Source: Crocinitomicaceae bacterium
GTDB lineage: Bacteria > Bacteroidota > Bacteroidia > Flavobacteriales_D > Crocinitomicaceae
Length of the DNA: 64,000 nucleotides
Assembly (NCBI GenBank): GCA_029254025.1
Contig: JAQWYK010000002.1
Span: 124,001-188,000 of the forward strand
Direction of reading: 5' to 3'
How positions within the stretch are numbered: the first letter of the stretch is position 1; the number at the start of each line of letters is the position of its first letter. Below are positions 1 through 64,000 of this stretch, piece after piece. The notes below the pieces were generated by a model. It ran no database searches, had not been told where the DNA came from, and saw only the letters and a list, made by a program, of their open reading frames with translations. Made by a program: the position numbers and the translations under genes.

Positions 1-1538
1 TCCCCTTCTTTCCTGTTTAAAGTTAAGGACATATGGTAGAAGATATCTCCAATACGTTCGAGGTCATTGATTATCGCAAGCATACCCCTTACTCTGCGAC
101 TCGTATCCTCACTCAACTCATTTTCTGCCGCTTTTGCCAGGTAATTAGATATTTCGACCTCTACGCGATCAGTAATCTCCTCGTATTTGGCGATTTTATC
201 GTAATAATATTTCTTTTTCTTCTTGTCAGATTCAACCAACAACTTACTAAAGAATCCAAGCATTTTACTGGTGATTGTACCAAATTTAGCCACCTCCTTC
301 TTCGCTTCAATAATAGAGAGTTCTGGTGTGGCCAATACACCCGCTTTGATGTAATCCAAGTGAAAAACATCATCGTCGCCTTGTTTTTTAGGTACGAGTC
401 TCACTACCCAAGCTACAATTTGATCTAAAAACCATACCGTAACAAATACGTTGATTACGTTAAATGCTGTATGAAAAAGAGCCAATCCAACTGCTCGTGA
501 AATACCACTCGTACGGGGATCTTCTAAACCAAAGACATTTGTCACGACACCATCGATTCCAACAATAAACCAACGGAATAGAAAAACCATCCATATAGCT
601 CCAATAATATTAAAAAGGAGATGGGCCATTGCAGCGCGCTTAGCATGCACATTGCCGGGAATAGCGGCAATATTTGAAGTAATGGTGGTACCAATATTCC
701 CTCCCAACACCATTCCTAATCCCAATTCATAAGGAATGATAGCTCGCTCACACAACAAAATAGTAATCAATAGTGCCGCAGTACTCGATTGAACAACGAT
801 CGTAATAACTGCACCGATAATTAAAGCTAAGACAACTGACCATACACCAACACCCGACACTTCTTGGAGAAAATCGAAATGACTACTATTAGTGATTTCA
901 TCTGGAATACCAGCCTTTAACAACTCTAACGCCATGAAAAGCAAGGCCAATCCAGCGAATGTCTCTCCCCATGATTTAACACGGCCTTTATTACTAAATA
1001 AAAATGCAATCGCAATTAAAAAAAGAATGAGTGAATAGTCACCTATCGGCGCTACAAATCCAAAAATAGCAATCAACCAACCCGTAATAGTAGTACCGAT
1101 GTTTGCGCCCATAATAATTCCTACACTCTGCTTTAAGCTCAAAATACCATTATTCACAAAACTAACTACCAATACCGTGGTTGCCGAGGATGATTGCACC
1201 ATGGATGTTGTTAATAATCCAGTAAAAATTCCATTCCATTTATTCGAAGTTATGTTGGTCAGTATTTGACGCAATTGACTAGATGCCGCTTTTTGAATTC
1301 CTTCACTCATGGTTTTCATACCATGAATAAAAAGACCAAGCGCCCCGAAAAGAATGAGCAAGTGAACCACCAGACCGGATGATACAGACCAGCTCGATTC
1401 AAAATCAAACTCAAAAATACCCAATTCCTTGGGCAGATGACCCAGCACCCCTTTTGATTCAACTGAGTGATCCAACCAGTAAATTGCGCTGGTAAGAATG
1501 ACGGCTAACAACAGAAATGTAATTCTACTTAACTTCAC
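1..1538 (-). CDS. Na/Pi cotransporter family protein with PhoU-like tail (3' end outside window)
   Basis: Inner-membrane sodium-dependent phosphate transporter of the NptA/PF02690 type, inferred from sequence read on the minus strand. About 512 residues are visible and the reading frame is still open at base 1. The two inverted family repeats each carry the diagnostic QSS motif (VQSSSATT in the first half, VVQSSTAA in the second), surrounded by many hydrophobic segments. The C-terminal part is soluble and PhoU-like, with a long charged helix and the motif LERIGD just before the window edge. I chose the GTG at 1538 because an in-frame TAA lies four codons upstream, a GGAG sits just before it, and the first hydrophobic helix starts six codons later. 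It is divergent from the PhoB-type regulator at 2067, which suggests but does not prove phosphate-linked control. Confidence 0.9.
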   Translation of the reverse strand, partial: MKLSRITFLLLAVILTSAIYWLDHSVESKGVLGHLPKELGIFEFDFESSWSVSSGLVVHLLILFGALGLFIHGMKTMSEGIQKAASSQLRQILTNITSNKWNGIFTGLLTTSMVQSSSATTVLVVSFVNNGILSLKQSVGIIMGANIGTTITGWLIAIFGFVAPIGDYSLILFLIAIAFLFSNKGRVKSWGETFAGLALLFMALELLKAGIPDEITNSSHFDFLQEVSGVGVWSVVLALIIGAVITIVVQSSTAALLITILLCERAIIPYELGLGMVLGGNIGTTITSNIAAIPGNVHAKRAAMAHLLFNIIGAIWMVFLFRWFIVGIDGVVTNVFGLEDPRTSGISRAVGLALFHTAFNVINVFVTVWFLDQIVAWVVRLVPKKQGDDDVFHLDYIKAGVLATPELSIIEAKKEVAKFGTITSKMLGFFSKLLVESDKKKKKYYYDKIAKYEEITDRVEVEISNYLAKAAENELSEDTSRRVRGMLAIINDLERIGDIFYHMSLTLNRKEG

Positions 1539-1909
1539 TACTCCGGATTATTGGAAATCATTTATGTTTAACAAACGGCGAAGTTAAACGTTGTTGGGAA
1601 CATATCTACTCAGAATTAAACTTTTAATGTTTTGGTAACATTCTAGTATAAATCGCTGAAAACCCGTTTAACCAGAATTTCGTTATTGATAATAGCCGAC
1701 ACATAAGGTAAGTAAATGTGTGCTAAATGAATTAGAGCCCAGACGGGCGTACGGAACTCTAATTACACTAATCAACCTAACCTACTACTAATGGCACAAA
1801 GATACTGCTGTTTTTCCAATCTTGAAACTTATCTGAATTGAATTTCGGTCGTAGAAATTCATTAAAAATAATATAATCAAGGTGTTCATCAAAAAAGGCT
1901 GCCAACCAT

Positions 1910-1940
1910 CATCGATTTATCTATATATTTCATCGATTTA
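1910..1940. promoter_or_regulatory. 10-bp direct repeat, candidate response-regulator binding site
   Basis: CATCGATTTA occurs at 1910-1919 and again at 1931-1940, a 21-bp period (two helical turns). OmpR/PhoB-family regulators bind direct-repeat half-sites on one face of the helix. The repeat lies about 130 bp upstream of the regulator at 2067. Autoregulation is inference only. Confidence 0.35.
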
Positions 1941-2021
1941 AATGTTGAATTAATCTTTTGTTAAAACTGAATTCTGAGAGCTGGATAGTTAAATTGTTTT
2001 CATAAGAATCCAATATTGTAT

Positions 2022-2029
2022 TAAATTTG
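2022..2029 (+). promoter_or_regulatory. Candidate Bacteroidota -7 box for the response regulator
   Basis: TAAATTTG is an exact match to TAnnTTTG, 37 bp before the ATG at 2067. The nearest upstream TTG (1994-1996) is 25 bp away, longer than the usual spacing of about 20, so the -33 part is not supported. Confidence 0.4.
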
Positions 2030-2066
2030 ATAAGAATAAAACCAATACGAATTTGAAAATTTCGGC

Positions 2067-2735
2067 ATGAAGCACATATTAATCATAGATGATGAGGAGG
2101 AAATAAGGGATTTAATCACTTATAATTTAACCAAAGAAGGGTTTGAAATTTCGGTTGCTGAAAATGGAAGAGCTGGATTTGAACAATTAAAAAATCATCG
2201 CGTTGACCTCATCCTTTTGGATGTCATGATGCCTGAGATGGATGGAATTGAGTTTTGCACACAGTTACGCTTACGACCAGAATTTGATCATATCGTTGTG
2301 TGTTTTCTTACCGCACGCAACGAAGATTACAGTCAGATTGCAGGATTAGACTCTGGAGCGGATGATTACATCGCCAAACCAGTCAAGCCTAGAGTGCTGA
2401 CAAGTCGTATTAAGGCATTGTTGCGACGATCAGAGGCTTTGTCTACGACGAATCAAGATTTAAACGGACTCGTAATTAATCGAGATGAATACGTTGTTAC
2501 GCTCAATGGTGAAAAAGTCCATTTACCAAAGAAAGAATTTGAATTACTCGCATTGCTTGCGTCCAAACCTGGCAGCGTATTCGAAAGAGATATCATTCTC
2601 GAAACAGTTTGGGGTTCCGACATCGTGGTGGGTGACCGCACGATTGACGTCCACATCCGAAAATTAAGAGAGAAAATCGGAGATGATTTTATTAAGACAG
2701 TCAAAGGTGTTGGGTATAAATTTGTGATTGATTAA
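2067..2735 (+). CDS. OmpR/PhoB-family response regulator, orphan
   Basis: Two-component DNA-binding regulator of 222 residues, full length for the family. The receiver domain (about 1-120) has the acidic pair IDDEEE near the start, the phospho-acceptor Asp in LILLDVMMP, the Thr in CFLTARN and the conserved Lys in AKPVK. The winged-helix DNA-binding domain (about 130-220) ends in the typical DVHIRKLREKIG and VKGVGYKF motifs. No histidine kinase gene is adjacent; the next gene is a convergent dehydrogenase. In Flavobacteria the PhoB-like member is often beside phoR, so the missing kinase is notable. The phosphate transporter on the other side of a 528-bp spacer suggests a phosphate role, but the sequence does not settle the specificity. 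Confidence 0.92.
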   Translation: MKHILIIDDEEEIRDLITYNLTKEGFEISVAENGRAGFEQLKNHRVDLILLDVMMPEMDGIEFCTQLRLRPEFDHIVVCFLTARNEDYSQIAGLDSGADDYIAKPVKPRVLTSRIKALLRRSEALSTTNQDLNGLVINRDEYVVTLNGEKVHLPKKEFELLALLASKPGSVFERDIILETVWGSDIVVGDRTIDVHIRKLREKIGDDFIKTVKGVGYKFVID

Positions 2736-2767
2736 TATCGGAACACAAATAATAATGACTTAAGAAT

Positions 2768-2809
2768 AAAAAGAAAAGGGGCGAAATATTTTCGCCCCTT
2801 TTCTTTTTT
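2768..2809. terminator. Strong bidirectional intrinsic terminator
   Basis: A near-perfect inverted repeat of about 19 bp with a GGGGCGAAA/TTTCGCCCC core, a 3-nt TAT loop, and A-rich and T-rich flanks. It lies between the convergent regulator (ends 2735) and dehydrogenase (ends 2828) and would stop transcription from both sides. Confidence 0.93.
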
Positions 2810-2827
2810 AGGTATTTTCTTTCAACT

Positions 2828-4384
2828 TTACAAGTCAAATTTGATTCCTTGTGCTAATGGCAATTCTGCCGTATAGTTAATTGTGTTGGTTTGACGACGC
2901 ATATAGATTTTCCAGGCATCAGAACCAGATTCACGTCCACCTCCTGTTTCTTTTTCACCACCAAATGCTCCACCAATTTCGGCACCTGAAGTACCGATAT
3001 TTACGTTTGCAATTCCACAATCAGATCCCGAATGAGATAAAAATGCTTCCGCCTCACGTAAATTATTCGTCATAATTGCCGAAGAAAGACCTTGTAAAAC
3101 GTCATTTTGCATAGCAATCGCATTGTGAACATCTCCAGAATATTTCATTACATATAAAATCGGCGCAAATGTTTCATGTTGTACAATTTGGAAATGGTTC
3201 TCTACTTGAACTATTGCAGGCTTCACATAACATCCTGATTCATATCCTTCACCAGAAAGAACGCCTCCTTCTACCAGTACTTTACCACCTTCCACTTTTG
3301 CTTTCTCTATCGCGTCTAAGTACATATTTACGGCATCCCTGTCAATCAGTGGGCCTACATGCATATTTTGGTCCAATGGACTACCAATGCGCAATTGACC
3401 ATAAGCATTAACTATAGTTCCAACTACCTTGTCAAAAATTGATTCCTGAATAATAAGTCTTCTTGTTGAAGTACAACGCTGACCAGCAGTACCTACAGCG
3501 CCAAAAACGGCACCTGGAACAACAATTTTCAAATCTGCTTCTGGAGTAATAATCATAGCGTTATTCCCACCAAGTTCTAAAAGCGATTTGCCAAGACGAG
3601 CAGCGACTGCTTGAGAAACAGATTTTCCCATTCGTGTTGATCCTGTAGCCGAAACCAAAGGAGCTCTATTGTCATTCGCCATTAATTTTCCAATTTCAGC
3701 ATCTCCAATCACCAAACAAGAAACTCCCTCAGGAACGTTATTCGCTTCAAATACTTTTTGAGTAATGTTTTGGCAAGCAATTGCTGTTAAAGGTGTTTTT
3801 TCGGACGGCTTCCATACACATGTGTCCCCACAAATCCAGGCCAATGCCGTATTCCAGTTCCAAACTGCTACCGGGAAGTTAAATGCTGAAATTATTCCAA
3901 CAACTCCTAGCGGATGATATTGCTCATACATTCTGTGACCCGGACGCTCCGAGTGCATTGTTAATCCATGAAGTTGACGCGACAGACCTACGGCAAAATC
4001 GCAGATATCAATCATCTCTTGAACTTCGCCAAGTCCTTCTTGCAGTGATTTCCCCATTTCGTATGAAACCAATGCTCCTAAGGCATCTTTATGCTCACGC
4101 AATGCAACCGCTAATTGACGCACCACTTCACCACGAACAGGTGCTGGAATCATTCTCCAAGACTTAAACGCTTCCGCCGCTTTATCTACTGTTTTATTAT
4201 AATCATCCTCTGATGCAGCCTTCACTGAACCTATTAATCGTCCGTCTACCGGAGAATAAGAATCAATTTGTAATCCACCTGTTGCTGTCCAATTAGACCC
4301 AGTAGAAGCACCGTTGTTGAGTTGATTAACACCTAATTCTGCTAGAACCTGATTAATGTCAATACCTGTCATTGTTTCCGCCAT
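2828..4384 (-). CDS. Aldehyde dehydrogenase, ALDH7 (antiquitin / aminoadipate-semialdehyde DH) type
   Basis: NAD-dependent aldehyde dehydrogenase of about 518 residues. Catalytic features are present: the cofactor/substrate region FNFPVAVWNWN, the general-base region LLELGGNNA, and the active-site Cys in GTAGQRCTSTRR. The NWNTALAW and GQRCTSTRR forms are characteristic of ALDH7A1-like enzymes, which oxidise alpha-aminoadipic semialdehyde/piperideine-6-carboxylate in lysine breakdown. That substrate is inferred from the family, not proved. The start at 4384 (MAETMTG) is preferred over an upstream in-frame ATG because an AAAGGA ribosome-binding sequence lies 6-8 bases before it and a -7 box overlaps the longer form. 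It stands alone, with a shared terminator downstream. Confidence 0.9.
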   Translation of the reverse strand: MAETMTGIDINQVLAELGVNQLNNGASTGSNWTATGGLQIDSYSPVDGRLIGSVKAASEDDYNKTVDKAAEAFKSWRMIPAPVRGEVVRQLAVALREHKDALGALVSYEMGKSLQEGLGEVQEMIDICDFAVGLSRQLHGLTMHSERPGHRMYEQYHPLGVVGIISAFNFPVAVWNWNTALAWICGDTCVWKPSEKTPLTAIACQNITQKVFEANNVPEGVSCLVIGDAEIGKLMANDNRAPLVSATGSTRMGKSVSQAVAARLGKSLLELGGNNAMIITPEADLKIVVPGAVFGAVGTAGQRCTSTRRLIIQESIFDKVVGTIVNAYGQLRIGSPLDQNMHVGPLIDRDAVNMYLDAIEKAKVEGGKVLVEGGVLSGEGYESGCYVKPAIVQVENHFQIVQHETFAPILYVMKYSGDVHNAIAMQNDVLQGLSSAIMTNNLREAEAFLSHSGSDCGIANVNIGTSGAEIGGAFGGEKETGGGRESGSDAWKIYMRRQTNTINYTAELPLAQGIKFDL

Positions 4385-4408
4385 TTTATTCCTTTTTAAT
4401 TTAAAGTA

Positions 4409-4416
4409 CAAAGGTA
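4409..4416 (-). promoter_or_regulatory. Candidate -7 box for the aldehyde dehydrogenase
   Basis: On the minus strand this reads TACCTTTG, an exact TAnnTTTG match, 25 bp upstream of the chosen ATG at 4384. The nearest TTG on that strand is about 27 bp further upstream, too far for a confident -33 element. Confidence 0.45.
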
Positions 4417-4511
4417 ATGACTAAAAATGAGAATGAAAAGAAACAAACATTACATATAAAGGGTGTGAAGAATTTAACTCTACAACCCCCCTTATTTAGA
4501 AAGATTCTAAA

Positions 4512-4560
4512 AATACCATATATGTGGTATTGTTCTTACTTCAATCGCTCCCTACATTTG
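4512..4560 (+). promoter_or_regulatory. Promoter with abutting 20-bp palindrome (operator candidate) for the imelysin/carboxylase operon
   Basis: A Bacteroidota promoter is visible: TTG at 4530-4532, a 20-bp spacer, then TACATTTG at 4553-4560, 17 bp before the ATG at 4578. Overlapping the TTG is a near-perfect 20-bp palindrome at 4512-4531 (arms AATACCATAT and ATGTGGTATT, one mismatched pair). Its position on the -33 element is what one expects of a repressor or metalloregulator operator. It does not resemble the enteric Fur box, so the regulator is unknown. Confidence 0.65.
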
Positions 4561-4577
4561 TCAAAAATTCATATTCT

Positions 4578-5717
4578 ATGAAAACTTTGTGTACCTTACT
4601 TATTGCATCTGCTATATTCACAATTACAAGCTGCAAAAAAGAAGGTTGTACAGACCCATTAGCAACAAACTTCAACGAAGAAGCTAAAAAAGATGATGGA
4701 TCTTGTTTGTATGATGAAGGATATGTAATCCCAACTACTTTTAGTTTCACAAATGGAAACGGAAACAATACCGTAGACTATTCCGGTCAAACAGAACGCC
4801 TCGATCAGTTGAGCGAAATGGTTACCTTAATGAAAAGTGGAACAACTCAAGCGATTTCAGCGCAAGCTTTAAAGGATATGTTTGCGAATACAGGAGGTAA
4901 TGGAAGTGGAAACTTTTCCTTCAGTTCAACAAAACAATTAAAAGATAAATGTTTTTCATTGGATCAAACGTTGTTTGAAACATGGATGGATAGCATCGAA
5001 AAATCGAGCTTAAGTTTCGATCAGGCTGCCTCCGATGGTCAAGCGGGAGTGCTCACAACAGGGACTTCAACGTACTTATTTGACGATAAAGGAATTGAAC
5101 ATCTCCAATTTATTGAAAAAGGGCTAATGGGAGCAGTTTTTATGTACCAAGCCTTGAACGTATATTTTGGTCTAGGAAAAATGGATGTAGATAATACAAC
5201 CGCTGTTGACCCATCGACAGGTAAATATTATACCGCTATGGAACATCATTTTGATGAAGCATTTGGTTATTTCGGAGTAGATATTGATTTCCCAACCACC
5301 ACTCCCAATCGTTTTTGGGGGAAATATTGCGATGCGCAAAATGGAATTCTGAATTCGAATGCAGACATGATGAATAACTTTTTAAAAGGGCGCGCTGCTA
5401 TTACGAATGATGTACTTGCTGATAGAGATGCTGCCATCCTAAACATCCGCAAGGAATGGGAAGAAATTTCAGCTTACCAAGCGATCAAATACCTTAACGA
5501 TGGTCTTGCCTATTTTGGTAACGACAATGCGAAATTCCTTCACGTACTTGCTGAGGCCTATGCTTTTGCTTGGAATTTAAGGTATGCTCCTGTTGAAACA
5601 CGCAGAATGTCCCCAACAGAACACGCCGATTTAATGGCCTTGTTTCCAGAGAGCTTCTGGACATTTACCATTGCTGATATCAATGCAATTAAGGCAGCGA
5701 TTGAAGCAAAATATTAA
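4578..5717 (+). CDS. DUF4856-type lipoprotein, first gene of the carboxylase/TonB operon
   Basis: Predicted lipoprotein of 379 residues. The start at 4578 gives a clean signal peptide ending in the lipobox TITSC; an ATG 18 codons upstream lies inside the promoter and is rejected. Just after the lipidated Cys comes a Cys-containing, Asp-rich segment of the CTDPxATNFN...DDGSC type, a motif repeated in many Bacteroidota surface proteins. The rest, about residues 50-379, resembles DUF4856, a helical family often encoded beside imelysins. No enzymatic motif is evident. It is followed after 17 bp by the imelysin-like gene, so co-transcription is likely. A role in metal or haem handling at the cell surface is inference from neighbours. 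Confidence 0.8.
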   Translation: MKTLCTLLIASAIFTITSCKKEGCTDPLATNFNEEAKKDDGSCLYDEGYVIPTTFSFTNGNGNNTVDYSGQTERLDQLSEMVTLMKSGTTQAISAQALKDMFANTGGNGSGNFSFSSTKQLKDKCFSLDQTLFETWMDSIEKSSLSFDQAASDGQAGVLTTGTSTYLFDDKGIEHLQFIEKGLMGAVFMYQALNVYFGLGKMDVDNTTAVDPSTGKYYTAMEHHFDEAFGYFGVDIDFPTTTPNRFWGKYCDAQNGILNSNADMMNNFLKGRAAITNDVLADRDAAILNIRKEWEEISAYQAIKYLNDGLAYFGNDNAKFLHVLAEAYAFAWNLRYAPVETRRMSPTEHADLMALFPESFWTFTIADINAIKAAIEAKY

Positions 5718-5734
5718 TTCAAAAACTAGTAAAC

Positions 5735-6796
5735 ATGACACGCTTAGTCCCGTTACTCCTTATTTTAGCCATTACATTGGGCTGTAATAAAGACACTGAT
5801 GATCCGAGGCCGGACTTTAATAAAGCCGCATTGTTGACGAATATATCTGGAGAGATTATCCTCCCTTCAATTGGCAAGTTTTCAGCTGATCTTGATAATT
5901 TAAGTGCAGCTTTTAATCAATTCTCACTGGATGAAACCCAAGTCAACTTTGAAGGAGTTCAAGAAGCTATTAAAACAGCTTATTTGACGTGGCAGACTGT
6001 GAAGATTTTTGACTTTGGTCCGATTCGTACAAATGGTATCAAAAGCGCAATCGGAACATATCCGTCAGACACAGCTGTCATTGCCTCATATATTGCTACT
6101 GGTTCCTACAATCTATCCTCTTTGGGTAATGTCGATGCCATTGGGTTGTCTGCGCTTGACTATCTGTTTTTTAAACAAAATGCACTGAATGAGCTACAAA
6201 CTAGCGCGAATTACCTGACCTACGCCGGAGACGTGGTGGCTAAAATGGTAGCTGAATTCGCGGTAGTGACTAACCAGTGGACAACCTATAAAGCAACATT
6301 TGATGCTTCAACGGGAACTTCCTCCACCTCAGCGTTTTCCGAATTTGTAAATGAATTTAACCGCGACTTTGAATTAGCCAAAAATGCAAAAATCGGAGTC
6401 CCATTTGGGAAGCAAAGTCTAGGTATACAACTTCCAGAATACATTGAAGCTCGCTATAGTGGTATTTCCCTTGATTTATTAGAGGAAAGTATCCGCGCAC
6501 TTCAAAAAGTTTATAATGGTGTTGGTTTTACGACTGGAGCCGATGGACCAGGGTTTGATGATTACCTAATTCATCTCGAAAAATCAAACCTAGATTCAAC
6601 AATTGACATGGGCTTTAACGGAATTATCAATAAAACAAACTCTTTTACCAATACATTAGAACAAGAAATGGCGGTGAGCGTTCCGGAACTGGATGTGCTG
6701 TATAGTTTACTTCAAGGCCATGTAGTGCATATTAAAACAGACATGACCTCTTCGTTCGGAGTGCTTATTACCTATCAAGATAATGACGGTGACTAA
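5735..6796 (+). CDS. Imelysin-family lipoprotein
   Basis: Lipoprotein of 353 residues with a signal peptide ending ITLGC. The body fits the imelysin (IrpA/EfeO-like, PF09375) helical fold: an early helix ending in TAYLTWQTVKIFDFGP, followed by INxxxG-like TNGIKSAIGTYPSD, and LGNVDAIGLSALDYLFF in place of the usual first-half motif. The classical GxHxxE motif of active-site imelysins is not visible: the equivalent stretch reads GLSALDYLFF. Binding rather than peptidase activity is therefore more likely (inference). Imelysins are usually iron-regulated. The gene overlaps the next one by 14 bp, pointing to translational coupling. Confidence 0.85.
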   Translation: MTRLVPLLLILAITLGCNKDTDDPRPDFNKAALLTNISGEIILPSIGKFSADLDNLSAAFNQFSLDETQVNFEGVQEAIKTAYLTWQTVKIFDFGPIRTNGIKSAIGTYPSDTAVIASYIATGSYNLSSLGNVDAIGLSALDYLFFKQNALNELQTSANYLTYAGDVVAKMVAEFAVVTNQWTTYKATFDASTGTSSTSAFSEFVNEFNRDFELAKNAKIGVPFGKQSLGIQLPEYIEARYSGISLDLLEESIRALQKVYNGVGFTTGADGPGFDDYLIHLEKSNLDSTIDMGFNGIINKTNSFTNTLEQEMAVSVPELDVLYSLLQGHVVHIKTDMTSSFGVLITYQDNDGD

Positions 6797-8177
6797 CACT
6801 TTTTCGAATAGCGTCAATAACTTTCTTTCTCAGAAGGTCAGCATCGCCCCATTGATTATGTTCAGAATAATCTTTGGGGCATTGCTTCTTTTTGGTACCC
6901 TACGCTTCGTGAGCAAAGGATGGGTAGAACAATTGTATATCCTTCCAAAATATCATTTTGGCTACTTGGGCTTTGAATGGGTACAAAAGCTTCCGGGAAA
7001 CTGGATGTACCTTCCTTTTATCGTGATGATTGTTACTGCCTTGATGGTTATTGTTGGATACTTTTACCGAATAGCCATTACCTCGTTCTTTCTGTGTTTT
7101 ACCTATGTGGAGCTCATTGATAAGTCGTACTACCTCAATCATTATTATTTCGTAAGCTTGATGTGTTTTATTCTCATTTGGCTGCCCGCACACCGCCATT
7201 TTTCGTTGGATGTTAAACGGAAGAACGTAACCGAGCAACACAATGTGCCCAACTGGACCATACGGATTATCCAGTTTCAACTTGGTGTAGTATATTTCTT
7301 CGCAGGCATTGCAAAACTGAATTCAGATTGGCTCATGGAGGGACAGCCCCTTGGGATTTGGCTTCAAGCACACCACAACATTCCACTTGTTGGACCTTTG
7401 CTTCAAGAAAAATGGATGGCTATTGCGTTTAGCTGGGCAGGATGCCTCTATGATTTATTCATTGTTTTCTTTCTCCTTATGGCACGCTCGCGAAAATTCG
7501 CTTATTTATTTGTGGTATTTTTCCACTTAGTAACCTGGTACCTCTTTCCTATTGGGGTATTTCCATGGGTTATGATTTTTTCAACACTCATCTTTTTCTC
7601 TACCAACTTTCATGAAATCGCACTGGACCGATTACAACGATTGTTTAGAAAAGATAATTCGTTGAATGCGGCCACCTCCAAAAGTGCTCCTTTTCCATCT
7701 GCAAGATGGGTGAATGTGACTATCGCTCTCTATATCATCTTCCAACTCGCAGTACCCTTCCGTTACCTGCTTTATCCCGGTAACCTTTATTGGAATGAGG
7801 AAGGATTTCGCTTCTCTTGGCGCGTAATGCTCATGCACAAAGAAGGTCATGCCGTTTTTTACCTCAAGGACAAAAAAACAGGTCGTGAATCTGAGATTAA
7901 CAATGCGAAGTTTCTGACACGTACACAAGAAGATCAAATGGCGACGCAGCCAGATATGATTTTACAGTATGTACAATTTCTCAAAGCATATCATCACGGA
8001 AAAGTGTTGCATTATGGTAATGAAAAATTCACTATCAAAGACCCAGAAATTCACGCTGAAATTTATGTCAGTTTAAACAATAGATTATCACAGAAATTCG
8101 TGGATAAGCGCCATGACCTTACTACCTTTGCGTACGATTTAAAACACCGAAAATGGCTAGAGCCATTTAACGAATGA
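6783..8177 (+). CDS. Vitamin K-dependent gamma-carboxylase homologue (HTTM domain protein)
   Basis: Multi-pass membrane protein of 464 residues that matches, in order, the carboxylase part of human GGCX, not only the short HTTM helices. From memory of GGCX, the key residues are kept: His120 in LNHYYFVSL corresponds to His160, and Lys178 in FAGIAKLNSDW corresponds to the catalytic base Lys218. Further shared blocks are PAHRHFSLD, GNLYWNEEGFRFSWRVM and EIYVSLNNRLSQKFVDKRHDL. The C-terminal propeptide-binding/lumenal region of animal enzymes is absent. GGCX converts protein Glu to Gla using reduced vitamin K; the Leptospira homologue is reported to do the epoxidation only. It overlaps both neighbours (14 bp and 4 bp ATGA), so it is an integral operon member. 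Activity and substrate here are unknown. Confidence 0.88.
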   Translation: MTVTNTFSNSVNNFLSQKVSIAPLIMFRIIFGALLLFGTLRFVSKGWVEQLYILPKYHFGYLGFEWVQKLPGNWMYLPFIVMIVTALMVIVGYFYRIAITSFFLCFTYVELIDKSYYLNHYYFVSLMCFILIWLPAHRHFSLDVKRKNVTEQHNVPNWTIRIIQFQLGVVYFFAGIAKLNSDWLMEGQPLGIWLQAHHNIPLVGPLLQEKWMAIAFSWAGCLYDLFIVFFLLMARSRKFAYLFVVFFHLVTWYLFPIGVFPWVMIFSTLIFFSTNFHEIALDRLQRLFRKDNSLNAATSKSAPFPSARWVNVTIALYIIFQLAVPFRYLLYPGNLYWNEEGFRFSWRVMLMHKEGHAVFYLKDKKTGRESEINNAKFLTRTQEDQMATQPDMILQYVQFLKAYHHGKVLHYGNEKFTIKDPEIHAEIYVSLNNRLSQKFVDKRHDLTTFAYDLKHRKWLEPFNE

Positions 8178-10606
8178 AATACATCCTATTCATATCATTT
8201 ATATTGCTTTCAGCTATAGGAGCACGCGCGCAAAGCCTGCGTGGAGTATTGGTAAATCCCGAGAACGCAGCTATTCCGGGTGCAACCATAGAAAATACAC
8301 GCACCTTATTTAAAACGCGGACAGACGTTAAAGGGCAATTCAGTATTTCAGCAAAAGAAAATGATACCCTTCTAATTACTTCGTTCTCCTATGATACACT
8401 GCGGTTTGTCGTGACCATTACCTCGCTCCAAGCCAACGATAAATATGTACTCAATTATTTCTCTAAAGAATTTGAGGAGATCAACATCACACAAAAACGT
8501 ATGGCCTCCTTTGATGTAGGCTTTCTCCCTCCAGTAAAAGGTGTTCGTTTAAATTCGGGTACCAATGCAATTATTGAATTGGAAAATTTAAGTGGGGCTA
8601 AATCTTCGGGGAATCCGCGCGAGCTCTTTGCAAAAATTCCAGGAATTAATATTTGGGAAAACGATGGTGCAGGAATACAAATGGGTATTGGTGGTCGCGG
8701 ATTAAGCCCCAACCGCACTGCGAACTTTAATACGCGCCAGAATGGTTACGACATCAGTGCAGACGCACTCGGTTATCCAGAAAGTTATTATACTCCACCA
8801 ATCGAAGCCCTAAAATCCATTGAGATCATTCGGGGGTCGGCCTCCCTTCAATTTGGAACACAGTTCGGTGGATTACTTAACTTCGTGATTAAAGACCCTG
8901 TTAATCATTCTCCGCTAGAAGTTACTACCCGAACAACGACAGGAGGATATGGCTATTTTGGTACATTTAATCGCCTGTCTGGAAACGCTAACCGACTTTC
9001 CTATCAGGTCTATCACCAATACAAACGAGGAAATGGTTACCGTGAGAACAGTGAGTTTTATCAACATCAATTATTTGGACAACTCGGATATGCCATAACT
9101 GAAAAATGGCAGGTAGGTGTTGAAATCACCAAAATGTCTTATTTAAGTCAACAAGCTGGTGGTCTTACCGACTTAATGTTTCAAGAAAATCCCAGACAAA
9201 GCATTCGTGATAGAAACTGGTTTCACGTAGATTGGAACATGCTCGCTGTGACTTCCACCACTGAAGTGGGCAGAAATGGTACCGTCGATGTTCGTGCTTT
9301 TGGAATATTGTCTGAGCGTCAAACACTTGGTTTTTTAGGGAAAGTAACTCAAGGTGACCCCGGAGGTAGAAGAGAGATGATTGACTCCCAGTTTAAAAAT
9401 AAGGGTGTAGAAGCAAGGTACCTTCAAAAATACTGTATTACGGAAATGGAAAATAAGTGGCCCCTGAAAGGAGCATTTTTAATTGGTGCACGTTTTTACC
9501 AAGGAAAAACAGTCACCAACCAAGGAACAGCAACCGATGGAATGGGTGCTGACTTTTCCTTCAAAAATACTTCGGACTTGGAGAATTCGTCGTTCACTTA
9601 CCCCTCGTTAAACCATGCACTCTTTGCGGAAAATATGCTCTTTCTCGGGAAAAAAGTGCGGCTCAACTTTGGAATGCGCCTTGAAAATATTTCAAGTAGC
9701 GCCAGAGGATACTACAAGCTGTACTCAATCCATCCGTTTAATTTTGACACCTTAAACGTGGCAACGATGTGGGATTCAAATACAGTTGTGCGACATGTGC
9801 CTTTATTTGGTGCCGGGGTATCCTACAAAATTGCGAAACATCATCAATTATACACCAATTTCACTCAGAATTACCGCGCAATCAATTTCACGGATATCCG
9901 GGTCAATAATCCGAATATTGTCATCGACACGGCCATATGCGATGAGTATGGATTTACCGCTGAATTGGGTTGGAGAGGACTCCTCAAGGAGTATATGATT
10001 TATGATGTAGCAGCATTTTACATTTTCTACGGCGACAAAATTGGACTAGCACCATTGCCTGGAACAGTCGTGCGAGAACGCACCAATATTGGAGATGCCC
10101 AAAACTATGGTTTGGAGACATTTTTAGAAATCAATTGGTCCAAAGCTCTTAACGATTCAGCACAGCATCAAGTCTCTAGTTTTATCAACGCTTCTTATAT
10201 CAACGCGAATTACATTAACTCCAAGGAACCCAATTTCCTCGATAAAAGAGTGGAATACGTGAGCTCATTGATTCTGAAAACTGGATTAAAATACCATTAT
10301 CGTCAGCTCATCCTTCAAGCTCAATTCAGCTATAATTCGGAACAGTTTTCGGATGCATCTAACTCTGTTGAACCTTCTGGAGATGCTATTCTTGGGGTCG
10401 TTCCTGCGTATTACGTCATCGACTTTTCAGGGCGCTACCAGTTTAAGAAAAACTTCTCTGTTGAGTTGGGCATCACGAATTTAACGAACAATCAATACTT
10501 CACCCGTAGAGCAACTGGATACCCTGGGCCTGGCATATTACCCTCCGACGGTGTGAGTTTTTACACCACGATTCAATATCAATTCAAATTAAAAAATCGT
10601 CATTGA
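8174..10606 (+). CDS. TonB-dependent outer-membrane receptor, FecA-like
   Basis: Outer-membrane active transporter of 810 residues. A signal peptide (ending ARAQ) is followed by a carboxypeptidase-regulatory-like beta-sandwich (about 20-100), a plug domain (about 120-240, with LFAKIPGINIWENDGAG, GIGGRGLSPNR and EIIRGSASLQFGTQFGG) and a 22-strand barrel ending in an aromatic residue pattern typical of BAM substrates (TTIQYQF). The plug resembles FecA-type siderophore receptors. It begins at an ATGA overlap with the carboxylase homologue. Its stop codon overlaps the convergent amidohydrolase by 7 bp, leaving no room for a terminator between them. The ligand is not known; an iron chelate or haem is likely from its neighbours. 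Confidence 0.92.
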   Translation: MKYILFISFILLSAIGARAQSLRGVLVNPENAAIPGATIENTRTLFKTRTDVKGQFSISAKENDTLLITSFSYDTLRFVVTITSLQANDKYVLNYFSKEFEEINITQKRMASFDVGFLPPVKGVRLNSGTNAIIELENLSGAKSSGNPRELFAKIPGINIWENDGAGIQMGIGGRGLSPNRTANFNTRQNGYDISADALGYPESYYTPPIEALKSIEIIRGSASLQFGTQFGGLLNFVIKDPVNHSPLEVTTRTTTGGYGYFGTFNRLSGNANRLSYQVYHQYKRGNGYRENSEFYQHQLFGQLGYAITEKWQVGVEITKMSYLSQQAGGLTDLMFQENPRQSIRDRNWFHVDWNMLAVTSTTEVGRNGTVDVRAFGILSERQTLGFLGKVTQGDPGGRREMIDSQFKNKGVEARYLQKYCITEMENKWPLKGAFLIGARFYQGKTVTNQGTATDGMGADFSFKNTSDLENSSFTYPSLNHALFAENMLFLGKKVRLNFGMRLENISSSARGYYKLYSIHPFNFDTLNVATMWDSNTVVRHVPLFGAGVSYKIAKHHQLYTNFTQNYRAINFTDIRVNNPNIVIDTAICDEYGFTAELGWRGLLKEYMIYDVAAFYIFYGDKIGLAPLPGTVVRERTNIGDAQNYGLETFLEINWSKALNDSAQHQVSSFINASYINANYINSKEPNFLDKRVEYVSSLILKTGLKYHYRQLILQAQFSYNSEQFSDASNSVEPSGDAILGVVPAYYVIDFSGRYQFKKNFSVELGITNLTNNQYFTRRATGYPGPGILPSDGVSFYTTIQYQFKLKNRH

Positions 10607-11370
10607 TCTTTCAAGAAGTTGAGCTTGGTGCGTGTTTCATTGAGTTCTGCCTGCCGCAAAACAACTCTAACGATTCCTTCATCACTGGTAAGCTGGCCTT
10701 GAATAGTGCCCAGGGCATTAATCACCGATGAGTCCCCTGTGTAGTCAAGACCATTGGCATCTGTTCCGACGCGATTCACCCCAATGACATAGCTCTGGTT
10801 TTCAATCGCTCGCGCTTGTAGCAATGTTTTCCAGTGCAGACTTCTGCGACTCGGCCAATTCGCCACGTACAACAACACATCATAATCAGGAACTTGGAGG
10901 TCATTGACCTTGTTCCTGCATTGCTCCGGGAAGCGCAAATCATAACATACTTGGAGCAATATTTTCCAACCTTTATAAGTAACGATGGTGTTCTTCGTAC
11001 CGGAAGAATAATGTTCATCCTCTTTGGCTAGGGTAAACAACTTTCGTTTGTCATAGGTATCCACCTCCCCGCTAGGAGTAATAAACACCATACGATTAAA
11101 GTACTTCCCGTCTTCAAAAATTATTAACGACGCAACAACCGCTGTCTCCAATCGCTTCGCTTCATGAATCAACCAGTTCATCCCTTCCCCATCCATCGAT
11201 TCTGCCATTTCTTGGGTATTCATCGTGAATCCTGTGTGAAACATCTCGGGAAAAACAAGTATATCTGTCGGCCCCAAATTTCCCAACAGCTTTTCAAAAT
11301 GATGAAAATTCCGTTGTTTGTCCTCCCAAAATTGCTGGGTTTGTACCAAGGAAACAGTTAAATCTTGCAT
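10600..11370 (-). CDS. Carbon-nitrogen hydrolase, omega-amidase (YafV/Nit2) type
   Basis: Nitrilase-superfamily amidase of 256 residues. The catalytic triad is visible: Glu42 (FPEMFHTGF), Lys108 (YDKRKLF) and Cys142 (VCYDLRFPE). The FHTGF form after the Glu is typical of the YafV/omega-amidase branch, which hydrolyses 2-oxoglutaramate or 2-oxosuccinamate. It overlaps by 13 bp the upstream aminotransferase gene, whose methionine/glutamine-type transamination would produce exactly such 2-oxo-amides. The pairing therefore fits a keto-acid clean-up step of methionine salvage. It is cytoplasmic, with no signal peptide. Its 3' end overlaps the convergent receptor gene. Confidence 0.88.
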   Translation of the reverse strand: MQDLTVSLVQTQQFWEDKQRNFHHFEKLLGNLGPTDILVFPEMFHTGFTMNTQEMAESMDGEGMNWLIHEAKRLETAVVASLIIFEDGKYFNRMVFITPSGEVDTYDKRKLFTLAKEDEHYSSGTKNTIVTYKGWKILLQVCYDLRFPEQCRNKVNDLQVPDYDVLLYVANWPSRRSLHWKTLLQARAIENQSYVIGVNRVGTDANGLDYTGDSSVINALGTIQGQLTSDEGIVRVVLRQAELNETRTKLNFLKDQ

Positions 11371-12503
11371 AGTTTTTCTGCTGATTTAATTAATGTATCA
11401 TTGTCCTTAGCAAAGCAAAAACGGATCAATTTATCGTCATGTTTGTCTTTGTTGAAAACGGAAACTGGAATTACTGCAACACCATACCTTTTGGTCAACT
11501 CGATAGAAAAGTCAACATCATTTAAATCCGATATTTCCGAGTAACGCGCCACTTGAAAATATGATCCTTTGCAGTCTAACAACTCAAATTTACTTCCAGT
11601 AATCAAGTTTCGAAACAAGTCTCTTTTTTGTTTGTAAAAGCTACTTAATTCGCTCAAATCCGTTTGGGGAAGATACTTTGCCAATGCAGCTTGGGCTGTG
11701 CTGTTGACACAAAAGACATTGAATTGGTGCACTTTTTTTATTTCCGACATGATGAAATCCGGGGCGACTAAATAGCCAATTTTCCAACCCGTCACGTGGA
11801 ATGTCTTTCCAAATGAAGACACCACAATCGTCTTATTTACGAGCTTCTCACGGGAATTCGCACTAATATGCGGCGCATCAAAATGAATATACTCGTACAC
11901 CTCATCCGACAGAAATAATACATGAGGATGTTTACCCAGAATTGCTTCTAACGCTTCAATATCTGTTAAACTGAGAACTGCTCCCCCCGGATTGTGAGGA
12001 TTGTTTACGATGATCAGTCGTGTTTTCGCTGTTATAACATCGCTCACCTTGTTCCAATTAACGCTGAAGTCTGCATTCAAATTCACATGTACAGGTCGGC
12101 CTCCGCACAGTTCTACTGAGGGCGCATAACAATCATATGAAGGATCGAGAACCACAACTTCATCCCCCGCATGCACAACAGCTTGAATCGCCGTGAAAAT
12201 CGCTTGGGTAGCTCCAGCGGTAATCAATAACTCCGAGTCAGGGTGAATTTGTCGCCCGTAATGGGTATGTATCTTTTCCGCTACCGCCAACATGAGTGGA
12301 CCATAACCAGGCATCGGCATGTATTGATGGAATGATTCATCAATGACCTCATGATAAGCATTGAGTAACTCTTTATTGACAGGGAAATTCGGGAACCCTT
12401 GGGATAAGTTGATTGCATTATATTCTGCAGCCATTTTCGACATAACAGTGAAAATGGTTGTACCAACATGTGGAAGTTTAGACGTGAGTGTGTGCATACT
12501 CAA
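11358..12503 (-). CDS. PLP-dependent aminotransferase, YbdL/methionine aminotransferase type
   Basis: Fold-type I aminotransferase of 381 residues. Visible features are the N-terminal LSQGFPNFP, the substrate-clamp region GYGPL, NNPHNPGG around residues 167-174, the cofactor-contact SDEVYEYI near 199-206 and the PLP-binding Lys233 in SSFGKTFHVTGWK. The SQGFPxF start and the KTFHxTGWK form match the YbdL/kynurenine-aminotransferase-like group, which transaminates methionine and glutamine. It is followed with a 13-bp overlap by the omega-amidase, forming a two-gene operon. Upstream is the L25 terminator, so it probably has its own promoter in the roughly 90-bp gap. Exact amino-donor preference cannot be read from the sequence. 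Confidence 0.9.
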   Translation of the reverse strand: MSMHTLTSKLPHVGTTIFTVMSKMAAEYNAINLSQGFPNFPVNKELLNAYHEVIDESFHQYMPMPGYGPLMLAVAEKIHTHYGRQIHPDSELLITAGATQAIFTAIQAVVHAGDEVVVLDPSYDCYAPSVELCGGRPVHVNLNADFSVNWNKVSDVITAKTRLIIVNNPHNPGGAVLSLTDIEALEAILGKHPHVLFLSDEVYEYIHFDAPHISANSREKLVNKTIVVSSFGKTFHVTGWKIGYLVAPDFIMSEIKKVHQFNVFCVNSTAQAALAKYLPQTDLSELSSFYKQKRDLFRNLITGSKFELLDCKGSYFQVARYSEISDLNDVDFSIELTKRYGVAVIPVSVFNKDKHDDKLIRFCFAKDNDTLIKSAEKLCKI

Positions 12504-12592
12504 AATTACTAAAAAATGAATTCCAGCATTCGGACAGTAGAAGAATTCAGATATTTCGTCTCAATTAGCTGTACTCAACTCCCAAAAACTAC

Positions 12593-12628
12593 CCAAAAAA
12601 AAGAGGAGAAACAACCGGTCCTCCTCTT
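12593..12628 (-). terminator. Intrinsic terminator of the prs-rplY operon
   Basis: On the minus strand a stem AAGAGGAG/CTCCTCTT with a 12-nt loop is followed by a run of eight T. It lies 19 bp after the L25 stop codon. Confidence 0.9.
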
Positions 12629-12646
12629 CTTTGCGTTTTTAATAAA

Positions 12647-13267
12647 TTATTCTGCTGCTGCTTCAGTAGCCTCTGCGCCTTCAGCACCTTCTTCAGCCTC
12701 ATCGTCATCGCTATCCAGAACAGAACCACGGGCTCTTTTCACAGACACAACAACTGCATTTTGAGGGTCTAACATCGTTACTCCTGGAAGTACCACATCG
12801 CTTACACGACGAGACTGACCAATACGAATTGGCGTAATGTCGATTTCGATTTCTGACGGAAGATCTTTCGGCAATGCTTGTACCTTCAAACGACGGAATA
12901 CTTGTTGTAAACTTCCCCCGTTTAATACACCGCGTGAACGACCTACTAATTTCACTGGAATACCAATAGTAACTGGCTTGTTATCCACTAATTCAAGGAA
13001 GTCAACGTGTTGAACTGTATCTTTCACAGGGTGCATTTGCAACTCCTGGATAATTCCTGTCTTCTTCGTTCCATCGATTTCTAACTCGATGATAAATACG
13101 TCGGGAGATACTACGATTTTTTGGATGTCGATGTGACGCACAGAAAAATAAATCTGCTCTCCCGTTCCGTAAAGTACACAAGGTACACTTCCACTGTTAC
13201 GAACAGCCTTAGCGTCCTTTTTCCCTACGTTCGCTCTTGGCGAACCGCTCAATTGTACTGTTTTCAT
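12647..13267 (-). CDS. rplY: 50S ribosomal protein L25 / general stress protein Ctc
   Basis: 5S rRNA-binding ribosomal protein of the long Ctc (TL5) type, 206 residues. The N-terminal L25 domain (about 1-90) begins MKTVQLSGSPRANVGKKDAK and includes the SVPCVLYG segment. The C-terminal Ctc beta-domain (about 95-185) contains VDFLELVDNKPVTIGIPV and PSEIEIDI. The last 20 residues are an acidic, Ala/Glu-rich tail, typical of Bacteroidota homologues. It follows prs after 9 bp, the classical prs-ctc arrangement, and is closed by a strong terminator. Confidence 0.95.
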   Translation of the reverse strand: MKTVQLSGSPRANVGKKDAKAVRNSGSVPCVLYGTGEQIYFSVRHIDIQKIVVSPDVFIIELEIDGTKKTGIIQELQMHPVKDTVQHVDFLELVDNKPVTIGIPVKLVGRSRGVLNGGSLQQVFRRLKVQALPKDLPSEIEIDITPIRIGQSRRVSDVVLPGVTMLDPQNAVVVSVKRARGSVLDSDDDEAEEGAEGAEATEAAAE

Positions 13268-13276
13268 TTGTTTATA

Positions 13277-14215
13277 TTAAGAGATTATAAAATGTGAACT
13301 AATTGATTTATTTTCCAATAATGAATGAATCACGTCGGCAAACAAATCAGCAGTGGATAAAACACGAATTTTATCACTTTGTTGTTTCAATGGAATCGTA
13401 TCTGTTACAATCAATTCCGTTAAATTTGAATTATTAATGCGTTCGTAAGCAGGTCCTGAAAGTACTGCATGCGTACAAAAAGCACGCACGCTTTTCGCAC
13501 CTTTTTCCATGAACAGATCAGCTGCTTTGGTCAATGTACCAGCGGTATCACACATGTCATCCACAAGTATGACGTCTTTTCCTTCTACATCACCAATTAC
13601 AGTCATTTCTGAAATTTCATTGGCTTTCTTACGTTGCTTGTGACACAAAGCTAGCCCTGTATCCAATTTTTTAGCGTATGAACCAGCCCGTTTCGCACCG
13701 CCTACATCAGGAGCAGCCATGACTGCGTCGCCTGCGTTAACTAACTTTTCAATTTCCGGAAAAAACAAGGTAGAAGCATACAGATGGTCCACTGGGAATT
13801 CAAAGAAGCCTTGAATCTGATCAGCGTGCAAATCCATTGTAATCAACCGATTTACACCAGCTGCTGCCAGCATATTGGCTACTAATTTAGCGCCAATCGC
13901 AACACGCGGCTTATCTTTTCTGTCTTGACGCGCTAAACCAAAATAAGGAATTACAGTGATGATTTTTCGGGCAGACGCACGTTTCGCAGCATCCACCATC
14001 AATAAAAGCTCTAATAAATTATCCGCTGGCGGCATCGTCGACTGTATAATGAAGACATCTTGGCCGCGCACGGTTTCTTCAAACGAAGGTTGGAACTCAC
14101 CATCGCTAAATTCAGCAACAATCACATTTCCAAGGGAAATCCCAAAAGATTTTGCTACTGCCTCTCCGAGTTGTTTGGACGAACGTCCCGCGAATATTTT
14201 AGCTTCAACTGCCAT
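13277..14215 (-). CDS. prs: Ribose-phosphate pyrophosphokinase (PRPP synthetase)
   Basis: Makes PRPP from ribose 5-phosphate and ATP for nucleotide, His and Trp synthesis. At 312 residues it has the usual class I length. Seen are the ATP-loop FSDGEFQPSFEETVRG, the flexible loop YFGLARQDRKDKPR, the metal-binding histidine in TMDLHADQIQGFF and the PRPP loop DVILVDDMCDTAGT. It starts the operon, has a good promoter 23 bp upstream, and is followed by rplY. Expression ahead of a ribosomal protein gene fits growth-rate control (inference). Confidence 0.97.
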   Translation of the reverse strand: MAVEAKIFAGRSSKQLGEAVAKSFGISLGNVIVAEFSDGEFQPSFEETVRGQDVFIIQSTMPPADNLLELLLMVDAAKRASARKIITVIPYFGLARQDRKDKPRVAIGAKLVANMLAAAGVNRLITMDLHADQIQGFFEFPVDHLYASTLFFPEIEKLVNAGDAVMAAPDVGGAKRAGSYAKKLDTGLALCHKQRKKANEISEMTVIGDVEGKDVILVDDMCDTAGTLTKAADLFMEKGAKSVRAFCTHAVLSGPAYERINNSNLTELIVTDTIPLKQQSDKIRVLSTADLFADVIHSLLENKSISSHFIIS

Positions 14216-14238
14216 TTTTATTCCCTTATTTTGGGCGA

Positions 14239-14267
14239 CAAATGTACGGAAATAATTTTGTTTTCAA
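14239..14267 (-). promoter_or_regulatory. Promoter of prs-rplY
   Basis: Read on the minus strand: TTG (14267-14265), an 18-bp spacer, then TACATTTG (14246-14239), 23 bp before the prs ATG. Both elements and the spacing match the Bacteroidota primary sigma consensus. Confidence 0.7.
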
Positions 14268-14296
14268 CAGTATATGTTTAGAAATTACTCAAAACC

Positions 14297-14773
14297 TCAA
14301 ATTTCCAACTCCATCCACAAATCACAGGCGAAATGACCCGATTCACCCAGACGATTCGGCAGTAACTTAAACCCAACCTTTTTATACAATTCTACCGCTT
14401 GATTGAGTTCTGGAAGCGATTCCAAATAAAGGTATGCATACCCCATCTCTCTTGCGGAATCAATGCTTTTCAACATAAGTTCTTGACCGATCCCTCTGCC
14501 TCTTACTTCTTTTCTGAGGTATAATTTTACGAGTTCTCCATAGCCGTTTGGTAAACCAGTAGTCGGATAGATTCCGCATCCGCCGAAAATGCTGCCATTC
14601 TCCTCTGCAATCCAATATGCACTTTTCTCATCACGAAACAATGCATACAAATCATCTGTAGTTGGATCTGTATATACCGTTCCAGGTTGATTTACCCCAA
14701 ACTCCTCTAATGCGCCGCGGATCACTCGAGCAATTTCAGCATTATCTGCCAGTTGTATTAATCTGTATTTCAC
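14297..14773 (-). CDS. GNAT-family N-acetyltransferase
   Basis: Small cytoplasmic acetyltransferase of 158 residues. The acetyl-CoA-binding core is seen in ELVKLYLRKEVRGRGIGQELM (motif A, RGRGIG), followed by motif B LYLESLPELNQAVELYKKVGF. The N-terminal part is typical of single-domain GNATs in Bacteroidota. It lies 28 bp downstream of polA and is probably co-transcribed with it. The acceptor substrate cannot be predicted from sequence; small-molecule amines and protein N-termini are both possible. Confidence 0.88.
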   Translation of the reverse strand: MKYRLIQLADNAEIARVIRGALEEFGVNQPGTVYTDPTTDDLYALFRDEKSAYWIAEENGSIFGGCGIYPTTGLPNGYGELVKLYLRKEVRGRGIGQELMLKSIDSAREMGYAYLYLESLPELNQAVELYKKVGFKLLPNRLGESGHFACDLWMELEI

Positions 14774-14801
14774 TCCTGAGAAATATTAAAGGAAGTCATT
14801 A

Positions 14802-17609
14802 CTAATGTGCTTCCAACCAGTTTTTTGCGAATTCCATTTCTACTTGCATCGGAACGTCGAGCTGAACAGCGCCTTCCATTTCCTCCTTCACCAATTGACG
14901 CATGATATCTACCTCGTCTATGTGAACGTCGAACACCAATTCATCATGCACTTGAAGTAGCATTTTCGATTTTAATCCTTCCGAATTCATTCGGTTAAAT
15001 ACTTTTATCATAGCCATTTTAATAATGTCAGCAGCACTTCCTTGTATGGGAGCGTTGATGGCATTACGTTCAGCAAAACCGCGAACAATCGCATTGCTCG
15101 AATTGATGTCAGACAAATACCTTCTGCGCTTCATGATGGTTTCAACATACCCAAGCTCTCTTGCCTTTTTCACAGCAGAGTCCATGTAGGTTTTAATGGT
15201 TGAATATTGCTCAAAATAACTGTCGATGATTTCTTTAGCTTCGGTACGCGAAATTCCCAAATTTTGAGAAAGTCCGAACGCCGATTGCCCATAAATAATT
15301 CCAAAGTTGACTGCCTTGGAGTTGCTTCGCTGGTTTCTCGTTACCTCGTCAATAGGCACGCCATATACTTTTGAAGCTGTAGCCGCGTGAATATCTAACC
15401 CATCTTGGAACGCAATGGTCATATTGCGATCACCACTCAAAGCAGCAATCACACGTAATTCAATTTGGGAGTAATCCGCCGCCATGAGCACATGATTTTC
15501 ATCCCGTGCGATAAACGCCTTGCGAATTTCTCTACCTTTCTCCGTTCGAATTGGAATGTTTTGAATGTTGGGATTAGTAGAGCTCAAACGTCCGGTTGAA
15601 GCCACGGTTTGCATAAAATGTGTATGAAGTCGCTTATCGGTAGGATCTACCAATGTTGGCAATGGGTCGACATAAGTACTCTTTAATTTTTTTAACGAGC
15701 GGTAATCCAAAATCAACGGCACAATCTCATGGTCGTGTGCGTGATTTTGCAAAACATCCTCAGAGGTTGAATACTGACCAGTTTTTGTTTTCTTCGCTTT
15801 CTTAGAAATTTGTAGTTCTTCAAAAAGAATATCTCCTAGTTGTTTCGGGGAGTCAATATTGAATTCTGTCCCTGCCAATTCGATGATTTTCTTTTCCAGA
15901 ATGGTGAGTTCTTCCTTCAATTCAATGGAAAATTTACCTAACATTTCAGTATCAATATTAATCCCCTCTTGCTCCATACATTTTAGCACTTCCACCAAAG
16001 GCATTTCCATTTTATAGAAAAGTTCTTTGGTATGCTCTTTTTGAATCTCCGGAAGGAACTTTTCTTTCAGTTGCCAAGTGATGTCCGCATCTTCACAAGC
16101 ATAGTTTACCACTTCCTTTGGGTCTAAATCCCGCATGGAAAGTTGATTTTTTCCTTTCTTACCAAGAAGTTCAGTGATCGAAATCGGTTGATAACCTAAA
16201 TAATACTCTGATAAAAAATCCATGCCATGCTTGCCATCAGGGGACAAGATATAGTGCGCAATCATAGTGTCGAAACAGGGGCCTTTGATAGAAATCCCGT
16301 ATCGATTGACGACCTGCTCATCGTATTTTAAATTATGCGCTACTTTTTCAATGGTGGAGGCTTCAAAAAATGGTTGGAACTCATTCATAATATGTTGAGC
16401 ATCCTCTTGCTTTTCTGGCACGGGAACATAATAAGCTTCGCGTGCCTTAAACGAAAATGACATCCCAACGATATTTGCATGTCGCGCCTCAAGGCTATCT
16501 GTTTCAGTATCGAAGCACACCGATGACTTGTTCATCAAGATTTCCAGCAATTTTTTTCGTTCCTCTGGGGTATTCACCAAATGATAATTCGGCTTTTCCG
16601 TGGCGATTGTCTTTAGCTCACTCGTTTGTGCAGGTGCTTGTTCCTCGGTAAGACTTTGAGTACCAAACAAATCGAGTTGAGCGCTGTCGTTATTTACGGT
16701 CGTTGAAGTAATCACAATCTCTTCCCCAATCACCCGTTTTGCTAAATTCCGAAATTCCAATTTCGTAAATACCTCACGAATTTTATCTGCATCTGGTGGA
16801 ATCAATTTCAAGTCCTCAGTGTCAAACGGAACGTCGACATCGGTAATGATTGTTGCAAGCATTTTCGACATCAGTCCTTGCTCTGCAAAATTGATAACAT
16901 TCTCTTTTTGTTTTCCTTTCAATTCTTCTGCATGTGCAATGAGGTTTTCTACAGAGCCATACTTCTGAATCAATAATTTAGACGTTTTTTCTCCTATTCC
17001 AGGAATTCCAGGGATGTTATCTACACTATCACCCCAAAGTCCAAGAATGTCAATTACCTTGAGGGGGTCATCCACTTCAAACTTTTCACACACTTCTTTT
17101 ACGCCGAGGACTTCTGGTGGGTTCCCTCCACGACCGGGCTTGTACATGAAAATATTGTCTGAAACTAATTGTCCAAAATCCTTATCGGGGGTCATCATGT
17201 ATGTGGAGAACCCCTCTTTCTCAGCGACTTTAGCTAAGGTTCCAATGACATCATCCGCCTCAAAACCTTCTTTCAATAAAATTGGAATATTGAAGGCTGC
17301 AATGATTTCTTTAATCGGGTCAATCATATTTCGAATGTCTTCCGGCATCTCCTGACGGTTTGCTTTGTAAGCTGCGAAATCTTCCATTCGATTGGTTGCG
17401 CCGCCTGGAGCATCAAATACAACAGCAATGTGCGTGGGCTTTTCTTTGTTAAGAACATCAATTAAGGCATTGGTGAAGCCAAAAGCAGCAGAAGTGTTTT
17501 CCCCGCGAGAATTAATGCGAGGATTCTTCGCAAATGCAAAATAGGCTCTGTAAATCAATGCAAATGCATCCAGAAGAAATAACTTTTTATCGTGGATATC
17601 CGAAACCAT
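14802..17609 (-). CDS. polA: DNA polymerase I
   Basis: Replication/repair polymerase of 935 residues with all three domains. The 5'-nuclease (about 1-260) begins KKLFLLDAFALIYRAYFAF and has GFEADDVIGTLA and TPDKDFGQLV. The 3'-5' exonuclease (about 350-540) retains Exo I (CFDTETDSLE), Exo II (HNLKYD) and Exo III (YACEDADITW), so proofreading should be active, unlike in polA of many other bacteria. The polymerase domain (about 570-935) has motif A DYSQIELRVIA, motif B RSNSKAVNFGIIYG and motif C VHDELVFD. Length and motifs are intact, with no truncation. Confidence 0.97.
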   Translation of the reverse strand: MVSDIHDKKLFLLDAFALIYRAYFAFAKNPRINSRGENTSAAFGFTNALIDVLNKEKPTHIAVVFDAPGGATNRMEDFAAYKANRQEMPEDIRNMIDPIKEIIAAFNIPILLKEGFEADDVIGTLAKVAEKEGFSTYMMTPDKDFGQLVSDNIFMYKPGRGGNPPEVLGVKEVCEKFEVDDPLKVIDILGLWGDSVDNIPGIPGIGEKTSKLLIQKYGSVENLIAHAEELKGKQKENVINFAEQGLMSKMLATIITDVDVPFDTEDLKLIPPDADKIREVFTKLEFRNLAKRVIGEEIVITSTTVNNDSAQLDLFGTQSLTEEQAPAQTSELKTIATEKPNYHLVNTPEERKKLLEILMNKSSVCFDTETDSLEARHANIVGMSFSFKAREAYYVPVPEKQEDAQHIMNEFQPFFEASTIEKVAHNLKYDEQVVNRYGISIKGPCFDTMIAHYILSPDGKHGMDFLSEYYLGYQPISITELLGKKGKNQLSMRDLDPKEVVNYACEDADITWQLKEKFLPEIQKEHTKELFYKMEMPLVEVLKCMEQEGINIDTEMLGKFSIELKEELTILEKKIIELAGTEFNIDSPKQLGDILFEELQISKKAKKTKTGQYSTSEDVLQNHAHDHEIVPLILDYRSLKKLKSTYVDPLPTLVDPTDKRLHTHFMQTVASTGRLSSTNPNIQNIPIRTEKGREIRKAFIARDENHVLMAADYSQIELRVIAALSGDRNMTIAFQDGLDIHAATASKVYGVPIDEVTRNQRSNSKAVNFGIIYGQSAFGLSQNLGISRTEAKEIIDSYFEQYSTIKTYMDSAVKKARELGYVETIMKRRRYLSDINSSNAIVRGFAERNAINAPIQGSAADIIKMAMIKVFNRMNSEGLKSKMLLQVHDELVFDVHIDEVDIMRQLVKEEMEGAVQLDVPMQVEMEFAKNWLEAH

Positions 17610-17676
17610 ACGTGAATTTTTACCAAAAATAACAACAATTCTAGAGAATGTACTTTAACCCCCCTATTGTGCGGTG

Positions 17677-17684
17677 CAAATTTA
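17677..17684 (-). promoter_or_regulatory. Candidate -7 box for polA
   Basis: On the minus strand this is TAAATTTG, an exact TAnnTTTG match, 67 bp upstream of the polA start. No TTG is seen at the expected -33 distance. Confidence 0.4.
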
Positions 17685-17820
17685 CGTTTGAAGCTTCCTT
17701 GTAGTCCATAATTTGTCACTTAACCAACGAAATGCACCGTTTAAATAAATCCCAATGCTGTTTAAGAGATAATGTCGTATATTGCAAGGCTATCTATTAA
17801 TTAAGCGAACAATTTATACT

Positions 17821-19920
17821 ATGAAAAAAATATTATCATCGTTAATAATCGTTGGGGCTCTTTTTTCCGCAAATGCGCAGCACGCTGACGTTCATCCTTG
17901 TCATCAAGCGGAAAAAACGCATGAAATGTTGCAGACATTGAACCCAGCACAACGACTCATTCACGAAAGTTCTGTTCAAGACCTAAATGATTTTACAGAG
18001 CTATTTATTCTTGAACATCCTGAAGTAATGTATTCAGATGGAAATCGTGTTATTTCTTACACTATTCCGGTGGTGTTTCATATCATTCATGCCGATGGCC
18101 CAGAGAACATCTCTGACGAACAGGTATTGAGCTGTCTAGAAATCATGAATCGCGATTACCAACTGTTGAATAGTGATGCAAACAATGTTAATTCGAACTT
18201 CCTTCCAATTGTTGCTGATGTCGAAGTAGAATTTAAATTAGCAAAAAGAGATAATGCTGGTAATTGTACAAATGGAATTACTCGAACATTCTCTACTTCT
18301 ACTTTTGGAGGATCAGAAAATCAGCGAATTAGTGCAGTTCAAAATACGCATGGTAACTGGCCAGGAAATAAATACCTAAATATTTATGTCGCTGCTGATA
18401 TTGACGGTGCAGCAGGATACACATATTTACCGAGTAACTGGATTGGAACAGGAATGAATAACGGAATCCACGTATTACACAACTATACAGGAAATATTGG
18501 GACGAGTTCGAATTTTACAAGTAGAACATTGACACACGAGGTAGGACATTGGTTAAACCTCCCTCATTTGTGGGGTGGAACCAACGAACCAGGTGTGGCT
18601 TCAAATTGTAATGACGACGATGGAGTTAACGATACTCCAAATACAATTGGATGGCAAAGTTGTAACATTAATGGTACTTCTTGTAACTCGTTGGATAACG
18701 TAGAAAACTACATGGAGTACTCTTACTGCTCGAAAATGTTTACCAATGGACAAAAAGCGCGTATGCATGCAGCATTGAACTCCAATACAGGTGGTAGAAG
18801 TAATGTTGTCTCAAACAACAACCTTATTGCAACAGGTGTAAACGAACCGGAGCAAATATGTGTAGTTGACTTTGATGCATCCATAAATCAAGTCTGTGTG
18901 GGTTCTCAAGTTACTTTCACTGACTTCTCATTTCATGGACCAGTATCCTGGGATTGGACATTTCCAGGAACATTGGAAGGGTCTTCAATAAACCAAAATC
19001 CTACAGTGACTTATGATACACCAGGAACTTATAATGTTACCCTATCTGTCTCTGATGGAACAAACACAGTAACGGAAACCAAAAATGCATTCATCACGGT
19101 TCTTCCGACTAGTGCACCTGCACCATTCACCGAAGGTTTTGAAAATATAACATCTTTACCCTCTAACAACTGGTTCGTGGAAAACCCTGGTAACAATTCT
19201 GCTTTCCAAATCGGAAACGTTGGACTTACAGGTGTTAAATCTGCACGTCTAGCCAATTTTGGACAACCAGCTGGTAACATTGATGAATTAATTTCTGCAC
19301 CAATTGATTTATCAGGGATTACAGATGGTATGACGCTTACCTTTCGTTATGCCTACCGCAAAAGGTCCTCTGCTAATGAAGAGTGGCTGCGTGTTTTTGT
19401 AACGAGTGATTGTGGGGCGTCTTGGGCTCAACGCAAAACATTAAAAGGGGATAATTTAAGTCCAATAGTTGCTACGAGTTCATGGACTCCATCATCACAA
19501 GAAGATTGGGTAACAGTGCATATGACAAACATCACAAGTACTTTTTGGGTAGAAAATGCGCGTGTTAAGTTCCAATTTGAAGCTGATGGAGGAAACAACT
19601 TCTATCTCGATGATATTAATCTTTACGCAGGAGATCCTCAAAACTTGAGTGTAGAAGAATCAACAATGTTCACAGACTTCAATGTTTACCCTAACCCAAC
19701 AGAAGGAGAGCTAAACATTCAGTTCACGACTGAAAATAGTGCGAACTATACGATTGAATTGGTTAATATGTTAGGTCAAATAGTTGAGTCTTCAATCATT
19801 CAAGCTAATTCAGGAAGCAATTTAGTAATGATGGGAACTGAACAACTCAGAAATGGCGTTTACATGTTACGTATGAATACTGGGAGTGCTCAAATTATTC
19901 GTCAAGTTGTAGTAAGATAA
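17821..19920 (+). CDS. Secreted M43-type zinc metalloprotease with PKD and T9SS type A sorting domain
   Basis: Exported protease of 699 residues. Signal peptide 1-20 (MKKILSS...ANAQ) sets the start; the in-frame ATG 13 codons earlier is rejected. The pappalysin (M43) catalytic domain covers about 75-335, with the zinc site HEVGHWLNLPH (HExxHxxNxxH, Asn where many family members have Gly) and the Met-turn region NYMEYSYCSKMFTNGQ. A PKD domain (about 345-435, VTYDTPGTYNVTLSV) follows, then a MAM/jelly-roll-like domain (about 440-615, YLDDINLY). The C-terminal 80 residues are a T9SS type A signal (FNVYPNPTEGELNIQF ... LRNGVYMLRM). It should be secreted through T9SS and anchored or released. The gene is monocistronic with a strong terminator. 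Confidence 0.93.
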   Translation: MKKILSSLIIVGALFSANAQHADVHPCHQAEKTHEMLQTLNPAQRLIHESSVQDLNDFTELFILEHPEVMYSDGNRVISYTIPVVFHIIHADGPENISDEQVLSCLEIMNRDYQLLNSDANNVNSNFLPIVADVEVEFKLAKRDNAGNCTNGITRTFSTSTFGGSENQRISAVQNTHGNWPGNKYLNIYVAADIDGAAGYTYLPSNWIGTGMNNGIHVLHNYTGNIGTSSNFTSRTLTHEVGHWLNLPHLWGGTNEPGVASNCNDDDGVNDTPNTIGWQSCNINGTSCNSLDNVENYMEYSYCSKMFTNGQKARMHAALNSNTGGRSNVVSNNNLIATGVNEPEQICVVDFDASINQVCVGSQVTFTDFSFHGPVSWDWTFPGTLEGSSINQNPTVTYDTPGTYNVTLSVSDGTNTVTETKNAFITVLPTSAPAPFTEGFENITSLPSNNWFVENPGNNSAFQIGNVGLTGVKSARLANFGQPAGNIDELISAPIDLSGITDGMTLTFRYAYRKRSSANEEWLRVFVTSDCGASWAQRKTLKGDNLSPIVATSSWTPSSQEDWVTVHMTNITSTFWVENARVKFQFEADGGNNFYLDDINLYAGDPQNLSVEESTMFTDFNVYPNPTEGELNIQFTTENSANYTIELVNMLGQIVESSIIQANSGSNLVMMGTEQLRNGVYMLRMNTGSAQIIRQVVVR

Positions 19921-19935
19921 GAACACACAATAATT

Positions 19936-19974
19936 AAAAAAAAGGCTGCCTGCGATTGTAGGCAGCCTTTTTTT
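19936..19974 (+). terminator. Intrinsic terminator of the M43 protease gene
   Basis: A perfect stem AAAAAAAGGCTGCCT / AGGCAGCCTTTTTTT with an 8-nt loop, 16 bp after the stop codon. Confidence 0.94.
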
Positions 19975-20042
19975 ATCGTCTTCATTCTAACGTCAAAAAC
20001 CAGAAACTTCTCGGATACAAACGAATTGAAACGTATAATATT

Positions 20043-20050
20043 TATCTTTG
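20043..20050 (+). promoter_or_regulatory. Candidate -7 box for lysS-tyrS
   Basis: TATCTTTG is an exact TAnnTTTG match, 56 bp upstream of the lysS ATG. The nearest upstream TTG is only 14 bp away, so the -33 element is uncertain. Confidence 0.45.
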
Positions 20051-20106
20051 CCACTTTATTTTAACGCACATTGCGCTATTTTAATCATTAATGTAATAAA
20101 CACCAC

Positions 20107-21822
20107 ATGAGCTTTACAGAACTTTCAGATCAGGAAATTCAACGCAGAGAAACACTCGATAAACTCAGAGCTGCGGGGATTAATCCTTTTCCAGCTGATT
20201 TATATCCCGTTGATGCATACTCATCTGAACTCAAGTCGAACTTCGAAGAGGGAAAGACTGTCTGTTTGGCTGGACGTTTGATGTCGCAACGAATCATGGG
20301 AAAGGCTTCTTTTGCTGAATTGCAAGATAGTCAAGGAAGAATTCAAGTGTACTTCAATCGCGATGAAATATGCCCTAGTGAAGATAAAACCTTATATAAT
20401 GAAGTGTTTAAAAAGTTATTAGATCTCGGGGATTTTATCGGTGTAAAAGGAACTGTTTTTAAAACACAAGTAGGAGAAGTATCTGTATCTGTAAAAGAGT
20501 TCACTTTGTTGAGCAAATCTCTGAAGCCCTTGCCTCTTCCAAAAACAGATGCAGAGGGAAATGTCCACGACGCGTTTACTGACCCTGAATTGCGATACCG
20601 TCAACGTTATGCAGATTTAGTAGTGAATCCACATGTAAAAGAAGTGTTTATTAAGCGTACTAAGTTATTCAGTGCGATGCGACAGTTTTTTAACGATGCT
20701 GGATACATGGAGGTGGAAACACCCATTTTACAATCCATTCCTGGTGGAGCTGCAGCTCGACCATTCATTACGCACCATAATTCACTAGATATACCCTTGT
20801 ACATGCGTATAGCGAATGAACTGTATTTAAAACGTTTAATTGTAGGTGGTTTTGATGGTGTATATGAGTTTTCAAAAAATTTCAGAAATGAAGGGATGGA
20901 CCGGACGCATAATCCAGAATTTACGGCTATGGAAATTTATGTTTCCTACAAAGATTACAATTGGATGATGGATTTCACAGAGCGTTTATTAGAACATTGC
21001 GCGCTCGCTGTAAATGGAACAACTTCTGCTACTTTTGGAGTACATAAAATTGACTTTAAAGCCCCCTATAAACGCATCACAATGCGAGATTCTATTCTGG
21101 AGTTTACTGGGTTTGACATCGCCGGAAAATCGGAAGAGGAGTTGCGTCAAGCCGCCCTAAAAATGAATATTCCGGTGGATGATACCATGGGTAAAGGTAA
21201 ACTCATTGATGAAATCTTTGGTGAAAAATGCGAAGGAAATTATATCCAGCCAACGTTCATCACAGACTATCCTAAAGAGATGTCACCACTTTGTAAGGAG
21301 CACAGAGATAATCCAGAATTAACCGAGCGTTTTGAATTAATGGTGTGTGGTAAAGAAATTGCTAATGCATATTCGGAATTAAATGACCCAATTGATCAGC
21401 GTGAACGATTTGAAGAACAGGTGAAGTTAGCTGAAAAAGGAGACGACGAAGCTGGTCAATTCATCGACTACGACTTTTTACGTGCCCTAGAATACGGTAT
21501 GCCTCCCACCTCAGGGCTTGGAATCGGAATGGATCGTTTAATTATGTTTTTAACGAATAACCCATCCATTCAGGAAGTATTGTTCTTCCCACAAATGAAA
21601 CCTGAGAAATTTGGTGAGAAAAAAGGACCCGAATTGGATGAGCAAGAACAACATGTCTACAACCTCCTTTCTAAAAAAGGGAGCATGGACCTAAACGTAT
21701 TGAAAGAACAGAGCGGACTGAGCAATAAACAATGGGATAAAGCCGTAAAAGGATTGCGTGGACATGGAGTGATTGAAGTAGAAAAAAATGATAAGCAACT
21801 GACCATTTCGATGGTGCATTAA
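20107..21822 (+). CDS. lysS: Lysine--tRNA ligase, class II
   Basis: Charges tRNA-Lys. At 571 residues it has an OB-fold anticodon-binding domain (about 50-165), the class II catalytic core (about 175-500) with motif 2 FRNEGMDRTHNPEFT and motif 3 GLGIGMDRLIMFL, and the substrate region GGAAARPFITHHNSLD. A further C-terminal extension of about 60 residues, helical and winged-helix-like (LNVLKEQSGLSNKQWDKAVK), is common in Bacteroidota LysRS but absent from E. coli. tyrS starts 3 bp downstream, so the two synthetases are co-transcribed. Confidence 0.97.
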   Translation: MSFTELSDQEIQRRETLDKLRAAGINPFPADLYPVDAYSSELKSNFEEGKTVCLAGRLMSQRIMGKASFAELQDSQGRIQVYFNRDEICPSEDKTLYNEVFKKLLDLGDFIGVKGTVFKTQVGEVSVSVKEFTLLSKSLKPLPLPKTDAEGNVHDAFTDPELRYRQRYADLVVNPHVKEVFIKRTKLFSAMRQFFNDAGYMEVETPILQSIPGGAAARPFITHHNSLDIPLYMRIANELYLKRLIVGGFDGVYEFSKNFRNEGMDRTHNPEFTAMEIYVSYKDYNWMMDFTERLLEHCALAVNGTTSATFGVHKIDFKAPYKRITMRDSILEFTGFDIAGKSEEELRQAALKMNIPVDDTMGKGKLIDEIFGEKCEGNYIQPTFITDYPKEMSPLCKEHRDNPELTERFELMVCGKEIANAYSELNDPIDQRERFEEQVKLAEKGDDEAGQFIDYDFLRALEYGMPPTSGLGIGMDRLIMFLTNNPSIQEVLFFPQMKPEKFGEKKGPELDEQEQHVYNLLSKKGSMDLNVLKEQSGLSNKQWDKAVKGLRGHGVIEVEKNDKQLTISMVH

Positions 21823-21825
21823 ATA

Positions 21826-23115
21826 ATGTTCGGTATGATTACAAATTTTGTAGACGAATTACGTTGGAGAGGAATGATTCAGGACATCACTCCGGGAACA
21901 GAGGAACAGTTAGCGAAAGAAATGACTGCGGCTTACGTAGGTTTTGACCCTACCGCTGATTCACTTCACGTTGGTAGTCTAATCCCTATAATGCTATTAA
22001 TGCACGCCCAACGCGCTGGCCATAAGCCTATCGCACTAGTTGGTGGAGCGACAGGGATGATTGGTGACCCCTCTTTCAAAGCGGACGAGCGAAAATTATT
22101 GGACGAAGAAACCCTTCAAAAAAATATTGATGGTATCTCAAAGCAACTTTCGATGTTTCTTGATTTCAATTCAGGGAATAACAAAGCTGAATTAGTTAAC
22201 AATTACGACTGGATGAAAGAATTTTCATTCATTGGCTTTATACGCGATATCGGTAAGCACATCTCCGTAAACTATATGATGTCCAAAGATTCAGTGAAAA
22301 AACGCCTAGAAACTGGGATTTCTTTCACCGAATTTTCATATCAATTACTTCAGGGTTACGACTTTCTGCACTTGTACCGAGAAAAGAATTGTCTTTTGCA
22401 AATGGGAGGATCTGACCAGTGGGGTAATATCACAACCGGGACAGAACTCGTTCGAAGAGTTACTGGGGGAAGTGCTTTTGCATTTACATGCCCATTACTC
22501 ACTAAATCAGATGGAGGAAAATTCGGGAAAACAGAGTCGGGAACTGTTTGGTTAGACCCAAATCGCACCTCCCCTTATGAATTTTACCAATTTTGGTTAA
22601 ATGCTTCTGATCAAGACGCGTCTAAACTTATTCGACTTTTTACGTTCTGCGAAAAATCGACCATAGAAGATTTGGAGCGTCAACATGCTGAAGCACCACA
22701 TCTGCGAATCCTGCAAGAAGCATTAGCGAAAGACATCACCATTCGCCTTCATGGTGCTGAGGAATACGAAATGGCTGTTGCGGCTTCAAGAATTCTTTTC
22801 GGGAAATCTACGGCGGATGATTTGAAACGACTCTCCGAAAAACAATTTCTGGAAATATTTAATGGTGTGCAACAAGCTACTATTTCAAGAAATGAATTTG
22901 AAGAAGGCATAGGGATTATTGATGCACTTTCCGCGAAAACTGGATTTTTGAAATCCAATGGTGAAGCTCGAAGAGATCTCCAAAGCAATGCTATCAGTGT
23001 AAATAAAGAAAAAGTTGGTGAAAATTATACCCTTAACCATTCGGATTTAATCAGCGATAAATTTATACTACTTGGAAAAGGGAAAAAAACCAACTTTATC
23101 ATCGTGGTTGAATAG
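21826..23115 (+). CDS. tyrS: Tyrosine--tRNA ligase, class I
   Basis: Charges tRNA-Tyr. At 429 residues it has the usual length. The HIGH-equivalent is HVGSL (in DSLHVGSLIPIML), and the tyrosine-binding region holds GGSDQWGNITTG. The KMSKS-equivalent is KFGKT, the form found in the bacterial TyrRS group. The C-terminal S4-like RNA-binding domain is seen at about 360-429 (NGEARRDLQSNAISVNKEKV). The gene begins 3 bp after lysS. A second in-frame ATG at 21835 (MITNFVDELRWRGM) matches the family N-terminus better, and neither start has a clear ribosome-binding site. Confidence 0.96.
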   Translation: MFGMITNFVDELRWRGMIQDITPGTEEQLAKEMTAAYVGFDPTADSLHVGSLIPIMLLMHAQRAGHKPIALVGGATGMIGDPSFKADERKLLDEETLQKNIDGISKQLSMFLDFNSGNNKAELVNNYDWMKEFSFIGFIRDIGKHISVNYMMSKDSVKKRLETGISFTEFSYQLLQGYDFLHLYREKNCLLQMGGSDQWGNITTGTELVRRVTGGSAFAFTCPLLTKSDGGKFGKTESGTVWLDPNRTSPYEFYQFWLNASDQDASKLIRLFTFCEKSTIEDLERQHAEAPHLRILQEALAKDITIRLHGAEEYEMAVAASRILFGKSTADDLKRLSEKQFLEIFNGVQQATISRNEFEEGIGIIDALSAKTGFLKSNGEARRDLQSNAISVNKEKVGENYTLNHSDLISDKFILLGKGKKTNFIIVVE

Positions 23116-23301
23116 AGAAATGGGAGCAGTCCAAGCAACACGGACCTATCTGCGCTAACGGTTTCTCACTTTATTATTAGTGGTACTTGTATTAATTTAC
23201 CATTATGGTGTAAACTGGACCAACTGATATTTTCGCATCAACATTGGCTAATTTCATCAAATCTACTAGGAGACTTGATTTCAAATTTTTCTCCAGTTCA
23301 T

Positions 23302-24180
23302 TTATTTTATTTGACTTTGGTAGAGGTTATAAATCATTCCGTCACTTAGACCGATTTTCGGAACAAAATATTCCGAGCAGTTTAAACAGTCAGCAATATA
23401 CAAGTATATTTCACATGCAGGGACAATAACGTCCGCGCGGTCTTCTTTAAGCTGAAATTTAGTTATCCGTTCTTCTATAGAAAGATTATGCATAGTGGTA
23501 TACATGTCCTTCAGTTCCTTTATTGTTATTGGATCGATGAGTTGTTTACCCAACAGTTTGTGAAGTTTATTTATATTACCTCCCGTCGCGAAAACTTTAT
23601 GTGGAACGTCTAAGTCTGCATTCGCAGCAAGCCATTTTCCTATTTCCTTCCACAGGTTTTTCTCGACTTTATCTTTTAACATACGAATGGTACCGACTTG
23701 AAATGATTTACCGGCAATCTTATTTCCTTTTTCAAAAACGCTCACCTCCGTGCTCCCTCCACCGACATCAACCACCACAAAAGGCAAAGTTTTGTCGAAT
23801 GCCATTAATAAAAACGTAGAAAATATGAGTTGGGCTTCTTCCTCTCCATCAATGATTTCGATATCTACCCCAGTTTCTTTCCGAATGCGCTTTTGTACCT
23901 TTTTCGCATTTGAAGCCTCACGCATTGCGGATGTCGCACAGGCGCGTAACTGCTTCACGCCATACACTTCAGAGATCAACCGAAAAGCTTCAATCGTTTT
24001 TACGAAATCAATCACCTTTCCTTCAGAAATAACTCCATCTGTAAAAACTTCAAAGCCCAAGCGCAGTGGAACTCGATGGTACGAAATCTTCTTAACATAA
24101 GCACTACCGTTCTCCTCCACCACTTCTCCGATAAGGAGTCGAGCAGCATTTGTTCCTATATCTATTGCTCCAAAAATCAT
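23302..24180 (-). CDS. Ppx/GppA-family phosphatase (exopolyphosphatase / pppGpp phosphatase)
   Basis: ASKHA-fold phosphatase of 292 residues, a single catalytic module without the C-terminal HD domain of E. coli Ppx. Seen are the N-terminal phosphate loop AIDIGTNAARLLIG, the segment ATSAMREASN, the acidic EIIDGEEEAQLIF and the second phosphate loop VVDVGGGSTEVSVF. Substrates in the family are polyphosphate or pppGpp; the sequence does not decide between them. It lies alone, convergent with tyrS, and is divergent from the gene at 24364. Confidence 0.92.
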   Translation of the reverse strand: MIFGAIDIGTNAARLLIGEVVEENGSAYVKKISYHRVPLRLGFEVFTDGVISEGKVIDFVKTIEAFRLISEVYGVKQLRACATSAMREASNAKKVQKRIRKETGVDIEIIDGEEEAQLIFSTFLLMAFDKTLPFVVVDVGGGSTEVSVFEKGNKIAGKSFQVGTIRMLKDKVEKNLWKEIGKWLAANADLDVPHKVFATGGNINKLHKLLGKQLIDPITIKELKDMYTTMHNLSIEERITKFQLKEDRADVIVPACEIYLYIADCLNCSEYFVPKIGLSDGMIYNLYQSQIK

Positions 24181-24363
24181 TTTCTCACCGGTAATATTAC
24201 TAAAAAGAAACAGTTGTCAAGGCCAAGGTATTTGGAATCGTGAATAAGTTCCTTCAATTGTTAAAAGAAAGCTGCCGAACCATTCCCGCATCTATTAAAC
24301 AATGCCTAAAAAATTATGACAACTACACAGAAATTAGCATCTTTGTTCCTTATAAAAAGGATC

Positions 24364-25095
24364 ATGGCAAGTTTTAAATCGTATAGAGACATTATCACAG
24401 AAATCAAACAACTCAGTGAGGGAATTGATTCAGGGAACCTCAATCAAGACGACTTAGCGCGTTTTGTAGATTTATCTCAAAAATTATACGAACGGGCGGT
24501 AATTCTCAATTACAAAGCAGTGGAAGCCGAAGTCTTCAAAATGCCAGTAATTGAAAAAGAAAAGCCCGATGAAGAGCCTCTACCGAGGCCAGTAGTTATT
24601 CCAGAAACTCCTTCCAAACCGGAAGTGGAACCAACAATACTTTTTGACTTTTCTTCCGAACTAGAAGAAGAAATAACTGCTAAAGTGACAGAGGAAACCC
24701 CAATGGTTGATGAAGAAGTCGCGACAGAAGATGATTCCACTGCAGAAAAAGACCAACCTTCCAGCATAGCTATTACGATTTCTAACGACGACGTCAATGT
24801 CTTTTACGAGAAGTTCACGAAATCACATGAAGATTCGCTCAACGATCAATTTTCAAATTCCCGGATTGAACACCTTCAAAGTGCCTTTGGTTTGAATGAC
24901 AAAATGCGTATAATTTCGGAATTATTTGATGGTGACAACACTGCTTTTTCAGATATTATAGCTGAATTGGAGCAATTATCTGCTGGAGAATTAGCCCGAA
25001 AAAGACTTAGTGAAGTGGCTGTTTCACGTAAATGGAATCCAGAAGATGAATTGGTAGAAGAATTCATTAAAACCATCAATAGAAAATTTGACTAG
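24364..25095 (+). CDS. Conserved Bacteroidota protein of unknown function, acidic linker and helical C-terminal domain
   Basis: Cytoplasmic-looking protein of 243 residues, function unknown. The start at 24364 (MASFKSYRDI) is preferred to one 16 codons upstream, which overlaps a -7-like sequence. Residues 1-60 form helices, 60-150 are a disordered Glu/Pro/Val-rich linker, and 160-243 form a compact helical domain. That domain carries RIEHLQSAFGLNDKMRIISELFDGD, a motif I recognise from many uncharacterised Bacteroidota proteins. No catalytic motif is seen. The 3' end overlaps the M28 peptidase by 8 bp, implying translational coupling. Confidence 0.8.
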   Translation: MASFKSYRDIITEIKQLSEGIDSGNLNQDDLARFVDLSQKLYERAVILNYKAVEAEVFKMPVIEKEKPDEEPLPRPVVIPETPSKPEVEPTILFDFSSELEEEITAKVTEETPMVDEEVATEDDSTAEKDQPSSIAITISNDDVNVFYEKFTKSHEDSLNDQFSNSRIEHLQSAFGLNDKMRIISELFDGDNTAFSDIIAELEQLSAGELARKRLSEVAVSRKWNPEDELVEEFIKTINRKFD

Positions 25096-26350
25096 AACAA
25101 TTTTTACACTTGCCCTCTTAGGCGTTAGTAATGTATTTGGACAATTAGAAGAAGCTCGAAGAATTACAGAAACTTTATGTGCCCCCTCTTTTTTTGGGAG
25201 AGGTTATGTCAACAACGGTATGGGAGCTGCAGCCCAATTTTTGAAAGAAGAATTTCAACACGTTGGACTCGCACCAATTTCTGATGAATTTGGTTATTTT
25301 CAATCCTATTCCTACGATGTCAACAGTTTTCCTGGAGAAATGAGCGTTGTACATGGTGATCGAACCCTACTCCCAGGTATCCATTTTTTACCGGATGCCT
25401 CTTCGCCCAGTCTATCGCTCACAGCCAATTATGCGTTGATTGATTCCACAATTTTGATGGATAAAGAGTTGCTCAAAGACGCTGTAGAGAGTGTGTATTT
25501 AGGGGTGAAAAATTCATTTTTGATAGACGGAAAAGGATTCGAAGAAATGGAACACCAAGAATTAATTGGGTATGCATTCAATTTCACTTCTACCGCTCCC
25601 ACATTTGTGACAACCGACCAAAAATTCACATGGTCAGTTGGGCGTAACCAACTTAAAAATCCATTGATCTTACTTCAGGACTCAATTTTCAAAAGGGGTT
25701 TACCGCTTGAAGTTAACATTGAAGCGCAATTCATTGAAAAGTTCCAAGCAAACAATGTTATTGGTTATCTACCTGGTAGAAAAAAATGCGCGAAAACCAT
25801 CGTCTTTTGCGCGCATTATGATCATTTGGGTGGATTGGGAAAAAACACCTACATTCCTGGGGCAAATGACAACGCAAGTGGAACAGCCATGCTTATTACT
25901 CTTGCCGATTACTTCATAAAGAATCCCTCAGACTACAATATGCTTTTCATAGCGTTTTCAGGGGAGGAAGCAGGGCTTTTAGGTTCTGATTACTTCGTGG
26001 CCAATACCCCTATTGAATTAAAGAAAATTCGTTTTGTGCTAAATTTAGATATTATGGGGAGCGGTGAAGAAGGTATAACTGTTGTCAATGCCACGGAATA
26101 CCCGAAAGAATTTGAATTGTTAACTGCTATTAATCAAGAACAAAGCTTACTAGCAAACGTCAAATCAAGAGGTGAGACTTCCAATTCTGACCATTATTTC
26201 TTTCATCAAAATGATGTGCCTTCTTTCTTTATTTACACCATGGGGGCCAATAAAAACTATCACGATGTATTTGATACGTATGACGCATTGTCGTTTGAAG
26301 CCTATAACAATGTCATGAAATTATTGCAGGAATTTATCGAGCGATTATAA
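25088..26350 (+). CDS. M28-family zinc aminopeptidase, secreted, TTG start
   Basis: Exported di-zinc aminopeptidase of 420 residues. The start must be the TTG at 25088: it gives a signal peptide (TRTIFTLALLGVSNVFG, cleavage before QLEEA) and no upstream ATG is in frame. A PA-like insert sits at about 100-200. The metal ligands of the M28 fold are all visible: His in CAHYDHLGG, Asp in GANDNASG, the Glu-Glu pair in FSGEEAGLLG, Asp in NLDIMG and His near the end in NKNYHDVFDT. The gene overlaps its upstream neighbour by 8 bp. The substrate is likely short peptides in the periplasm or outside (family knowledge). Confidence 0.92.
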   Translation: MTRTIFTLALLGVSNVFGQLEEARRITETLCAPSFFGRGYVNNGMGAAAQFLKEEFQHVGLAPISDEFGYFQSYSYDVNSFPGEMSVVHGDRTLLPGIHFLPDASSPSLSLTANYALIDSTILMDKELLKDAVESVYLGVKNSFLIDGKGFEEMEHQELIGYAFNFTSTAPTFVTTDQKFTWSVGRNQLKNPLILLQDSIFKRGLPLEVNIEAQFIEKFQANNVIGYLPGRKKCAKTIVFCAHYDHLGGLGKNTYIPGANDNASGTAMLITLADYFIKNPSDYNMLFIAFSGEEAGLLGSDYFVANTPIELKKIRFVLNLDIMGSGEEGITVVNATEYPKEFELLTAINQEQSLLANVKSRGETSNSDHYFFHQNDVPSFFIYTMGANKNYHDVFDTYDALSFEAYNNVMKLLQEFIERL

Positions 26351-26576
26351 CTACCGTGCCCGAAAAACCTAAGAAATCATTTTTTCTACCTCTTTTTAAC
26401 ATATTTTTTGATATGCAAGCACAATATTGTGGACGTGGTACAGTTATTGAATAATAGTTAGTAGTTAGGTTTCATAAGTAGTAGTGTAGTAAGAGGAGAG
26501 GACGCCCGTTCTTTCCTCTTACTTGTTTTAGCCCATTGAACCAAAAAAGCTCAACAAAGAATACATTCTGGTACGA
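26351..26576 (+). other. Intergenic stretch with a 10-bp hairpin; possible small RNA or peptidase terminator
   Basis: No ORF is seen. A perfect 12-bp palindrome CACAATATTGTG lies at 26420-26431. A hairpin with a 10-bp perfect stem (AGTAAGAGGA/TCCTCTTACT) and 16-nt loop spans 26488-26523 and is followed by TGTTTTA. The hairpin is 138 bp beyond the peptidase stop, far for a simple terminator, so a short RNA ending there is possible. Confidence 0.4.
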
Positions 26577-26611
26577 AACAAAAAAACCACAAATCAAAAA
26601 GAAATGTGGTT
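26577..26611 (-). terminator. Intrinsic terminator of the 51-aa gene
   Basis: On the minus strand AACCACA / TGTGGTT with a 13-nt loop is followed by a run of T, about 22 bp after the stop of the small gene at 26633-26788. A second small stem ATCACA/TGTGAT lies between them. Confidence 0.75.
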
Positions 26612-26632
26612 CACAATCACAAAAAAATGTGA

Positions 26633-26788
26633 TCAATTTTCTTCTTCGTCAAATACTTTTTTAGGACGTAATTGCTCGAAAGCGCCTAACGTAATCCAAA
26701 ATGGAACTGCAAATCCTAAAAGGAAGACCAATAACCAAAATGCCATTCCGCCTAATAAAAGAAAAAGAACTATTCCGAATATACTCAT
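26633..26788 (-). CDS. Small membrane protein, 51 aa, unknown function
   Basis: ATG at 26788 to TGA at 26633 encodes 51 residues: one long hydrophobic stretch (about residues 4-34, probably one or two helices, MSIFGIVLFLLLGGMAFW...) and a charged tail RPKKVFDEEEN. The positive-then-acidic tail and dedicated terminator make it look real rather than a chance ORF. It is divergent from fumC with 71 bp between. I do not recognise the family. A topology with the tail in the cytoplasm is predicted from the KK pair. Confidence 0.72.
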   Translation of the reverse strand: MSIFGIVLFLLLGGMAFWLLVFLLGFAVPFWITLGAFEQLRPKKVFDEEEN

Positions 26789-26795
26789 CTTATTA

Positions 26796-26803
26796 TATTT
26801 TTG
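26796..26803 (+). promoter_or_regulatory. Candidate -7 box for fumC
   Basis: TATTTTTG matches TAnnTTTG exactly, 56 bp upstream of the fumC ATG. It sits in the short region shared with the divergent 51-aa gene. Confidence 0.4.
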
Positions 26804-26859
26804 TCTCGTTAAACTTGATGGTGGTAAAAATAATAATTAAATCATAAAAACAAACAAAT

Positions 26860-28257
26860 ATGGATTACAGAATTGAAAAAGATACCATGGGAGAAGTTAA
26901 CGTTCCAGCGAATAAATACTGGGGGGCACAAACGGAACGTTCTCGCAACAACTTTAAAATTGGTCCTGCAGGCTCTATGCCATTAGAAGTAGTCTACGGT
27001 TTTGCTTACCTTAAAAAGGCTGCAGCACATGCAAACTGTGAGCTCGGTGCATTAGAAGCTGGAAAACGTGATTTAATTTCTCAAGTCTGTGATGAAATTT
27101 TAGCAGGAAAACATGACGATCAATTTCCTTTAGTAATTTGGCAAACGGGTTCTGGAACACAATCCAACATGAACTGTAACGAGGTTATTGCGAACAGAGC
27201 GCACGTTATTGCTGGTAAAAAATTAGGTGAAGGAGATAAAACATTGCAACCAAACGATGACGTAAACAAATCGCAATCCTCAAATGATACGTTCCCAACT
27301 GGAATGCATATTGCGTGTTACAAATTGATTGTAGAAACAACAATTCCCGGAGTGGAGAGACTGCGCGAGGTTTTACAACAAAAATCAGAAGCATTTAAAG
27401 ATTTAGTGAAAATCGGTCGTACCCACTTGATGGATGCTACACCGTTAACACTTGGACAAGAGTTTTCTGGATACGTTTCACAATTGAACCACGGATTAAA
27501 AGCGTTACGTAACACCTTACCTCATTTATCTGAGTTAGCGTTGGGTGGAACCGCTGTAGGTACAGGAATTAACACGCCAAAAGGGTATGATGTATTGGTA
27601 GCGAAGAAAATTGCTGAATTCACAGGGCTTCCTTTCATTACCGCAGAAAATAAATTCGAGGCATTAGCTGCACATGACGCTTTAGTAGAAACTCATGGGG
27701 CATTAAAACAATTGGCTGTTTCACTCAATAAGATTGCTAATGACATCCGTATGATGGCCTCCGGTCCACGTTCTGGAATTGGAGAGCTGATCATACCAGC
27801 AAACGAACCAGGGTCTTCGATCATGCCAGGTAAAGTAAACCCAACACAAAGTGAAGCCATGACTATGGTTTGTGCTCAAGTAATTGGAAATGATGTAGCT
27901 ATTGCTGTTGGAGGCACACAAGGTCACTATGAATTGAATGTATTTAAACCAATGATGGCTGCGAACGTATTGCAATCTGCTCGTTTGATTGGAGATGCAT
28001 GTGTTTCTTTTGCAGAAAACTGTGCTGAAGGCATCGAGCCAAACTATAAACGAATCGAAGAATTAGTGAATAATTCGTTGATGTTAGTTACGGCTTTAAA
28101 TCCAAAAATTGGTTACTATAAAGCTGCTGAAATTGCTAACAATGCTCACGAGAAAGGGATTACACTTAAAGCTTCTGCTCTTGCTTTAGGTTATCTGAAC
28201 GAGCAAGAATACGATGAATGGGTTGTTCCTTCCAAAATGATTGGGGAAATGAATTAA
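26860..28257 (+). CDS. fumC: Fumarate hydratase, class II
   Basis: TCA-cycle enzyme interconverting fumarate and malate, oxygen-stable and iron-free. At 465 residues it is full length. Seen are the substrate region [26 protein letters not shown], the catalytic His region [17 protein letters not shown], and the superfamily signature [13 protein letters not shown] with the catalytic Ser. The N-terminus ([21 protein letters not shown]) is typical of class II fumarases and distinguishes it from aspartase and argininosuccinate lyase. It is monocistronic, with a hairpin downstream. Confidence 0.97.
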
Positions 28258-28271
28258 TAATTTTTATTATG

Positions 28272-28311
28272 CCAATTCAACAATTTGCCCATACGGCAGT
28301 TGTTGAGTTGG
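28272..28311. terminator. Hairpin between convergent fumC and carotenoid cyclase genes
   Basis: CCAATTCAACAA pairs with TTGTTGAGTTGG (one G-T pair), and the stem continues inward with TGCC/GGCA. The T run is weak but A/T-rich sequence follows on both sides. Its position between convergent genes suggests a bidirectional terminator. Confidence 0.65.
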
Positions 28312-28324
28312 TATATTATTTATC

Positions 28325-29002
28325 TCACTTAACCTTCAACCACTCATGAATCCCCACAACCGGGAATAGCATAAAGAAGTTATAAAAAATATCCTCCATA
28401 GGAATCGTAACGACTCGTGGTCCCATGATGTGATTTTCATTATACCACACAACGGGTTCGGGAGTTACAGCGCCAGTTAATACCCCATTCACAATAAGAA
28501 AGGGTATCATCGTAATGATAAATGAAATTACGAAATAGGGGTACCACTTGGGTGTCCAACCAAAGTAGATGATCCAGTTGAGTAATCCAGCGCCCAATAA
28601 CGCGTAAAACGTATACCAATTTTGGCGAAAAACTAAGGCTAATGAAATGGCGGTGAGTGTGAAGACGAACGAAAATCCATAAGCCAATTGAGCGGGACGA
28701 AACTTTGGGAAATAGGCCTTCATAACCTCATAAATAAAGACACACGCGTAGGGAACAGTAAAAAAGAACAGACACTCTTCGATGGGTAAATTAATAATGG
28801 TTATACCTGATAAATAATCAGGGTTAAAACCCCAGATGCCGTTTTCTGTAAAATAGATATCCCAAGCAATAAATCCAGTACCAACAACTAAAATGGCAGG
28901 AAAAAGGGTCTTCCAATGGGTATAAAAATGTACTTTCTTATCAAAACTAAGTAAAAAAGGTCCAGTAAAACTGAGTACATTAATCCAAAGGTAGAGACTC
29001 AT
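28325..29002 (-). CDS. Lycopene cyclase, fused CrtYc-CrtYd-type membrane protein
   Basis: Carotenoid cyclase of about 225 residues with six to seven membrane segments. The sequence holds two copies of the heterodimeric-cyclase domain, each with the acidic motif: PIEECLFFFTVPY in the first half and PMEDIFYNFF in the second. It therefore combines what Actinobacteria encode as separate CrtYc and CrtYd proteins. It should form beta-ionone rings on lycopene or related chains in the membrane. The start at 29002 gives an ATGA overlap with the crtZ stop; the longer GTG-initiated frame is rejected. Whether one or both chain ends are cyclised cannot be read from the sequence. Confidence 0.88.
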   Translation of the reverse strand: MSLYLWINVLSFTGPFLLSFDKKVHFYTHWKTLFPAILVVGTGFIAWDIYFTENGIWGFNPDYLSGITIINLPIEECLFFFTVPYACVFIYEVMKAYFPKFRPAQLAYGFSFVFTLTAISLALVFRQNWYTFYALLGAGLLNWIIYFGWTPKWYPYFVISFIITMIPFLIVNGVLTGAVTPEPVVWYNENHIMGPRVVTIPMEDIFYNFFMLFPVVGIHEWLKVK

Positions 29003-29487
29003 GATTTTACTTGTTTCAATTGAAAGGATTTCCGTGCTTCTCGGTAGTATTTGAAGGGAACTATGAGCATCCCAAAACACTCCCCATATTCTTTTCCACG
29101 GTGTTTGTGGTGTACCTTATGCGCTTTGCGAATTGCCATGAAATACGGCCGATCAATGTCGCGCAACCATTTGAACCTTCGGTGAATATACACATCATGG
29201 AAAAGAAAATAAGCAAAACCATAGGTAGCAATTCCATACCCAATCCACACGGATAAATAGGCTTCATTCATCATTCCTAGCATAATACACAACCATGAAG
29301 GGATGGCATAAATTAGAAAAAATACATCATTGCGTTCAAAAAAACCTGGTTCTTCCACGTGGTGATCTTTATGAAACCGCCACATAAAACCGTGCATTAC
29401 ATACTTATGCATCGCCCATGCACTAAATTCCATCAATACAAATGTGATTACTAATACAAAAGGTCCCCACCAATACATGCTATACAA
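28999..29487 (-). CDS. crtZ: Beta-carotene 3-hydroxylase (CrtZ type)
   Basis: Di-iron membrane hydroxylase of 162 residues from the fatty-acid hydroxylase superfamily. All histidine clusters are present: HKYVMH, HKDHH, HDVYIHRR and HKVHH. Length and spacing match bacterial CrtZ rather than sterol desaturases. It adds a hydroxyl at C3 of a beta ring, so it acts after the cyclase encoded immediately downstream with a 4-bp overlap. It overlaps the upstream CruF-like gene by 8 bp. An alternative start is the ATG three codons later. Confidence 0.94.
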   Translation of the reverse strand: MYSMYWWGPFVLVITFVLMEFSAWAMHKYVMHGFMWRFHKDHHVEEPGFFERNDVFFLIYAIPSWLCIMLGMMNEAYLSVWIGYGIATYGFAYFLFHDVYIHRRFKWLRDIDRPYFMAIRKAHKVHHKHRGKEYGECFGMLIVPFKYYREARKSFQLKQVKS

Positions 29488-30139
29488 TATTTAAAATCAA
29501 AAAAAACATAAACTGTATACAATACAGCGCAGTCGCAACTTTGTTTTTCTCGGCTAAATTTAATCCAAAATAAACGAATTGCAAAAGAAGAGCAACGCCA
29601 AACCAGCAGACAAAATTGAATAGTGGAATCACATCTCCTTCCCAAGTCCAATAATCACTTTCAACTGCCACTGGTTCAATTAATACATCCAGCAATAACA
29701 TAAACAATGAAGCAACGACGGCTTGAAGGTACTTATTCATTTGAAAGCGTTGAGCAACGGAAGCGCTAATAATAACCAACACTCCCCAATTTATTCCAAT
29801 AATGATCGGAACATCATAAAATTTCACCCCCAAACTCTGGCCATATGCATAATCCCCAAATAAATAGCCCGTGTGAACACCAATCAATTCGACGCCAACA
29901 CCAACCACAAATGCGAAAAAGATAAACACATATAACCGGAGTGATTGGAGATTTCTGCCCATCAATAAGAGCACAAAAGAAAGTGCTAAGTTGAAAAAAC
30001 TTAATGAAAGAAAATTGGAACGGTATTCTTCGATAGAAAGACCAACTACTCCAACGGTATAAAAAATAATGAGCAGCCCAATTAAAAGGACTTGTTTGTA
30101 CCTAGAAACTTGCTCGCTTAACGCAGCTGCTTGTATCAT
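29480..30139 (-). CDS. Carotenoid biosynthesis protein, CruF-like 1',2'-hydratase
   Basis: Polytopic membrane protein of 219 residues, about seven helices, resembling the CruF/bacterioruberin-hydratase family (formerly DUF422). Conserved-looking blocks are ELIGVHTGYLFGDYAYG, VPIIIGINWGVLV and DVLIEPVAVESDYWTWEG. Family members add water to the 1',2' double bond of an acyclic carotenoid end. With the cyclase and CrtZ in the same operon this predicts a monocyclic hydroxylated pigment of the saproxanthin/myxol type (inference). It overlaps crtZ by 8 bp. Confidence 0.87.
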   Translation of the reverse strand: MIQAAALSEQVSRYKQVLLIGLLIIFYTVGVVGLSIEEYRSNFLSLSFFNLALSFVLLLMGRNLQSLRLYVFIFFAFVVGVGVELIGVHTGYLFGDYAYGQSLGVKFYDVPIIIGINWGVLVIISASVAQRFQMNKYLQAVVASLFMLLLDVLIEPVAVESDYWTWEGDVIPLFNFVCWFGVALLLQFVYFGLNLAEKNKVATALYCIQFMFFLILNIV

Positions 30140-30173
30140 GCTAACACTTTTTCAAGAGAACAACTCAAGGAGG

Positions 30174-30548
30174 TTATTGTTGCGTTTTCCAGGCATTATA
30201 TCCGCCCTTCATATTCAGTACGTAGATGAATCCCAGCGCATCCATTTGAGTTAACGCTTGGCCACTTCTACCTCCTACTGCGCAGTAAACAACTACTTTC
30301 TTTCGCTCATCCATGGCCGCAAGTTTCTTCTGAAAATCAGCATCGTAATAATTCAGGTTAATAGCGCCCTTGAGGTGTCCTGCATTGTATTCTTCAGGAG
30401 TACGAACATCTAACATCACAAACTCGTGTTTTTTCAATTCTTCCTTGACGGCAGCAACACTAACTGTTTTAAGTACTTTCGGTGGTGTTTTTTGACCGAA
30501 AAAAGAGAATGAGATGGCAACTGCAAAAAATAAAACTGCGTATTTCAT
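30174..30548 (-). CDS. Periplasmic rhodanese-like protein
   Basis: Single-domain rhodanese of 124 residues with a signal peptide ending FSFFGQ. The start is 30548; a longer frame adds an unlikely leader. The domain has FVMLDVRTPEEYNAGHLKGA, the active-site Cys in VVYCAVGGRSGQA (six-residue loop) and the final GGYNAW motif. Sulfur-transfer activity is possible as the Cys is kept. It lies between the glycosyltransferase and carotenoid genes with short gaps (65 and 34 bp), probably in the same transcript, but no functional link to pigment synthesis is evident. Confidence 0.9.
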   Translation of the reverse strand: MKYAVLFFAVAISFSFFGQKTPPKVLKTVSVAAVKEELKKHEFVMLDVRTPEEYNAGHLKGAINLNYYDADFQKKLAAMDERKKVVVYCAVGGRSGQALTQMDALGFIYVLNMKGGYNAWKTQQ

Positions 30549-30613
30549 ATCGTTTTGGTTTTGAACAAATTTACAAGTAATCGAGCAATAACTGTGCAAA
30601 AACTAGTCGTTCT

Positions 30614-31930
30614 TTATTTTCCACCAGTGGTTTTATCTGAAATAACATGGATCAACTCCTTTAACTGACGAGCAGTAGCTTCTCGAGTGTAAGACGCGTG
30701 TTCTGTTCGTATCTCTTTTTTGCCAGTTCGCGTTGAATAGCATTGTACACAAAACTCCGCAAATCGCTCCACTTCTTCCTCGGCTAAGACAATATTTCCT
30801 GCAAACTCATTCAAAATTTTTGCAGCATCGCTGTCCTGTTCCCCTACCAATGCGATGGGGTTTCCAGTAGCAATATACTCCATGAGCTTTCCGGTAATAA
30901 TTCCTTTGGAATAACTGGAAACCGGAATAGATATCAATAGAAGGTCAGCTCCCTTAATCATTGCAATGGCTGCTTCATGGTCCACCACTCCTTCATAGAC
31001 CACGTTGCAATTCGGTATTGCCTGTAATTGTTCCAAAATAACGGTGTCTATCCTACCCGCTAATCGTAATGACAGTGTTTTCCCGTCTGTTAGTCGTTGG
31101 GCAAATGCGGAAATCCCTTCTACAAACAACTGGTAAGCATGATGGCGACCCAAATATCCCACATATGCTATGGTGAAGTCAGCGTAGGTGTTTGCAGGAT
31201 TACGTTGAAAAAGTTCATGATCATATCCATTGATAATCGTCGATACTTTCTTCGGATCAGTTGTTTTGGCCTGAACAAGTTCCGCTGTGTAGCCAGAAAC
31301 ACACAAGATGGCATCAGCGGCTTGGATGACCCCCTTCTCCATTTTCTCATCCTTTCTGATTGCCCAATTGGTTCGATACAAATCTTTATTGTAGAACACT
31401 TCCGTCCATGGATCTCTGAAATCTGCTATCCACGGTAGACCTGTACGTTTTTTTAACGCTTGTGCAATTAAATGGGTCGAATGTGGAGGCCCGGTGCTAA
31501 TAATAAGGTCAATGGTTCCTTTATTAATTCTGTCAAGTGCAGCTGGATATGCATACCTCTTCCAATATTTGCGGGCATCGGGCAACACAATATTTCCGCG
31601 CACAAAAGCAGACATCTTCTGAAATAATGATTTTCCTTTTGTATCAACCGCTCCATAAGGAACTCCAGTTTGTCTGTTGCCAGTAGTCATTTTAGAGTAA
31701 AACTGAAGTGGCTCAAACGACTTCGTTCGAATGACTTCAATTCCTTCTACCTCTTTTTCTAGACTATCGTCCAAAGCTGGATATGTGGCATAAGCTGGGT
31801 CAACTGTTAAAATGACTGGCGTAATACCTAATCGCTTCAGGTACTTCGAAAAATATACCCATCGCTGCACGCCAGAACCACCGCTCGGGGGCCAATAATA
31901 GGTAATGATCAAGACCCTTATTTGCGCCAT
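30614..31930 (-). CDS. Glycosyltransferase family 4-like protein
   Basis: Cytoplasmic GT-B glycosyltransferase of 438 residues. The N-terminal acceptor domain starts VLIITYYWPPSGGSGVQRW, the usual GT4 glycine-rich loop. The C-terminal donor half has the STIINGYDHELF linker and a Rossmann segment with GADLLLISIPVSSYSKGIITGKLMEYIATGNPIAL, including the E of the EX7E-type motif. It follows alaS with a 1-bp gap. The likely product is a surface polysaccharide or a glycosylated lipid or carotenoid; myxol-type carotenoids are often glycosylated, so the proximity is interesting but unproved. Confidence 0.85.
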   Translation of the reverse strand: MAQIRVLIITYYWPPSGGSGVQRWVYFSKYLKRLGITPVILTVDPAYATYPALDDSLEKEVEGIEVIRTKSFEPLQFYSKMTTGNRQTGVPYGAVDTKGKSLFQKMSAFVRGNIVLPDARKYWKRYAYPAALDRINKGTIDLIISTGPPHSTHLIAQALKKRTGLPWIADFRDPWTEVFYNKDLYRTNWAIRKDEKMEKGVIQAADAILCVSGYTAELVQAKTTDPKKVSTIINGYDHELFQRNPANTYADFTIAYVGYLGRHHAYQLFVEGISAFAQRLTDGKTLSLRLAGRIDTVILEQLQAIPNCNVVYEGVVDHEAAIAMIKGADLLLISIPVSSYSKGIITGKLMEYIATGNPIALVGEQDSDAAKILNEFAGNIVLAEEEVERFAEFCVQCYSTRTGKKEIRTEHASYTREATARQLKELIHVISDKTTGGK

Positions 31931-31931
31931 C

Positions 31932-34544
31932 TTAAAGTTTGCTTTTCACCCATTCGATTGCATCTTTAAGTCCATCTGGGTTTTTTCCACCTGCCGTAGC
32001 GAAAAATGGTTGACCACCACCTCCTCCTTGAATCAGATTGGAAGCCTCACGAATAAGATTACCCGCATGAATACCTTTCGACTTCGCAAGTTCTTCGTTT
32101 ACAATGATGCTGAGGGTACACTTTCCATCCGCCTTTCCACCAATAACAGCTACCAAATTTTCTGTTTCACCTTTCAATTGAAACAACACATCTTTGATAC
32201 CACCTCCATCTAATTCAACGATTTCACCTAAGAAATTCATCCCGTCCATCGCCGTGATTTTTGATTTCAATGCTTGCTTCACCCCCTGTGCTTTCAATTT
32301 CTCAAACGCTTCAATTTCTTTAGTTAAGGAGGCATTCTTCTCTTGTAAATCACGAATTGCTTTTGGTAAATCTTTCGGATTTTTAAGTAATCCTTTTACC
32401 TCATCTAATAGATTCAATTGTGCCGTGAGATAGTTCTCTGCGGTCACATTAGAAATCGCTTCAATACGTCTCACTCCAGCAGCCACAGCGGCCTCTGATG
32501 TAATTTTAAAAAGTCCAATTTCACCTGTACTTCCAACATGTGTCCCTCCGCACAACTCTACCGAATTCCCAAATTTAATGACCCGGACAACATCACCATA
32601 TTTTTCTCCAAATAACGCCATCGCTCCCATTTCTTGCGCCTTCATCATTGGTACTGCGCGGTGCTCTTCTAATGGAGTATTCTTTCGAATCACAGCAGCC
32701 ACCATTTGTTCTACGCGTTGCAATTCCTCGTCAGTTATTTTCGAAAAATGGGAAAAATCAAAACGTAGGTAAGAATCGTTCACTAACGATCCTTTTTGTT
32801 CGACGTGTGTTCCAAGCACCTCTCGCAAAGCATGGTGCAACAAATGTGTAGCGGAATGATTGTATGTCGTTAAGGCTCTTTTCTCAGTATTGACCTTAGC
32901 GTGAAATTTAGCGTTCAAATTGTTAGGCAGCTCTTTTGCTAGGTGAACAATTAGGTTATTTTCTTTCTTTGTATCGAAAATTATAACTTCCTCTTCGTCC
33001 GAAACTAATTTTCCAGCGTCTCCTACTTGACCTCCCCCCTCTGGATAAAAAGGTGTGTAATTGAATACGAGCTGAAAAAACTCCTTATTATTTTGAAGGA
33101 CTTTTCGATACTTCACTATATGAACCTTAGCCTCTGTTTCGTCATACCCTATGAATTCCTCCTTGTCATCATCCTGAAGAATTACCCAGTCCTCTGTGGA
33201 AAGAGAAGTCGCTGCACGTGATCGCTCTTTTTGTTGGTTGAGTGCCGTATTAAAACCGGACTCATCTACATCCATGCCTTCCTCCCGCGCAATGAGAGCA
33301 GTAAGGTCAAATGGGAAGCCATATGTGTCATACAGCTCAAAAATATCCTCCCCCTTCAACAATTTCTGGCTATCCGCTTTTGCCGCATCTATAATTCCAT
33401 CGATCCGTTTAATTCCTTGTTCTAGCGTTCTAAAAAAGCTCGCTTCTTCCTCGCGAACTACACTTTCAATCAACGTTCGTTGCTGCTTCAATTCTGGAAA
33501 TGCACCTCCCATTTCTTCCACCAACACCTGACTCAAACCTGCTAAGAAAGGTTCTCTGAAATTAAGTACTTGGTAGCCATATCGAACTGCTCTTCTAAGG
33601 ATCCTACGAATAACATACCCCGCTCCGTTGTTCGAAGGAAGTTGTCCATCGGCAATGGAAAAAGCAATTGCACGAATGTGATCACAAATTACGCGCAGGG
33701 CAATGTCAATCTTTTCCTCTTTACCGTATTGTACTTCAGCAATCTTAGCAATGTACTGAATGAGCGCTTGAAACAAATCCGTATCATAATTAGATTGCTT
33801 CCCTTGAAGTACCATAGCTAATCGTTCTAGGCCCATTCCTGTATCCACATGCGTATCTGGGAGCTTCTCCAAGGAACCATCTGATTTGCGATTATACTGC
33901 ATAAACACCAAATTCCAGATTTCAATCACGTGCGGATGGTCTTCATTGACCAATGTTTTTCCATCAATTTTGGCGCGTTCTGCATCACTACGGATGTCAA
34001 CATGAATTTCGGAACAAGGTCCACAAGGACCAACGTCCCCCATTTCCCAGAAATTATCTTTTTTATTCGCTAAAAGTATCCGCTCAGGAGCGATGTGCTT
34101 TTTCCAAATGTCTATAGAATCATCATCCCTTGGAACACCATCTGCCTCATCTCCCTCAAATACAGTCACGTATAAACGGCTCACATCTATTTTATAGACA
34201 TCTGTTAAGATTTCCCAAGCCCAATCAATGGCTTCTTGTTTAAAGTATTCCCCAAACGACCAATTGCCGAGCATTTCGAACATGGTATGATGATAAGTAT
34301 CCACGCCTACTTCCTCTAAGTCATTGTGCTTTCCAGAAACCCGTAAACACTTCTGTGAATTCGCAACACGCACTTCAGCGGCTTTTGAGTGGCCTAGGAA
34401 AAAATCCTTGAATTGATTCATTCCAGCATTGGTAAACATCAGTGTAGGGTCATTTTTAACCACCATCGGTGCTGATGGAACAATTTTATGTCCTTTGCTT
34501 TCAAAAAAGCTAAAATACTGCGCGCGGATTTCTTCTATTGTCAT
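31932..34544 (-). CDS. alaS: Alanine--tRNA ligase
   Basis: Class II synthetase of 870 residues. The catalytic core (about 1-460) starts EIRAQYFSFFESKGHKIVPS and has NAGMNQFKDFFLG and MFEMLGNWSFGEYFK. The editing domain (about 550-710) keeps its zinc/active-site residues HSATHLLHH and ELCGGTHVG. A C-Ala domain with a coiled coil completes the C-terminus. It initiates the minus-strand run alaS-glycosyltransferase-rhodanese-carotenoid genes. The M23 peptidase gene is divergent 108 bp away. Confidence 0.97.
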   Translation of the reverse strand: MTIEEIRAQYFSFFESKGHKIVPSAPMVVKNDPTLMFTNAGMNQFKDFFLGHSKAAEVRVANSQKCLRVSGKHNDLEEVGVDTYHHTMFEMLGNWSFGEYFKQEAIDWAWEILTDVYKIDVSRLYVTVFEGDEADGVPRDDDSIDIWKKHIAPERILLANKKDNFWEMGDVGPCGPCSEIHVDIRSDAERAKIDGKTLVNEDHPHVIEIWNLVFMQYNRKSDGSLEKLPDTHVDTGMGLERLAMVLQGKQSNYDTDLFQALIQYIAKIAEVQYGKEEKIDIALRVICDHIRAIAFSIADGQLPSNNGAGYVIRRILRRAVRYGYQVLNFREPFLAGLSQVLVEEMGGAFPELKQQRTLIESVVREEEASFFRTLEQGIKRIDGIIDAAKADSQKLLKGEDIFELYDTYGFPFDLTALIAREEGMDVDESGFNTALNQQKERSRAATSLSTEDWVILQDDDKEEFIGYDETEAKVHIVKYRKVLQNNKEFFQLVFNYTPFYPEGGGQVGDAGKLVSDEEEVIIFDTKKENNLIVHLAKELPNNLNAKFHAKVNTEKRALTTYNHSATHLLHHALREVLGTHVEQKGSLVNDSYLRFDFSHFSKITDEELQRVEQMVAAVIRKNTPLEEHRAVPMMKAQEMGAMALFGEKYGDVVRVIKFGNSVELCGGTHVGSTGEIGLFKITSEAAVAAGVRRIEAISNVTAENYLTAQLNLLDEVKGLLKNPKDLPKAIRDLQEKNASLTKEIEAFEKLKAQGVKQALKSKITAMDGMNFLGEIVELDGGGIKDVLFQLKGETENLVAVIGGKADGKCTLSIIVNEELAKSKGIHAGNLIREASNLIQGGGGGQPFFATAGGKNPDGLKDAIEWVKSKL

Positions 34545-34602
34545 GAGGTATATTGGTCTATTAATCCTATTTGTAACCTGTTAAGCTATGTTAACAGACG
34601 TG

Positions 34603-34629
34603 CAAAGTTAGATTATTTACATAATTTTG
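34603..34629. promoter_or_regulatory. Back-to-back -7 boxes for alaS and the M23 peptidase
   Basis: 34610-34603 on the minus strand reads TAACTTTG and 34622-34629 on the plus strand reads TAATTTTG. Both are exact TAnnTTTG matches, separated by 11 bp and pointing outward. -33 TTG elements are not clear for either. Confidence 0.45.
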
Positions 34630-34652
34630 CACAGATTTGAACCTAGAAATAA

Positions 34653-35624
34653 ATGAGTAAAGGCAAATTTAGATATAATCCAAAAACACTTTCCTACGAG
34701 AAACTGGAAAGATCATGGGGTGAACGAATTCTTTTAGGCTTCATTTATATTGCCCCTACTCTCGTTCTGAGTATCATTTTTGGATTCATTATCGCTTACC
34801 GAATAGACTCTCCAAAAGAAAAGCGCCTTCGTGCCGAACTAGCTGAAGTAGAAACTGAGTTAGTTGAATGGCAAATGCGAATGGAACGCATCGATCGAAT
34901 CACAGAAGATATCAAACGGAGGGACGAAGAATTGTATCGCTCCGCGCTGGGTGCGAAAGAATTTCCAAATGAACTACGAATGATGGGAATGGGCGGTAGC
35001 GATAAATACAAACACCTTGAGGGGAAATCTAACGCGGAACTTTTAATTACAACTGCTGAGAGATTGGACGAATTAGAGAGTAAACTGCATGCTCAAAGTA
35101 TCAGCTTCAAGGAACTCATAAAATTGACAAAGGAACGGGAAAACCGTTTAGCCTCCCTGCCTGCTATTCAACCTGTACGAAACAGTGATTTGAAAAGAGT
35201 GGCTTCAGGTTATGGATGGCGAATAGACCCAGTCTATAAAACGCGAAAAATGCATTGGGGACTTGATTTTACGGCCGATGTAGGGACAGAAATTTATGCG
35301 ACTGGCGATGGTGTGGTCGAGGAAGTGACCCAAAATGCCTGGGGTTATGGTAGAGAAATTGTTATTAATCACGGTTTCGGTTATAAAACAAGGTATGCTC
35401 ATCTGAGCAAATTCATGGTAAAAGAAGGACAAAAAGTAACCCGTGGTGAAGTCATTGGGCTTGTTGGAAATAGTGGAAAATCAACGGGTCCTCATTTACA
35501 TTATGAAGTAGAAAAGGACGGGCAAAAAGTAAATCCTATTGGCTATTTTCACTCCGACCTAACACCAGAACAATTTGAAGAAATTATTCGAATCAGCAAA
35601 AACGCATTTAAATCACTCGACTAG
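34653..35624 (+). CDS. M23-family peptidase (LytM domain), membrane-anchored
   Basis: Peptidoglycan endopeptidase or its regulator, 323 residues. A short cytoplasmic N-terminus is followed by one membrane helix (about 25-48), a coiled-coil stretch (about 52-90 and 125-170), then the LytM domain (about 195-305). Zinc ligands are intact: HWGLDF (HxxxD) and the HLHYEV motif, so the enzyme should be active. It works in the periplasm on peptide cross-links. The order alaS, M23 peptidase, merR is one I recognise from other Flavobacteriia, which supports this being core genome. Confidence 0.93.
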   Translation: MSKGKFRYNPKTLSYEKLERSWGERILLGFIYIAPTLVLSIIFGFIIAYRIDSPKEKRLRAELAEVETELVEWQMRMERIDRITEDIKRRDEELYRSALGAKEFPNELRMMGMGGSDKYKHLEGKSNAELLITTAERLDELESKLHAQSISFKELIKLTKERENRLASLPAIQPVRNSDLKRVASGYGWRIDPVYKTRKMHWGLDFTADVGTEIYATGDGVVEEVTQNAWGYGREIVINHGFGYKTRYAHLSKFMVKEGQKVTRGEVIGLVGNSGKSTGPHLHYEVEKDGQKVNPIGYFHSDLTPEQFEEIIRISKNAFKSLD

Positions 35625-35742
35625 TTTCACCATTCTGCATCGTGCTAATTCTTCTTTTCAGTTCAATTCGTACTGCGAAAATGTTCTCCGAGCATAGATT
35701 GAGTAATAAATTTTTACTAATTTCATTTCCTAAACGGAGGGC

Positions 35743-36102
35743 ATGGTTGACGAATCTACATTAACGAAAGTATATTATACCATTGGCGAGGTCGCCAAAA
35801 TGTACGGGGTAAATGCATCACTCATTCGTTTTTGGTCCAATGAATTCAAACAAATCGACCCGAAAACCAAGAAAAATGGTACGCGACTTTATTCTCAAAA
35901 AGATATTGCCACGCTAAACAAAATTTATCACTTGGTGAAAATTAAGGGACATACGCTTGAAGGAGCACGCAAAGCGTTAAGAGGGTATGAAATTCCTACT
36001 GAGGAAACCACAACAAACACTGTGCACAACTCCAATAATCAGCTGGTTGTGATTGATAAATTAGAGTCAATTAAAGCACGCCTCATCGCGTTGAAAAATT
36101 AA
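35743..36102 (+). CDS. MerR-family transcriptional regulator
   Basis: Small DNA-binding protein of 119 residues. The N-terminal MerR helix-turn-helix reads YYTIGEVAKMYGVNASLIRFW, followed by the wing NGTRLYSQKDIATLNKIYHL and a short helical tail. No effector-binding domain or metal-binding cysteines are present, so it is a minimal MerR. A GGAGG sequence lies just before the ATG, unusual in this low-SD genome, though the spacing of two bases is tight. It lies 119 bp downstream of the M23 peptidase and may share its transcript. Targets are unknown. Confidence 0.9.
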   Translation: MVDESTLTKVYYTIGEVAKMYGVNASLIRFWSNEFKQIDPKTKKNGTRLYSQKDIATLNKIYHLVKIKGHTLEGARKALRGYEIPTEETTTNTVHNSNNQLVVIDKLESIKARLIALKN

Positions 36103-36111
36103 CCTCTTTAC

Positions 36112-38124
36112 TTATTTCTTCACAAATGACTGCCCGTATTTCTTACCATCTGTTGTTTCCACGATAAAGAAGTACAACCCCTCTTCAAGGTGCGCCACAT
36201 CAAATTCATTGGTATTCGTAGCGCCTTCCATAACAACTTGACCTAATTGAGATACAACGCAAATGCGCGTCATATTCAATACATCTAAATTTTCAGCATA
36301 CAAGACTTCAGTCGTCGGATTTGGAAATAGGATCACTGATTTTCCATCTTCTTCTAATAAACTCAACTGGTTGGTTCCTTCCACCATAATTATAGATTCA
36401 TTAATAGCTGGTGTTTGAATTACATCAATAATTCCTGAAGGCCATTTCACCAATACAGAATCAATTTCTGTTGCTTCACCAATTCCAAAATGAACATTCA
36501 TCGTAGACATATGACGGAAACCAATTCCGGATTGAACATCTCGAATTTGTTTTCCCCAAGGCCCATAAAGCTCAACGCGTGCGCCAATACCTTGACTGTT
36601 ACTTTGAATTCCTTGAAGATTCACTTTAATCCAGTTATTATCATTCCCATCATTAAAGTAAATCGTGCTTCCAGACTGCACATCTAGAAAACCATCATCG
36701 TTTAAATCACCTACTGCACCAACACCAAAAGGGTATACCGAAGGGCCGAACGTCAAATCTCCATTATTAAACATGATTTTATTTCCTCCTCCCATCACAT
36801 CTGCATATCCATCGTTATCGAAATCAAATGAAATATGCTCTATGCTTAAGCTTTCATTCAAATCCCATCCTGAGCCAGCTGTGATGTCCTCAAAAGTTCC
36901 ATCTCCGAGATTGCGCATGAACTTATGAGTACCGTCTGCAGTAGAACTTGCACCTACAAGTGCATCCATCAATCCATCGTTGTCGTAATCATTCCAGGCG
37001 GAAGACCAAGTTTGAACGGAGTCTGCCATATTTGAACCTATTGACACATCTGTAAACACACCATTTCCGTCATTCCTATGCAACTCGTTAATCTTTGCTG
37101 TAGTTTGACCTCCACGGCATTTGGCAATAAACAAATCTGGATCACCATCGTTGTCATAATCTACCCAAATTGAACCATAATTCCCACCATTTGGATGGTC
37201 ACCCATACCTCCTTGGTTGTGTGACAAATTACCAAATCCATCATTGATGTAAAAAACATTTGGTTGTACATCATGACAAACAAAAGCATCTAAATGCCCA
37301 TCATTATTGATATCAATAAAGTTACTGCGTTGAGAGAACACATATTCGTTACCAGACACCTCTTCAAAAGCCGTACCCGTTGCATTTGCACGCATGAAGG
37401 TCACTCCGCTTCCCCCGCCATACAAAATATCACTAAATCCATTTTTATCATAATCTGCAATCGCAATACTCCATGTAGGAAGAAAATCCGCAAGATCTGT
37501 GGCAATGGTTACAGGTGTAAAACCACCCGTGGCTTCCTGATAATGAATTTGAATTTCACCTTCTGATACAGTTACGATATCATCTAAAAAATCGCCATTC
37601 ATGTCTGCAACGGCTAACTTATAAGCTCCTCCCATCGTAGGGATAAATTCAGGTGTAAATGTAAGACCTGGAACTGGAGGTGTTACCGGCGGTGTCTCTG
37701 TAAGTTCAAAATCAAATCCATTGCTGTCCCAGCGATTGTCAAAGGCAATGTAATAGGTCGTCCCCTGCTCTACCTGAAAAGAGGCCACGGACAAAAATCC
37801 GCTTCCTCCGTCGTCATCCCCAGCATGACATGAGAATGCTCCGCAAGACCCTGTGTATACATGAAAACGAGTATCTCTTCCTGTGTTTACGGGTAAATCT
37901 GTGGTTACTGTTAGGGTGTAATCTGCTGTTGGTGTGTAGGTATACCATTCGCCAGCCGTGGCCCCAGTCCCATTAGCGGCACAAATAAGGGCTGGAACCT
38001 CTGTTCCGTCAACAGCGCTAATCGTATGCAATCCTGCTGTAATAGGTAGCGCAGTAGCGCAGGTGTTTTGTGCAAATGCATTGAAGGATAAACCTGCTAA
38101 TAATAACGTGTAAATTTTGTTCAT
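36112..38124 (-). CDS. Secreted FG-GAP/VCBS repeat protein with UnbV-like domain and T9SS type A signal
   Basis: Exported protein of 670 residues. The start at 38124 gives a signal peptide (MNKIYTLLLAGLSFNAFAQ). Residues 20-170 form a carbohydrate/bPP-type beta domain with several Cys. Residues 185-470 are FG-GAP/VCBS repeats, each with a calcium-binding DxDxDG-like loop (DYDNDGDPD, DYDNDGLMD, DFDNDGYAD). Residues 500-580 resemble an ASPIC/UnbV domain (GIGARVELYG, WPSGIIDVIQ). The end is a T9SS type A sorting domain (FPNPTTEVLYAEN ... EEGLYFFIV). It sits 10 bp downstream of the diheme cytochrome gene, so they form one operon. Confidence 0.9.
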   Translation of the reverse strand: MNKIYTLLLAGLSFNAFAQNTCATALPITAGLHTISAVDGTEVPALICAANGTGATAGEWYTYTPTADYTLTVTTDLPVNTGRDTRFHVYTGSCGAFSCHAGDDDGGSGFLSVASFQVEQGTTYYIAFDNRWDSNGFDFELTETPPVTPPVPGLTFTPEFIPTMGGAYKLAVADMNGDFLDDIVTVSEGEIQIHYQEATGGFTPVTIATDLADFLPTWSIAIADYDKNGFSDILYGGGSGVTFMRANATGTAFEEVSGNEYVFSQRSNFIDINNDGHLDAFVCHDVQPNVFYINDGFGNLSHNQGGMGDHPNGGNYGSIWVDYDNDGDPDLFIAKCRGGQTTAKINELHRNDGNGVFTDVSIGSNMADSVQTWSSAWNDYDNDGLMDALVGASSTADGTHKFMRNLGDGTFEDITAGSGWDLNESLSIEHISFDFDNDGYADVMGGGNKIMFNNGDLTFGPSVYPFGVGAVGDLNDDGFLDVQSGSTIYFNDGNDNNWIKVNLQGIQSNSQGIGARVELYGPWGKQIRDVQSGIGFRHMSTMNVHFGIGEATEIDSVLVKWPSGIIDVIQTPAINESIIMVEGTNQLSLLEEDGKSVILFPNPTTEVLYAENLDVLNMTRICVVSQLGQVVMEGATNTNEFDVAHLEEGLYFFIVETTDGKKYGQSFVKK

Positions 38125-38134
38125 AGTATAGGGT

Positions 38135-39229
38135 TTAGTTACAATCTGTTTTTGAGTTGATCCAGTCTTCGAGTAGTTGTACTCCTTCTTCGTGGACCAA
38201 AGTTCTTCCAAGTAAAGGCATTCGAGTGTTTTCATCCGTTGAATTCAACCTGAAATGCATAACTGATCGGTTAATATTACTGGGAGTTATAATATTTGTT
38301 AAAGCAGTATTAATGAATTCATCTGGCTCAACACACAATCCCATATTCTCTGGGTCGTCTGTTTCGGAAAAAGCAAGGCGAATCGGTCGATAATCACAAT
38401 GTGAATCTAGACGATGACAATGCGCACAGTTAATGTCCAGATAAGAACGGATGCGCAAATCCAGTGCCTGTGTTGGATCGGAATAATCTACTGTACTAAT
38501 AATTGTTGCAGGCAGCGAGTTTTCCAGGTAACCCACTTGGATAAGTTTTTGAAGTTGATTCATGCTTCCATCGGCATAGTTATAGTCCACGTTCAAGTTT
38601 TGAGGCTTTAAGCCTATTGGAATTGGAATGCTATTGCTCTTGTGGCAGATTAGGCACTCGACATCGGAAGGGATGCGGTAATTGGTAGATTTCTGAACGC
38701 CATTTTGAAGCCAAGCAATTTGCTGATAACTTCCGTCCATCTCTAAATAAGCTTCCGATTGGTCTTCGTTCCAGACGTATTCAGCAAATATCCATCCGCC
38801 GGACTTTTTGATCATCACGCGTGTTTCGAGTATACGAGTTGCACCATCAGGCAACATGTTTTCGTAATAAAAACTCTTTATCAAAGCAGTTCCAACAGGG
38901 AATTCGAGTAACTCACTGTCTGTAAAATAAGTCGCTTTAGCTCCAGCTGGCATCCAAACAAATCGTTTTTTTAACGCGTAGTCTGTAAACAATGAAGACG
39001 CTGGTGCATAGGGAATAACCCCTGAAGCAGGGTATTGATCTTTTAGTTCTCCATCAAAAAAACGGTATTCAGAAAGTGTGGCATAAGGCACTGCAGTCAA
39101 ATCAACGGAAACCCCAGAAGGCATTGGAACTGGAGAAATTAATTCGTCTTTAGAGCACGAGGGAGTAACTAGCAACACCATTGTTGCAATAGAAAGTACG
39201 ACTGCTTGAATAAATTTTGTTCGTTTCAT
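38135..39229 (-). CDS. Diheme c-type cytochrome lipoprotein (HNE_0200/SO2930-like)
   Basis: Predicted lipoprotein of 364 residues (signal peptide ending LVTPSC, start 39229). Two heme-binding CxxCH motifs are present: CLICH near residue 195 and CAHCH near residue 270. The surrounding sequence resembles the HNE_0200/SO2930 family of diheme proteins, which are surface or periplasmic redox proteins of unclear role. The Cys at the lipobox would anchor it to a membrane. It precedes an FG-GAP/UnbV T9SS protein; the same association of cytochrome-like and UnbV-like proteins is seen in other Bacteroidota (from memory). No partner oxidase is nearby. Confidence 0.87.
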   Translation of the reverse strand: MKRTKFIQAVVLSIATMVLLVTPSCSKDELISPVPMPSGVSVDLTAVPYATLSEYRFFDGELKDQYPASGVIPYAPASSLFTDYALKKRFVWMPAGAKATYFTDSELLEFPVGTALIKSFYYENMLPDGATRILETRVMIKKSGGWIFAEYVWNEDQSEAYLEMDGSYQQIAWLQNGVQKSTNYRIPSDVECLICHKSNSIPIPIGLKPQNLNVDYNYADGSMNQLQKLIQVGYLENSLPATIISTVDYSDPTQALDLRIRSYLDINCAHCHRLDSHCDYRPIRLAFSETDDPENMGLCVEPDEFINTALTNIITPSNINRSVMHFRLNSTDENTRMPLLGRTLVHEEGVQLLEDWINSKTDCN

Positions 39230-39423
39230 AATCCCATTACAGAAGCAATTTACAGAAATTAATTGAATGTCCAATTGTTTCAGTTAAAAAGCGACGAAAT
39301 GTGTGGTCAAAACTAGAGTGGAGACGTGTCAAATTATTATTTTCAACAGGCAGGAGAACATTCTTTCAATCATATTTACGATATTTAACCCCTCAAACAA
39401 TTTGTCCAATTGACATCGACATT

Positions 39424-40965
39424 ATGGAATTGAATCAAAAACTGGTAGAAAAGCGAAAAGACTCCCAATTAGGAGGGGGAGAAAAGCGGATTGCTGGACA
39501 ACATAGTAAAGGAAAGCTTACTGCACGTGAACGCATTGAATTGTTATTGGACGAAAACTCCTTTCAAGAATTAGGAATGTTTGTTGAACATCGATCTACA
39601 AGTTTTGGGTTGGAGAATCAAAAAATTCCTGGTGACGGAGTAGTTACGGGATATGGAACCATTCATGGAAGACCTATTTACGTGTTCTCTCAAGATTTCA
39701 CGGTTTTAGGCGGTTCACTTTCAGAAACCCATGCAGAGAAGATTTGCAAAATAATGGACCTAGCCATGAAGAATCAAACCCCTGTCATCGGTTTAAATGA
39801 TTCTGGTGGTGCACGCATTCAAGAAGGTGTCGTTTCCCTAGCAGGATATGCTGATATTTTCTATCGGAACACCAAGGCCTCTGGGTTTATTCCTCAAATC
39901 AGTGTTGTTATGGGGCCGTGTGCTGGTGGTGCCGTTTACAGTCCCGCTCTAACGGACTTCATCTTTATGGTAGAGGACACGTCATATATGTTTGTAACTG
40001 GACCTAATGTTGTGAAAACGGTTACGCATGAGGAAGTAACCTCGGAAGACCTAGGAGGTGCTAAAGCACATGCTGAAAAGTCGGGAGTAAACCATTTCAC
40101 TAGTCCTAATGACGTTACGGTACTCAAAGAAGTCCGTGATTTGTTGTCCTACTTACCGCAAAACTGCAATGCTCTAGCACCACATACTTCATCCTTCAGT
40201 TTTGACAAAAATAAACTCGATCGAATTGAAACAATTCTTCCAGAAAATGCGAATCTGCCTTATGACATTCGTGAAGTAATTGATTGTGTCATTGATGATA
40301 ACTCATTTCGAGAAGTACATAAAGATTATGCCACAAACATTGTCGTTGGATTTGCACGTATAGAGGGAAGAACAGTTGGTGTTGTCGCCAATCAACCAAT
40401 TTCACTAGCAGGTGTCCTCGATATTAATTCTTCTCGCAAAGGAGCCCGATTTGTTCGTTTCTGTGATGCATTCAACATTCCTTTGCTCACTTTCGAAGAC
40501 GTCCCAGGATTTTTACCGGGTACGGATCAAGAATGGAACGGTATCATTGTACATGGAGCAAAATTACTCTATGCCTTCAGCGAAGCAACTGTTCCAAGAA
40601 TCACAATCATTACACGCAAAGCATACGGAGGTGCTTTTGATGTAATGAATTCAAAAAACATCGGTGCAGACCTAAATTTCGCATGGCCTACGGCTGAAAT
40701 TGCCGTAATGGGAGCAAAAGGTGCTGCAGAGATTATTTTTAAGCGTGAAATCGCTGAAGCAACAGACGCTGAGGCAAAATGGAAAGAAAAAGAACAGGAA
40801 TATGCCGATCTCTTTGCGAATCCTTACCGTGCCGCCGAACGTGGTATCATCGATGATGTAATTCTTCCTTCAGAAACGCGTGCGAAAGTAATTGCAGCGT
40901 TTAAAATGTTGGAAAATAAACGTGAGGAGGTTCCCGCTAAGAAACATGGAAATATTCCACTGTAA
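39424..40965 (+). CDS. Acyl-CoA carboxylase, carboxyltransferase beta subunit (propionyl-CoA type)
   Basis: Biotin-dependent carboxyltransferase of 513 residues, start 39424 ([14 protein letters not shown]); the longer frame upstream is unsupported. The two crotonase-like halves are seen, with the first oxyanion-hole region [40 protein letters not shown] and, in the C-terminal half, [32 protein letters not shown]. The pattern matches PccB/MmdA. It would carboxylate propionyl-CoA, or decarboxylate methylmalonyl-CoA, together with biotin-carrying subunits encoded elsewhere. No alpha subunit is adjacent. In Flavobacteria this gene often occurs singly. Confidence 0.92.
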
Positions 40966-41048
40966 GTAATTAGGTTAAAAAGGTTGAAGGTTCCAAGTTG
41001 TTTGGAATCTTGAAGCATACAACACTTTACGCCAAACTCTTTTAAAGA

Positions 41049-42266
41049 TTACCTCTTAGCGTTTTTCTCGACCAAATATTTGGTAGGTAGGTATGAGGCT
41101 AAAAAGCCGAGTGCTGAGACTGCTAAAAGAATGAAAAAAGCATCGGACCAAGTTGTTTTCATTGGGAAGAATTCACCCCCTGAATTCGGCATTTCTAGTA
41201 TCCCAAAATAAATTTGGGAAAAGGTAATCAAGTATCCCAACAATAAACCAATTGCAATTCCTCTTCCACTAATAAGAAGTCCTTCAAAAAAGAAAATTTG
41301 AAATACAGTCTTTTTTGTTGCTCCCATTGCGTACAAGGTTGAAATATCCTTTTTCTTTTCAACAAATAACATCGCCAATGAGGCTATCAGATTAAAAGAG
41401 GAGAGAATGAAAATAAAAATCAAAATAAAGAAAACAATTAGGCGCTCAGATTGACTAGTTTTAAAAATTAACTCATTCTGCTCAAAGTTCGTCTTAACCT
41501 CAAAGTCTTCTCCCAAGATCGCTTGAATCCGTTGTTTTAGCGATGGCAAATGTTCGCCTTCTCGTGCTGCTACGAATAATGCAGTTATATCGGTTTCATA
41601 CTGCAGTAACTCATTCGCCAAGGCGTAGGGAATGACCACATATTGGTAGTTGACTTCTCGATTATAATTTACCCGACAAGCTGCCTCCACTACCCTAATG
41701 TTCAAGGGGTTTTTACCCGGTCTAATTTTTCCTTCTCTCAATGGTACATGGAATGTAACCAGTTCACGACTGAAGTCATTAGAGGGAATGTATCCATCCA
41801 ACTTGTCCAACAAACCCGCGCCAAAAATAGCCAGCGGTACCTCCCCATCCGAAAGGGATAATTCGCCATCGATGAGGTGCTCCTCCATTTTCGCCATTTT
41901 CAAAAATGTAGAATCTACCCCCAACATTTTAGCATGTACCCACTTCTGTTCATGCTTGAGTATCACTACCTCTTCCAACGCTCGGGAAATATTCTGGACA
42001 CCCGTTACCGATTCCAGTGCTTCTATATTAATAATGTCTTGATTGAAGGTTTTTGCTTTTGCCGAACGTATCGTGATATCGGGATCAAAATCGCTGTAAA
42101 GCTTTATGACCATGTCTTCAATCCCATTAAAGGCAGAGAGCAAGATGACGAGGGCTGCCGTAGAAATGGTTATACCAAAAACACTAATCATCGTGATTAG
42201 GTTAATGACATTTCTCGATTTTTTCGCTTTGAAATATCTTCGCGCTATGAAACGAGCGACATTCAT
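41049..42266 (-). CDS. ABC transporter permease of LolC/LolE-FtsX type
   Basis: Inner-membrane permease of 405 residues with the MacB/LolC layout: helix 1 at about 20-45, a large periplasmic domain (about 50-270), then three helices (about 280-400, FFILIFIFILSSFNLIASLAML and others). The start MNVARFIARRYFKAKKSRNVIN and the VEKKKDISTLYAMGATKKTV segment are typical of LolC/E-like proteins, which release lipoproteins from the inner membrane. It lies 3 bp after rbfA. The ATPase LolD is not in the window, so a different substrate cannot be excluded. Confidence 0.88.
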   Translation of the reverse strand: MNVARFIARRYFKAKKSRNVINLITMISVFGITISTAALVILLSAFNGIEDMVIKLYSDFDPDITIRSAKAKTFNQDIINIEALESVTGVQNISRALEEVVILKHEQKWVHAKMLGVDSTFLKMAKMEEHLIDGELSLSDGEVPLAIFGAGLLDKLDGYIPSNDFSRELVTFHVPLREGKIRPGKNPLNIRVVEAACRVNYNREVNYQYVVIPYALANELLQYETDITALFVAAREGEHLPSLKQRIQAILGEDFEVKTNFEQNELIFKTSQSERLIVFFILIFIFILSSFNLIASLAMLFVEKKKDISTLYAMGATKKTVFQIFFFEGLLISGRGIAIGLLLGYLITFSQIYFGILEMPNSGGEFFPMKTTWSDAFFILLAVSALGFLASYLPTKYLVEKNAKR

Positions 42267-42269
42267 AAA

Positions 42270-42602
42270 TTAACTCTTTAACAACTCGTCGATTTTCTCA
42301 GCATAATCCAAGGAATCATCAATCCGAAACTCAATATTTGGAATCTTCTTCATGTTGCTCAAACGAGCACCTACATCCTTTTTAATTTTGCTTTTGTGCT
42401 GATTAATATTTTGAAGTACCTCCTCCTTTGTAGGTCCGGCAAAAATACTGAGGTAAATTCGTGCCATACTTAAATCAGGAGTAACCCGCACAATAGTTGG
42501 CGTTACCATAGCCCCTAAGCAGTATTCACGGGCATTCCGCTGAAGAACTTGCGCCACTACTTCCTGAATAACATTTTCTATTCTGTTTTGTCTAATACTC
42601 AT
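42270..42602 (-). CDS. rbfA: Ribosome-binding factor A
   Basis: Small 30S maturation factor of 110 residues with a single KH-like fold. Recognisable blocks are RQNRIENVIQEVVAQVLQRN, VTPTIVRVTPDLSMARIYLS and IPNIEFRIDDSLDYAEKID. It assists 16S rRNA 5'-end processing and cold adaptation in other bacteria. The promoter -7 box lies only 5 bp before the ATG, suggesting a leaderless transcript. It is followed directly by the permease gene. Confidence 0.96.
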   Translation of the reverse strand: MSIRQNRIENVIQEVVAQVLQRNAREYCLGAMVTPTIVRVTPDLSMARIYLSIFAGPTKEEVLQNINQHKSKIKKDVGARLSNMKKIPNIEFRIDDSLDYAEKIDELLKS

Positions 42603-42607
42603 AGGGA

Positions 42608-42615
42608 CAAAGTTA
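42608..42615 (-). promoter_or_regulatory. -7 box immediately upstream of rbfA (leaderless candidate)
   Basis: Minus-strand TAACTTTG, an exact TAnnTTTG match, ends 5 bp before the rbfA ATG at 42602. Transcription would start at or next to the A of the ATG. No -33 TTG is seen at standard spacing. Confidence 0.45.
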
Positions 42616-42722
42616 CGGAAAGTTATTCTTTGGACACGTCATCCCCTTGATATTAATACTTTCAATGGGAATGGAGTCTTGTGTATTACGCCAGAAAAAG
42701 CAACACATAACGGATTTAAATT

Positions 42723-42730
42723 TATCTTTG
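42723..42730 (+). promoter_or_regulatory. -7 box immediately upstream of the MsbA-like gene
   Basis: TATCTTTG is an exact TAnnTTTG match ending 7 bp before the ATG at 42738, so the 5' leader would be absent or a few bases long. No TTG at the usual -33 distance. Confidence 0.45.
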
Positions 42731-42737
42731 TTTCGAT

Positions 42738-44573
42738 ATGAAACAATTCCTAAGCATAGTTCACGCAACTTTCAGATACCGCTGGAGAGCATTGGCTACT
42801 ATCCTATTTAACCTGTTATTTGTTGTATTCAACTTACTTTCGCTTGTTTTATTTGTGCCTTTTCTTCAAGTAATTTTTCCGACAGGAGAACAAGAACGGT
42901 TAACTGAACCCCTCTTAAAAGGTGAAGGTGTAGATGCTTATTTAGAATACTTAAAAAATCAATACAACTTTTTCATGCAAACGATGGTCGACAATGACCC
43001 AAAAGAAGCGCTCTTGTTTGTGTGCGTGTCAGTAGTCATTTCATTTTTCCTAAAAAACGTCTTTCGTTATATGGCCATCTACCAGTTATCTGAGCTTAGA
43101 CTTGCTGTGGTGCGAGATTACCGAGATGAGCTCTTCAAAAAATCCATGCGTCTCCCTATGTCTTTTTTTACAGAAGAAAAGAAAGGCGATTTAATGGCGC
43201 GCATGAACAGTGACGTAATGGAAATTGATTTAGGAGTTGTTGCTGTTTTAGAGCTTCTTTTTAGAGATCCGATTTCTGTGATTATTACACTTTCTGTTCT
43301 GATTTATTGGAGTTTACCACTTACGCTTTTTTCCCTCATATTACTGCCGCTTTCAGCGTTTGTGATTTCTCGCATAGGAAAAAGTTTGAAGCGAACTGCC
43401 ACAAAAGGTCAAGAACAAATGGGGGTTTTATATTCGTTTTTGGATGAATACTTAGGAGGAATTAGAATTGTAAAAGCCTTTAATGCGTCAAGCGATGCAA
43501 TAAAGAAATTCGGAAAAATCAACTTACACCAACAGCAACTTCATACACGCACCTTAAGAAAAAGAGACCTTAGCTCTCCGTTGAATGAGTTCCTTGGGGC
43601 AATCGTAATGGTGATTATTGTTTGGTATGGAGGAAGTATGATTCTTGACAACGCCAGCGGAGACTTTCAAGGACAAGAATTTATTGGTTTTATCATCGTC
43701 TTTTCACAATTACTTGTTCCCATTCAAAATATCGCAAAAAACTCAGCCAACCTAAGTAAAGCTCGAGTTTCACAGGATCGTATCGAAGAGATTTTACATG
43801 CTGACGAGGTGATCACAGACCCGGCTCAACCATTAAAAATTTCCACGGTATTTGAACGTATCGTATTTGACAAAGTTTCTTTTGCCTACCGTAACGAACC
43901 CGTTCTTAATAATATTAGCTTTGAAATCGAACGAGGAAAGACTGTTGCATTAGTCGGTGAATCAGGAAGCGGAAAGTCCACTATTGCAGATTTATTACCT
44001 CGCTTTTATGATGTTACCCAAGGAACGATTCGATTTGACAATATCCCTGTAAAAGAAGTAAGACTCCACGACCTTCGAGAACACGTAGGAATAGTAAGTC
44101 AAGAGTCTATCTTATTCAATGATACTGTACTCAGTAATATCTCTTTTGGAATGGAAGGCGTTTCGGAAGATGAGGTTATTCAAGCTGCCAAGGTTGCAAA
44201 TGCGCATTCATTTATTAGCCAACTCGAAAATGGTTATTACACCATAATTGGAGAACGAGGAAATAAGCTTTCTGGAGGACAAAAACAACGCTTAAGCATT
44301 GCTAGAGCAGTCTTGAAAAATCCAGCAATTATGATTCTAGATGAAGCCACCTCTGCACTGGATACAGAAAGTGAAAAATTAGTGCAAGATGCCCTGGAAA
44401 ATCTAATGAAAAACAGAACCTCATTGGTTATTGCTCACCGTCTAAGCACCATCAAAAATGCCGACCTAATCTTGGTGTTGAGCAAGGGAGAAATTGTTGA
44501 ACGAGGAACCCATGATGAACTATTTGAGCGGAAAGGAACCTACTATAAATTGTGTACCATGCAAGGAGTTTAA
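42738..44573 (+). CDS. ABC exporter, MsbA-like half-transporter
   Basis: Membrane exporter of 611 residues with N-terminal six-helix domain (about 1-345) fused to an ATPase domain (about 370-611). ATPase motifs are complete: Walker A GESGSGKS, Q-loop VSQESILFND, signature LSGGQ, Walker B AIMILDEATSALD and H-loop AHRLS. It works as a homodimer. The family includes lipid A flippase MsbA and multidrug exporters; the sequence alone does not tell which. A long cytoplasm/periplasm loop (residues 50-100) follows the first helix. Confidence 0.92.
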   Translation: MKQFLSIVHATFRYRWRALATILFNLLFVVFNLLSLVLFVPFLQVIFPTGEQERLTEPLLKGEGVDAYLEYLKNQYNFFMQTMVDNDPKEALLFVCVSVVISFFLKNVFRYMAIYQLSELRLAVVRDYRDELFKKSMRLPMSFFTEEKKGDLMARMNSDVMEIDLGVVAVLELLFRDPISVIITLSVLIYWSLPLTLFSLILLPLSAFVISRIGKSLKRTATKGQEQMGVLYSFLDEYLGGIRIVKAFNASSDAIKKFGKINLHQQQLHTRTLRKRDLSSPLNEFLGAIVMVIIVWYGGSMILDNASGDFQGQEFIGFIIVFSQLLVPIQNIAKNSANLSKARVSQDRIEEILHADEVITDPAQPLKISTVFERIVFDKVSFAYRNEPVLNNISFEIERGKTVALVGESGSGKSTIADLLPRFYDVTQGTIRFDNIPVKEVRLHDLREHVGIVSQESILFNDTVLSNISFGMEGVSEDEVIQAAKVANAHSFISQLENGYYTIIGERGNKLSGGQKQRLSIARAVLKNPAIMILDEATSALDTESEKLVQDALENLMKNRTSLVIAHRLSTIKNADLILVLSKGEIVERGTHDELFERKGTYYKLCTMQGV

Positions 44574-44629
44574 TTGGAAATAACAATACTAAATCTAAGC
44601 AGCTATCGTTAATGTTTAAAATTACTAAT

Positions 44630-45163
44630 ATGAAAAAGATATTCCACTTATTTGTTATTGCCGCCTTATCTTTCGTTCAGTCGGCTACTGGCCAGGGCTC
44701 ACCCGAAGAAGTTTTGGACTCAAAACCAACCTTCAAACATGCTTTAGGAATGCACGCCGGAGCTGTTACAGGTCTCGGGTTTTCGTATCGATATGCTCCC
44801 AAAAAATGGGGAATACAAGTAACAGGTATTCCGATCTTTAATGCTGGAAATATCTTTGCAAGTACCGCGGCTTCCGTTCAGTACAAATTCAAATCACACG
44901 ATAAAGTTGATTTGTTTACATACGTAGGTGTTCACAATATTTATGAACGTTCTGAATATTATTATGGTTATTATGAACCCTTTGATGGCTATGATGCCGT
45001 ATATACAAACAATACTCTCACAGCAGGATTTGGTGCCGGTCTAAATATTCATTTGTTAGAAGTGATTCAACTTAGCGTGCAAGCAGGATATGGTCTATAT
45101 GACTTGTCCGGTTCTATTTCCACGAATCTTACTGGTGAAATTGGCGTCTATTATCGCTTTTAA
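44630..45163 (+). CDS. Small outer-membrane beta-barrel candidate
   Basis: Protein of 177 residues with a signal peptide (MKKIFHLFVIAALSFVQSATGQ) fixing the start at 44630. The mature part alternates hydrophobic and polar residues and has Tyr/Phe/Gly-rich strands (FSYRYAPKKWGIQV, YERSEYYYGYYEPF, GVYYRF ending in Phe), as in small eight-strand barrels such as OmpX/OmpW. Ending in an aromatic residue fits recognition by BAM. I do not recognise a named family. It lies 56 bp after the ABC exporter and could share its transcript. Confidence 0.75.
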   Translation: MKKIFHLFVIAALSFVQSATGQGSPEEVLDSKPTFKHALGMHAGAVTGLGFSYRYAPKKWGIQVTGIPIFNAGNIFASTAASVQYKFKSHDKVDLFTYVGVHNIYERSEYYYGYYEPFDGYDAVYTNNTLTAGFGAGLNIHLLEVIQLSVQAGYGLYDLSGSISTNLTGEIGVYYRF

Positions 45164-45279
45164 TCTTTAGGGGGTTATTCTAGATGTGAACATTCGTTAA
45201 CAAATCTTACTTTTAATAAATTAGGCGCGAATATTGGCTCGATTATTAGCATATTTGTACTCTTAATTTATGGAATATT

Positions 45280-46614
45280 ATGGATTTTTGGATAAAAGCT
45301 GCTCAATTAATACTTTCTCTCTCTATTCTTATTACCCTGCACGAGTTCGGACATTATTTTGCCGCGCGACTTTTTAAAATTCGAATTGAAAAGTTCTACC
45401 TTTTTTTTGATCCTTGGTTTGCCTTGTTAAAAAAGAAAATAGGTGATACAGAATGGGGAATTGGTTGGTTGCCCTTAGGTGGATATGTGAAGATTGCAGG
45501 GATGGTAGATGAATCCATGGATAAAGAGCAATTAGCCCAACCAGCTAAACCAGATGAATTTCGATCAAAACCAGCTTGGCAACGATTGATAGTTATGATA
45601 GGTGGAGTAACTGTCAATGTAATTGTGGGATTTTTTATTTATATACTTGTTGTTGCCGCTTGGGGAGAAACACGCATCGAAAACGACCAGCTCAATTATG
45701 GATTAGCCGTAAACAAAGAGCTTCGTGACTTAAACATTGGTCTGGAAGATGGTGATGTCATTACGCATGTGGAAGGAGAACCCGTTGAAAACGTACGCTT
45801 GGTAAACATTCAAATTTTTCTGCGTGAGGCACGAAAGTTAGAAGTATTGAAACCTTCTGGGGAGTCAAAAACAATCGTGCTAGCCGACACCATTAACGAA
45901 TTCCTTTGGGAGAATGATGCAGTGATGGCTTTCGAACCGAGGGTTCCAATAATCGTGGACACAATAATGCCCGATGCTGACGCTCTTAATAAAGGGTTAA
46001 TGAAAGGCGATAGCATCGTATCTATTAATAGTCAATTTACACCATTTTTTCATAATCTTCAAGAGGTTCTTGTAGACCTCAAAGAAGAAAATAGTCCACT
46101 ACTAATTGGTTTTTACAGGGATGGTTTGTTCCAAGAAATTGAAGTTGAAAAGGATACGGCCACAGGTTTAATCGGGTTTTTCAATAAACAACCAAGTTTC
46201 CTAGTGCCAAAAAGTGTATCCTATTCAATAGGAGAATCAATTGCGCGAGGCTTCGATAGAGCCAAATGGACTATGAAAGATTATATTGCTCAACTACCGT
46301 TAATCTTTACTTCGAAAGGCGCATCGAGTGTAGGAGGTTTTGGTGCGATAGGAAATCTTTTTCCCGCAACTTGGGACTGGGAAGTATTTTGGTTAAATAC
46401 GGCGTTTATTTCATTGGTACTAGCCATAATGAATATTTTGCCGATACCAGCGCTAGATGGTGGGCATATCGTTTTTCTTATTTACGAAATGATTACTGGA
46501 AAAGAAGCTCCTCAAAAGGTCCTAGAATATGCACAGATCATAGGATTTGTAATATTACTTGGTTTATTGGTCTTTGCCAATGGAAACGACATTTACCGGG
46601 CATTCTTCAAATAA
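45280..46614 (+). CDS. rseP: Site-2 metalloprotease RseP
   Basis: Membrane zinc protease of 444 residues (M50B). The zinc motif HEFGH is near residue 22 in the first helix (ILITLHEFGHYFAARLF), the substrate-proximal LGGYVKIAGM follows, and the second metal motif NILPIPALDGGH lies near residue 390. PDZ-like segments lie between about 120 and 330. It cleaves anti-sigma factors and signal-peptide remnants within the membrane. The usual dxr partner is not in this window. The gene stands alone. Confidence 0.96.
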   Translation: MDFWIKAAQLILSLSILITLHEFGHYFAARLFKIRIEKFYLFFDPWFALLKKKIGDTEWGIGWLPLGGYVKIAGMVDESMDKEQLAQPAKPDEFRSKPAWQRLIVMIGGVTVNVIVGFFIYILVVAAWGETRIENDQLNYGLAVNKELRDLNIGLEDGDVITHVEGEPVENVRLVNIQIFLREARKLEVLKPSGESKTIVLADTINEFLWENDAVMAFEPRVPIIVDTIMPDADALNKGLMKGDSIVSINSQFTPFFHNLQEVLVDLKEENSPLLIGFYRDGLFQEIEVEKDTATGLIGFFNKQPSFLVPKSVSYSIGESIARGFDRAKWTMKDYIAQLPLIFTSKGASSVGGFGAIGNLFPATWDWEVFWLNTAFISLVLAIMNILPIPALDGGHIVFLIYEMITGKEAPQKVLEYAQIIGFVILLGLLVFANGNDIYRAFFK

Positions 46615-46723
46615 CCATTGAACAGCAATTAAAGTATATTTATACGCAAATTTTACCGAAACCATAATTAACCATCCTTGAATAGCATTAATGTTGTAAA
46701 TTTCGGTTATCAAAAATTAAATT

Positions 46724-47389
46724 ATGAAATTATTATCCCTTTTAACAAGTTTCTTCCTTTTGTCTACTTTTGTTTCTGCTCAGATAACGGAAGCAAAAAT
46801 TGTGTATGAAATGAACATGACCTCCAACAATCCTGAATTGGAAATGCAACTTTCTATGATGCAAGGATCTAAATTAGAATTGGTATTCACCGACAATAAG
46901 AGTAGACAAAACGTTTCTATGGGTGGATTTATGAGTACAACAACCATCTCAGACGCGGAAACAGGCGAAACGTTAACATTGATGGATGGTATGATGGGTA
47001 AAATCGCTATGAAAATGAACGTAAATGACGTAAATGAGGAGGAGGAACTAGAAGACGAATCTATTGAATTCGAATTCACAGATGAAACAAAAGAGATTCT
47101 CGGTTACACTTGCTATAAAGCAGTTTCTTTGGATGACGAGGGGAACGAGTCAACATTTTGGTATTCAAAAGAAATTCAAGCCCCAAAAACAGAAAGTCAA
47201 TACATCCAAAATCAACTTCCCGGAATGCCTTTGGAATTTCAAATTATATCACAAGACGTAACGATGACGTTTTCCGCAACAGATTTTGCTTCGAAATTAA
47301 AAAAAGCAGATAAAAACTTCTCGATGGAAATCCCGGAGGGATACAATGAAATGACACCTGAAGAAATGCAAGGTGCATTCGGTCAATAA
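46724..47389 (+). CDS. DUF4412-like exported protein, copy 1
   Basis: Exported protein of 221 residues with signal peptide ending STFVSAQ. The mature part matches the DUF4412/GLPGLI-like family common in Bacteroidota: ITEAKIVYEMNM, KTEFTDNKSRQ-like strand with [26 protein letters not shown], and the ETKEILGYTCYKAV strand. Function is unknown; a periplasmic binding or outer-membrane role is likely from the fold. It has a very similar neighbour 22 bp downstream, so the pair arose by tandem duplication and is probably co-transcribed. Confidence 0.85.
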   Translation: MKLLSLLTSFFLLSTFVSAQITEAKIVYEMNMTSNNPELEMQLSMMQGSKLELVFTDNKSRQNVSMGGFMSTTTISDAETGETLTLMDGMMGKIAMKMNVNDVNEEEELEDESIEFEFTDETKEILGYTCYKAVSLDDEGNESTFWYSKEIQAPKTESQYIQNQLPGMPLEFQIISQDVTMTFSATDFASKLKKADKNFSMEIPEGYNEMTPEEMQGAFGQ

Positions 47390-47410
47390 CCTTTGATAAT
47401 TTAAAGAAAA

Positions 47411-48076
47411 ATGAAAAATATATTCCTTTTAAGCGCAATAAGTATTTGCTTCACTTCACTTGGACAGATCACTCAAGGTAGAGCTTCTTATGATTTAGTA
47501 TTTTCTTCAGATGACCCGCAGACATCTGCTTATGTAAGTCAAATGGACGGTTCTACATTGGAAATCTATTTTTATGGGGACAAAACACGCTCTGAAATGT
47601 ACATGGGTGAATTTATGACAACCATCAATATCATGGATAAAAACCAGGATACAACGCTCACATTGCTCGATGGAATGATGGGAAAGATAGCTATGAAAAC
47701 TACAGAGGATGATATGGATGACGAGCAAAAACTTGCCATGTCAGAACGACAAGTAGAACTGGTAGAGGGTACCAAAGAAATTATGGGCTATACGTGTAAA
47801 AAAGCAATCATTGCAACAACAGATGGTAACGAATCTATTGTATGGTACACGCCTGAAATCGTTCCAAACTATCGTGAAGGACAATTTTTAATTGATGAAA
47901 TCCCTGGATTACCATTAGAGATGACCTCTAAATGGGGAAACATGAGTATTACATGTGTAGCTTTTGAGTTCAATAAGAAATTGAAAAAAACTGAAAAGCT
48001 ATTTGATACTTCAGTTCCGGACGGATTTACATTGCGTACTTCGGAAGAAATGAAACAAATGAGAAGAGGACGCTAG
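47411..48076 (+). CDS. DUF4412-like exported protein, copy 2
   Basis: Paralogue of the preceding gene, also 221 residues, with signal peptide ending TSLGQ. Shared landmarks are [40 protein letters not shown] and a terminal EGF/PDGF-like strand followed by [10 protein letters not shown]. Amino-acid identity looks moderate, so the duplication is not recent. Its TAG stop lies inside the loop of an intrinsic terminator. No catalytic motif is visible. Confidence 0.85.
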
Positions 48077-48088
48077 TCCTCTTTTTTT
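48064..48088 (+). terminator. Terminator overlapping the stop codon of DUF4412 copy 2
   Basis: AAGAGGAC / GTCCTCTT with a GCTA loop, followed by a T run to 48088. The TAG stop codon (48074-48076) spans the loop-stem border, so the last codons of the gene form the left arm of the terminator. Confidence 0.85.
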
Positions 48089-48113
48089 GCATATAAATGG
48101 GTGTATCATTTTA

Positions 48114-49046
48114 ATGGACTTATCCAAGGACAGATATACGTCAATTATAAAGAAAAAAGCCGGTGAACTCGGGTTTTTCTATTGCGGAATTTCAAAAGCA
48201 GAGTTTCTAGAAGAACAAGCTCCTCTACTTGAAAAATGGTTATCCCTTGGGATGCACGGAAAAATGGAGTACATGGAGCGTAACTTTGACAAGCGTCTTG
48301 ACCCAAGACTATTGGTTGATAGTGCAAAATCAGTTGTTTCGTTGCTCTTAAATTATCACAATCCTGAGAAACAATTAGATTCTGAAGCTCCAAAAATTTC
48401 ACAATACGCATACGGAGAGGATTATCACTTCGTAATCAAAGACAAACTAAAAGAGCTAATGAAGTACATTCAATCAGAAATTGGAGAAGTGGGAGGTCGC
48501 GTATTTGTTGACTCAGCACCTGTTATGGATAAAGTATGGGCAGAAAAATCTGGATTGGGCTGGTTGGGTAAAAACACCAATCTGATTCACCCGAAAGAAG
48601 GTTCATTTTTCTTCATAGCAGAATTAATTCTAGATATAGAACTGACCCCTGATGGACCACTAAAAGACTACTGCGGGACATGTACGAAATGCATAGATGC
48701 TTGTCCAACAGATGCGCTCATTGAACCCTACAAGATTGATGCTAAAAAATGCATCTCATACCTAACGATTGAATTGAAGGAACAACTGATTCCATCGGAA
48801 TTCAAAGGAAAAATGGAGAGTTGGATGTTTGGATGTGATATTTGTCAAGATGTTTGCCCATGGAATCGATTTTCCAAAAGGCACCAAGAATCGAGGTTTG
48901 AACCACATCCTTCGCTTCTAAATCTCCAGGCTTCCGACTGGACTGACTTAACGGAAGAAGTCTTTCTACAACTCTTTCAAAATAGTGCTATTAAACGGAC
49001 TAAAATGACAGGACTAAAACGTAATATTCAGTTTATACAAAAATAA
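48114..49046 (+). CDS. queG: Epoxyqueuosine reductase QueG
   Basis: Cobalamin- and Fe-S-dependent enzyme for the last step of queuosine synthesis in tRNA. At 310 residues it is the shorter form without the HEAT-repeat tail. Two 4Fe-4S clusters are seen: [16 protein letters not shown] and [11 protein letters not shown]. The conserved catalytic-region HPKEG and the [11 protein letters not shown] block are present. The start at 48114 ([10 protein letters not shown]) avoids overlap with the preceding terminator. It is monocistronic. Confidence 0.94.
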
Positions 49047-49184
49047 AATGTAACCAGCTGTATATCAATTGGTATATCAAATATCATGGGGGTTATTTGT
49101 CCCTTGATTTTTAGTTTTATCTCAGAATTTTGCAGTGATTAAAAAATAATATTACATTTAGCAGACTATTTGAAACCTTATATC

Positions 49185-52100
49185 ATGAAAAAAACTACTC
49201 TTTTTGTGACATTTCTCATGTCCATTTTTTCGCTTACAACCCATTCCCAAATTCTTATTAATGCGGATGTAGACATTAATGGTTTTCGTCACAATCATAA
49301 TTGCTTTGATGATGCGGCAGGAAATAACCCCGATCCGCGTTACAAAGTTTGGATTGGAAGAGATGGTGCAAATTTTGACCCAATGACTGCTGGTCCTGGC
49401 CTATATATCGGTGGTTGTTCTGAAACATACGGAGCAGATGATGTCACATGTTCTTCGTGGAATCCAGGGCTTATTGATGCTGCTCAATTTACAGCTGTCC
49501 AGATGAACCAAATTAACATTGACATGCAAAGCTGGGAAGAGGATGGTTGCGGTGGAGATTGTGATATGGAAACATGTGGATTTCCAACCTTTAACAGTGA
49601 TGATGTGCGTTGTGGCCGATTAAGAATTGGCGATATTGATTTTTGGAATCAACCACCTTGTCAAAATAATTCATATTTCGGTGAATTTACGTTGGGATCA
49701 TTTCTTTCTATGACAAATAGATGCAGTGATAACAATGGAGGAGGATATGGGATAGATGAATTAATAATTAATTGGGATTTTGCTTCGGATCCAATCATTA
49801 CGGCACAACCTAGTCCTTCGGACCAAACTCTTTGTTCTGGAGACGTTACTGCGCTAACAGTAGAAGTGAACTCATGGAACGGATGGTCCTTAGCACAACA
49901 AGTACAATGGCAAATAAGTTCTTCCACTGATTGCTCCTCTGCAGTGGTGTGGACAGATATACCTGGTGCTAATAACCTTAGCTATCAACCTTCAGAAATA
50001 GCTGGGACAAGGTTATACAGATGTGTAATTTCAAGTCATTGTTCAGATATCACCTTGCAAAGAGTAATTAGTGATTGTATCAGAGTTACCTATCATCCAT
50101 TTGCAGCTCCAATTGTTTCAAATGTTTGTGGATTGACTTCTGTTTCTAGTATCCCTGTTCAATTTTGTACGACCGAAACTCCATTGCCAGATGCTAGTGT
50201 TAATAATACCTCTTACACATGGAGTGTGACACCATCAACAAATGTTACTATTTCTAATCCGAATGGGGCTTGTACTGATATTACATTTGAAGATGAAGGT
50301 GCATACACTGTCACATTATCTTACGGTGATGTATGTTCAAATTTAGATGCAGAGGCAACTTGTGTAACTACTGTCACTCCAACAGCCTGTGACATGATCT
50401 ATGTAGATGCAAGTCAAGGAGACAATACCAATCTTGGATATGTAGATGCACCCGTTGCTAATTTATGGCGTGCCATGCAACTAGTTGGTGGTTCTAGAAC
50501 AAATATTAGAGTTGCAGGAGGAAATTATTTAGAGCCCAACATTATAATTATGCAGGATGATGTTTTAATAGATGGAGGATGGGTAAATAATAATGGTGAA
50601 TGGACTAAATCAAGTGCGGCCAATACAAATTTCAACTTTTCTGGTGAAGAAGAAATTAATCCTGATATTGCTCATGTTTTGGGGATTAAGGCCGTTAATG
50701 TTAATGGTTGGGAACTTCAAGATATTAATGTAATAACTGTTAATGCCTCTGGACAAAGTACAAATGGATATGGTAAATCAAACTACGGTGTTTTCGCTTC
50801 AGGGTGTTCAGATTATTTTATAACCCGATGTGAAATTACAGCTGGTGATGCTTCCAATGGTTTGGGAGACCCATCTACCGGATTTGATTCTGCCTGGGAT
50901 GGCTCTACAGAAGTATCTGGAAATACTGGAAATACTGGCGCAAACGGAGGTAGTACCTGCAATTTTAGTAATGATTCAGGTGGCTCTGGTGGCTCTGGTG
51001 GTTCTGGTGGTTCTGGTGGGAACAACGCTACTAACACAGGAGGAACGGCTTCAATTGGTGGTTCCGGTGGTAATGGAGCCAATGGCCCAAATGATGGCGG
51101 AAATTCAAGTGGAAATACTGGAGGTGCTGGATCTATTGGTGCTGGAGGGACCGGTGGTGCTGGAGGAACTGGTGGTGGCGGTGGCGCTTACGATACTGGA
51201 AGCAACGAAACTCCCTACGGAGGTGACGGAAGCACAGGTGCTACAGGAGGAAATGGTGCAAATGGTACTACTATTGCCGGTGGTGTATCTGTTGACGGAT
51301 TTTATCAACCTTCCTATGGTACAAATGGTACGCCCGGAAGCGGAGGAGGCGGAGGCGGCGGAGGTGGATCCGGAGGGGTTGATTGCGGTGGATGCTGTGC
51401 TGCTGGTGGTGGTGGTTCCGGTGGATCAGGTGGTGGCGGAGGCGGTGGAGCCGGAGCTGGCGGTCTTGGAGGCGGTAGCTCTGTTGCCCTAGATATTTTT
51501 AATAATGGTACAAATACAGCGGTTATTGATACCAAACTTCTTTCTTCCAATGCTGGAACCGGTGGTACTGGCGGAAGTGGTGGTTCTGGTGGAAGCGGTG
51601 GCACTCAATCCTCTCTTGGAGCTGGTCATCCAGATGGAGATATGAACCGTGGTGGACGCGGTGGATCCGGAGGAGCTGGTGGTAATGGTGGTAACGGTGG
51701 AGATGGAGGAAGCGGTGTTTCAATCGCGATTGCCAGAAACGGATCGGGAGTCTCACCACTATACGCTGGTGGAACTTATGCCGAAAATGGTGCAAACTCT
51801 ACCGGTGTTGCTAATGTTCCAAATCCAACTACTATTGTCATGGACCACAGCATAAATGGTAAAGGTTGTGTAAATTCACAAATTGATTTCAATAACTTCA
51901 CTCCTGATGTGTGGACCTTAACCGGGTCAAATTTAATAAATGATGAAAATGTAAGTACTACTACAAATTCCTACACTAACTCATTTGTGTCGGTTTACTA
52001 TGATAATAATGGTGTTTATGATATAGGTACAAATGGCTCTGTTTATGAAAATTGGGTAAGAATAATTGATGATACCAGACCGGCAGCTTCCAATTTTACA

Positions 52101-53957
52101 ATTGTAAATAGTGTATGCTCAGGAAGTAATTTTACTATTTCCGCTGATGCATGGGGGACTGAAGTTGAATGGGAATGGGTGTTATTTGATACTGATGCAA
52201 ACAACCCAATTTCCGTAGAAAATACCCAAACAGCAACCTTCACAGCTCCTGTGGTTGCATCCACTTCAGTTTTCAACATTAGATATCGTGTGCGGGAGGC
52301 TTGTTGCGGATGGAGTATCCCATATTATTCTACAGTAACAATTGAGGACGAATTTATCCCTCAAATAGATGTAATCGGATCAACTAATTTGTGTTCAGGA
52401 CAATCTGTTGAGTTATCGGCAGCAACCGGAGATGCATTTCTCTGGAGTAATGGTTCTCCCAATCAATCAATTATAGTAAATACTTCTGGTACATACACCG
52501 TGCTCGTTCAAGATGCAAACGGATGTTCCGGTCTTTCTGACCCAATCAACGTGGTTGTGAATAGTAATCCTTCCCCTATTATTGATGTAACAGGCAATAC
52601 AACCTTGTGCGATGGTGAAACAGTTGAACTTGGAACTCAATCTTATGACCAATATTCTTGGTCCAATGGAGAAATCACTCAAACAATAGTTACAGATTCC
52701 GCTGGGGCTTATTCTGTAACTGTAACAGACATCAATGGTTGTACAGGTCAATCTCCAATTGTTTACATAAATGAAGTGCAGTTTGAAGTTTTTGCCGATG
52801 GATCAACTCAATTATGCGCTGGCGATAGTTTAAATTTAGTGGCGTCTTCAGCCGACACTTATCAATGGACGCTAAATGGCTCGGATATAACAGGTGAGAC
52901 GGACTCTTCTTTAGTGGTTACATCTCCCGGAACATATGCTATTATTGGACAAATTGGTGGTTGTACAATTACCTCAGATCCCTTCGAAGTGAATACCTTC
53001 AATCCGACGATATCATATAATTCTGGAGATACGATTGTTTGTCCAGGTAATGCCGTTATATTAACCTCATCCAATGGCGATGCATATCAATGGTATTTAG
53101 ACGGTGTTCCATTGACTGGTGAAACAAATAATTCAGTCAGCACTGATATTCCAGGGGTTTACTATGTTATGGTAACTTCAGGGTCGTGTTCGGGAGAATC
53201 AAGTTCTATAACTTTAAGCTTATTCAACCCAAGCCTTTCTGCAGATGGTCCTACGGAAGCATGTGACAACCAAACTATTAATCTTGACGCACTAGGAGGC
53301 GCTTCGTATCAATGGACTTTCAATGGTAATTTAACAGGAAATAACTCCAATACAATTGATGCCAATCAAACAGGAACGTATACAGTAACCATATCTTCAA
53401 ACAACGGTTGTTCAGAAGATGAATCGATTGAGATTTTCATTTATGATACGATTGTTGTTACTAGTTCAATAATGAATGAAACCTGTGCGGAAAATGATGG
53501 TTCCATCAATTTATCAACATCTGGAGGAACTGGCAATTATTCGTACAATTGGCAGCATACTTCAGAAAACTCGTCATCTCTGGTTAATTTATCTACTGGA
53601 GCATATAGTGTTTCTGTGATTGATGACTCTGGTTGTAGTGCAAATCTTTCTTTAACGATTGGAGATGATTGTATCGCTGATTGTGGCGAGGTTTATATCC
53701 CTACAATTTTTACCCCGAATGATGACTCAAATCATGACCTATTATGTACATACGGTAATTGTATCGCCTCTCTTAACCTTCAGATTTTCGATAGATGGGG
53801 TAATAAAATGTTCGAAACAAATGATTTCGAAGAATGTTGGGATGGTACAAATAATGGAAAAGAATTGAACTCCGGAGTGTTCATTTATAAAGCTGTAATC
53901 ACATTAGAGAATGGAGAAGAGCTTATTAAATCCGGAAATATAACGCTTGTAAAATAA
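49185..53957 (+). CDS. Giant T9SS type B surface protein with long Gly-rich insert
   Basis: Exported protein of 1590 residues; start 49185 gives signal peptide MKKTTLFVTFLMSIFSLTTHSQ. Residues 25-205 are a Cys-rich domain I do not recognise, followed by Ig-like modules (about 205-405). Residues 405-570 look like a right-handed beta-helix (DVLIDGGW, WELQDINVIT, SDYFITRCEIT). From about 570 to 845 the helix is interrupted by Gly-rich GGSGG/GGNG repeats. Residues 880-1470 hold Ig-like and SprB/PKD-like repeats. The C-terminal 100 residues are a gliding-motility/T9SS type B sorting domain (CGEVYIPTIFTPNDD ... CWDGTNNGKELNSGVFIYKA). The PorP/SprF gene follows after 16 bp, so the two form one operon. 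Confidence 0.92.
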   Translation: MKKTTLFVTFLMSIFSLTTHSQILINADVDINGFRHNHNCFDDAAGNNPDPRYKVWIGRDGANFDPMTAGPGLYIGGCSETYGADDVTCSSWNPGLIDAAQFTAVQMNQINIDMQSWEEDGCGGDCDMETCGFPTFNSDDVRCGRLRIGDIDFWNQPPCQNNSYFGEFTLGSFLSMTNRCSDNNGGGYGIDELIINWDFASDPIITAQPSPSDQTLCSGDVTALTVEVNSWNGWSLAQQVQWQISSSTDCSSAVVWTDIPGANNLSYQPSEIAGTRLYRCVISSHCSDITLQRVISDCIRVTYHPFAAPIVSNVCGLTSVSSIPVQFCTTETPLPDASVNNTSYTWSVTPSTNVTISNPNGACTDITFEDEGAYTVTLSYGDVCSNLDAEATCVTTVTPTACDMIYVDASQGDNTNLGYVDAPVANLWRAMQLVGGSRTNIRVAGGNYLEPNIIIMQDDVLIDGGWVNNNGEWTKSSAANTNFNFSGEEEINPDIAHVLGIKAVNVNGWELQDINVITVNASGQSTNGYGKSNYGVFASGCSDYFITRCEITAGDASNGLGDPSTGFDSAWDGSTEVSGNTGNTGANGGSTCNFSNDSGGSGGSGGSGGSGGNNATNTGGTASIGGSGGNGANGPNDGGNSSGNTGGAGSIGAGGTGGAGGTGGGGGAYDTGSNETPYGGDGSTGATGGNGANGTTIAGGVSVDGFYQPSYGTNGTPGSGGGGGGGGGSGGVDCGGCCAAGGGGSGGSGGGGGGGAGAGGLGGGSSVALDIFNNGTNTAVIDTKLLSSNAGTGGTGGSGGSGGSGGTQSSLGAGHPDGDMNRGGRGGSGGAGGNGGNGGDGGSGVSIAIARNGSGVSPLYAGGTYAENGANSTGVANVPNPTTIVMDHSINGKGCVNSQIDFNNFTPDVWTLTGSNLINDENVSTTTNSYTNSFVSVYYDNNGVYDIGTNGSVYENWVRIIDDTRPAASNFTIVNSVCSGSNFTISADAWGTEVEWEWVLFDTDANNPISVENTQTATFTAPVVASTSVFNIRYRVREACCGWSIPYYSTVTIEDEFIPQIDVIGSTNLCSGQSVELSAATGDAFLWSNGSPNQSIIVNTSGTYTVLVQDANGCSGLSDPINVVVNSNPSPIIDVTGNTTLCDGETVELGTQSYDQYSWSNGEITQTIVTDSAGAYSVTVTDINGCTGQSPIVYINEVQFEVFADGSTQLCAGDSLNLVASSADTYQWTLNGSDITGETDSSLVVTSPGTYAIIGQIGGCTITSDPFEVNTFNPTISYNSGDTIVCPGNAVILTSSNGDAYQWYLDGVPLTGETNNSVSTDIPGVYYVMVTSGSCSGESSSITLSLFNPSLSADGPTEACDNQTINLDALGGASYQWTFNGNLTGNNSNTIDANQTGTYTVTISSNNGCSEDESIEIFIYDTIVVTSSIMNETCAENDGSINLSTSGGTGNYSYNWQHTSENSSSLVNLSTGAYSVSVIDDSGCSANLSLTIGDDCIADCGEVYIPTIFTPNDDSNHDLLCTYGNCIASLNLQIFDRWGNKMFETNDFEECWDGTNNGKELNSGVFIYKAVITLENGEELIKSGNITLVK
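50920..51720 (+). repeat. Glycine-rich low-complexity region inside the T9SS adhesin
   Basis: DNA made largely of GGT/GGA/GGC-Gly, Ser, Asn and Ala codons, encoding GGSGGSGGSGG, GGNGGNGGDGG and GGGGGGGSG runs. It is broken by three non-Gly islands: YGGDGSTGATGG, DGFYQPSYGTNG and SVALDIFNNGTNTAVIDTKLLSSN. A CGGCC pair sits at about 51380-51405. The opposite strand shows long proline-rich frames that are artefacts of this composition. Confidence 0.85.
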
Positions 53958-53973
53958 TATTGAAAAGATAAAT

Positions 53974-55020
53974 ATGATGAAGAATCTCAATTACATAGGC
54001 GCTTCAATAGCTCTGATATCCTTAACACAGCTGTTCACTTTTGCTCAGGATGTACATTTTTCCAGCATGGATTATTCTCCACTTACCTTAAACCCTGGAT
54101 TAGCAGGAGCGCAGCACGAGGTGAATGCTACCTTAAACTACAGGAGTCAATGGAACTCCATTAGTACACCGTTTACAACTATTGCGGCAGGAGCTGATAT
54201 GCGCATTAAAGCAGGTAATTTTTCAAAAAATGGAATATTCGCAGCAGGGATTAACCTTTACAACGATAGGGCAGGTAATAATTCTATTAGTACGAATAAC
54301 GTAGGGTTGTCCCTCGCTTATCACTTGAAAATAAATCAAAACAGCACGATTGGACTGGGCCTTCAAGCAGGATTTATCCAACGAACATTAGACGCTTCCA
54401 CTGGTATGTGGAGTAGCCAATACAATGGCATTGCCTACGATCCTTCAATTTCAAGTGGGGAAACCTTTGGCAACCCTTCTTTCGCCAGATTTGATGTTGG
54501 AGCGGGTGTGGTGTATTCCTTGGGGACCAACGAGCGAAACATGCGTGCCAACGATGGTATGAGACTTAATGCCGGATATGCTGTGTATCATATAAATCGA
54601 CCTTCTTACTCGTTTTTCAATAGCGAAGATGATCCGTTATACATGCGTCATGCAGCGTTTGTTAATGCATCCTTTGGGATTAGTAATACAACGATGTTTA
54701 TTGATCCAGGAGTGTACTTCCAATTACAAGGGCCAAGTATTGAAATCTTAATTGGGGCCGACTATAAAGTAATGCTTTCCGATGGTTCCAAGATGACTGG
54801 AAACATTAAAAATTCTTCTGTCGCATTGGGTGTTTTCTATAGAAATAGTGATGCGGTTGTACCAAGGGTAATATATACGTATTCAGATTTTGCGCTTGGA
54901 ATGTCCTACGATTTCAATATTTCTGGACTTTCTCAAGTCACACGTGCACGAGGAGGCGTGGAATTTTTCTTTCGATGGGCGATGGACGGCTCCTTTGGAA
55001 AAACAAAATCAAGAATTTAG
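53974..55020 (+). CDS. PorP/SprF-family T9SS outer-membrane protein, copy 1
   Basis: Outer-membrane protein of 348 residues (signal peptide ending FTFAQ; ATG 53974 or 53977). The family start is visible: DVHFSSMDYSPLTLNPGLAGA, NYRSQWNSISTPF and the barrel body to GVEFFFRWAMDG. Members assist secretion or surface retention of the T9SS type B protein encoded beside them, as SprF does for SprB. It follows the giant protein by 16 bp. It shares most landmarks with the partial gene at 63092, so these are paralogues. Confidence 0.94.
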   Translation: MMKNLNYIGASIALISLTQLFTFAQDVHFSSMDYSPLTLNPGLAGAQHEVNATLNYRSQWNSISTPFTTIAAGADMRIKAGNFSKNGIFAAGINLYNDRAGNNSISTNNVGLSLAYHLKINQNSTIGLGLQAGFIQRTLDASTGMWSSQYNGIAYDPSISSGETFGNPSFARFDVGAGVVYSLGTNERNMRANDGMRLNAGYAVYHINRPSYSFFNSEDDPLYMRHAAFVNASFGISNTTMFIDPGVYFQLQGPSIEILIGADYKVMLSDGSKMTGNIKNSSVALGVFYRNSDAVVPRVIYTYSDFALGMSYDFNISGLSQVTRARGGVEFFFRWAMDGSFGKTKSRI

Positions 55021-55043
55021 TCCTAGCTGATATAACAATTCAT

Positions 55044-55073
55044 AAAAAAAGGGAGCGTTTGCTCCCTTTTTTT
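55044..55073. terminator. Bidirectional intrinsic terminator
   Basis: AAAAAAAGGGAGC / GCTCCCTTTTTTT with a GTTT loop, between the convergent PorP/SprF gene and the small minus-strand gene ending at 55075. Confidence 0.93.
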
Positions 55074-55074
55074 A

Positions 55075-55257
55075 TTAGTTAAAAACTGATTTAATGACTG
55101 TTGGATAAAGATGTCCAAATTCAATGACGCACAATTCTTTGAAGGAGCGCAATTCTTCCGAGTCCTTAATCCAACGAACAGACTTTTTCAATTCTTTTTG
55201 AAAAAGGTACTGATCAAAACTTACTTTGATAAGAATTTTTTTACTTAATTCCACCAT
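55075..55257 (-). CDS. Small conserved Bacteroidota protein, 60 aa, unknown function
   Basis: Short cytoplasmic protein starting MVELSKKILIKVSFDQYLFQ and ending GHLYPTVIKSVFN. I recognise the pattern LSKKIL-KVSFD-LF-KEL-KSI-WL from many Bacteroidota genomes, where it is uncharacterised. It is mostly helical, with Lys-rich and acidic patches and no cysteine pair or catalytic motif. Its stop abuts a strong terminator. Position between adhesin and sensor genes appears incidental. Confidence 0.8.
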   Translation of the reverse strand: MVELSKKILIKVSFDQYLFQKELKKSVRWIKDSEELRSFKELCVIEFGHLYPTVIKSVFN

Positions 55258-55415
55258 CGTTTTTTGTTTTTAGTTTTCTCGAATATACGGAATCTCGATT
55301 AATTCGTGTTCTCAAAAGATGTTAAAAAACAATGACTGTGTGTTTCGGTTACCAAATTGAACATGTAAAGGCGATAGATTTCGTTGATTTTTGTAAATTC
55401 GACAAAACTTCTCCT

Positions 55416-57380
55416 GTGAAACAGCACTATTTAGTTCTCCTATTCTCTATCCTTTTAACTACTGTAATTTTTGGACAACAAGAAGAGCAATACGATGAGT
55501 TAGTTAATTTGATAAAAAAAGGATCTTACGCAGACTCCTCAGATGTTTTCAAGTACGGGAATATGGCGATCAAAATAGCCGATGAATTAAAGAGTCCTTC
55601 GAAAAAAGCACAAATCTTCCAGTACTTTGCGAATTACCACTTTTATTCGGGTCGTATGGACCTTGCGCGAAACTTTTACGATACATCTAACCTTATTGCC
55701 CTTGCTGTAGCTGACTCCATGCTATACATCTCAAACGAAGTGAGAAAAACATTTATTCAATCAGTTCAAGACCCCTACAACGCTGAAACGCGCTTTAAGG
55801 AACTTGCTGAAATAGCCCTGAATAAACAATACATGGTCAGCTTAGTAGAATGTTACAACGGGATAGGAATTATCTATGAAGACCGTCAAGATATGCCTGT
55901 AGCTTTGACTTACTACCTACAAGGTTTAAGTGCAGCTGAAAAGACACAAGATCCTCGACTCATTGGAATGCTGTACAACAACATAGGACTCACTAAAGTC
56001 CAATTGAAACAGTTCGATGATGCCCTTACCGATTTTAAAAAGGGGCTGAAATATGCCGAAAAATCAGATGATATTCGACTTCCATTCAACCTTGAAAATA
56101 ATATTGGACTTATCTATAACGACAAAAAAGACTACGACAAAGCTATTAAGCATTATCAAAATACGTTAAAACGTGCAAAGGAGCTAGGGTTTCCGTCTTA
56201 TATATCCGTATCCTTCGTGAATCTGAGTAACTCTCTAAATCAAAAAGGAGAACATGAATTATCCATTCAATACGCGGATTCAGCACTCACGATTATGAAA
56301 GAAATAAAGGATACGCGAAATATTCCGAAAACCTATTTTTTAAAGGCAACAGCACTTTTAGACCTCAACAACCCAATAAAAGCACTAGAATTTGTTCAAA
56401 AAGGGCTAGACGTTTCTGAAGAAGAGCAATTCCTAGAGAACAGCGTGGGAGGCTATCGATTGAAAGCAAGAATACTTGAAAACATGGAGCGATTTGAAGA
56501 AGCTTATACTGCCTTTAAGTATTTCCATGAGCTCAATGATAGTCTATATGATTTGAGTAACAGCGAAAAGTTTCAAGAGCTTCAAATGGCGTATAACAAA
56601 GAAAGAAGTGAAGCCGAAATTCAGCAAAAAAGTTCAAAAATTAGTATGTTGGAAAAAGAAGGAGAATTAAAAAAGACTCGCATGTTTATCCTCCTTTTTT
56701 CGCTAATTTTTGTGCTCGTAGTAGGCGTAGGAGGAATGTATTTACGCTACGTAAGAATTACTCGTAAACATCAACGCGAATTCACTCAAAAATTAATCAC
56801 AAGCGTTGATCAAGAACGTTCGCGGATCTCACGTGATTTGCACGATGACATTGGACAATCCTTATCTGTCATAAAATCTAAAGTCAACCTCTTCGAAAAA
56901 GGTCAACTCGACAACCTTGAAGGTATTGATCAAGAAATAGGGCAGCTAATCGACCAAACTAGATCGATTTCTCACAGTTTACACCCCTCCTATCTTGAAA
57001 AGATTGGGTTAAAGCGCTCCATTGTTTCTTTACTCGACAAAATCGAGAAAAACACCCATTTGATTACGAGCTCAGAAATCGACAATAGCATTGATTTATT
57101 AGACCTAAATACCCAAACCCAACTTTACCGCATTACGCAAGAAACCATCAATAATTCCTTAAAACATGCGCACGCAAAATCAATTCGCGTACTGATAAAA
57201 CCAGCTGGTAACCAGTGGGTATATTCCTACCAAGACAACGGAAATGGTTTCGAAATCAATGAAGACGACCATCATGGAATCGGCATGCAGACAATCAAAG
57301 AAAGAGCATTAAAAATAGGCGGGCGAGCTCAATTTCAAAGTCAAAAAGGGAAAGGATTCAAATTGACAATAACATTCTGA
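55416..57380 (+). CDS. TPR-containing sensor histidine kinase, HisKA_3 type
   Basis: Membrane sensor of 654 residues using the GTG at 55416, which yields a signal peptide (KQHYLVLLFSILLTTVIFGQ). An ATG 28 codons upstream would add an unlikely N-terminus. The periplasmic part (about 20-410) is made of tetratricopeptide repeats (YYLQGLSAAEKTQDPRLIGM, LYNNIGL, ALTDFKKGLKYAEKS), then a coiled coil, one membrane helix (about 421-445) and a kinase core. The phospho-accepting His is at about residue 476 (SRDLHDDIGQSL), with the ATPase N-box ETINNSLKHAHA and a glycine-rich GIGMQTIKERA. It is followed after 21 bp by its likely partner, a NarL-type regulator. Confidence 0.92.
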   Translation: MKQHYLVLLFSILLTTVIFGQQEEQYDELVNLIKKGSYADSSDVFKYGNMAIKIADELKSPSKKAQIFQYFANYHFYSGRMDLARNFYDTSNLIALAVADSMLYISNEVRKTFIQSVQDPYNAETRFKELAEIALNKQYMVSLVECYNGIGIIYEDRQDMPVALTYYLQGLSAAEKTQDPRLIGMLYNNIGLTKVQLKQFDDALTDFKKGLKYAEKSDDIRLPFNLENNIGLIYNDKKDYDKAIKHYQNTLKRAKELGFPSYISVSFVNLSNSLNQKGEHELSIQYADSALTIMKEIKDTRNIPKTYFLKATALLDLNNPIKALEFVQKGLDVSEEEQFLENSVGGYRLKARILENMERFEEAYTAFKYFHELNDSLYDLSNSEKFQELQMAYNKERSEAEIQQKSSKISMLEKEGELKKTRMFILLFSLIFVLVVGVGGMYLRYVRITRKHQREFTQKLITSVDQERSRISRDLHDDIGQSLSVIKSKVNLFEKGQLDNLEGIDQEIGQLIDQTRSISHSLHPSYLEKIGLKRSIVSLLDKIEKNTHLITSSEIDNSIDLLDLNTQTQLYRITQETINNSLKHAHAKSIRVLIKPAGNQWVYSYQDNGNGFEINEDDHHGIGMQTIKERALKIGGRAQFQSQKGKGFKLTITF

Positions 57381-57401
57381 TTTTTTTGATTAAATTGCAC
57401 C

Positions 57402-58064
57402 ATGCACTTTGTAATTGCCGATGATCACCCTATATTCCGTGGAGGATTAATCTCCTTGCTTAAAACTGATTTTCCGGATGTTACCATTCACGAGTTTTCA
57501 GATGGACAATCTGTGGAAAATTACATTTTGACAGAAGAACCTGCATTGGCCATACTAGATATTGATATGCCAGAAAAAAATGGATTGGACGTTTGTCTCC
57601 ATGTGAATCAAAGCAGCTCCACACGCGTAATTATTCTGACCATGTATAATGATGCAGAAATGCTTCGCAAAGCAAAAGCAAATGGAGCTTGTGGCTACCT
57701 TGTAAAAGATAATACTTCCGACGAATTATCCGTGTGCATCAAAACTATTCTAAACGGAGAAAAATACATCGCGAAATCGCTTCAAAACTCCAAATTACTC
57801 CAAGAAATAGAACGGAAATACGATGAAATTCATTTAAAATTGAGTAGCTTAAGTCAAACAGAGCTCAAAACACTCAAATTAGTCAGTCAGAAATATGCTA
57901 GTAAAGAAATTGCCGAGCTCCTCTTTGTTTCCCCTAAATCAGTTGAAAACTACCGCTCTCGTATTTGTAAAAAACTCATGCTTGATGCAAGAAATAATAG
58001 TCTGCTCATTTGGGTATTAGATCATAAAGAAATCATAGAGGATTACGAAGAACAAGAAAACTAG
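57402..58064 (+). CDS. NarL/LuxR-type response regulator
   Basis: Regulator of 220 residues. The receiver domain has Asp53 in AILDIDMPEKNG, Thr in ILTMYNDAEML and Lys in YLVKDNTSDEL. The LuxR helix-turn-helix (about 150-210) includes LKTLKLVSQKYASKEIAELL and VENYRSRICKKL. It lies 21 bp after the TPR histidine kinase, so they are a cognate pair. Both neighbouring modules are T9SS adhesins with PorP/SprF partners; control of these adhesins is a reasonable hypothesis only. Confidence 0.95.
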   Translation: MHFVIADDHPIFRGGLISLLKTDFPDVTIHEFSDGQSVENYILTEEPALAILDIDMPEKNGLDVCLHVNQSSSTRVIILTMYNDAEMLRKAKANGACGYLVKDNTSDELSVCIKTILNGEKYIAKSLQNSKLLQEIERKYDEIHLKLSSLSQTELKTLKLVSQKYASKEIAELLFVSPKSVENYRSRICKKLMLDARNNSLLIWVLDHKEIIEDYEEQEN

Positions 58065-58135
58065 GTTTGTTGTTAAATATTTAACTTTTACTGGTTTGAG
58101 GGGGTAGCCCTCTATTTAGGCTGACGCTATTGCCT

Positions 58136-58143
58136 TAGTTTTG
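58136..58143 (+). promoter_or_regulatory. Candidate -7 box for the second adhesin operon
   Basis: TAGTTTTG matches TAnnTTTG exactly, 30 bp before the ATG at 58174. A small GAGGG/CCCTC hairpin lies just upstream (about 58098-58112). No -33 TTG at standard spacing. Confidence 0.4.
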
Positions 58144-58173
58144 TACTTGATTTACGCAATCAATACTACCAAA

Positions 58174-61100
58174 ATGAAAAAAATACTACTTGTAACAACC
58201 ATTTTTATTGGAATTGGCTGGAATGCTTTTTCACAAACAACAACCTCTTTCAGAAAGGATTATAATGTTTCCCTGTTTGATTTTCCGATTAATTCATTAG
58301 AAGGCCTTACACCAAACACTTATGTTTTTGCGGGGTTTCATGCATTTAATTCCACGATAACAGCTGTTGATAATGTGGGTGTAACAACTTGGTCAAAGCG
58401 CTTTTCAAGCGGTATATCATTGTCCATTGGAGACGTAAAAAAAGACCCCGCACTGAACCGCTATTACGTGTGTGGTGGAGTCGACTCTGGACCAGCGTTT
58501 TTACTGTTTTTAGATGCCAGTGGTAACCTTATTTCGGGAAGAAACTTTTCCATTGCACAAGCGACAGGAGCAAGTTTTAACCGTGTTATAAAAACATCCG
58601 ATGGTGGGTATCTATGTGTAGGTACAGTGACAGGATATGATCCTGACGGTGGCGGCCCAGAAGTTCAGTTTAGTTCGGTTACTCACAACCCTCCAGAATG
58701 CTCAAGTTCCGCTACAGAGTCCATCCAATCTCCTCTTGTGGTAAAATTTGACGCAAGTGGAAATCATGTTTGGCACAATGTTTTTCGTTATTATTTCGGT
58801 TCAGCAATACCTGCGAATAGAATATATAACGACGCTAGTTTTGTCGATGTAGTGGAAATTAGTGATGGCTATTTAGCCGTAGGAAGCTACGATGTGAATA
58901 ATGTTTTCTCAGCGTACGACACCGATAATAGCGGAAACTCTTGTGGAGATGATAGAACCCCTAGAGATGCAATGATCGCGAAGTTTTCACTTGCGGGAGC
59001 AATAGAGTATCACAGGCAAATTGACACGCCCTCCAACTCAACAACTCAATCTAGTAAAGGCTTTGCTTCTGCTGCTATTACCTCTGCTGGTCTCCCCCTT
59101 TTCTCTGCTGAGGATGGAACAGGACGACCCATGGTGTTAATGCGCTTTGCTGGATCAGGAGGTTTTGCCAATCCTACATGGATTCAAAAATATGGTGCTA
59201 GCAATTTTTTCGGAGCTTATAACCCTTTTCAACCCGGAAGATTCTTTGAAACCAACGATGGTAATTACGCCATTTGGGGGTTTCATATAGACGCGTTTGC
59301 GTTTCAATGGTATAACGTTCTTATGAAAATTAATACTAGTGGAGGCTCTATTTGGTCCCGCCAATATAATAATGGATTGGCTGCAATATTTCCGCACGGA
59401 GAACAAACTTCTGATGATGGATATGTAGGATTATCGTACGATTTTTCAGGTGCTGGTCATAATTTGCACCTTATGAAGACGGATGTCGATGGTAGGACTT
59501 CGACAGACTGTCCTGAAACGAATGTGACGGTATCATCTAATACACCTTCTTACACTTGGGGAACCCCAATTTTCAACACTTGGAATGCAAATACAGTAAC
59601 GAATGGGACTTTCACGCCGACCGTAGCTAACATTACGCCAACAGAGTCTACTCAATGTCTGACTGTTGTTACAGCATGTACACCTCCTCCGATAGCGGAT
59701 AATGTTACCGCAACTCCTAACCCAATTTGCGCAGGGCAATCAACTACAATTGATGCAACTGGCCCTGGAGTTGGTGTTTCGTATACTGTTTACGATTCTG
59801 CCACCGCAGGAAACAACCTAGGTACTGTGCCATTTGTAGTTTCGCCTGGATCTACAACAACGTATTATATTGAAACTGTAAATGATTCAGATCCTAATTG
59901 TGTAAGCACAACAAGGGTTCCAATTGTCATTACTGTAAACCCCTCACCAACGGCGAATCCTGCTAGTAATTCCCCGCTTTGTGTAGGGAATACACTCAAT
60001 TTAACTACAGATGCTGTGGTTGGAGCAACTTATGATTGGACAGGACCAAACGGTTTTTCTTCTTCTGATCAAAACCCAACTATTTCAAACGTTACATTGG
60101 CAGCTGGCGGCACCTATTCACTAACCGTAACAGCGGGTGGATGTTCCACAGGGCCAGTCACAACAAGTGTAGTTGTAAATGATACCCCAACAGCTACTGC
60201 TGGGATAAATAATGCAACAATTTGCGCAGGACAGGATATTGAACTTACAGGTAATTTAGTGTCTGGTGGAACCTATTCATGGACAGGTCCGAATGGCTTT
60301 AGTTCAACTGATCAAAACCCTACAATTTCGGCTGCAACCGTTGCAGCTTCTGGAACATATGAGTTGGTTACATCGATTGGTTCATGTAGCTCTGGCATAT
60401 CCCAAGTTATTGTGACCGTAAATGAAACCCCTACTGCTACCGCTGGAGCAAGCTCAACAGCGCTATGTGAAGGGGATAATATAGAATTAACCGCTGGCAC
60501 AGTTCCAGGTGCGACCTACTCATGGAGTGGTCCAAATGGGTTCTCTTCTACTGATCAAAACCCAACTATTTCAGGCGCTGTAATAGCTGATGCCGGGACA
60601 TATTCTTTGACTGTAACTTTAGGAAGTTGTTCATCTACAAACACTGCTGATGTGGTTATCAATGTTTCAACAACTCCAACTGCAATTGCAGGAGCAATAA
60701 GTAATGATATTTGTGAAGGAGGAACAATAGAGCTTACCGCAAATACTATTGGTGGAGCTACATACGCTTGGTCAGGACCAAATGGGTTTACTTCATCTGA
60801 TCAAAACCCAACTATTCCTGGTGCAACGGCAACCGCCGCAGGTACGTACACATTGATTATCTCTATTGGATCATGTACTTCGAACAACACTGCTGAAGTT
60901 ACGATCACGGTAAATACATCACCAACCGCTACTGCTGGGGCAACCAACACAACGATTTGTGAAGGGGAGGATATTGAGTTAACTGGTAACACAGTTGTTG
61001 GAGCTACATATGCTTGGTCTGGACCGAATGGATTTTCATCTACCGATCAAAACCCTACACTAACAAATGCAACAAGCGCAAATGCAGGAACCTACTCGTT

Positions 61101-63075
61101 GGTAATTACATCAGGTAGTTGCTCTTCAACGAATACAGCAGACGTAATTATCACCGTGAATCCTTCGCCAACAGCAACTGCGGGCGCAGTGGATACGGAA
61201 ATTTGTGTAGGAGATGATATTGAATTAACAGCTGCTGCTGTTGGAGGAGCAACCCATGCATGGTCTGGGCCTAACGGATACAGTTCTTCTGACCAAAATC
61301 CAACTATTACTAATGCAACTGTAGCCGAATCAGGAGTGTATTCATTAGTCACTACCATCGGTACGTGTTCTTCCAGTAATACTGCCGAAGTCACAATAAC
61401 CGTAAACCCACTGCCTGCAGCAACCGCGTCAAGTAACAGTGTTGTTTGCGTGGGCGACGATCTTATTCTCTCCGCAACGGGGGGAACCAACTACTCTTGG
61501 ACTGGACCTAATGGTTTTACTGGAGCAACAAATAATGAAACAGTTACGAATACCACAGCGGCAAACGCAGGAACGTATGAGGTAACAGTAACAGACGGCA
61601 ATGGATGTGTCAATACAGCCCAAACGAATGTAACAATTGGAGAATTACCATCACTTTCTATATCGGGAACAGACATCTCATGTTTCGGGGAAACAGATGG
61701 GGAGGCTGAAGTAATTGCAACAGGAAATAGCCCATTTACCTATAGCTGGTCGCCCAGCGGAGGGTCAAGTTCGACAGCTACTGGTCTGGCCGCAAATAAT
61801 TATGATGTCGTGGTTACAGATAATAATGGATGCTCTAATACTGCTAGCATTACCATAAATGAGCCCGCAGAATTAACTGTTACTACTTCATCGACCAATT
61901 CTTCTTGTACAGTGGATGATGGTACGGCATCAGTAGTTGCTTCAGGAGGAACAGGCGCGTATTCGTACAGCTGGACCTCAGGAGGGAACTCTAGCGTTGA
62001 AACCGGAATTGGAGCTGGAATTTATACAGTAACCATTACAGATGCAAATGGATGTACAACTCAGGAGAACGTTACTGTAGGCTCAGTGAACGGCCCTACT
62101 CTTACCTTAATTTCAAGCCAAGATATTAGTTGTTTTGGGGCGAACGATGGAAGCGCTGAAGTAGAAGCGTCAGCAGGAACCCCAGGATATACCTACTCTT
62201 GGACTCCATCCGGAGGATCATCCAGCACTGCTTCAGGTTTATCTGGAGGAACTTATACCGCCACAGTAACAGATGCAGCAGGTTGTACTGCTGCCGTGCA
62301 GGTAGACATCGTTGAGCCAGCAGCACTTGTGGTTTCTGGTACAGCAAATGATGCTAATTGTGGATTGAATGACGGAAACATTACTGCAGCCGTGACTGGA
62401 GGAACTGGAAGTTACACCCATACATGGACACCAAATGCAGGAAATACAGCTGCGTTATCTGGACTATCCGGTGGAACTTATGCCCTTACTGTAGAAGATG
62501 GTAATGGTTGTTCTGCAAGTACCTCATTTACTGTCGGCGTAACTGGTTCTATCGCAATTGATGTTGTTCCAGACATTACAACAATTAACGCTGGTGAAAG
62601 TGCTGATTTAGAAGTAATCATAGGTGGAGGAGTTACTGGAGCTGACGTGAACTGGTCACCGACAAATGGACTAAGTTGTTCGACATGTACAAATCCTACT
62701 GCGAGTCCATCATCCACAACGACCTACTACGTTACAGTGTCTACAGCAGACGGATGCTCGTCGACAGATTCAGTGACAGTGTTCGTGAATCAACCTTGTG
62801 GGGATGTATTTGTACCTACTATTTTTTCGCCAAATAGTGACGGAAATAATGATTTACTTTGTGTTTATGGAGGATGTATCGAAACAATCAACTTCACTAT
62901 TTACAGTCGTTGGGGAGAAAAAGTGTTTGAGACTATGGATCCAACAGAGTGCTGGGATGGAAACTATAAGGGGAAACCTATGAACAGCGAAGTGTTTGTT
63001 TATAAATTAATTATTAAATTAGCGGGTCAGGAAGATGAACTCATTGAATCTGGGAACATCACCTTGGTAAGATAA
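58174..63075 (+). CDS. Giant T9SS type B protein with Ig-like repeat array and SprB-like repeats
   Basis: Exported protein of 1633 residues with signal peptide MKKILLVTTIFIGIGWNAFSQ; the TTG-initiated longer frame is rejected. Residues 25-450 resemble a beta-propeller-like segment with DGGYL and DDGYVG repeats. About 500-590 is a bridging Ig-like module. Residues 590-1155 are the roughly 81-residue Ig-like array listed separately, and 1155-1470 are SprB-like repeats (DISCFGETDGEAEV, DISCFGANDGSAEV). The last 100 residues are a T9SS type B sorting domain (CGDVFVPTIFSPNSDGNNDLLC, RWGEKVFETMDPTECWDGNYKG). The PorP/SprF gene follows after 16 bp. It is likely an adhesin displayed at the cell surface. 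Confidence 0.93.
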   Translation: MKKILLVTTIFIGIGWNAFSQTTTSFRKDYNVSLFDFPINSLEGLTPNTYVFAGFHAFNSTITAVDNVGVTTWSKRFSSGISLSIGDVKKDPALNRYYVCGGVDSGPAFLLFLDASGNLISGRNFSIAQATGASFNRVIKTSDGGYLCVGTVTGYDPDGGGPEVQFSSVTHNPPECSSSATESIQSPLVVKFDASGNHVWHNVFRYYFGSAIPANRIYNDASFVDVVEISDGYLAVGSYDVNNVFSAYDTDNSGNSCGDDRTPRDAMIAKFSLAGAIEYHRQIDTPSNSTTQSSKGFASAAITSAGLPLFSAEDGTGRPMVLMRFAGSGGFANPTWIQKYGASNFFGAYNPFQPGRFFETNDGNYAIWGFHIDAFAFQWYNVLMKINTSGGSIWSRQYNNGLAAIFPHGEQTSDDGYVGLSYDFSGAGHNLHLMKTDVDGRTSTDCPETNVTVSSNTPSYTWGTPIFNTWNANTVTNGTFTPTVANITPTESTQCLTVVTACTPPPIADNVTATPNPICAGQSTTIDATGPGVGVSYTVYDSATAGNNLGTVPFVVSPGSTTTYYIETVNDSDPNCVSTTRVPIVITVNPSPTANPASNSPLCVGNTLNLTTDAVVGATYDWTGPNGFSSSDQNPTISNVTLAAGGTYSLTVTAGGCSTGPVTTSVVVNDTPTATAGINNATICAGQDIELTGNLVSGGTYSWTGPNGFSSTDQNPTISAATVAASGTYELVTSIGSCSSGISQVIVTVNETPTATAGASSTALCEGDNIELTAGTVPGATYSWSGPNGFSSTDQNPTISGAVIADAGTYSLTVTLGSCSSTNTADVVINVSTTPTAIAGAISNDICEGGTIELTANTIGGATYAWSGPNGFTSSDQNPTIPGATATAAGTYTLIISIGSCTSNNTAEVTITVNTSPTATAGATNTTICEGEDIELTGNTVVGATYAWSGPNGFSSTDQNPTLTNATSANAGTYSLVITSGSCSSTNTADVIITVNPSPTATAGAVDTEICVGDDIELTAAAVGGATHAWSGPNGYSSSDQNPTITNATVAESGVYSLVTTIGTCSSSNTAEVTITVNPLPAATASSNSVVCVGDDLILSATGGTNYSWTGPNGFTGATNNETVTNTTAANAGTYEVTVTDGNGCVNTAQTNVTIGELPSLSISGTDISCFGETDGEAEVIATGNSPFTYSWSPSGGSSSTATGLAANNYDVVVTDNNGCSNTASITINEPAELTVTTSSTNSSCTVDDGTASVVASGGTGAYSYSWTSGGNSSVETGIGAGIYTVTITDANGCTTQENVTVGSVNGPTLTLISSQDISCFGANDGSAEVEASAGTPGYTYSWTPSGGSSSTASGLSGGTYTATVTDAAGCTAAVQVDIVEPAALVVSGTANDANCGLNDGNITAAVTGGTGSYTHTWTPNAGNTAALSGLSGGTYALTVEDGNGCSASTSFTVGVTGSIAIDVVPDITTINAGESADLEVIIGGGVTGADVNWSPTNGLSCSTCTNPTASPSSTTTYYVTVSTADGCSSTDSVTVFVNQPCGDVFVPTIFSPNSDGNNDLLCVYGGCIETINFTIYSRWGEKVFETMDPTECWDGNYKGKPMNSEVFVYKLIIKLAGQEDELIESGNITLVR
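59941..61640 (+). repeat. Array of about 81-residue Ig-like repeats
   Basis: Six clear units plus a degenerate one. The landmark GPNGFSSTDQNPTI recurs about every 243-246 bp (near 60066, 60309, 60552, 60798, 61044 and 61290). Each unit has ICEGDDIEL-type start, a WSGPNGF core and SCSSTNTADV-type end. The degenerate last unit has NNETV instead of DQNPT. Confidence 0.9.
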
Positions 63076-63091
63076 TATTGAAGTATACACT

Positions 63092-64000
63092 ATGAAAAAG
63101 ACTACTATTATACTCGGAATCACGGGGTTGATTGCTCTAGGCGCGCACGCTCAGGATATTCACTTCTCGAATATGGAATACTCACCAATGACATTAAATC
63201 CAGCGTTAGCGGGAGCTAATAATGATTTGCAAGTCATCAGTAATTACCGTACTCAATGGAATGCTGTGCCAACAGCAGCTCCGTTTAATACAATTGCGCT
63301 CTCTGGTGACATGCGATTAAATTCGAAAAAACCTAACAAAAGTGGCCACTTAGCATTAGGGTTGAACTTGTTCAATGATCGTGCAGGTGTCAATCGAATC
63401 TCGACCAATAACGTAGGATTATCAATTGCTTACCATTTACTCGTTGGGGAAAACAGCACTGTAGGTTTAGGTCTTCAGTCAGGGTTTGGTCAGCGTACAC
63501 TAGATGCTACAGATGGAATGTGGGGAAGTCAATACAATGGACTCACCTATGATGCATCGTTGCCAAGTGGAGAGAATCTAGGTTCTCCATCGTTTTCTTT
63601 CCTGGATGCAGGAGCTGGATTCGTCTATACCTACGGAACAAAAGAAACACGTATGCGTTCTAATGATGGAGTAAAAGTAAACGCTGGTTATGCTGTATTC
63701 CACGTAAATCGTCCTAACTTCTCGTTTACTGGAGGAGATGATAATTTATATATGCGTCACTCCTTCTTTGCCAACGCAAAGATTGGTATCGGAAGCACTA
63801 CAATGAACATTGAGCCAGGTATCTACACACAAATCCAAGGACCCTCCACTGAAATTTTGATGGGAGCTGATTATCGCGTAATCCTTAAAGAGGGGTCTAA
63901 AGTAACGGGGAATATCCAACGTACCTCAGTTGCATTAGGTGTTTACTATAGAAATAGGGATGCTGTTGTGTCTCGTATTCTCTTCAACTATGCTGGATTT
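63092..64000 (+). CDS. PorP/SprF-family T9SS outer-membrane protein, copy 2 (3' end outside window)
   Basis: Starts ATG at 63092, 16 bp after the second giant adhesin, with signal peptide MKKTTIILGITGLIALGAHAQ. The 303 codons visible match copy 1 throughout: DIHFSNMEYSPMTLNPALAGA, NYRTQWNAVPTAAPF, INVGLSIAYHLLV-like strand, and GVYYRNRDAVVSRILFNY at the edge. The frame is open at base 64000. The same gap to the adhesin as in copy 1 suggests that the whole two-gene unit was duplicated. Confidence 0.93.
   Translation, partial: MKKTTIILGITGLIALGAHAQDIHFSNMEYSPMTLNPALAGANNDLQVISNYRTQWNAVPTAAPFNTIALSGDMRLNSKKPNKSGHLALGLNLFNDRAGVNRISTNNVGLSIAYHLLVGENSTVGLGLQSGFGQRTLDATDGMWGSQYNGLTYDASLPSGENLGSPSFSFLDAGAGFVYTYGTKETRMRSNDGVKVNAGYAVFHVNRPNFSFTGGDDNLYMRHSFFANAKIGIGSTTMNIEPGIYTQIQGPSTEILMGADYRVILKEGSKVTGNIQRTSVALGVYYRNRDAVVSRILFNYAGF

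Follow-up and report, generated by a model that had tools for sequence, protein, structure and literature searches.

What could a homologue of the vitamin K-dependent gamma-carboxylase (VKGC) do in a bacterium? The question is raised by a 64,000-nucleotide stretch of Crocinitomicaceae DNA (the window), in which such a homologue is encoded between an imelysin lipoprotein and a TonB-dependent receptor. Human GGCX depends on vitamin K and activates the proteins of blood clotting, and vitamin K-dependent carboxylation is known mainly in animals, for calcium-binding proteins. Our literature search found no paper on bacterial gamma-carboxylated Glu (Gla).

The locus and its GGCX homologue

The features of the locus are as follows.

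4494-4512, no strand assigned: putative Fur box ATTTAGAAAGATTCTAAAA, 16/19 matches to the Riemerella consensus (PMC5609570), 66 nt before the DUF4856 ATG
4578-5717, + strand: DUF4856 lipoprotein (Pfam PF16148, 2.4e-47)
5735-6796, + strand: imelysin lipoprotein, IPPA-type (Pfam PF09375, 1.3e-26)
6783-8177, + strand: VKGC/GGCX homologue, 464 aa, HTTM transmembrane domain and lumenal domain (PF05090, 2.5e-81; PF22777, 6.2e-48)
6785-6793, + strand: C-terminal Asp-Gly-Asp (DGD) of the imelysin, also in IPPA 3pf0
7137-7142, + strand: VKGC codons N119-H120, human N159-H160 of the Glu-binding pocket (GGCX alignment)
7314-7316, + strand: VKGC K178 codon, human K218 (GGCX alignment)
7704-8171, + strand: VKGC lumenal domain PF22777, residues 308-463 (Pfam)
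8174-10606, + strand: TonB-dependent receptor with N-terminal carboxypeptidase-regulatory-like domain (Pfam TonB plug and barrel)

The ORF calls and Pfam agree with the first-pass annotation on the positions and strand of the four genes and on the overlap of the VKGC with both neighbours, which amounts to 14 nt with the imelysin and 4 nt with the receptor. The receptor, described there as FecA-like, is indeed TonB-dependent; the named part of the description is a weak match only (NF041676 reaches 81 of the 1100 bits required, TIGR01783 102 of 223), and the protein falls below the cut-off of every named NCBIfam family matched. NCBIfam has no model for the DUF4856 lipoprotein, the imelysin or the VKGC.

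Human GGCX is the sole PDB match of the VKGC in a phmmer search (E = 4.2e-44, residues 15-462). In a fold search at E <= 0.001, the AlphaFold model of the protein (pLDDT 90) hit 16 GGCX chains only, with TMq up to 0.82. In an explicitly numbered alignment, position-checked on known human residues, H120, K178 and N119 correspond to H160, K218 and N159, so that the equivalence of Lys178 and His120 to the GGCX active-site residues, proposed at first pass, holds. The equivalents of N159, H160, K218, W223, G259, F286 and F299 are invariant in 79/79 Bacteroidota homologues, and those of A214 and F294 additionally in the 58/58 members that belong to the operon defined below. In the human enzyme, K218 serves as the base in hydroquinone deprotonation, the substrate Glu is kept in place by N159, H160 and Y395, and the naphthoquinone pocket is lined by F286, F294, F299, H160, V210, M401 and W223 (PMC12589487); by alignment, most of the pocket residues are kept in the homologues. 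With the HTTM domain followed by the lumenal domain, the GGCX fold, the catalytic Lys218 and the Asn159/His160 pair of the Glu pocket, the 464-residue protein is a two-domain vitamin K-dependent carboxylase homologue.

Other positions have changed. Y395, R436 and N158 are further contacts to the Glu or the substrate. In the human enzyme, K217 has a coupling role in substrate binding, and R436 keeps the backbone of the substrate in place (PMC12589487). The R436 position is Gln in 49/58 operon members, the window copy included, and the N290 position is Thr in 57/58; Y395 is represented by Tyr in 44 and by Phe in 14, among them the window copy, and M401, N158 and K217 are replaced by Val, Leu and Ala, respectively. 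The alignment contains no VKGC sequence past human residue ~505; the arch and PBD-2 residues are consequently missing, and a propeptide-binding groove made of PBD-1 plus PBD-2 is not present. In animals this groove serves substrate recognition and is not part of the catalytic core. The loss of K217 and of the propeptide lobe would suit a VKGC that catalyses nothing and serves the lipoproteins as a membrane chaperone or scaffold, but such a role is very improbable, given that 79/79 homologues across a diverse clade retain the catalytic Lys, His and Asn.

A conserved operon and its imelysin

In an even sample of 395 genomes from across Bacteroidota, 82 contain PF22777. Eighty loci were taken, their neighbours were classified by profiles grown from the window proteins, and the HTTM ORF was recovered at 78 of the 80, which together with the window gives the 79 homologues. 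A locus was counted as an operon locus if the VKGC has an imelysin beside it together with a receptor or DUF4856; 58/79 qualify. The receptor lies downstream in 58/58 of these, and DUF4856 is recognised directly upstream of the imelysin in 52/58, in the order DUF4856, imelysin, VKGC, TonB receptor. In a second set, made up of 80 loci from named genomes plus four plasmids, all four genes stand in order at 67/84, and several of the remaining loci end at contig edges. The hosts include Fluviicola, Brumimicrobium, Flavobacterium, Aquimarina, Pontibacter, Mucilaginibacter, Spirosoma, Balneola, Fodinibius and a Rhodothermaceae MAG. The closest relatives are found in Fluviicola/Crocinitomicaceae at 65% identity. 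The operon VKGCs form one clade with 100/100 support, whose 62 rows consist of the 58 operon loci, three broken or truncated contexts and one Persicobacter. The co-occurrence of the four genes, which the first-pass annotation had left to a survey, is thus seen across the phylum, both in gene order and in genome counts: VKGC (82 genomes) and DUF4856 (58) occur together in 53 of the 395 genomes versus 12.0 expected (p = 1e-38), and DUF4856 occurs without VKGC in five.

The pairing with the imelysin is near-obligate. An operon-type imelysin is found in 71 genomes, every one of which also has VKGC (71/71 versus 14.7 expected, p = 4e-67); the bit-score threshold for the imelysin was fixed once the hits had been seen, which partly shapes this figure. 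The imelysin is directly upstream of VKGC in 60/62 rows of the operon clade; the two exceptions are L085, with an operon-type imelysin on another contig, and L076, with VKGC alone. Independent support for the pairing comes from plasmid pPP1 of Persicobacter psychrovividus (L114:4201-9314): there an imelysin, a DHOR peroxidase, an IPPA-type imelysin and a VKGC follow one another, the last two overlapping, and no recognised DUF4856 or receptor stands beside the imelysin-VKGC pair. Locus L101 likewise has both DHOR and VKGC in one operon, and the two loci possibly link the classical imelysin-peroxidase operon with the VKGC operon. Four plasmid-borne homologues were found, and only that of P. psychrovividus has an imelysin beside VKGC.

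We also note two settings of a different kind. The lone operon-clade VKGC of L076 (L076:8415-9785), without DUF4856, imelysin or receptor, retains intact NHYYF and AKLNSDW motifs and occupies the same chromosomal site as the VKGC of L059, flanked as there by the 525-aa and the 444-aa gene. A second VKGC lineage (L089, L070, L081 and others) lies between ribF and serS with no imelysin neighbour and occurs in one family of the same class. It keeps the catalytic residues K218/H160, and at N158, N290 and M401, where the operon type differs from human GGCX, it mostly has the human residues.

The window imelysin has the M75 fold, the GxxxxE variant motif without His and the C-terminal DGD of IPPA proteins, its profile aligning to IPPA 3pf0 through the DGD. 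As a recognition tag for VKGC the DGD was rejected: it is also present in 3pf0 and in peroxidase-linked IPPA imelysins and is therefore not VKGC-specific. The Glu of the GxHxxE motif was likewise rejected as a Gla site, being Asp in 41/57 VKGC-linked members, the window copy included. E213 and E238 are the sole invariant Glu residues of VKGC-linked imelysins, and on our reading of the alignment E238 appears to match by position the functional-site Glu137 of the Bacteroides ovatus imelysin. A comparison with unlinked imelysins found no Glu specific to the linked ones, both E213 and E238 occurring outside as well, and the operon-locus alignments contain no conserved Gla-like Glu cluster in imelysin, DUF4856 or receptor.

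The DUF4856 model is confident and mostly helical, and a fold search gave no PDB relative. The idea that DUF4856 is a hidden imelysin was dropped, as neither profile nor fold search matched it to a solved structure. Its N-terminal CTDPLATNFNEEAKKDDGSC stretch in the window (4578-4760) is absent from other aligned family members. In genomes without VKGC, DUF4856 homologues L203 and L204 adjoin TonB-dependent receptors, which suggests a receptor-linked role of its own.

The first-pass annotation had treated the two lipoproteins and the receptor as equal candidate substrates; the evidence points to the imelysin instead. A Gla substrate other than the imelysin, whether DUF4856, the receptor or the product of a gene at another place in the genome, is improbable. 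This alternative can draw on H322/E326 of DUF4856, invariant in 52/52 VKGC-linked proteins and not in the five VKGC-less homologues (a lead only, the contrast resting on few sequences), on the five invariant Glu residues of the receptor, and on the L076 and ribF-serS VKGCs without a neighbouring imelysin; against it, DUF4856 exists without VKGC in five genomes, and the imelysin-VKGC pair occurs without DUF4856 and receptor. The balance favours the imelysin as the VKGC partner.

Fur boxes, quinone and the chemistry

In Riemerella anatipestifer, the receptor RAYM_09779, the vitamin K-dependent gamma-carboxylase 09784, the imelysin lipoprotein 09789 and the hypothetical protein 09794 are Fur/iron-regulated, and the same study gives a 19-bp Fur consensus (PMC5609570). 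Scanning with this consensus at >= 15/19 matches places a candidate box upstream of 83% of 118 operons; for 795 control ORFs taken at these loci the share is 5%. The whole source genome, which encodes Fur-family proteins, contains 26 strand-hits at <= 3 mismatches versus 3 for the reversed pattern. Other sites adjoin a TonB receptor with NifU, Fe-S assembly proteins, Fe/Mn superoxide dismutase, succinate dehydrogenase and NqrA, neighbours that a Fur regulon would be expected to have; some matches adjoin unrelated genes, e.g. recA. With a box upstream and a Fur protein in the genome, predicted Fur control of the operon, which is new here, and its link to iron are well supported. The connection to iron made at first pass, before the Fur box and the published Fur regulon were brought in, is therefore stronger than was then apparent. 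Our literature search found gamma-carboxylase, imelysin and iron combined only in the Riemerella study (PMC5609570), and the main text of a Flavobacterium psychrophilum transcriptome does not name the operon genes.

The source genome encodes MenD of the menaquinone route and has no VKOR. In the 395-genome sample VKOR occurs independently of VKGC, which led us to reject it as a recycling partner; any epoxide would accordingly be recycled otherwise or not at all.

The strongest rival to gamma-carboxylation, itself rather unlikely, holds that VKGC is a quinol oxygenase or epoxidase that makes no Gla and directs its Lys-initiated hydroquinone chemistry at another target, e.g. iron or its ligand, in the place of DHOR. 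Related imelysins without VKGC adjoin DHOR di-haem peroxidases, a partnership noted before (PMC3143127), and VKGC occupies the slot of the peroxidase in related operons; the source genome has one imelysin and no DHOR (no PF06537 match), and so lacks the Efe-like imelysin-peroxidase pair. The missing propeptide lobe, the lost R436 and the lack of a conserved Gla-like Glu cluster and of VKOR would all be compatible with quinol chemistry that makes no Gla. Against it, N159 and H160 of the Glu pocket are as invariant as K218, and VKGC is no simple replacement for the peroxidase, since the operons of two lineages contain DHOR as well as VKGC.

Proposed function and comparison with known systems

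In the gamma-carboxylation reading, which we prefer, this would be a Fur-repressed iron-acquisition operon. The TonB-dependent receptor would import an iron complex, and the DUF4856 and IPPA-type imelysin lipoproteins would deal with iron in the envelope. Drawing on menaquinol, O2 and CO2, the VKGC in the inner membrane would convert Glu to Gla in a protein of the operon during the periplasmic passage of that protein, with the imelysin as the likeliest substrate and DUF4856 as a less likely one; the Gla would be a stronger metal ligand on the carboxylated lipoprotein, with E213 and E238 of the imelysin as the best candidate sites. We put the probability of this reading, with the imelysin as the most likely substrate, at about 0.4. 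The narrower statement, that across Bacteroidota a menaquinol carboxylase induced via Fur under iron starvation makes Gla on the imelysin for iron binding or transfer, is somewhat more doubtful. Homology, an intact active site, operon conservation, Fur control and the near-obligate imelysin pairing are well supported; enzyme activity, Gla as its product and the imelysin as its substrate are what we infer. Of the first-pass proposal that a co-encoded protein receives Gla, the retained N159/H160 pocket and K218 base stand in favour, and Gln at R436, Phe at Y395, the end of the sequence near ~505 and the lack of a Gla-domain-like Glu cluster in any partner weigh against, which leaves the Gla step plausible. 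Gamma-carboxylation of the imelysin is further opposed by the absence of a VKGC-specific Glu in imelysins, the loss of K217, the absence of VKOR, the VKGC standing alone at the operon site in L076, and the second lineage without imelysin.

If the proposal is true, vitamin K carboxylation has a non-animal use, in metal acquisition. The operon gives bacterial VKGC homologues a phylum-wide iron-regulated context, a defined inducing condition, culturable hosts and one main candidate substrate, so that bacterial Gla becomes directly testable. It also ties imelysin proteins of unexplained role to a quinone-dependent membrane enzyme.

The window VKGC shares with human GGCX the HTTM and lumenal domains, the fold, K218, H160, N159, W223, F286, F294 and F299. 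It differs in ending near residue 505 without arch and PBD-2, in the replacements K217 to Ala, R436 to Gln, M401 to Val and N290 to Thr, and in having no VKOR partner. Leptospira has a glutamyl carboxylase homologue, likened here by its description, which is also a bacterial VKGC homologue and is described as presumably horizontally acquired (PMC4555120); in contrast, the operon VKGCs form one clade across a phylum. The Riemerella genes RAYM_09779-09794 correspond in receptor, VKGC, imelysin lipoprotein, hypothetical protein and Fur/iron regulation, though as a table entry only (PMC5609570); from its position, RAYM_09794 is probably DUF4856. The imelysin/IPPA (PA4372-like)-DHOR operons and EfeUOB share the IPPA-type imelysin with DGD, Fur/iron regulation and envelope lipoproteins (PMC3143127), whereas in the present operon VKGC, DUF4856 and a TonB receptor are found instead of the DHOR peroxidase.
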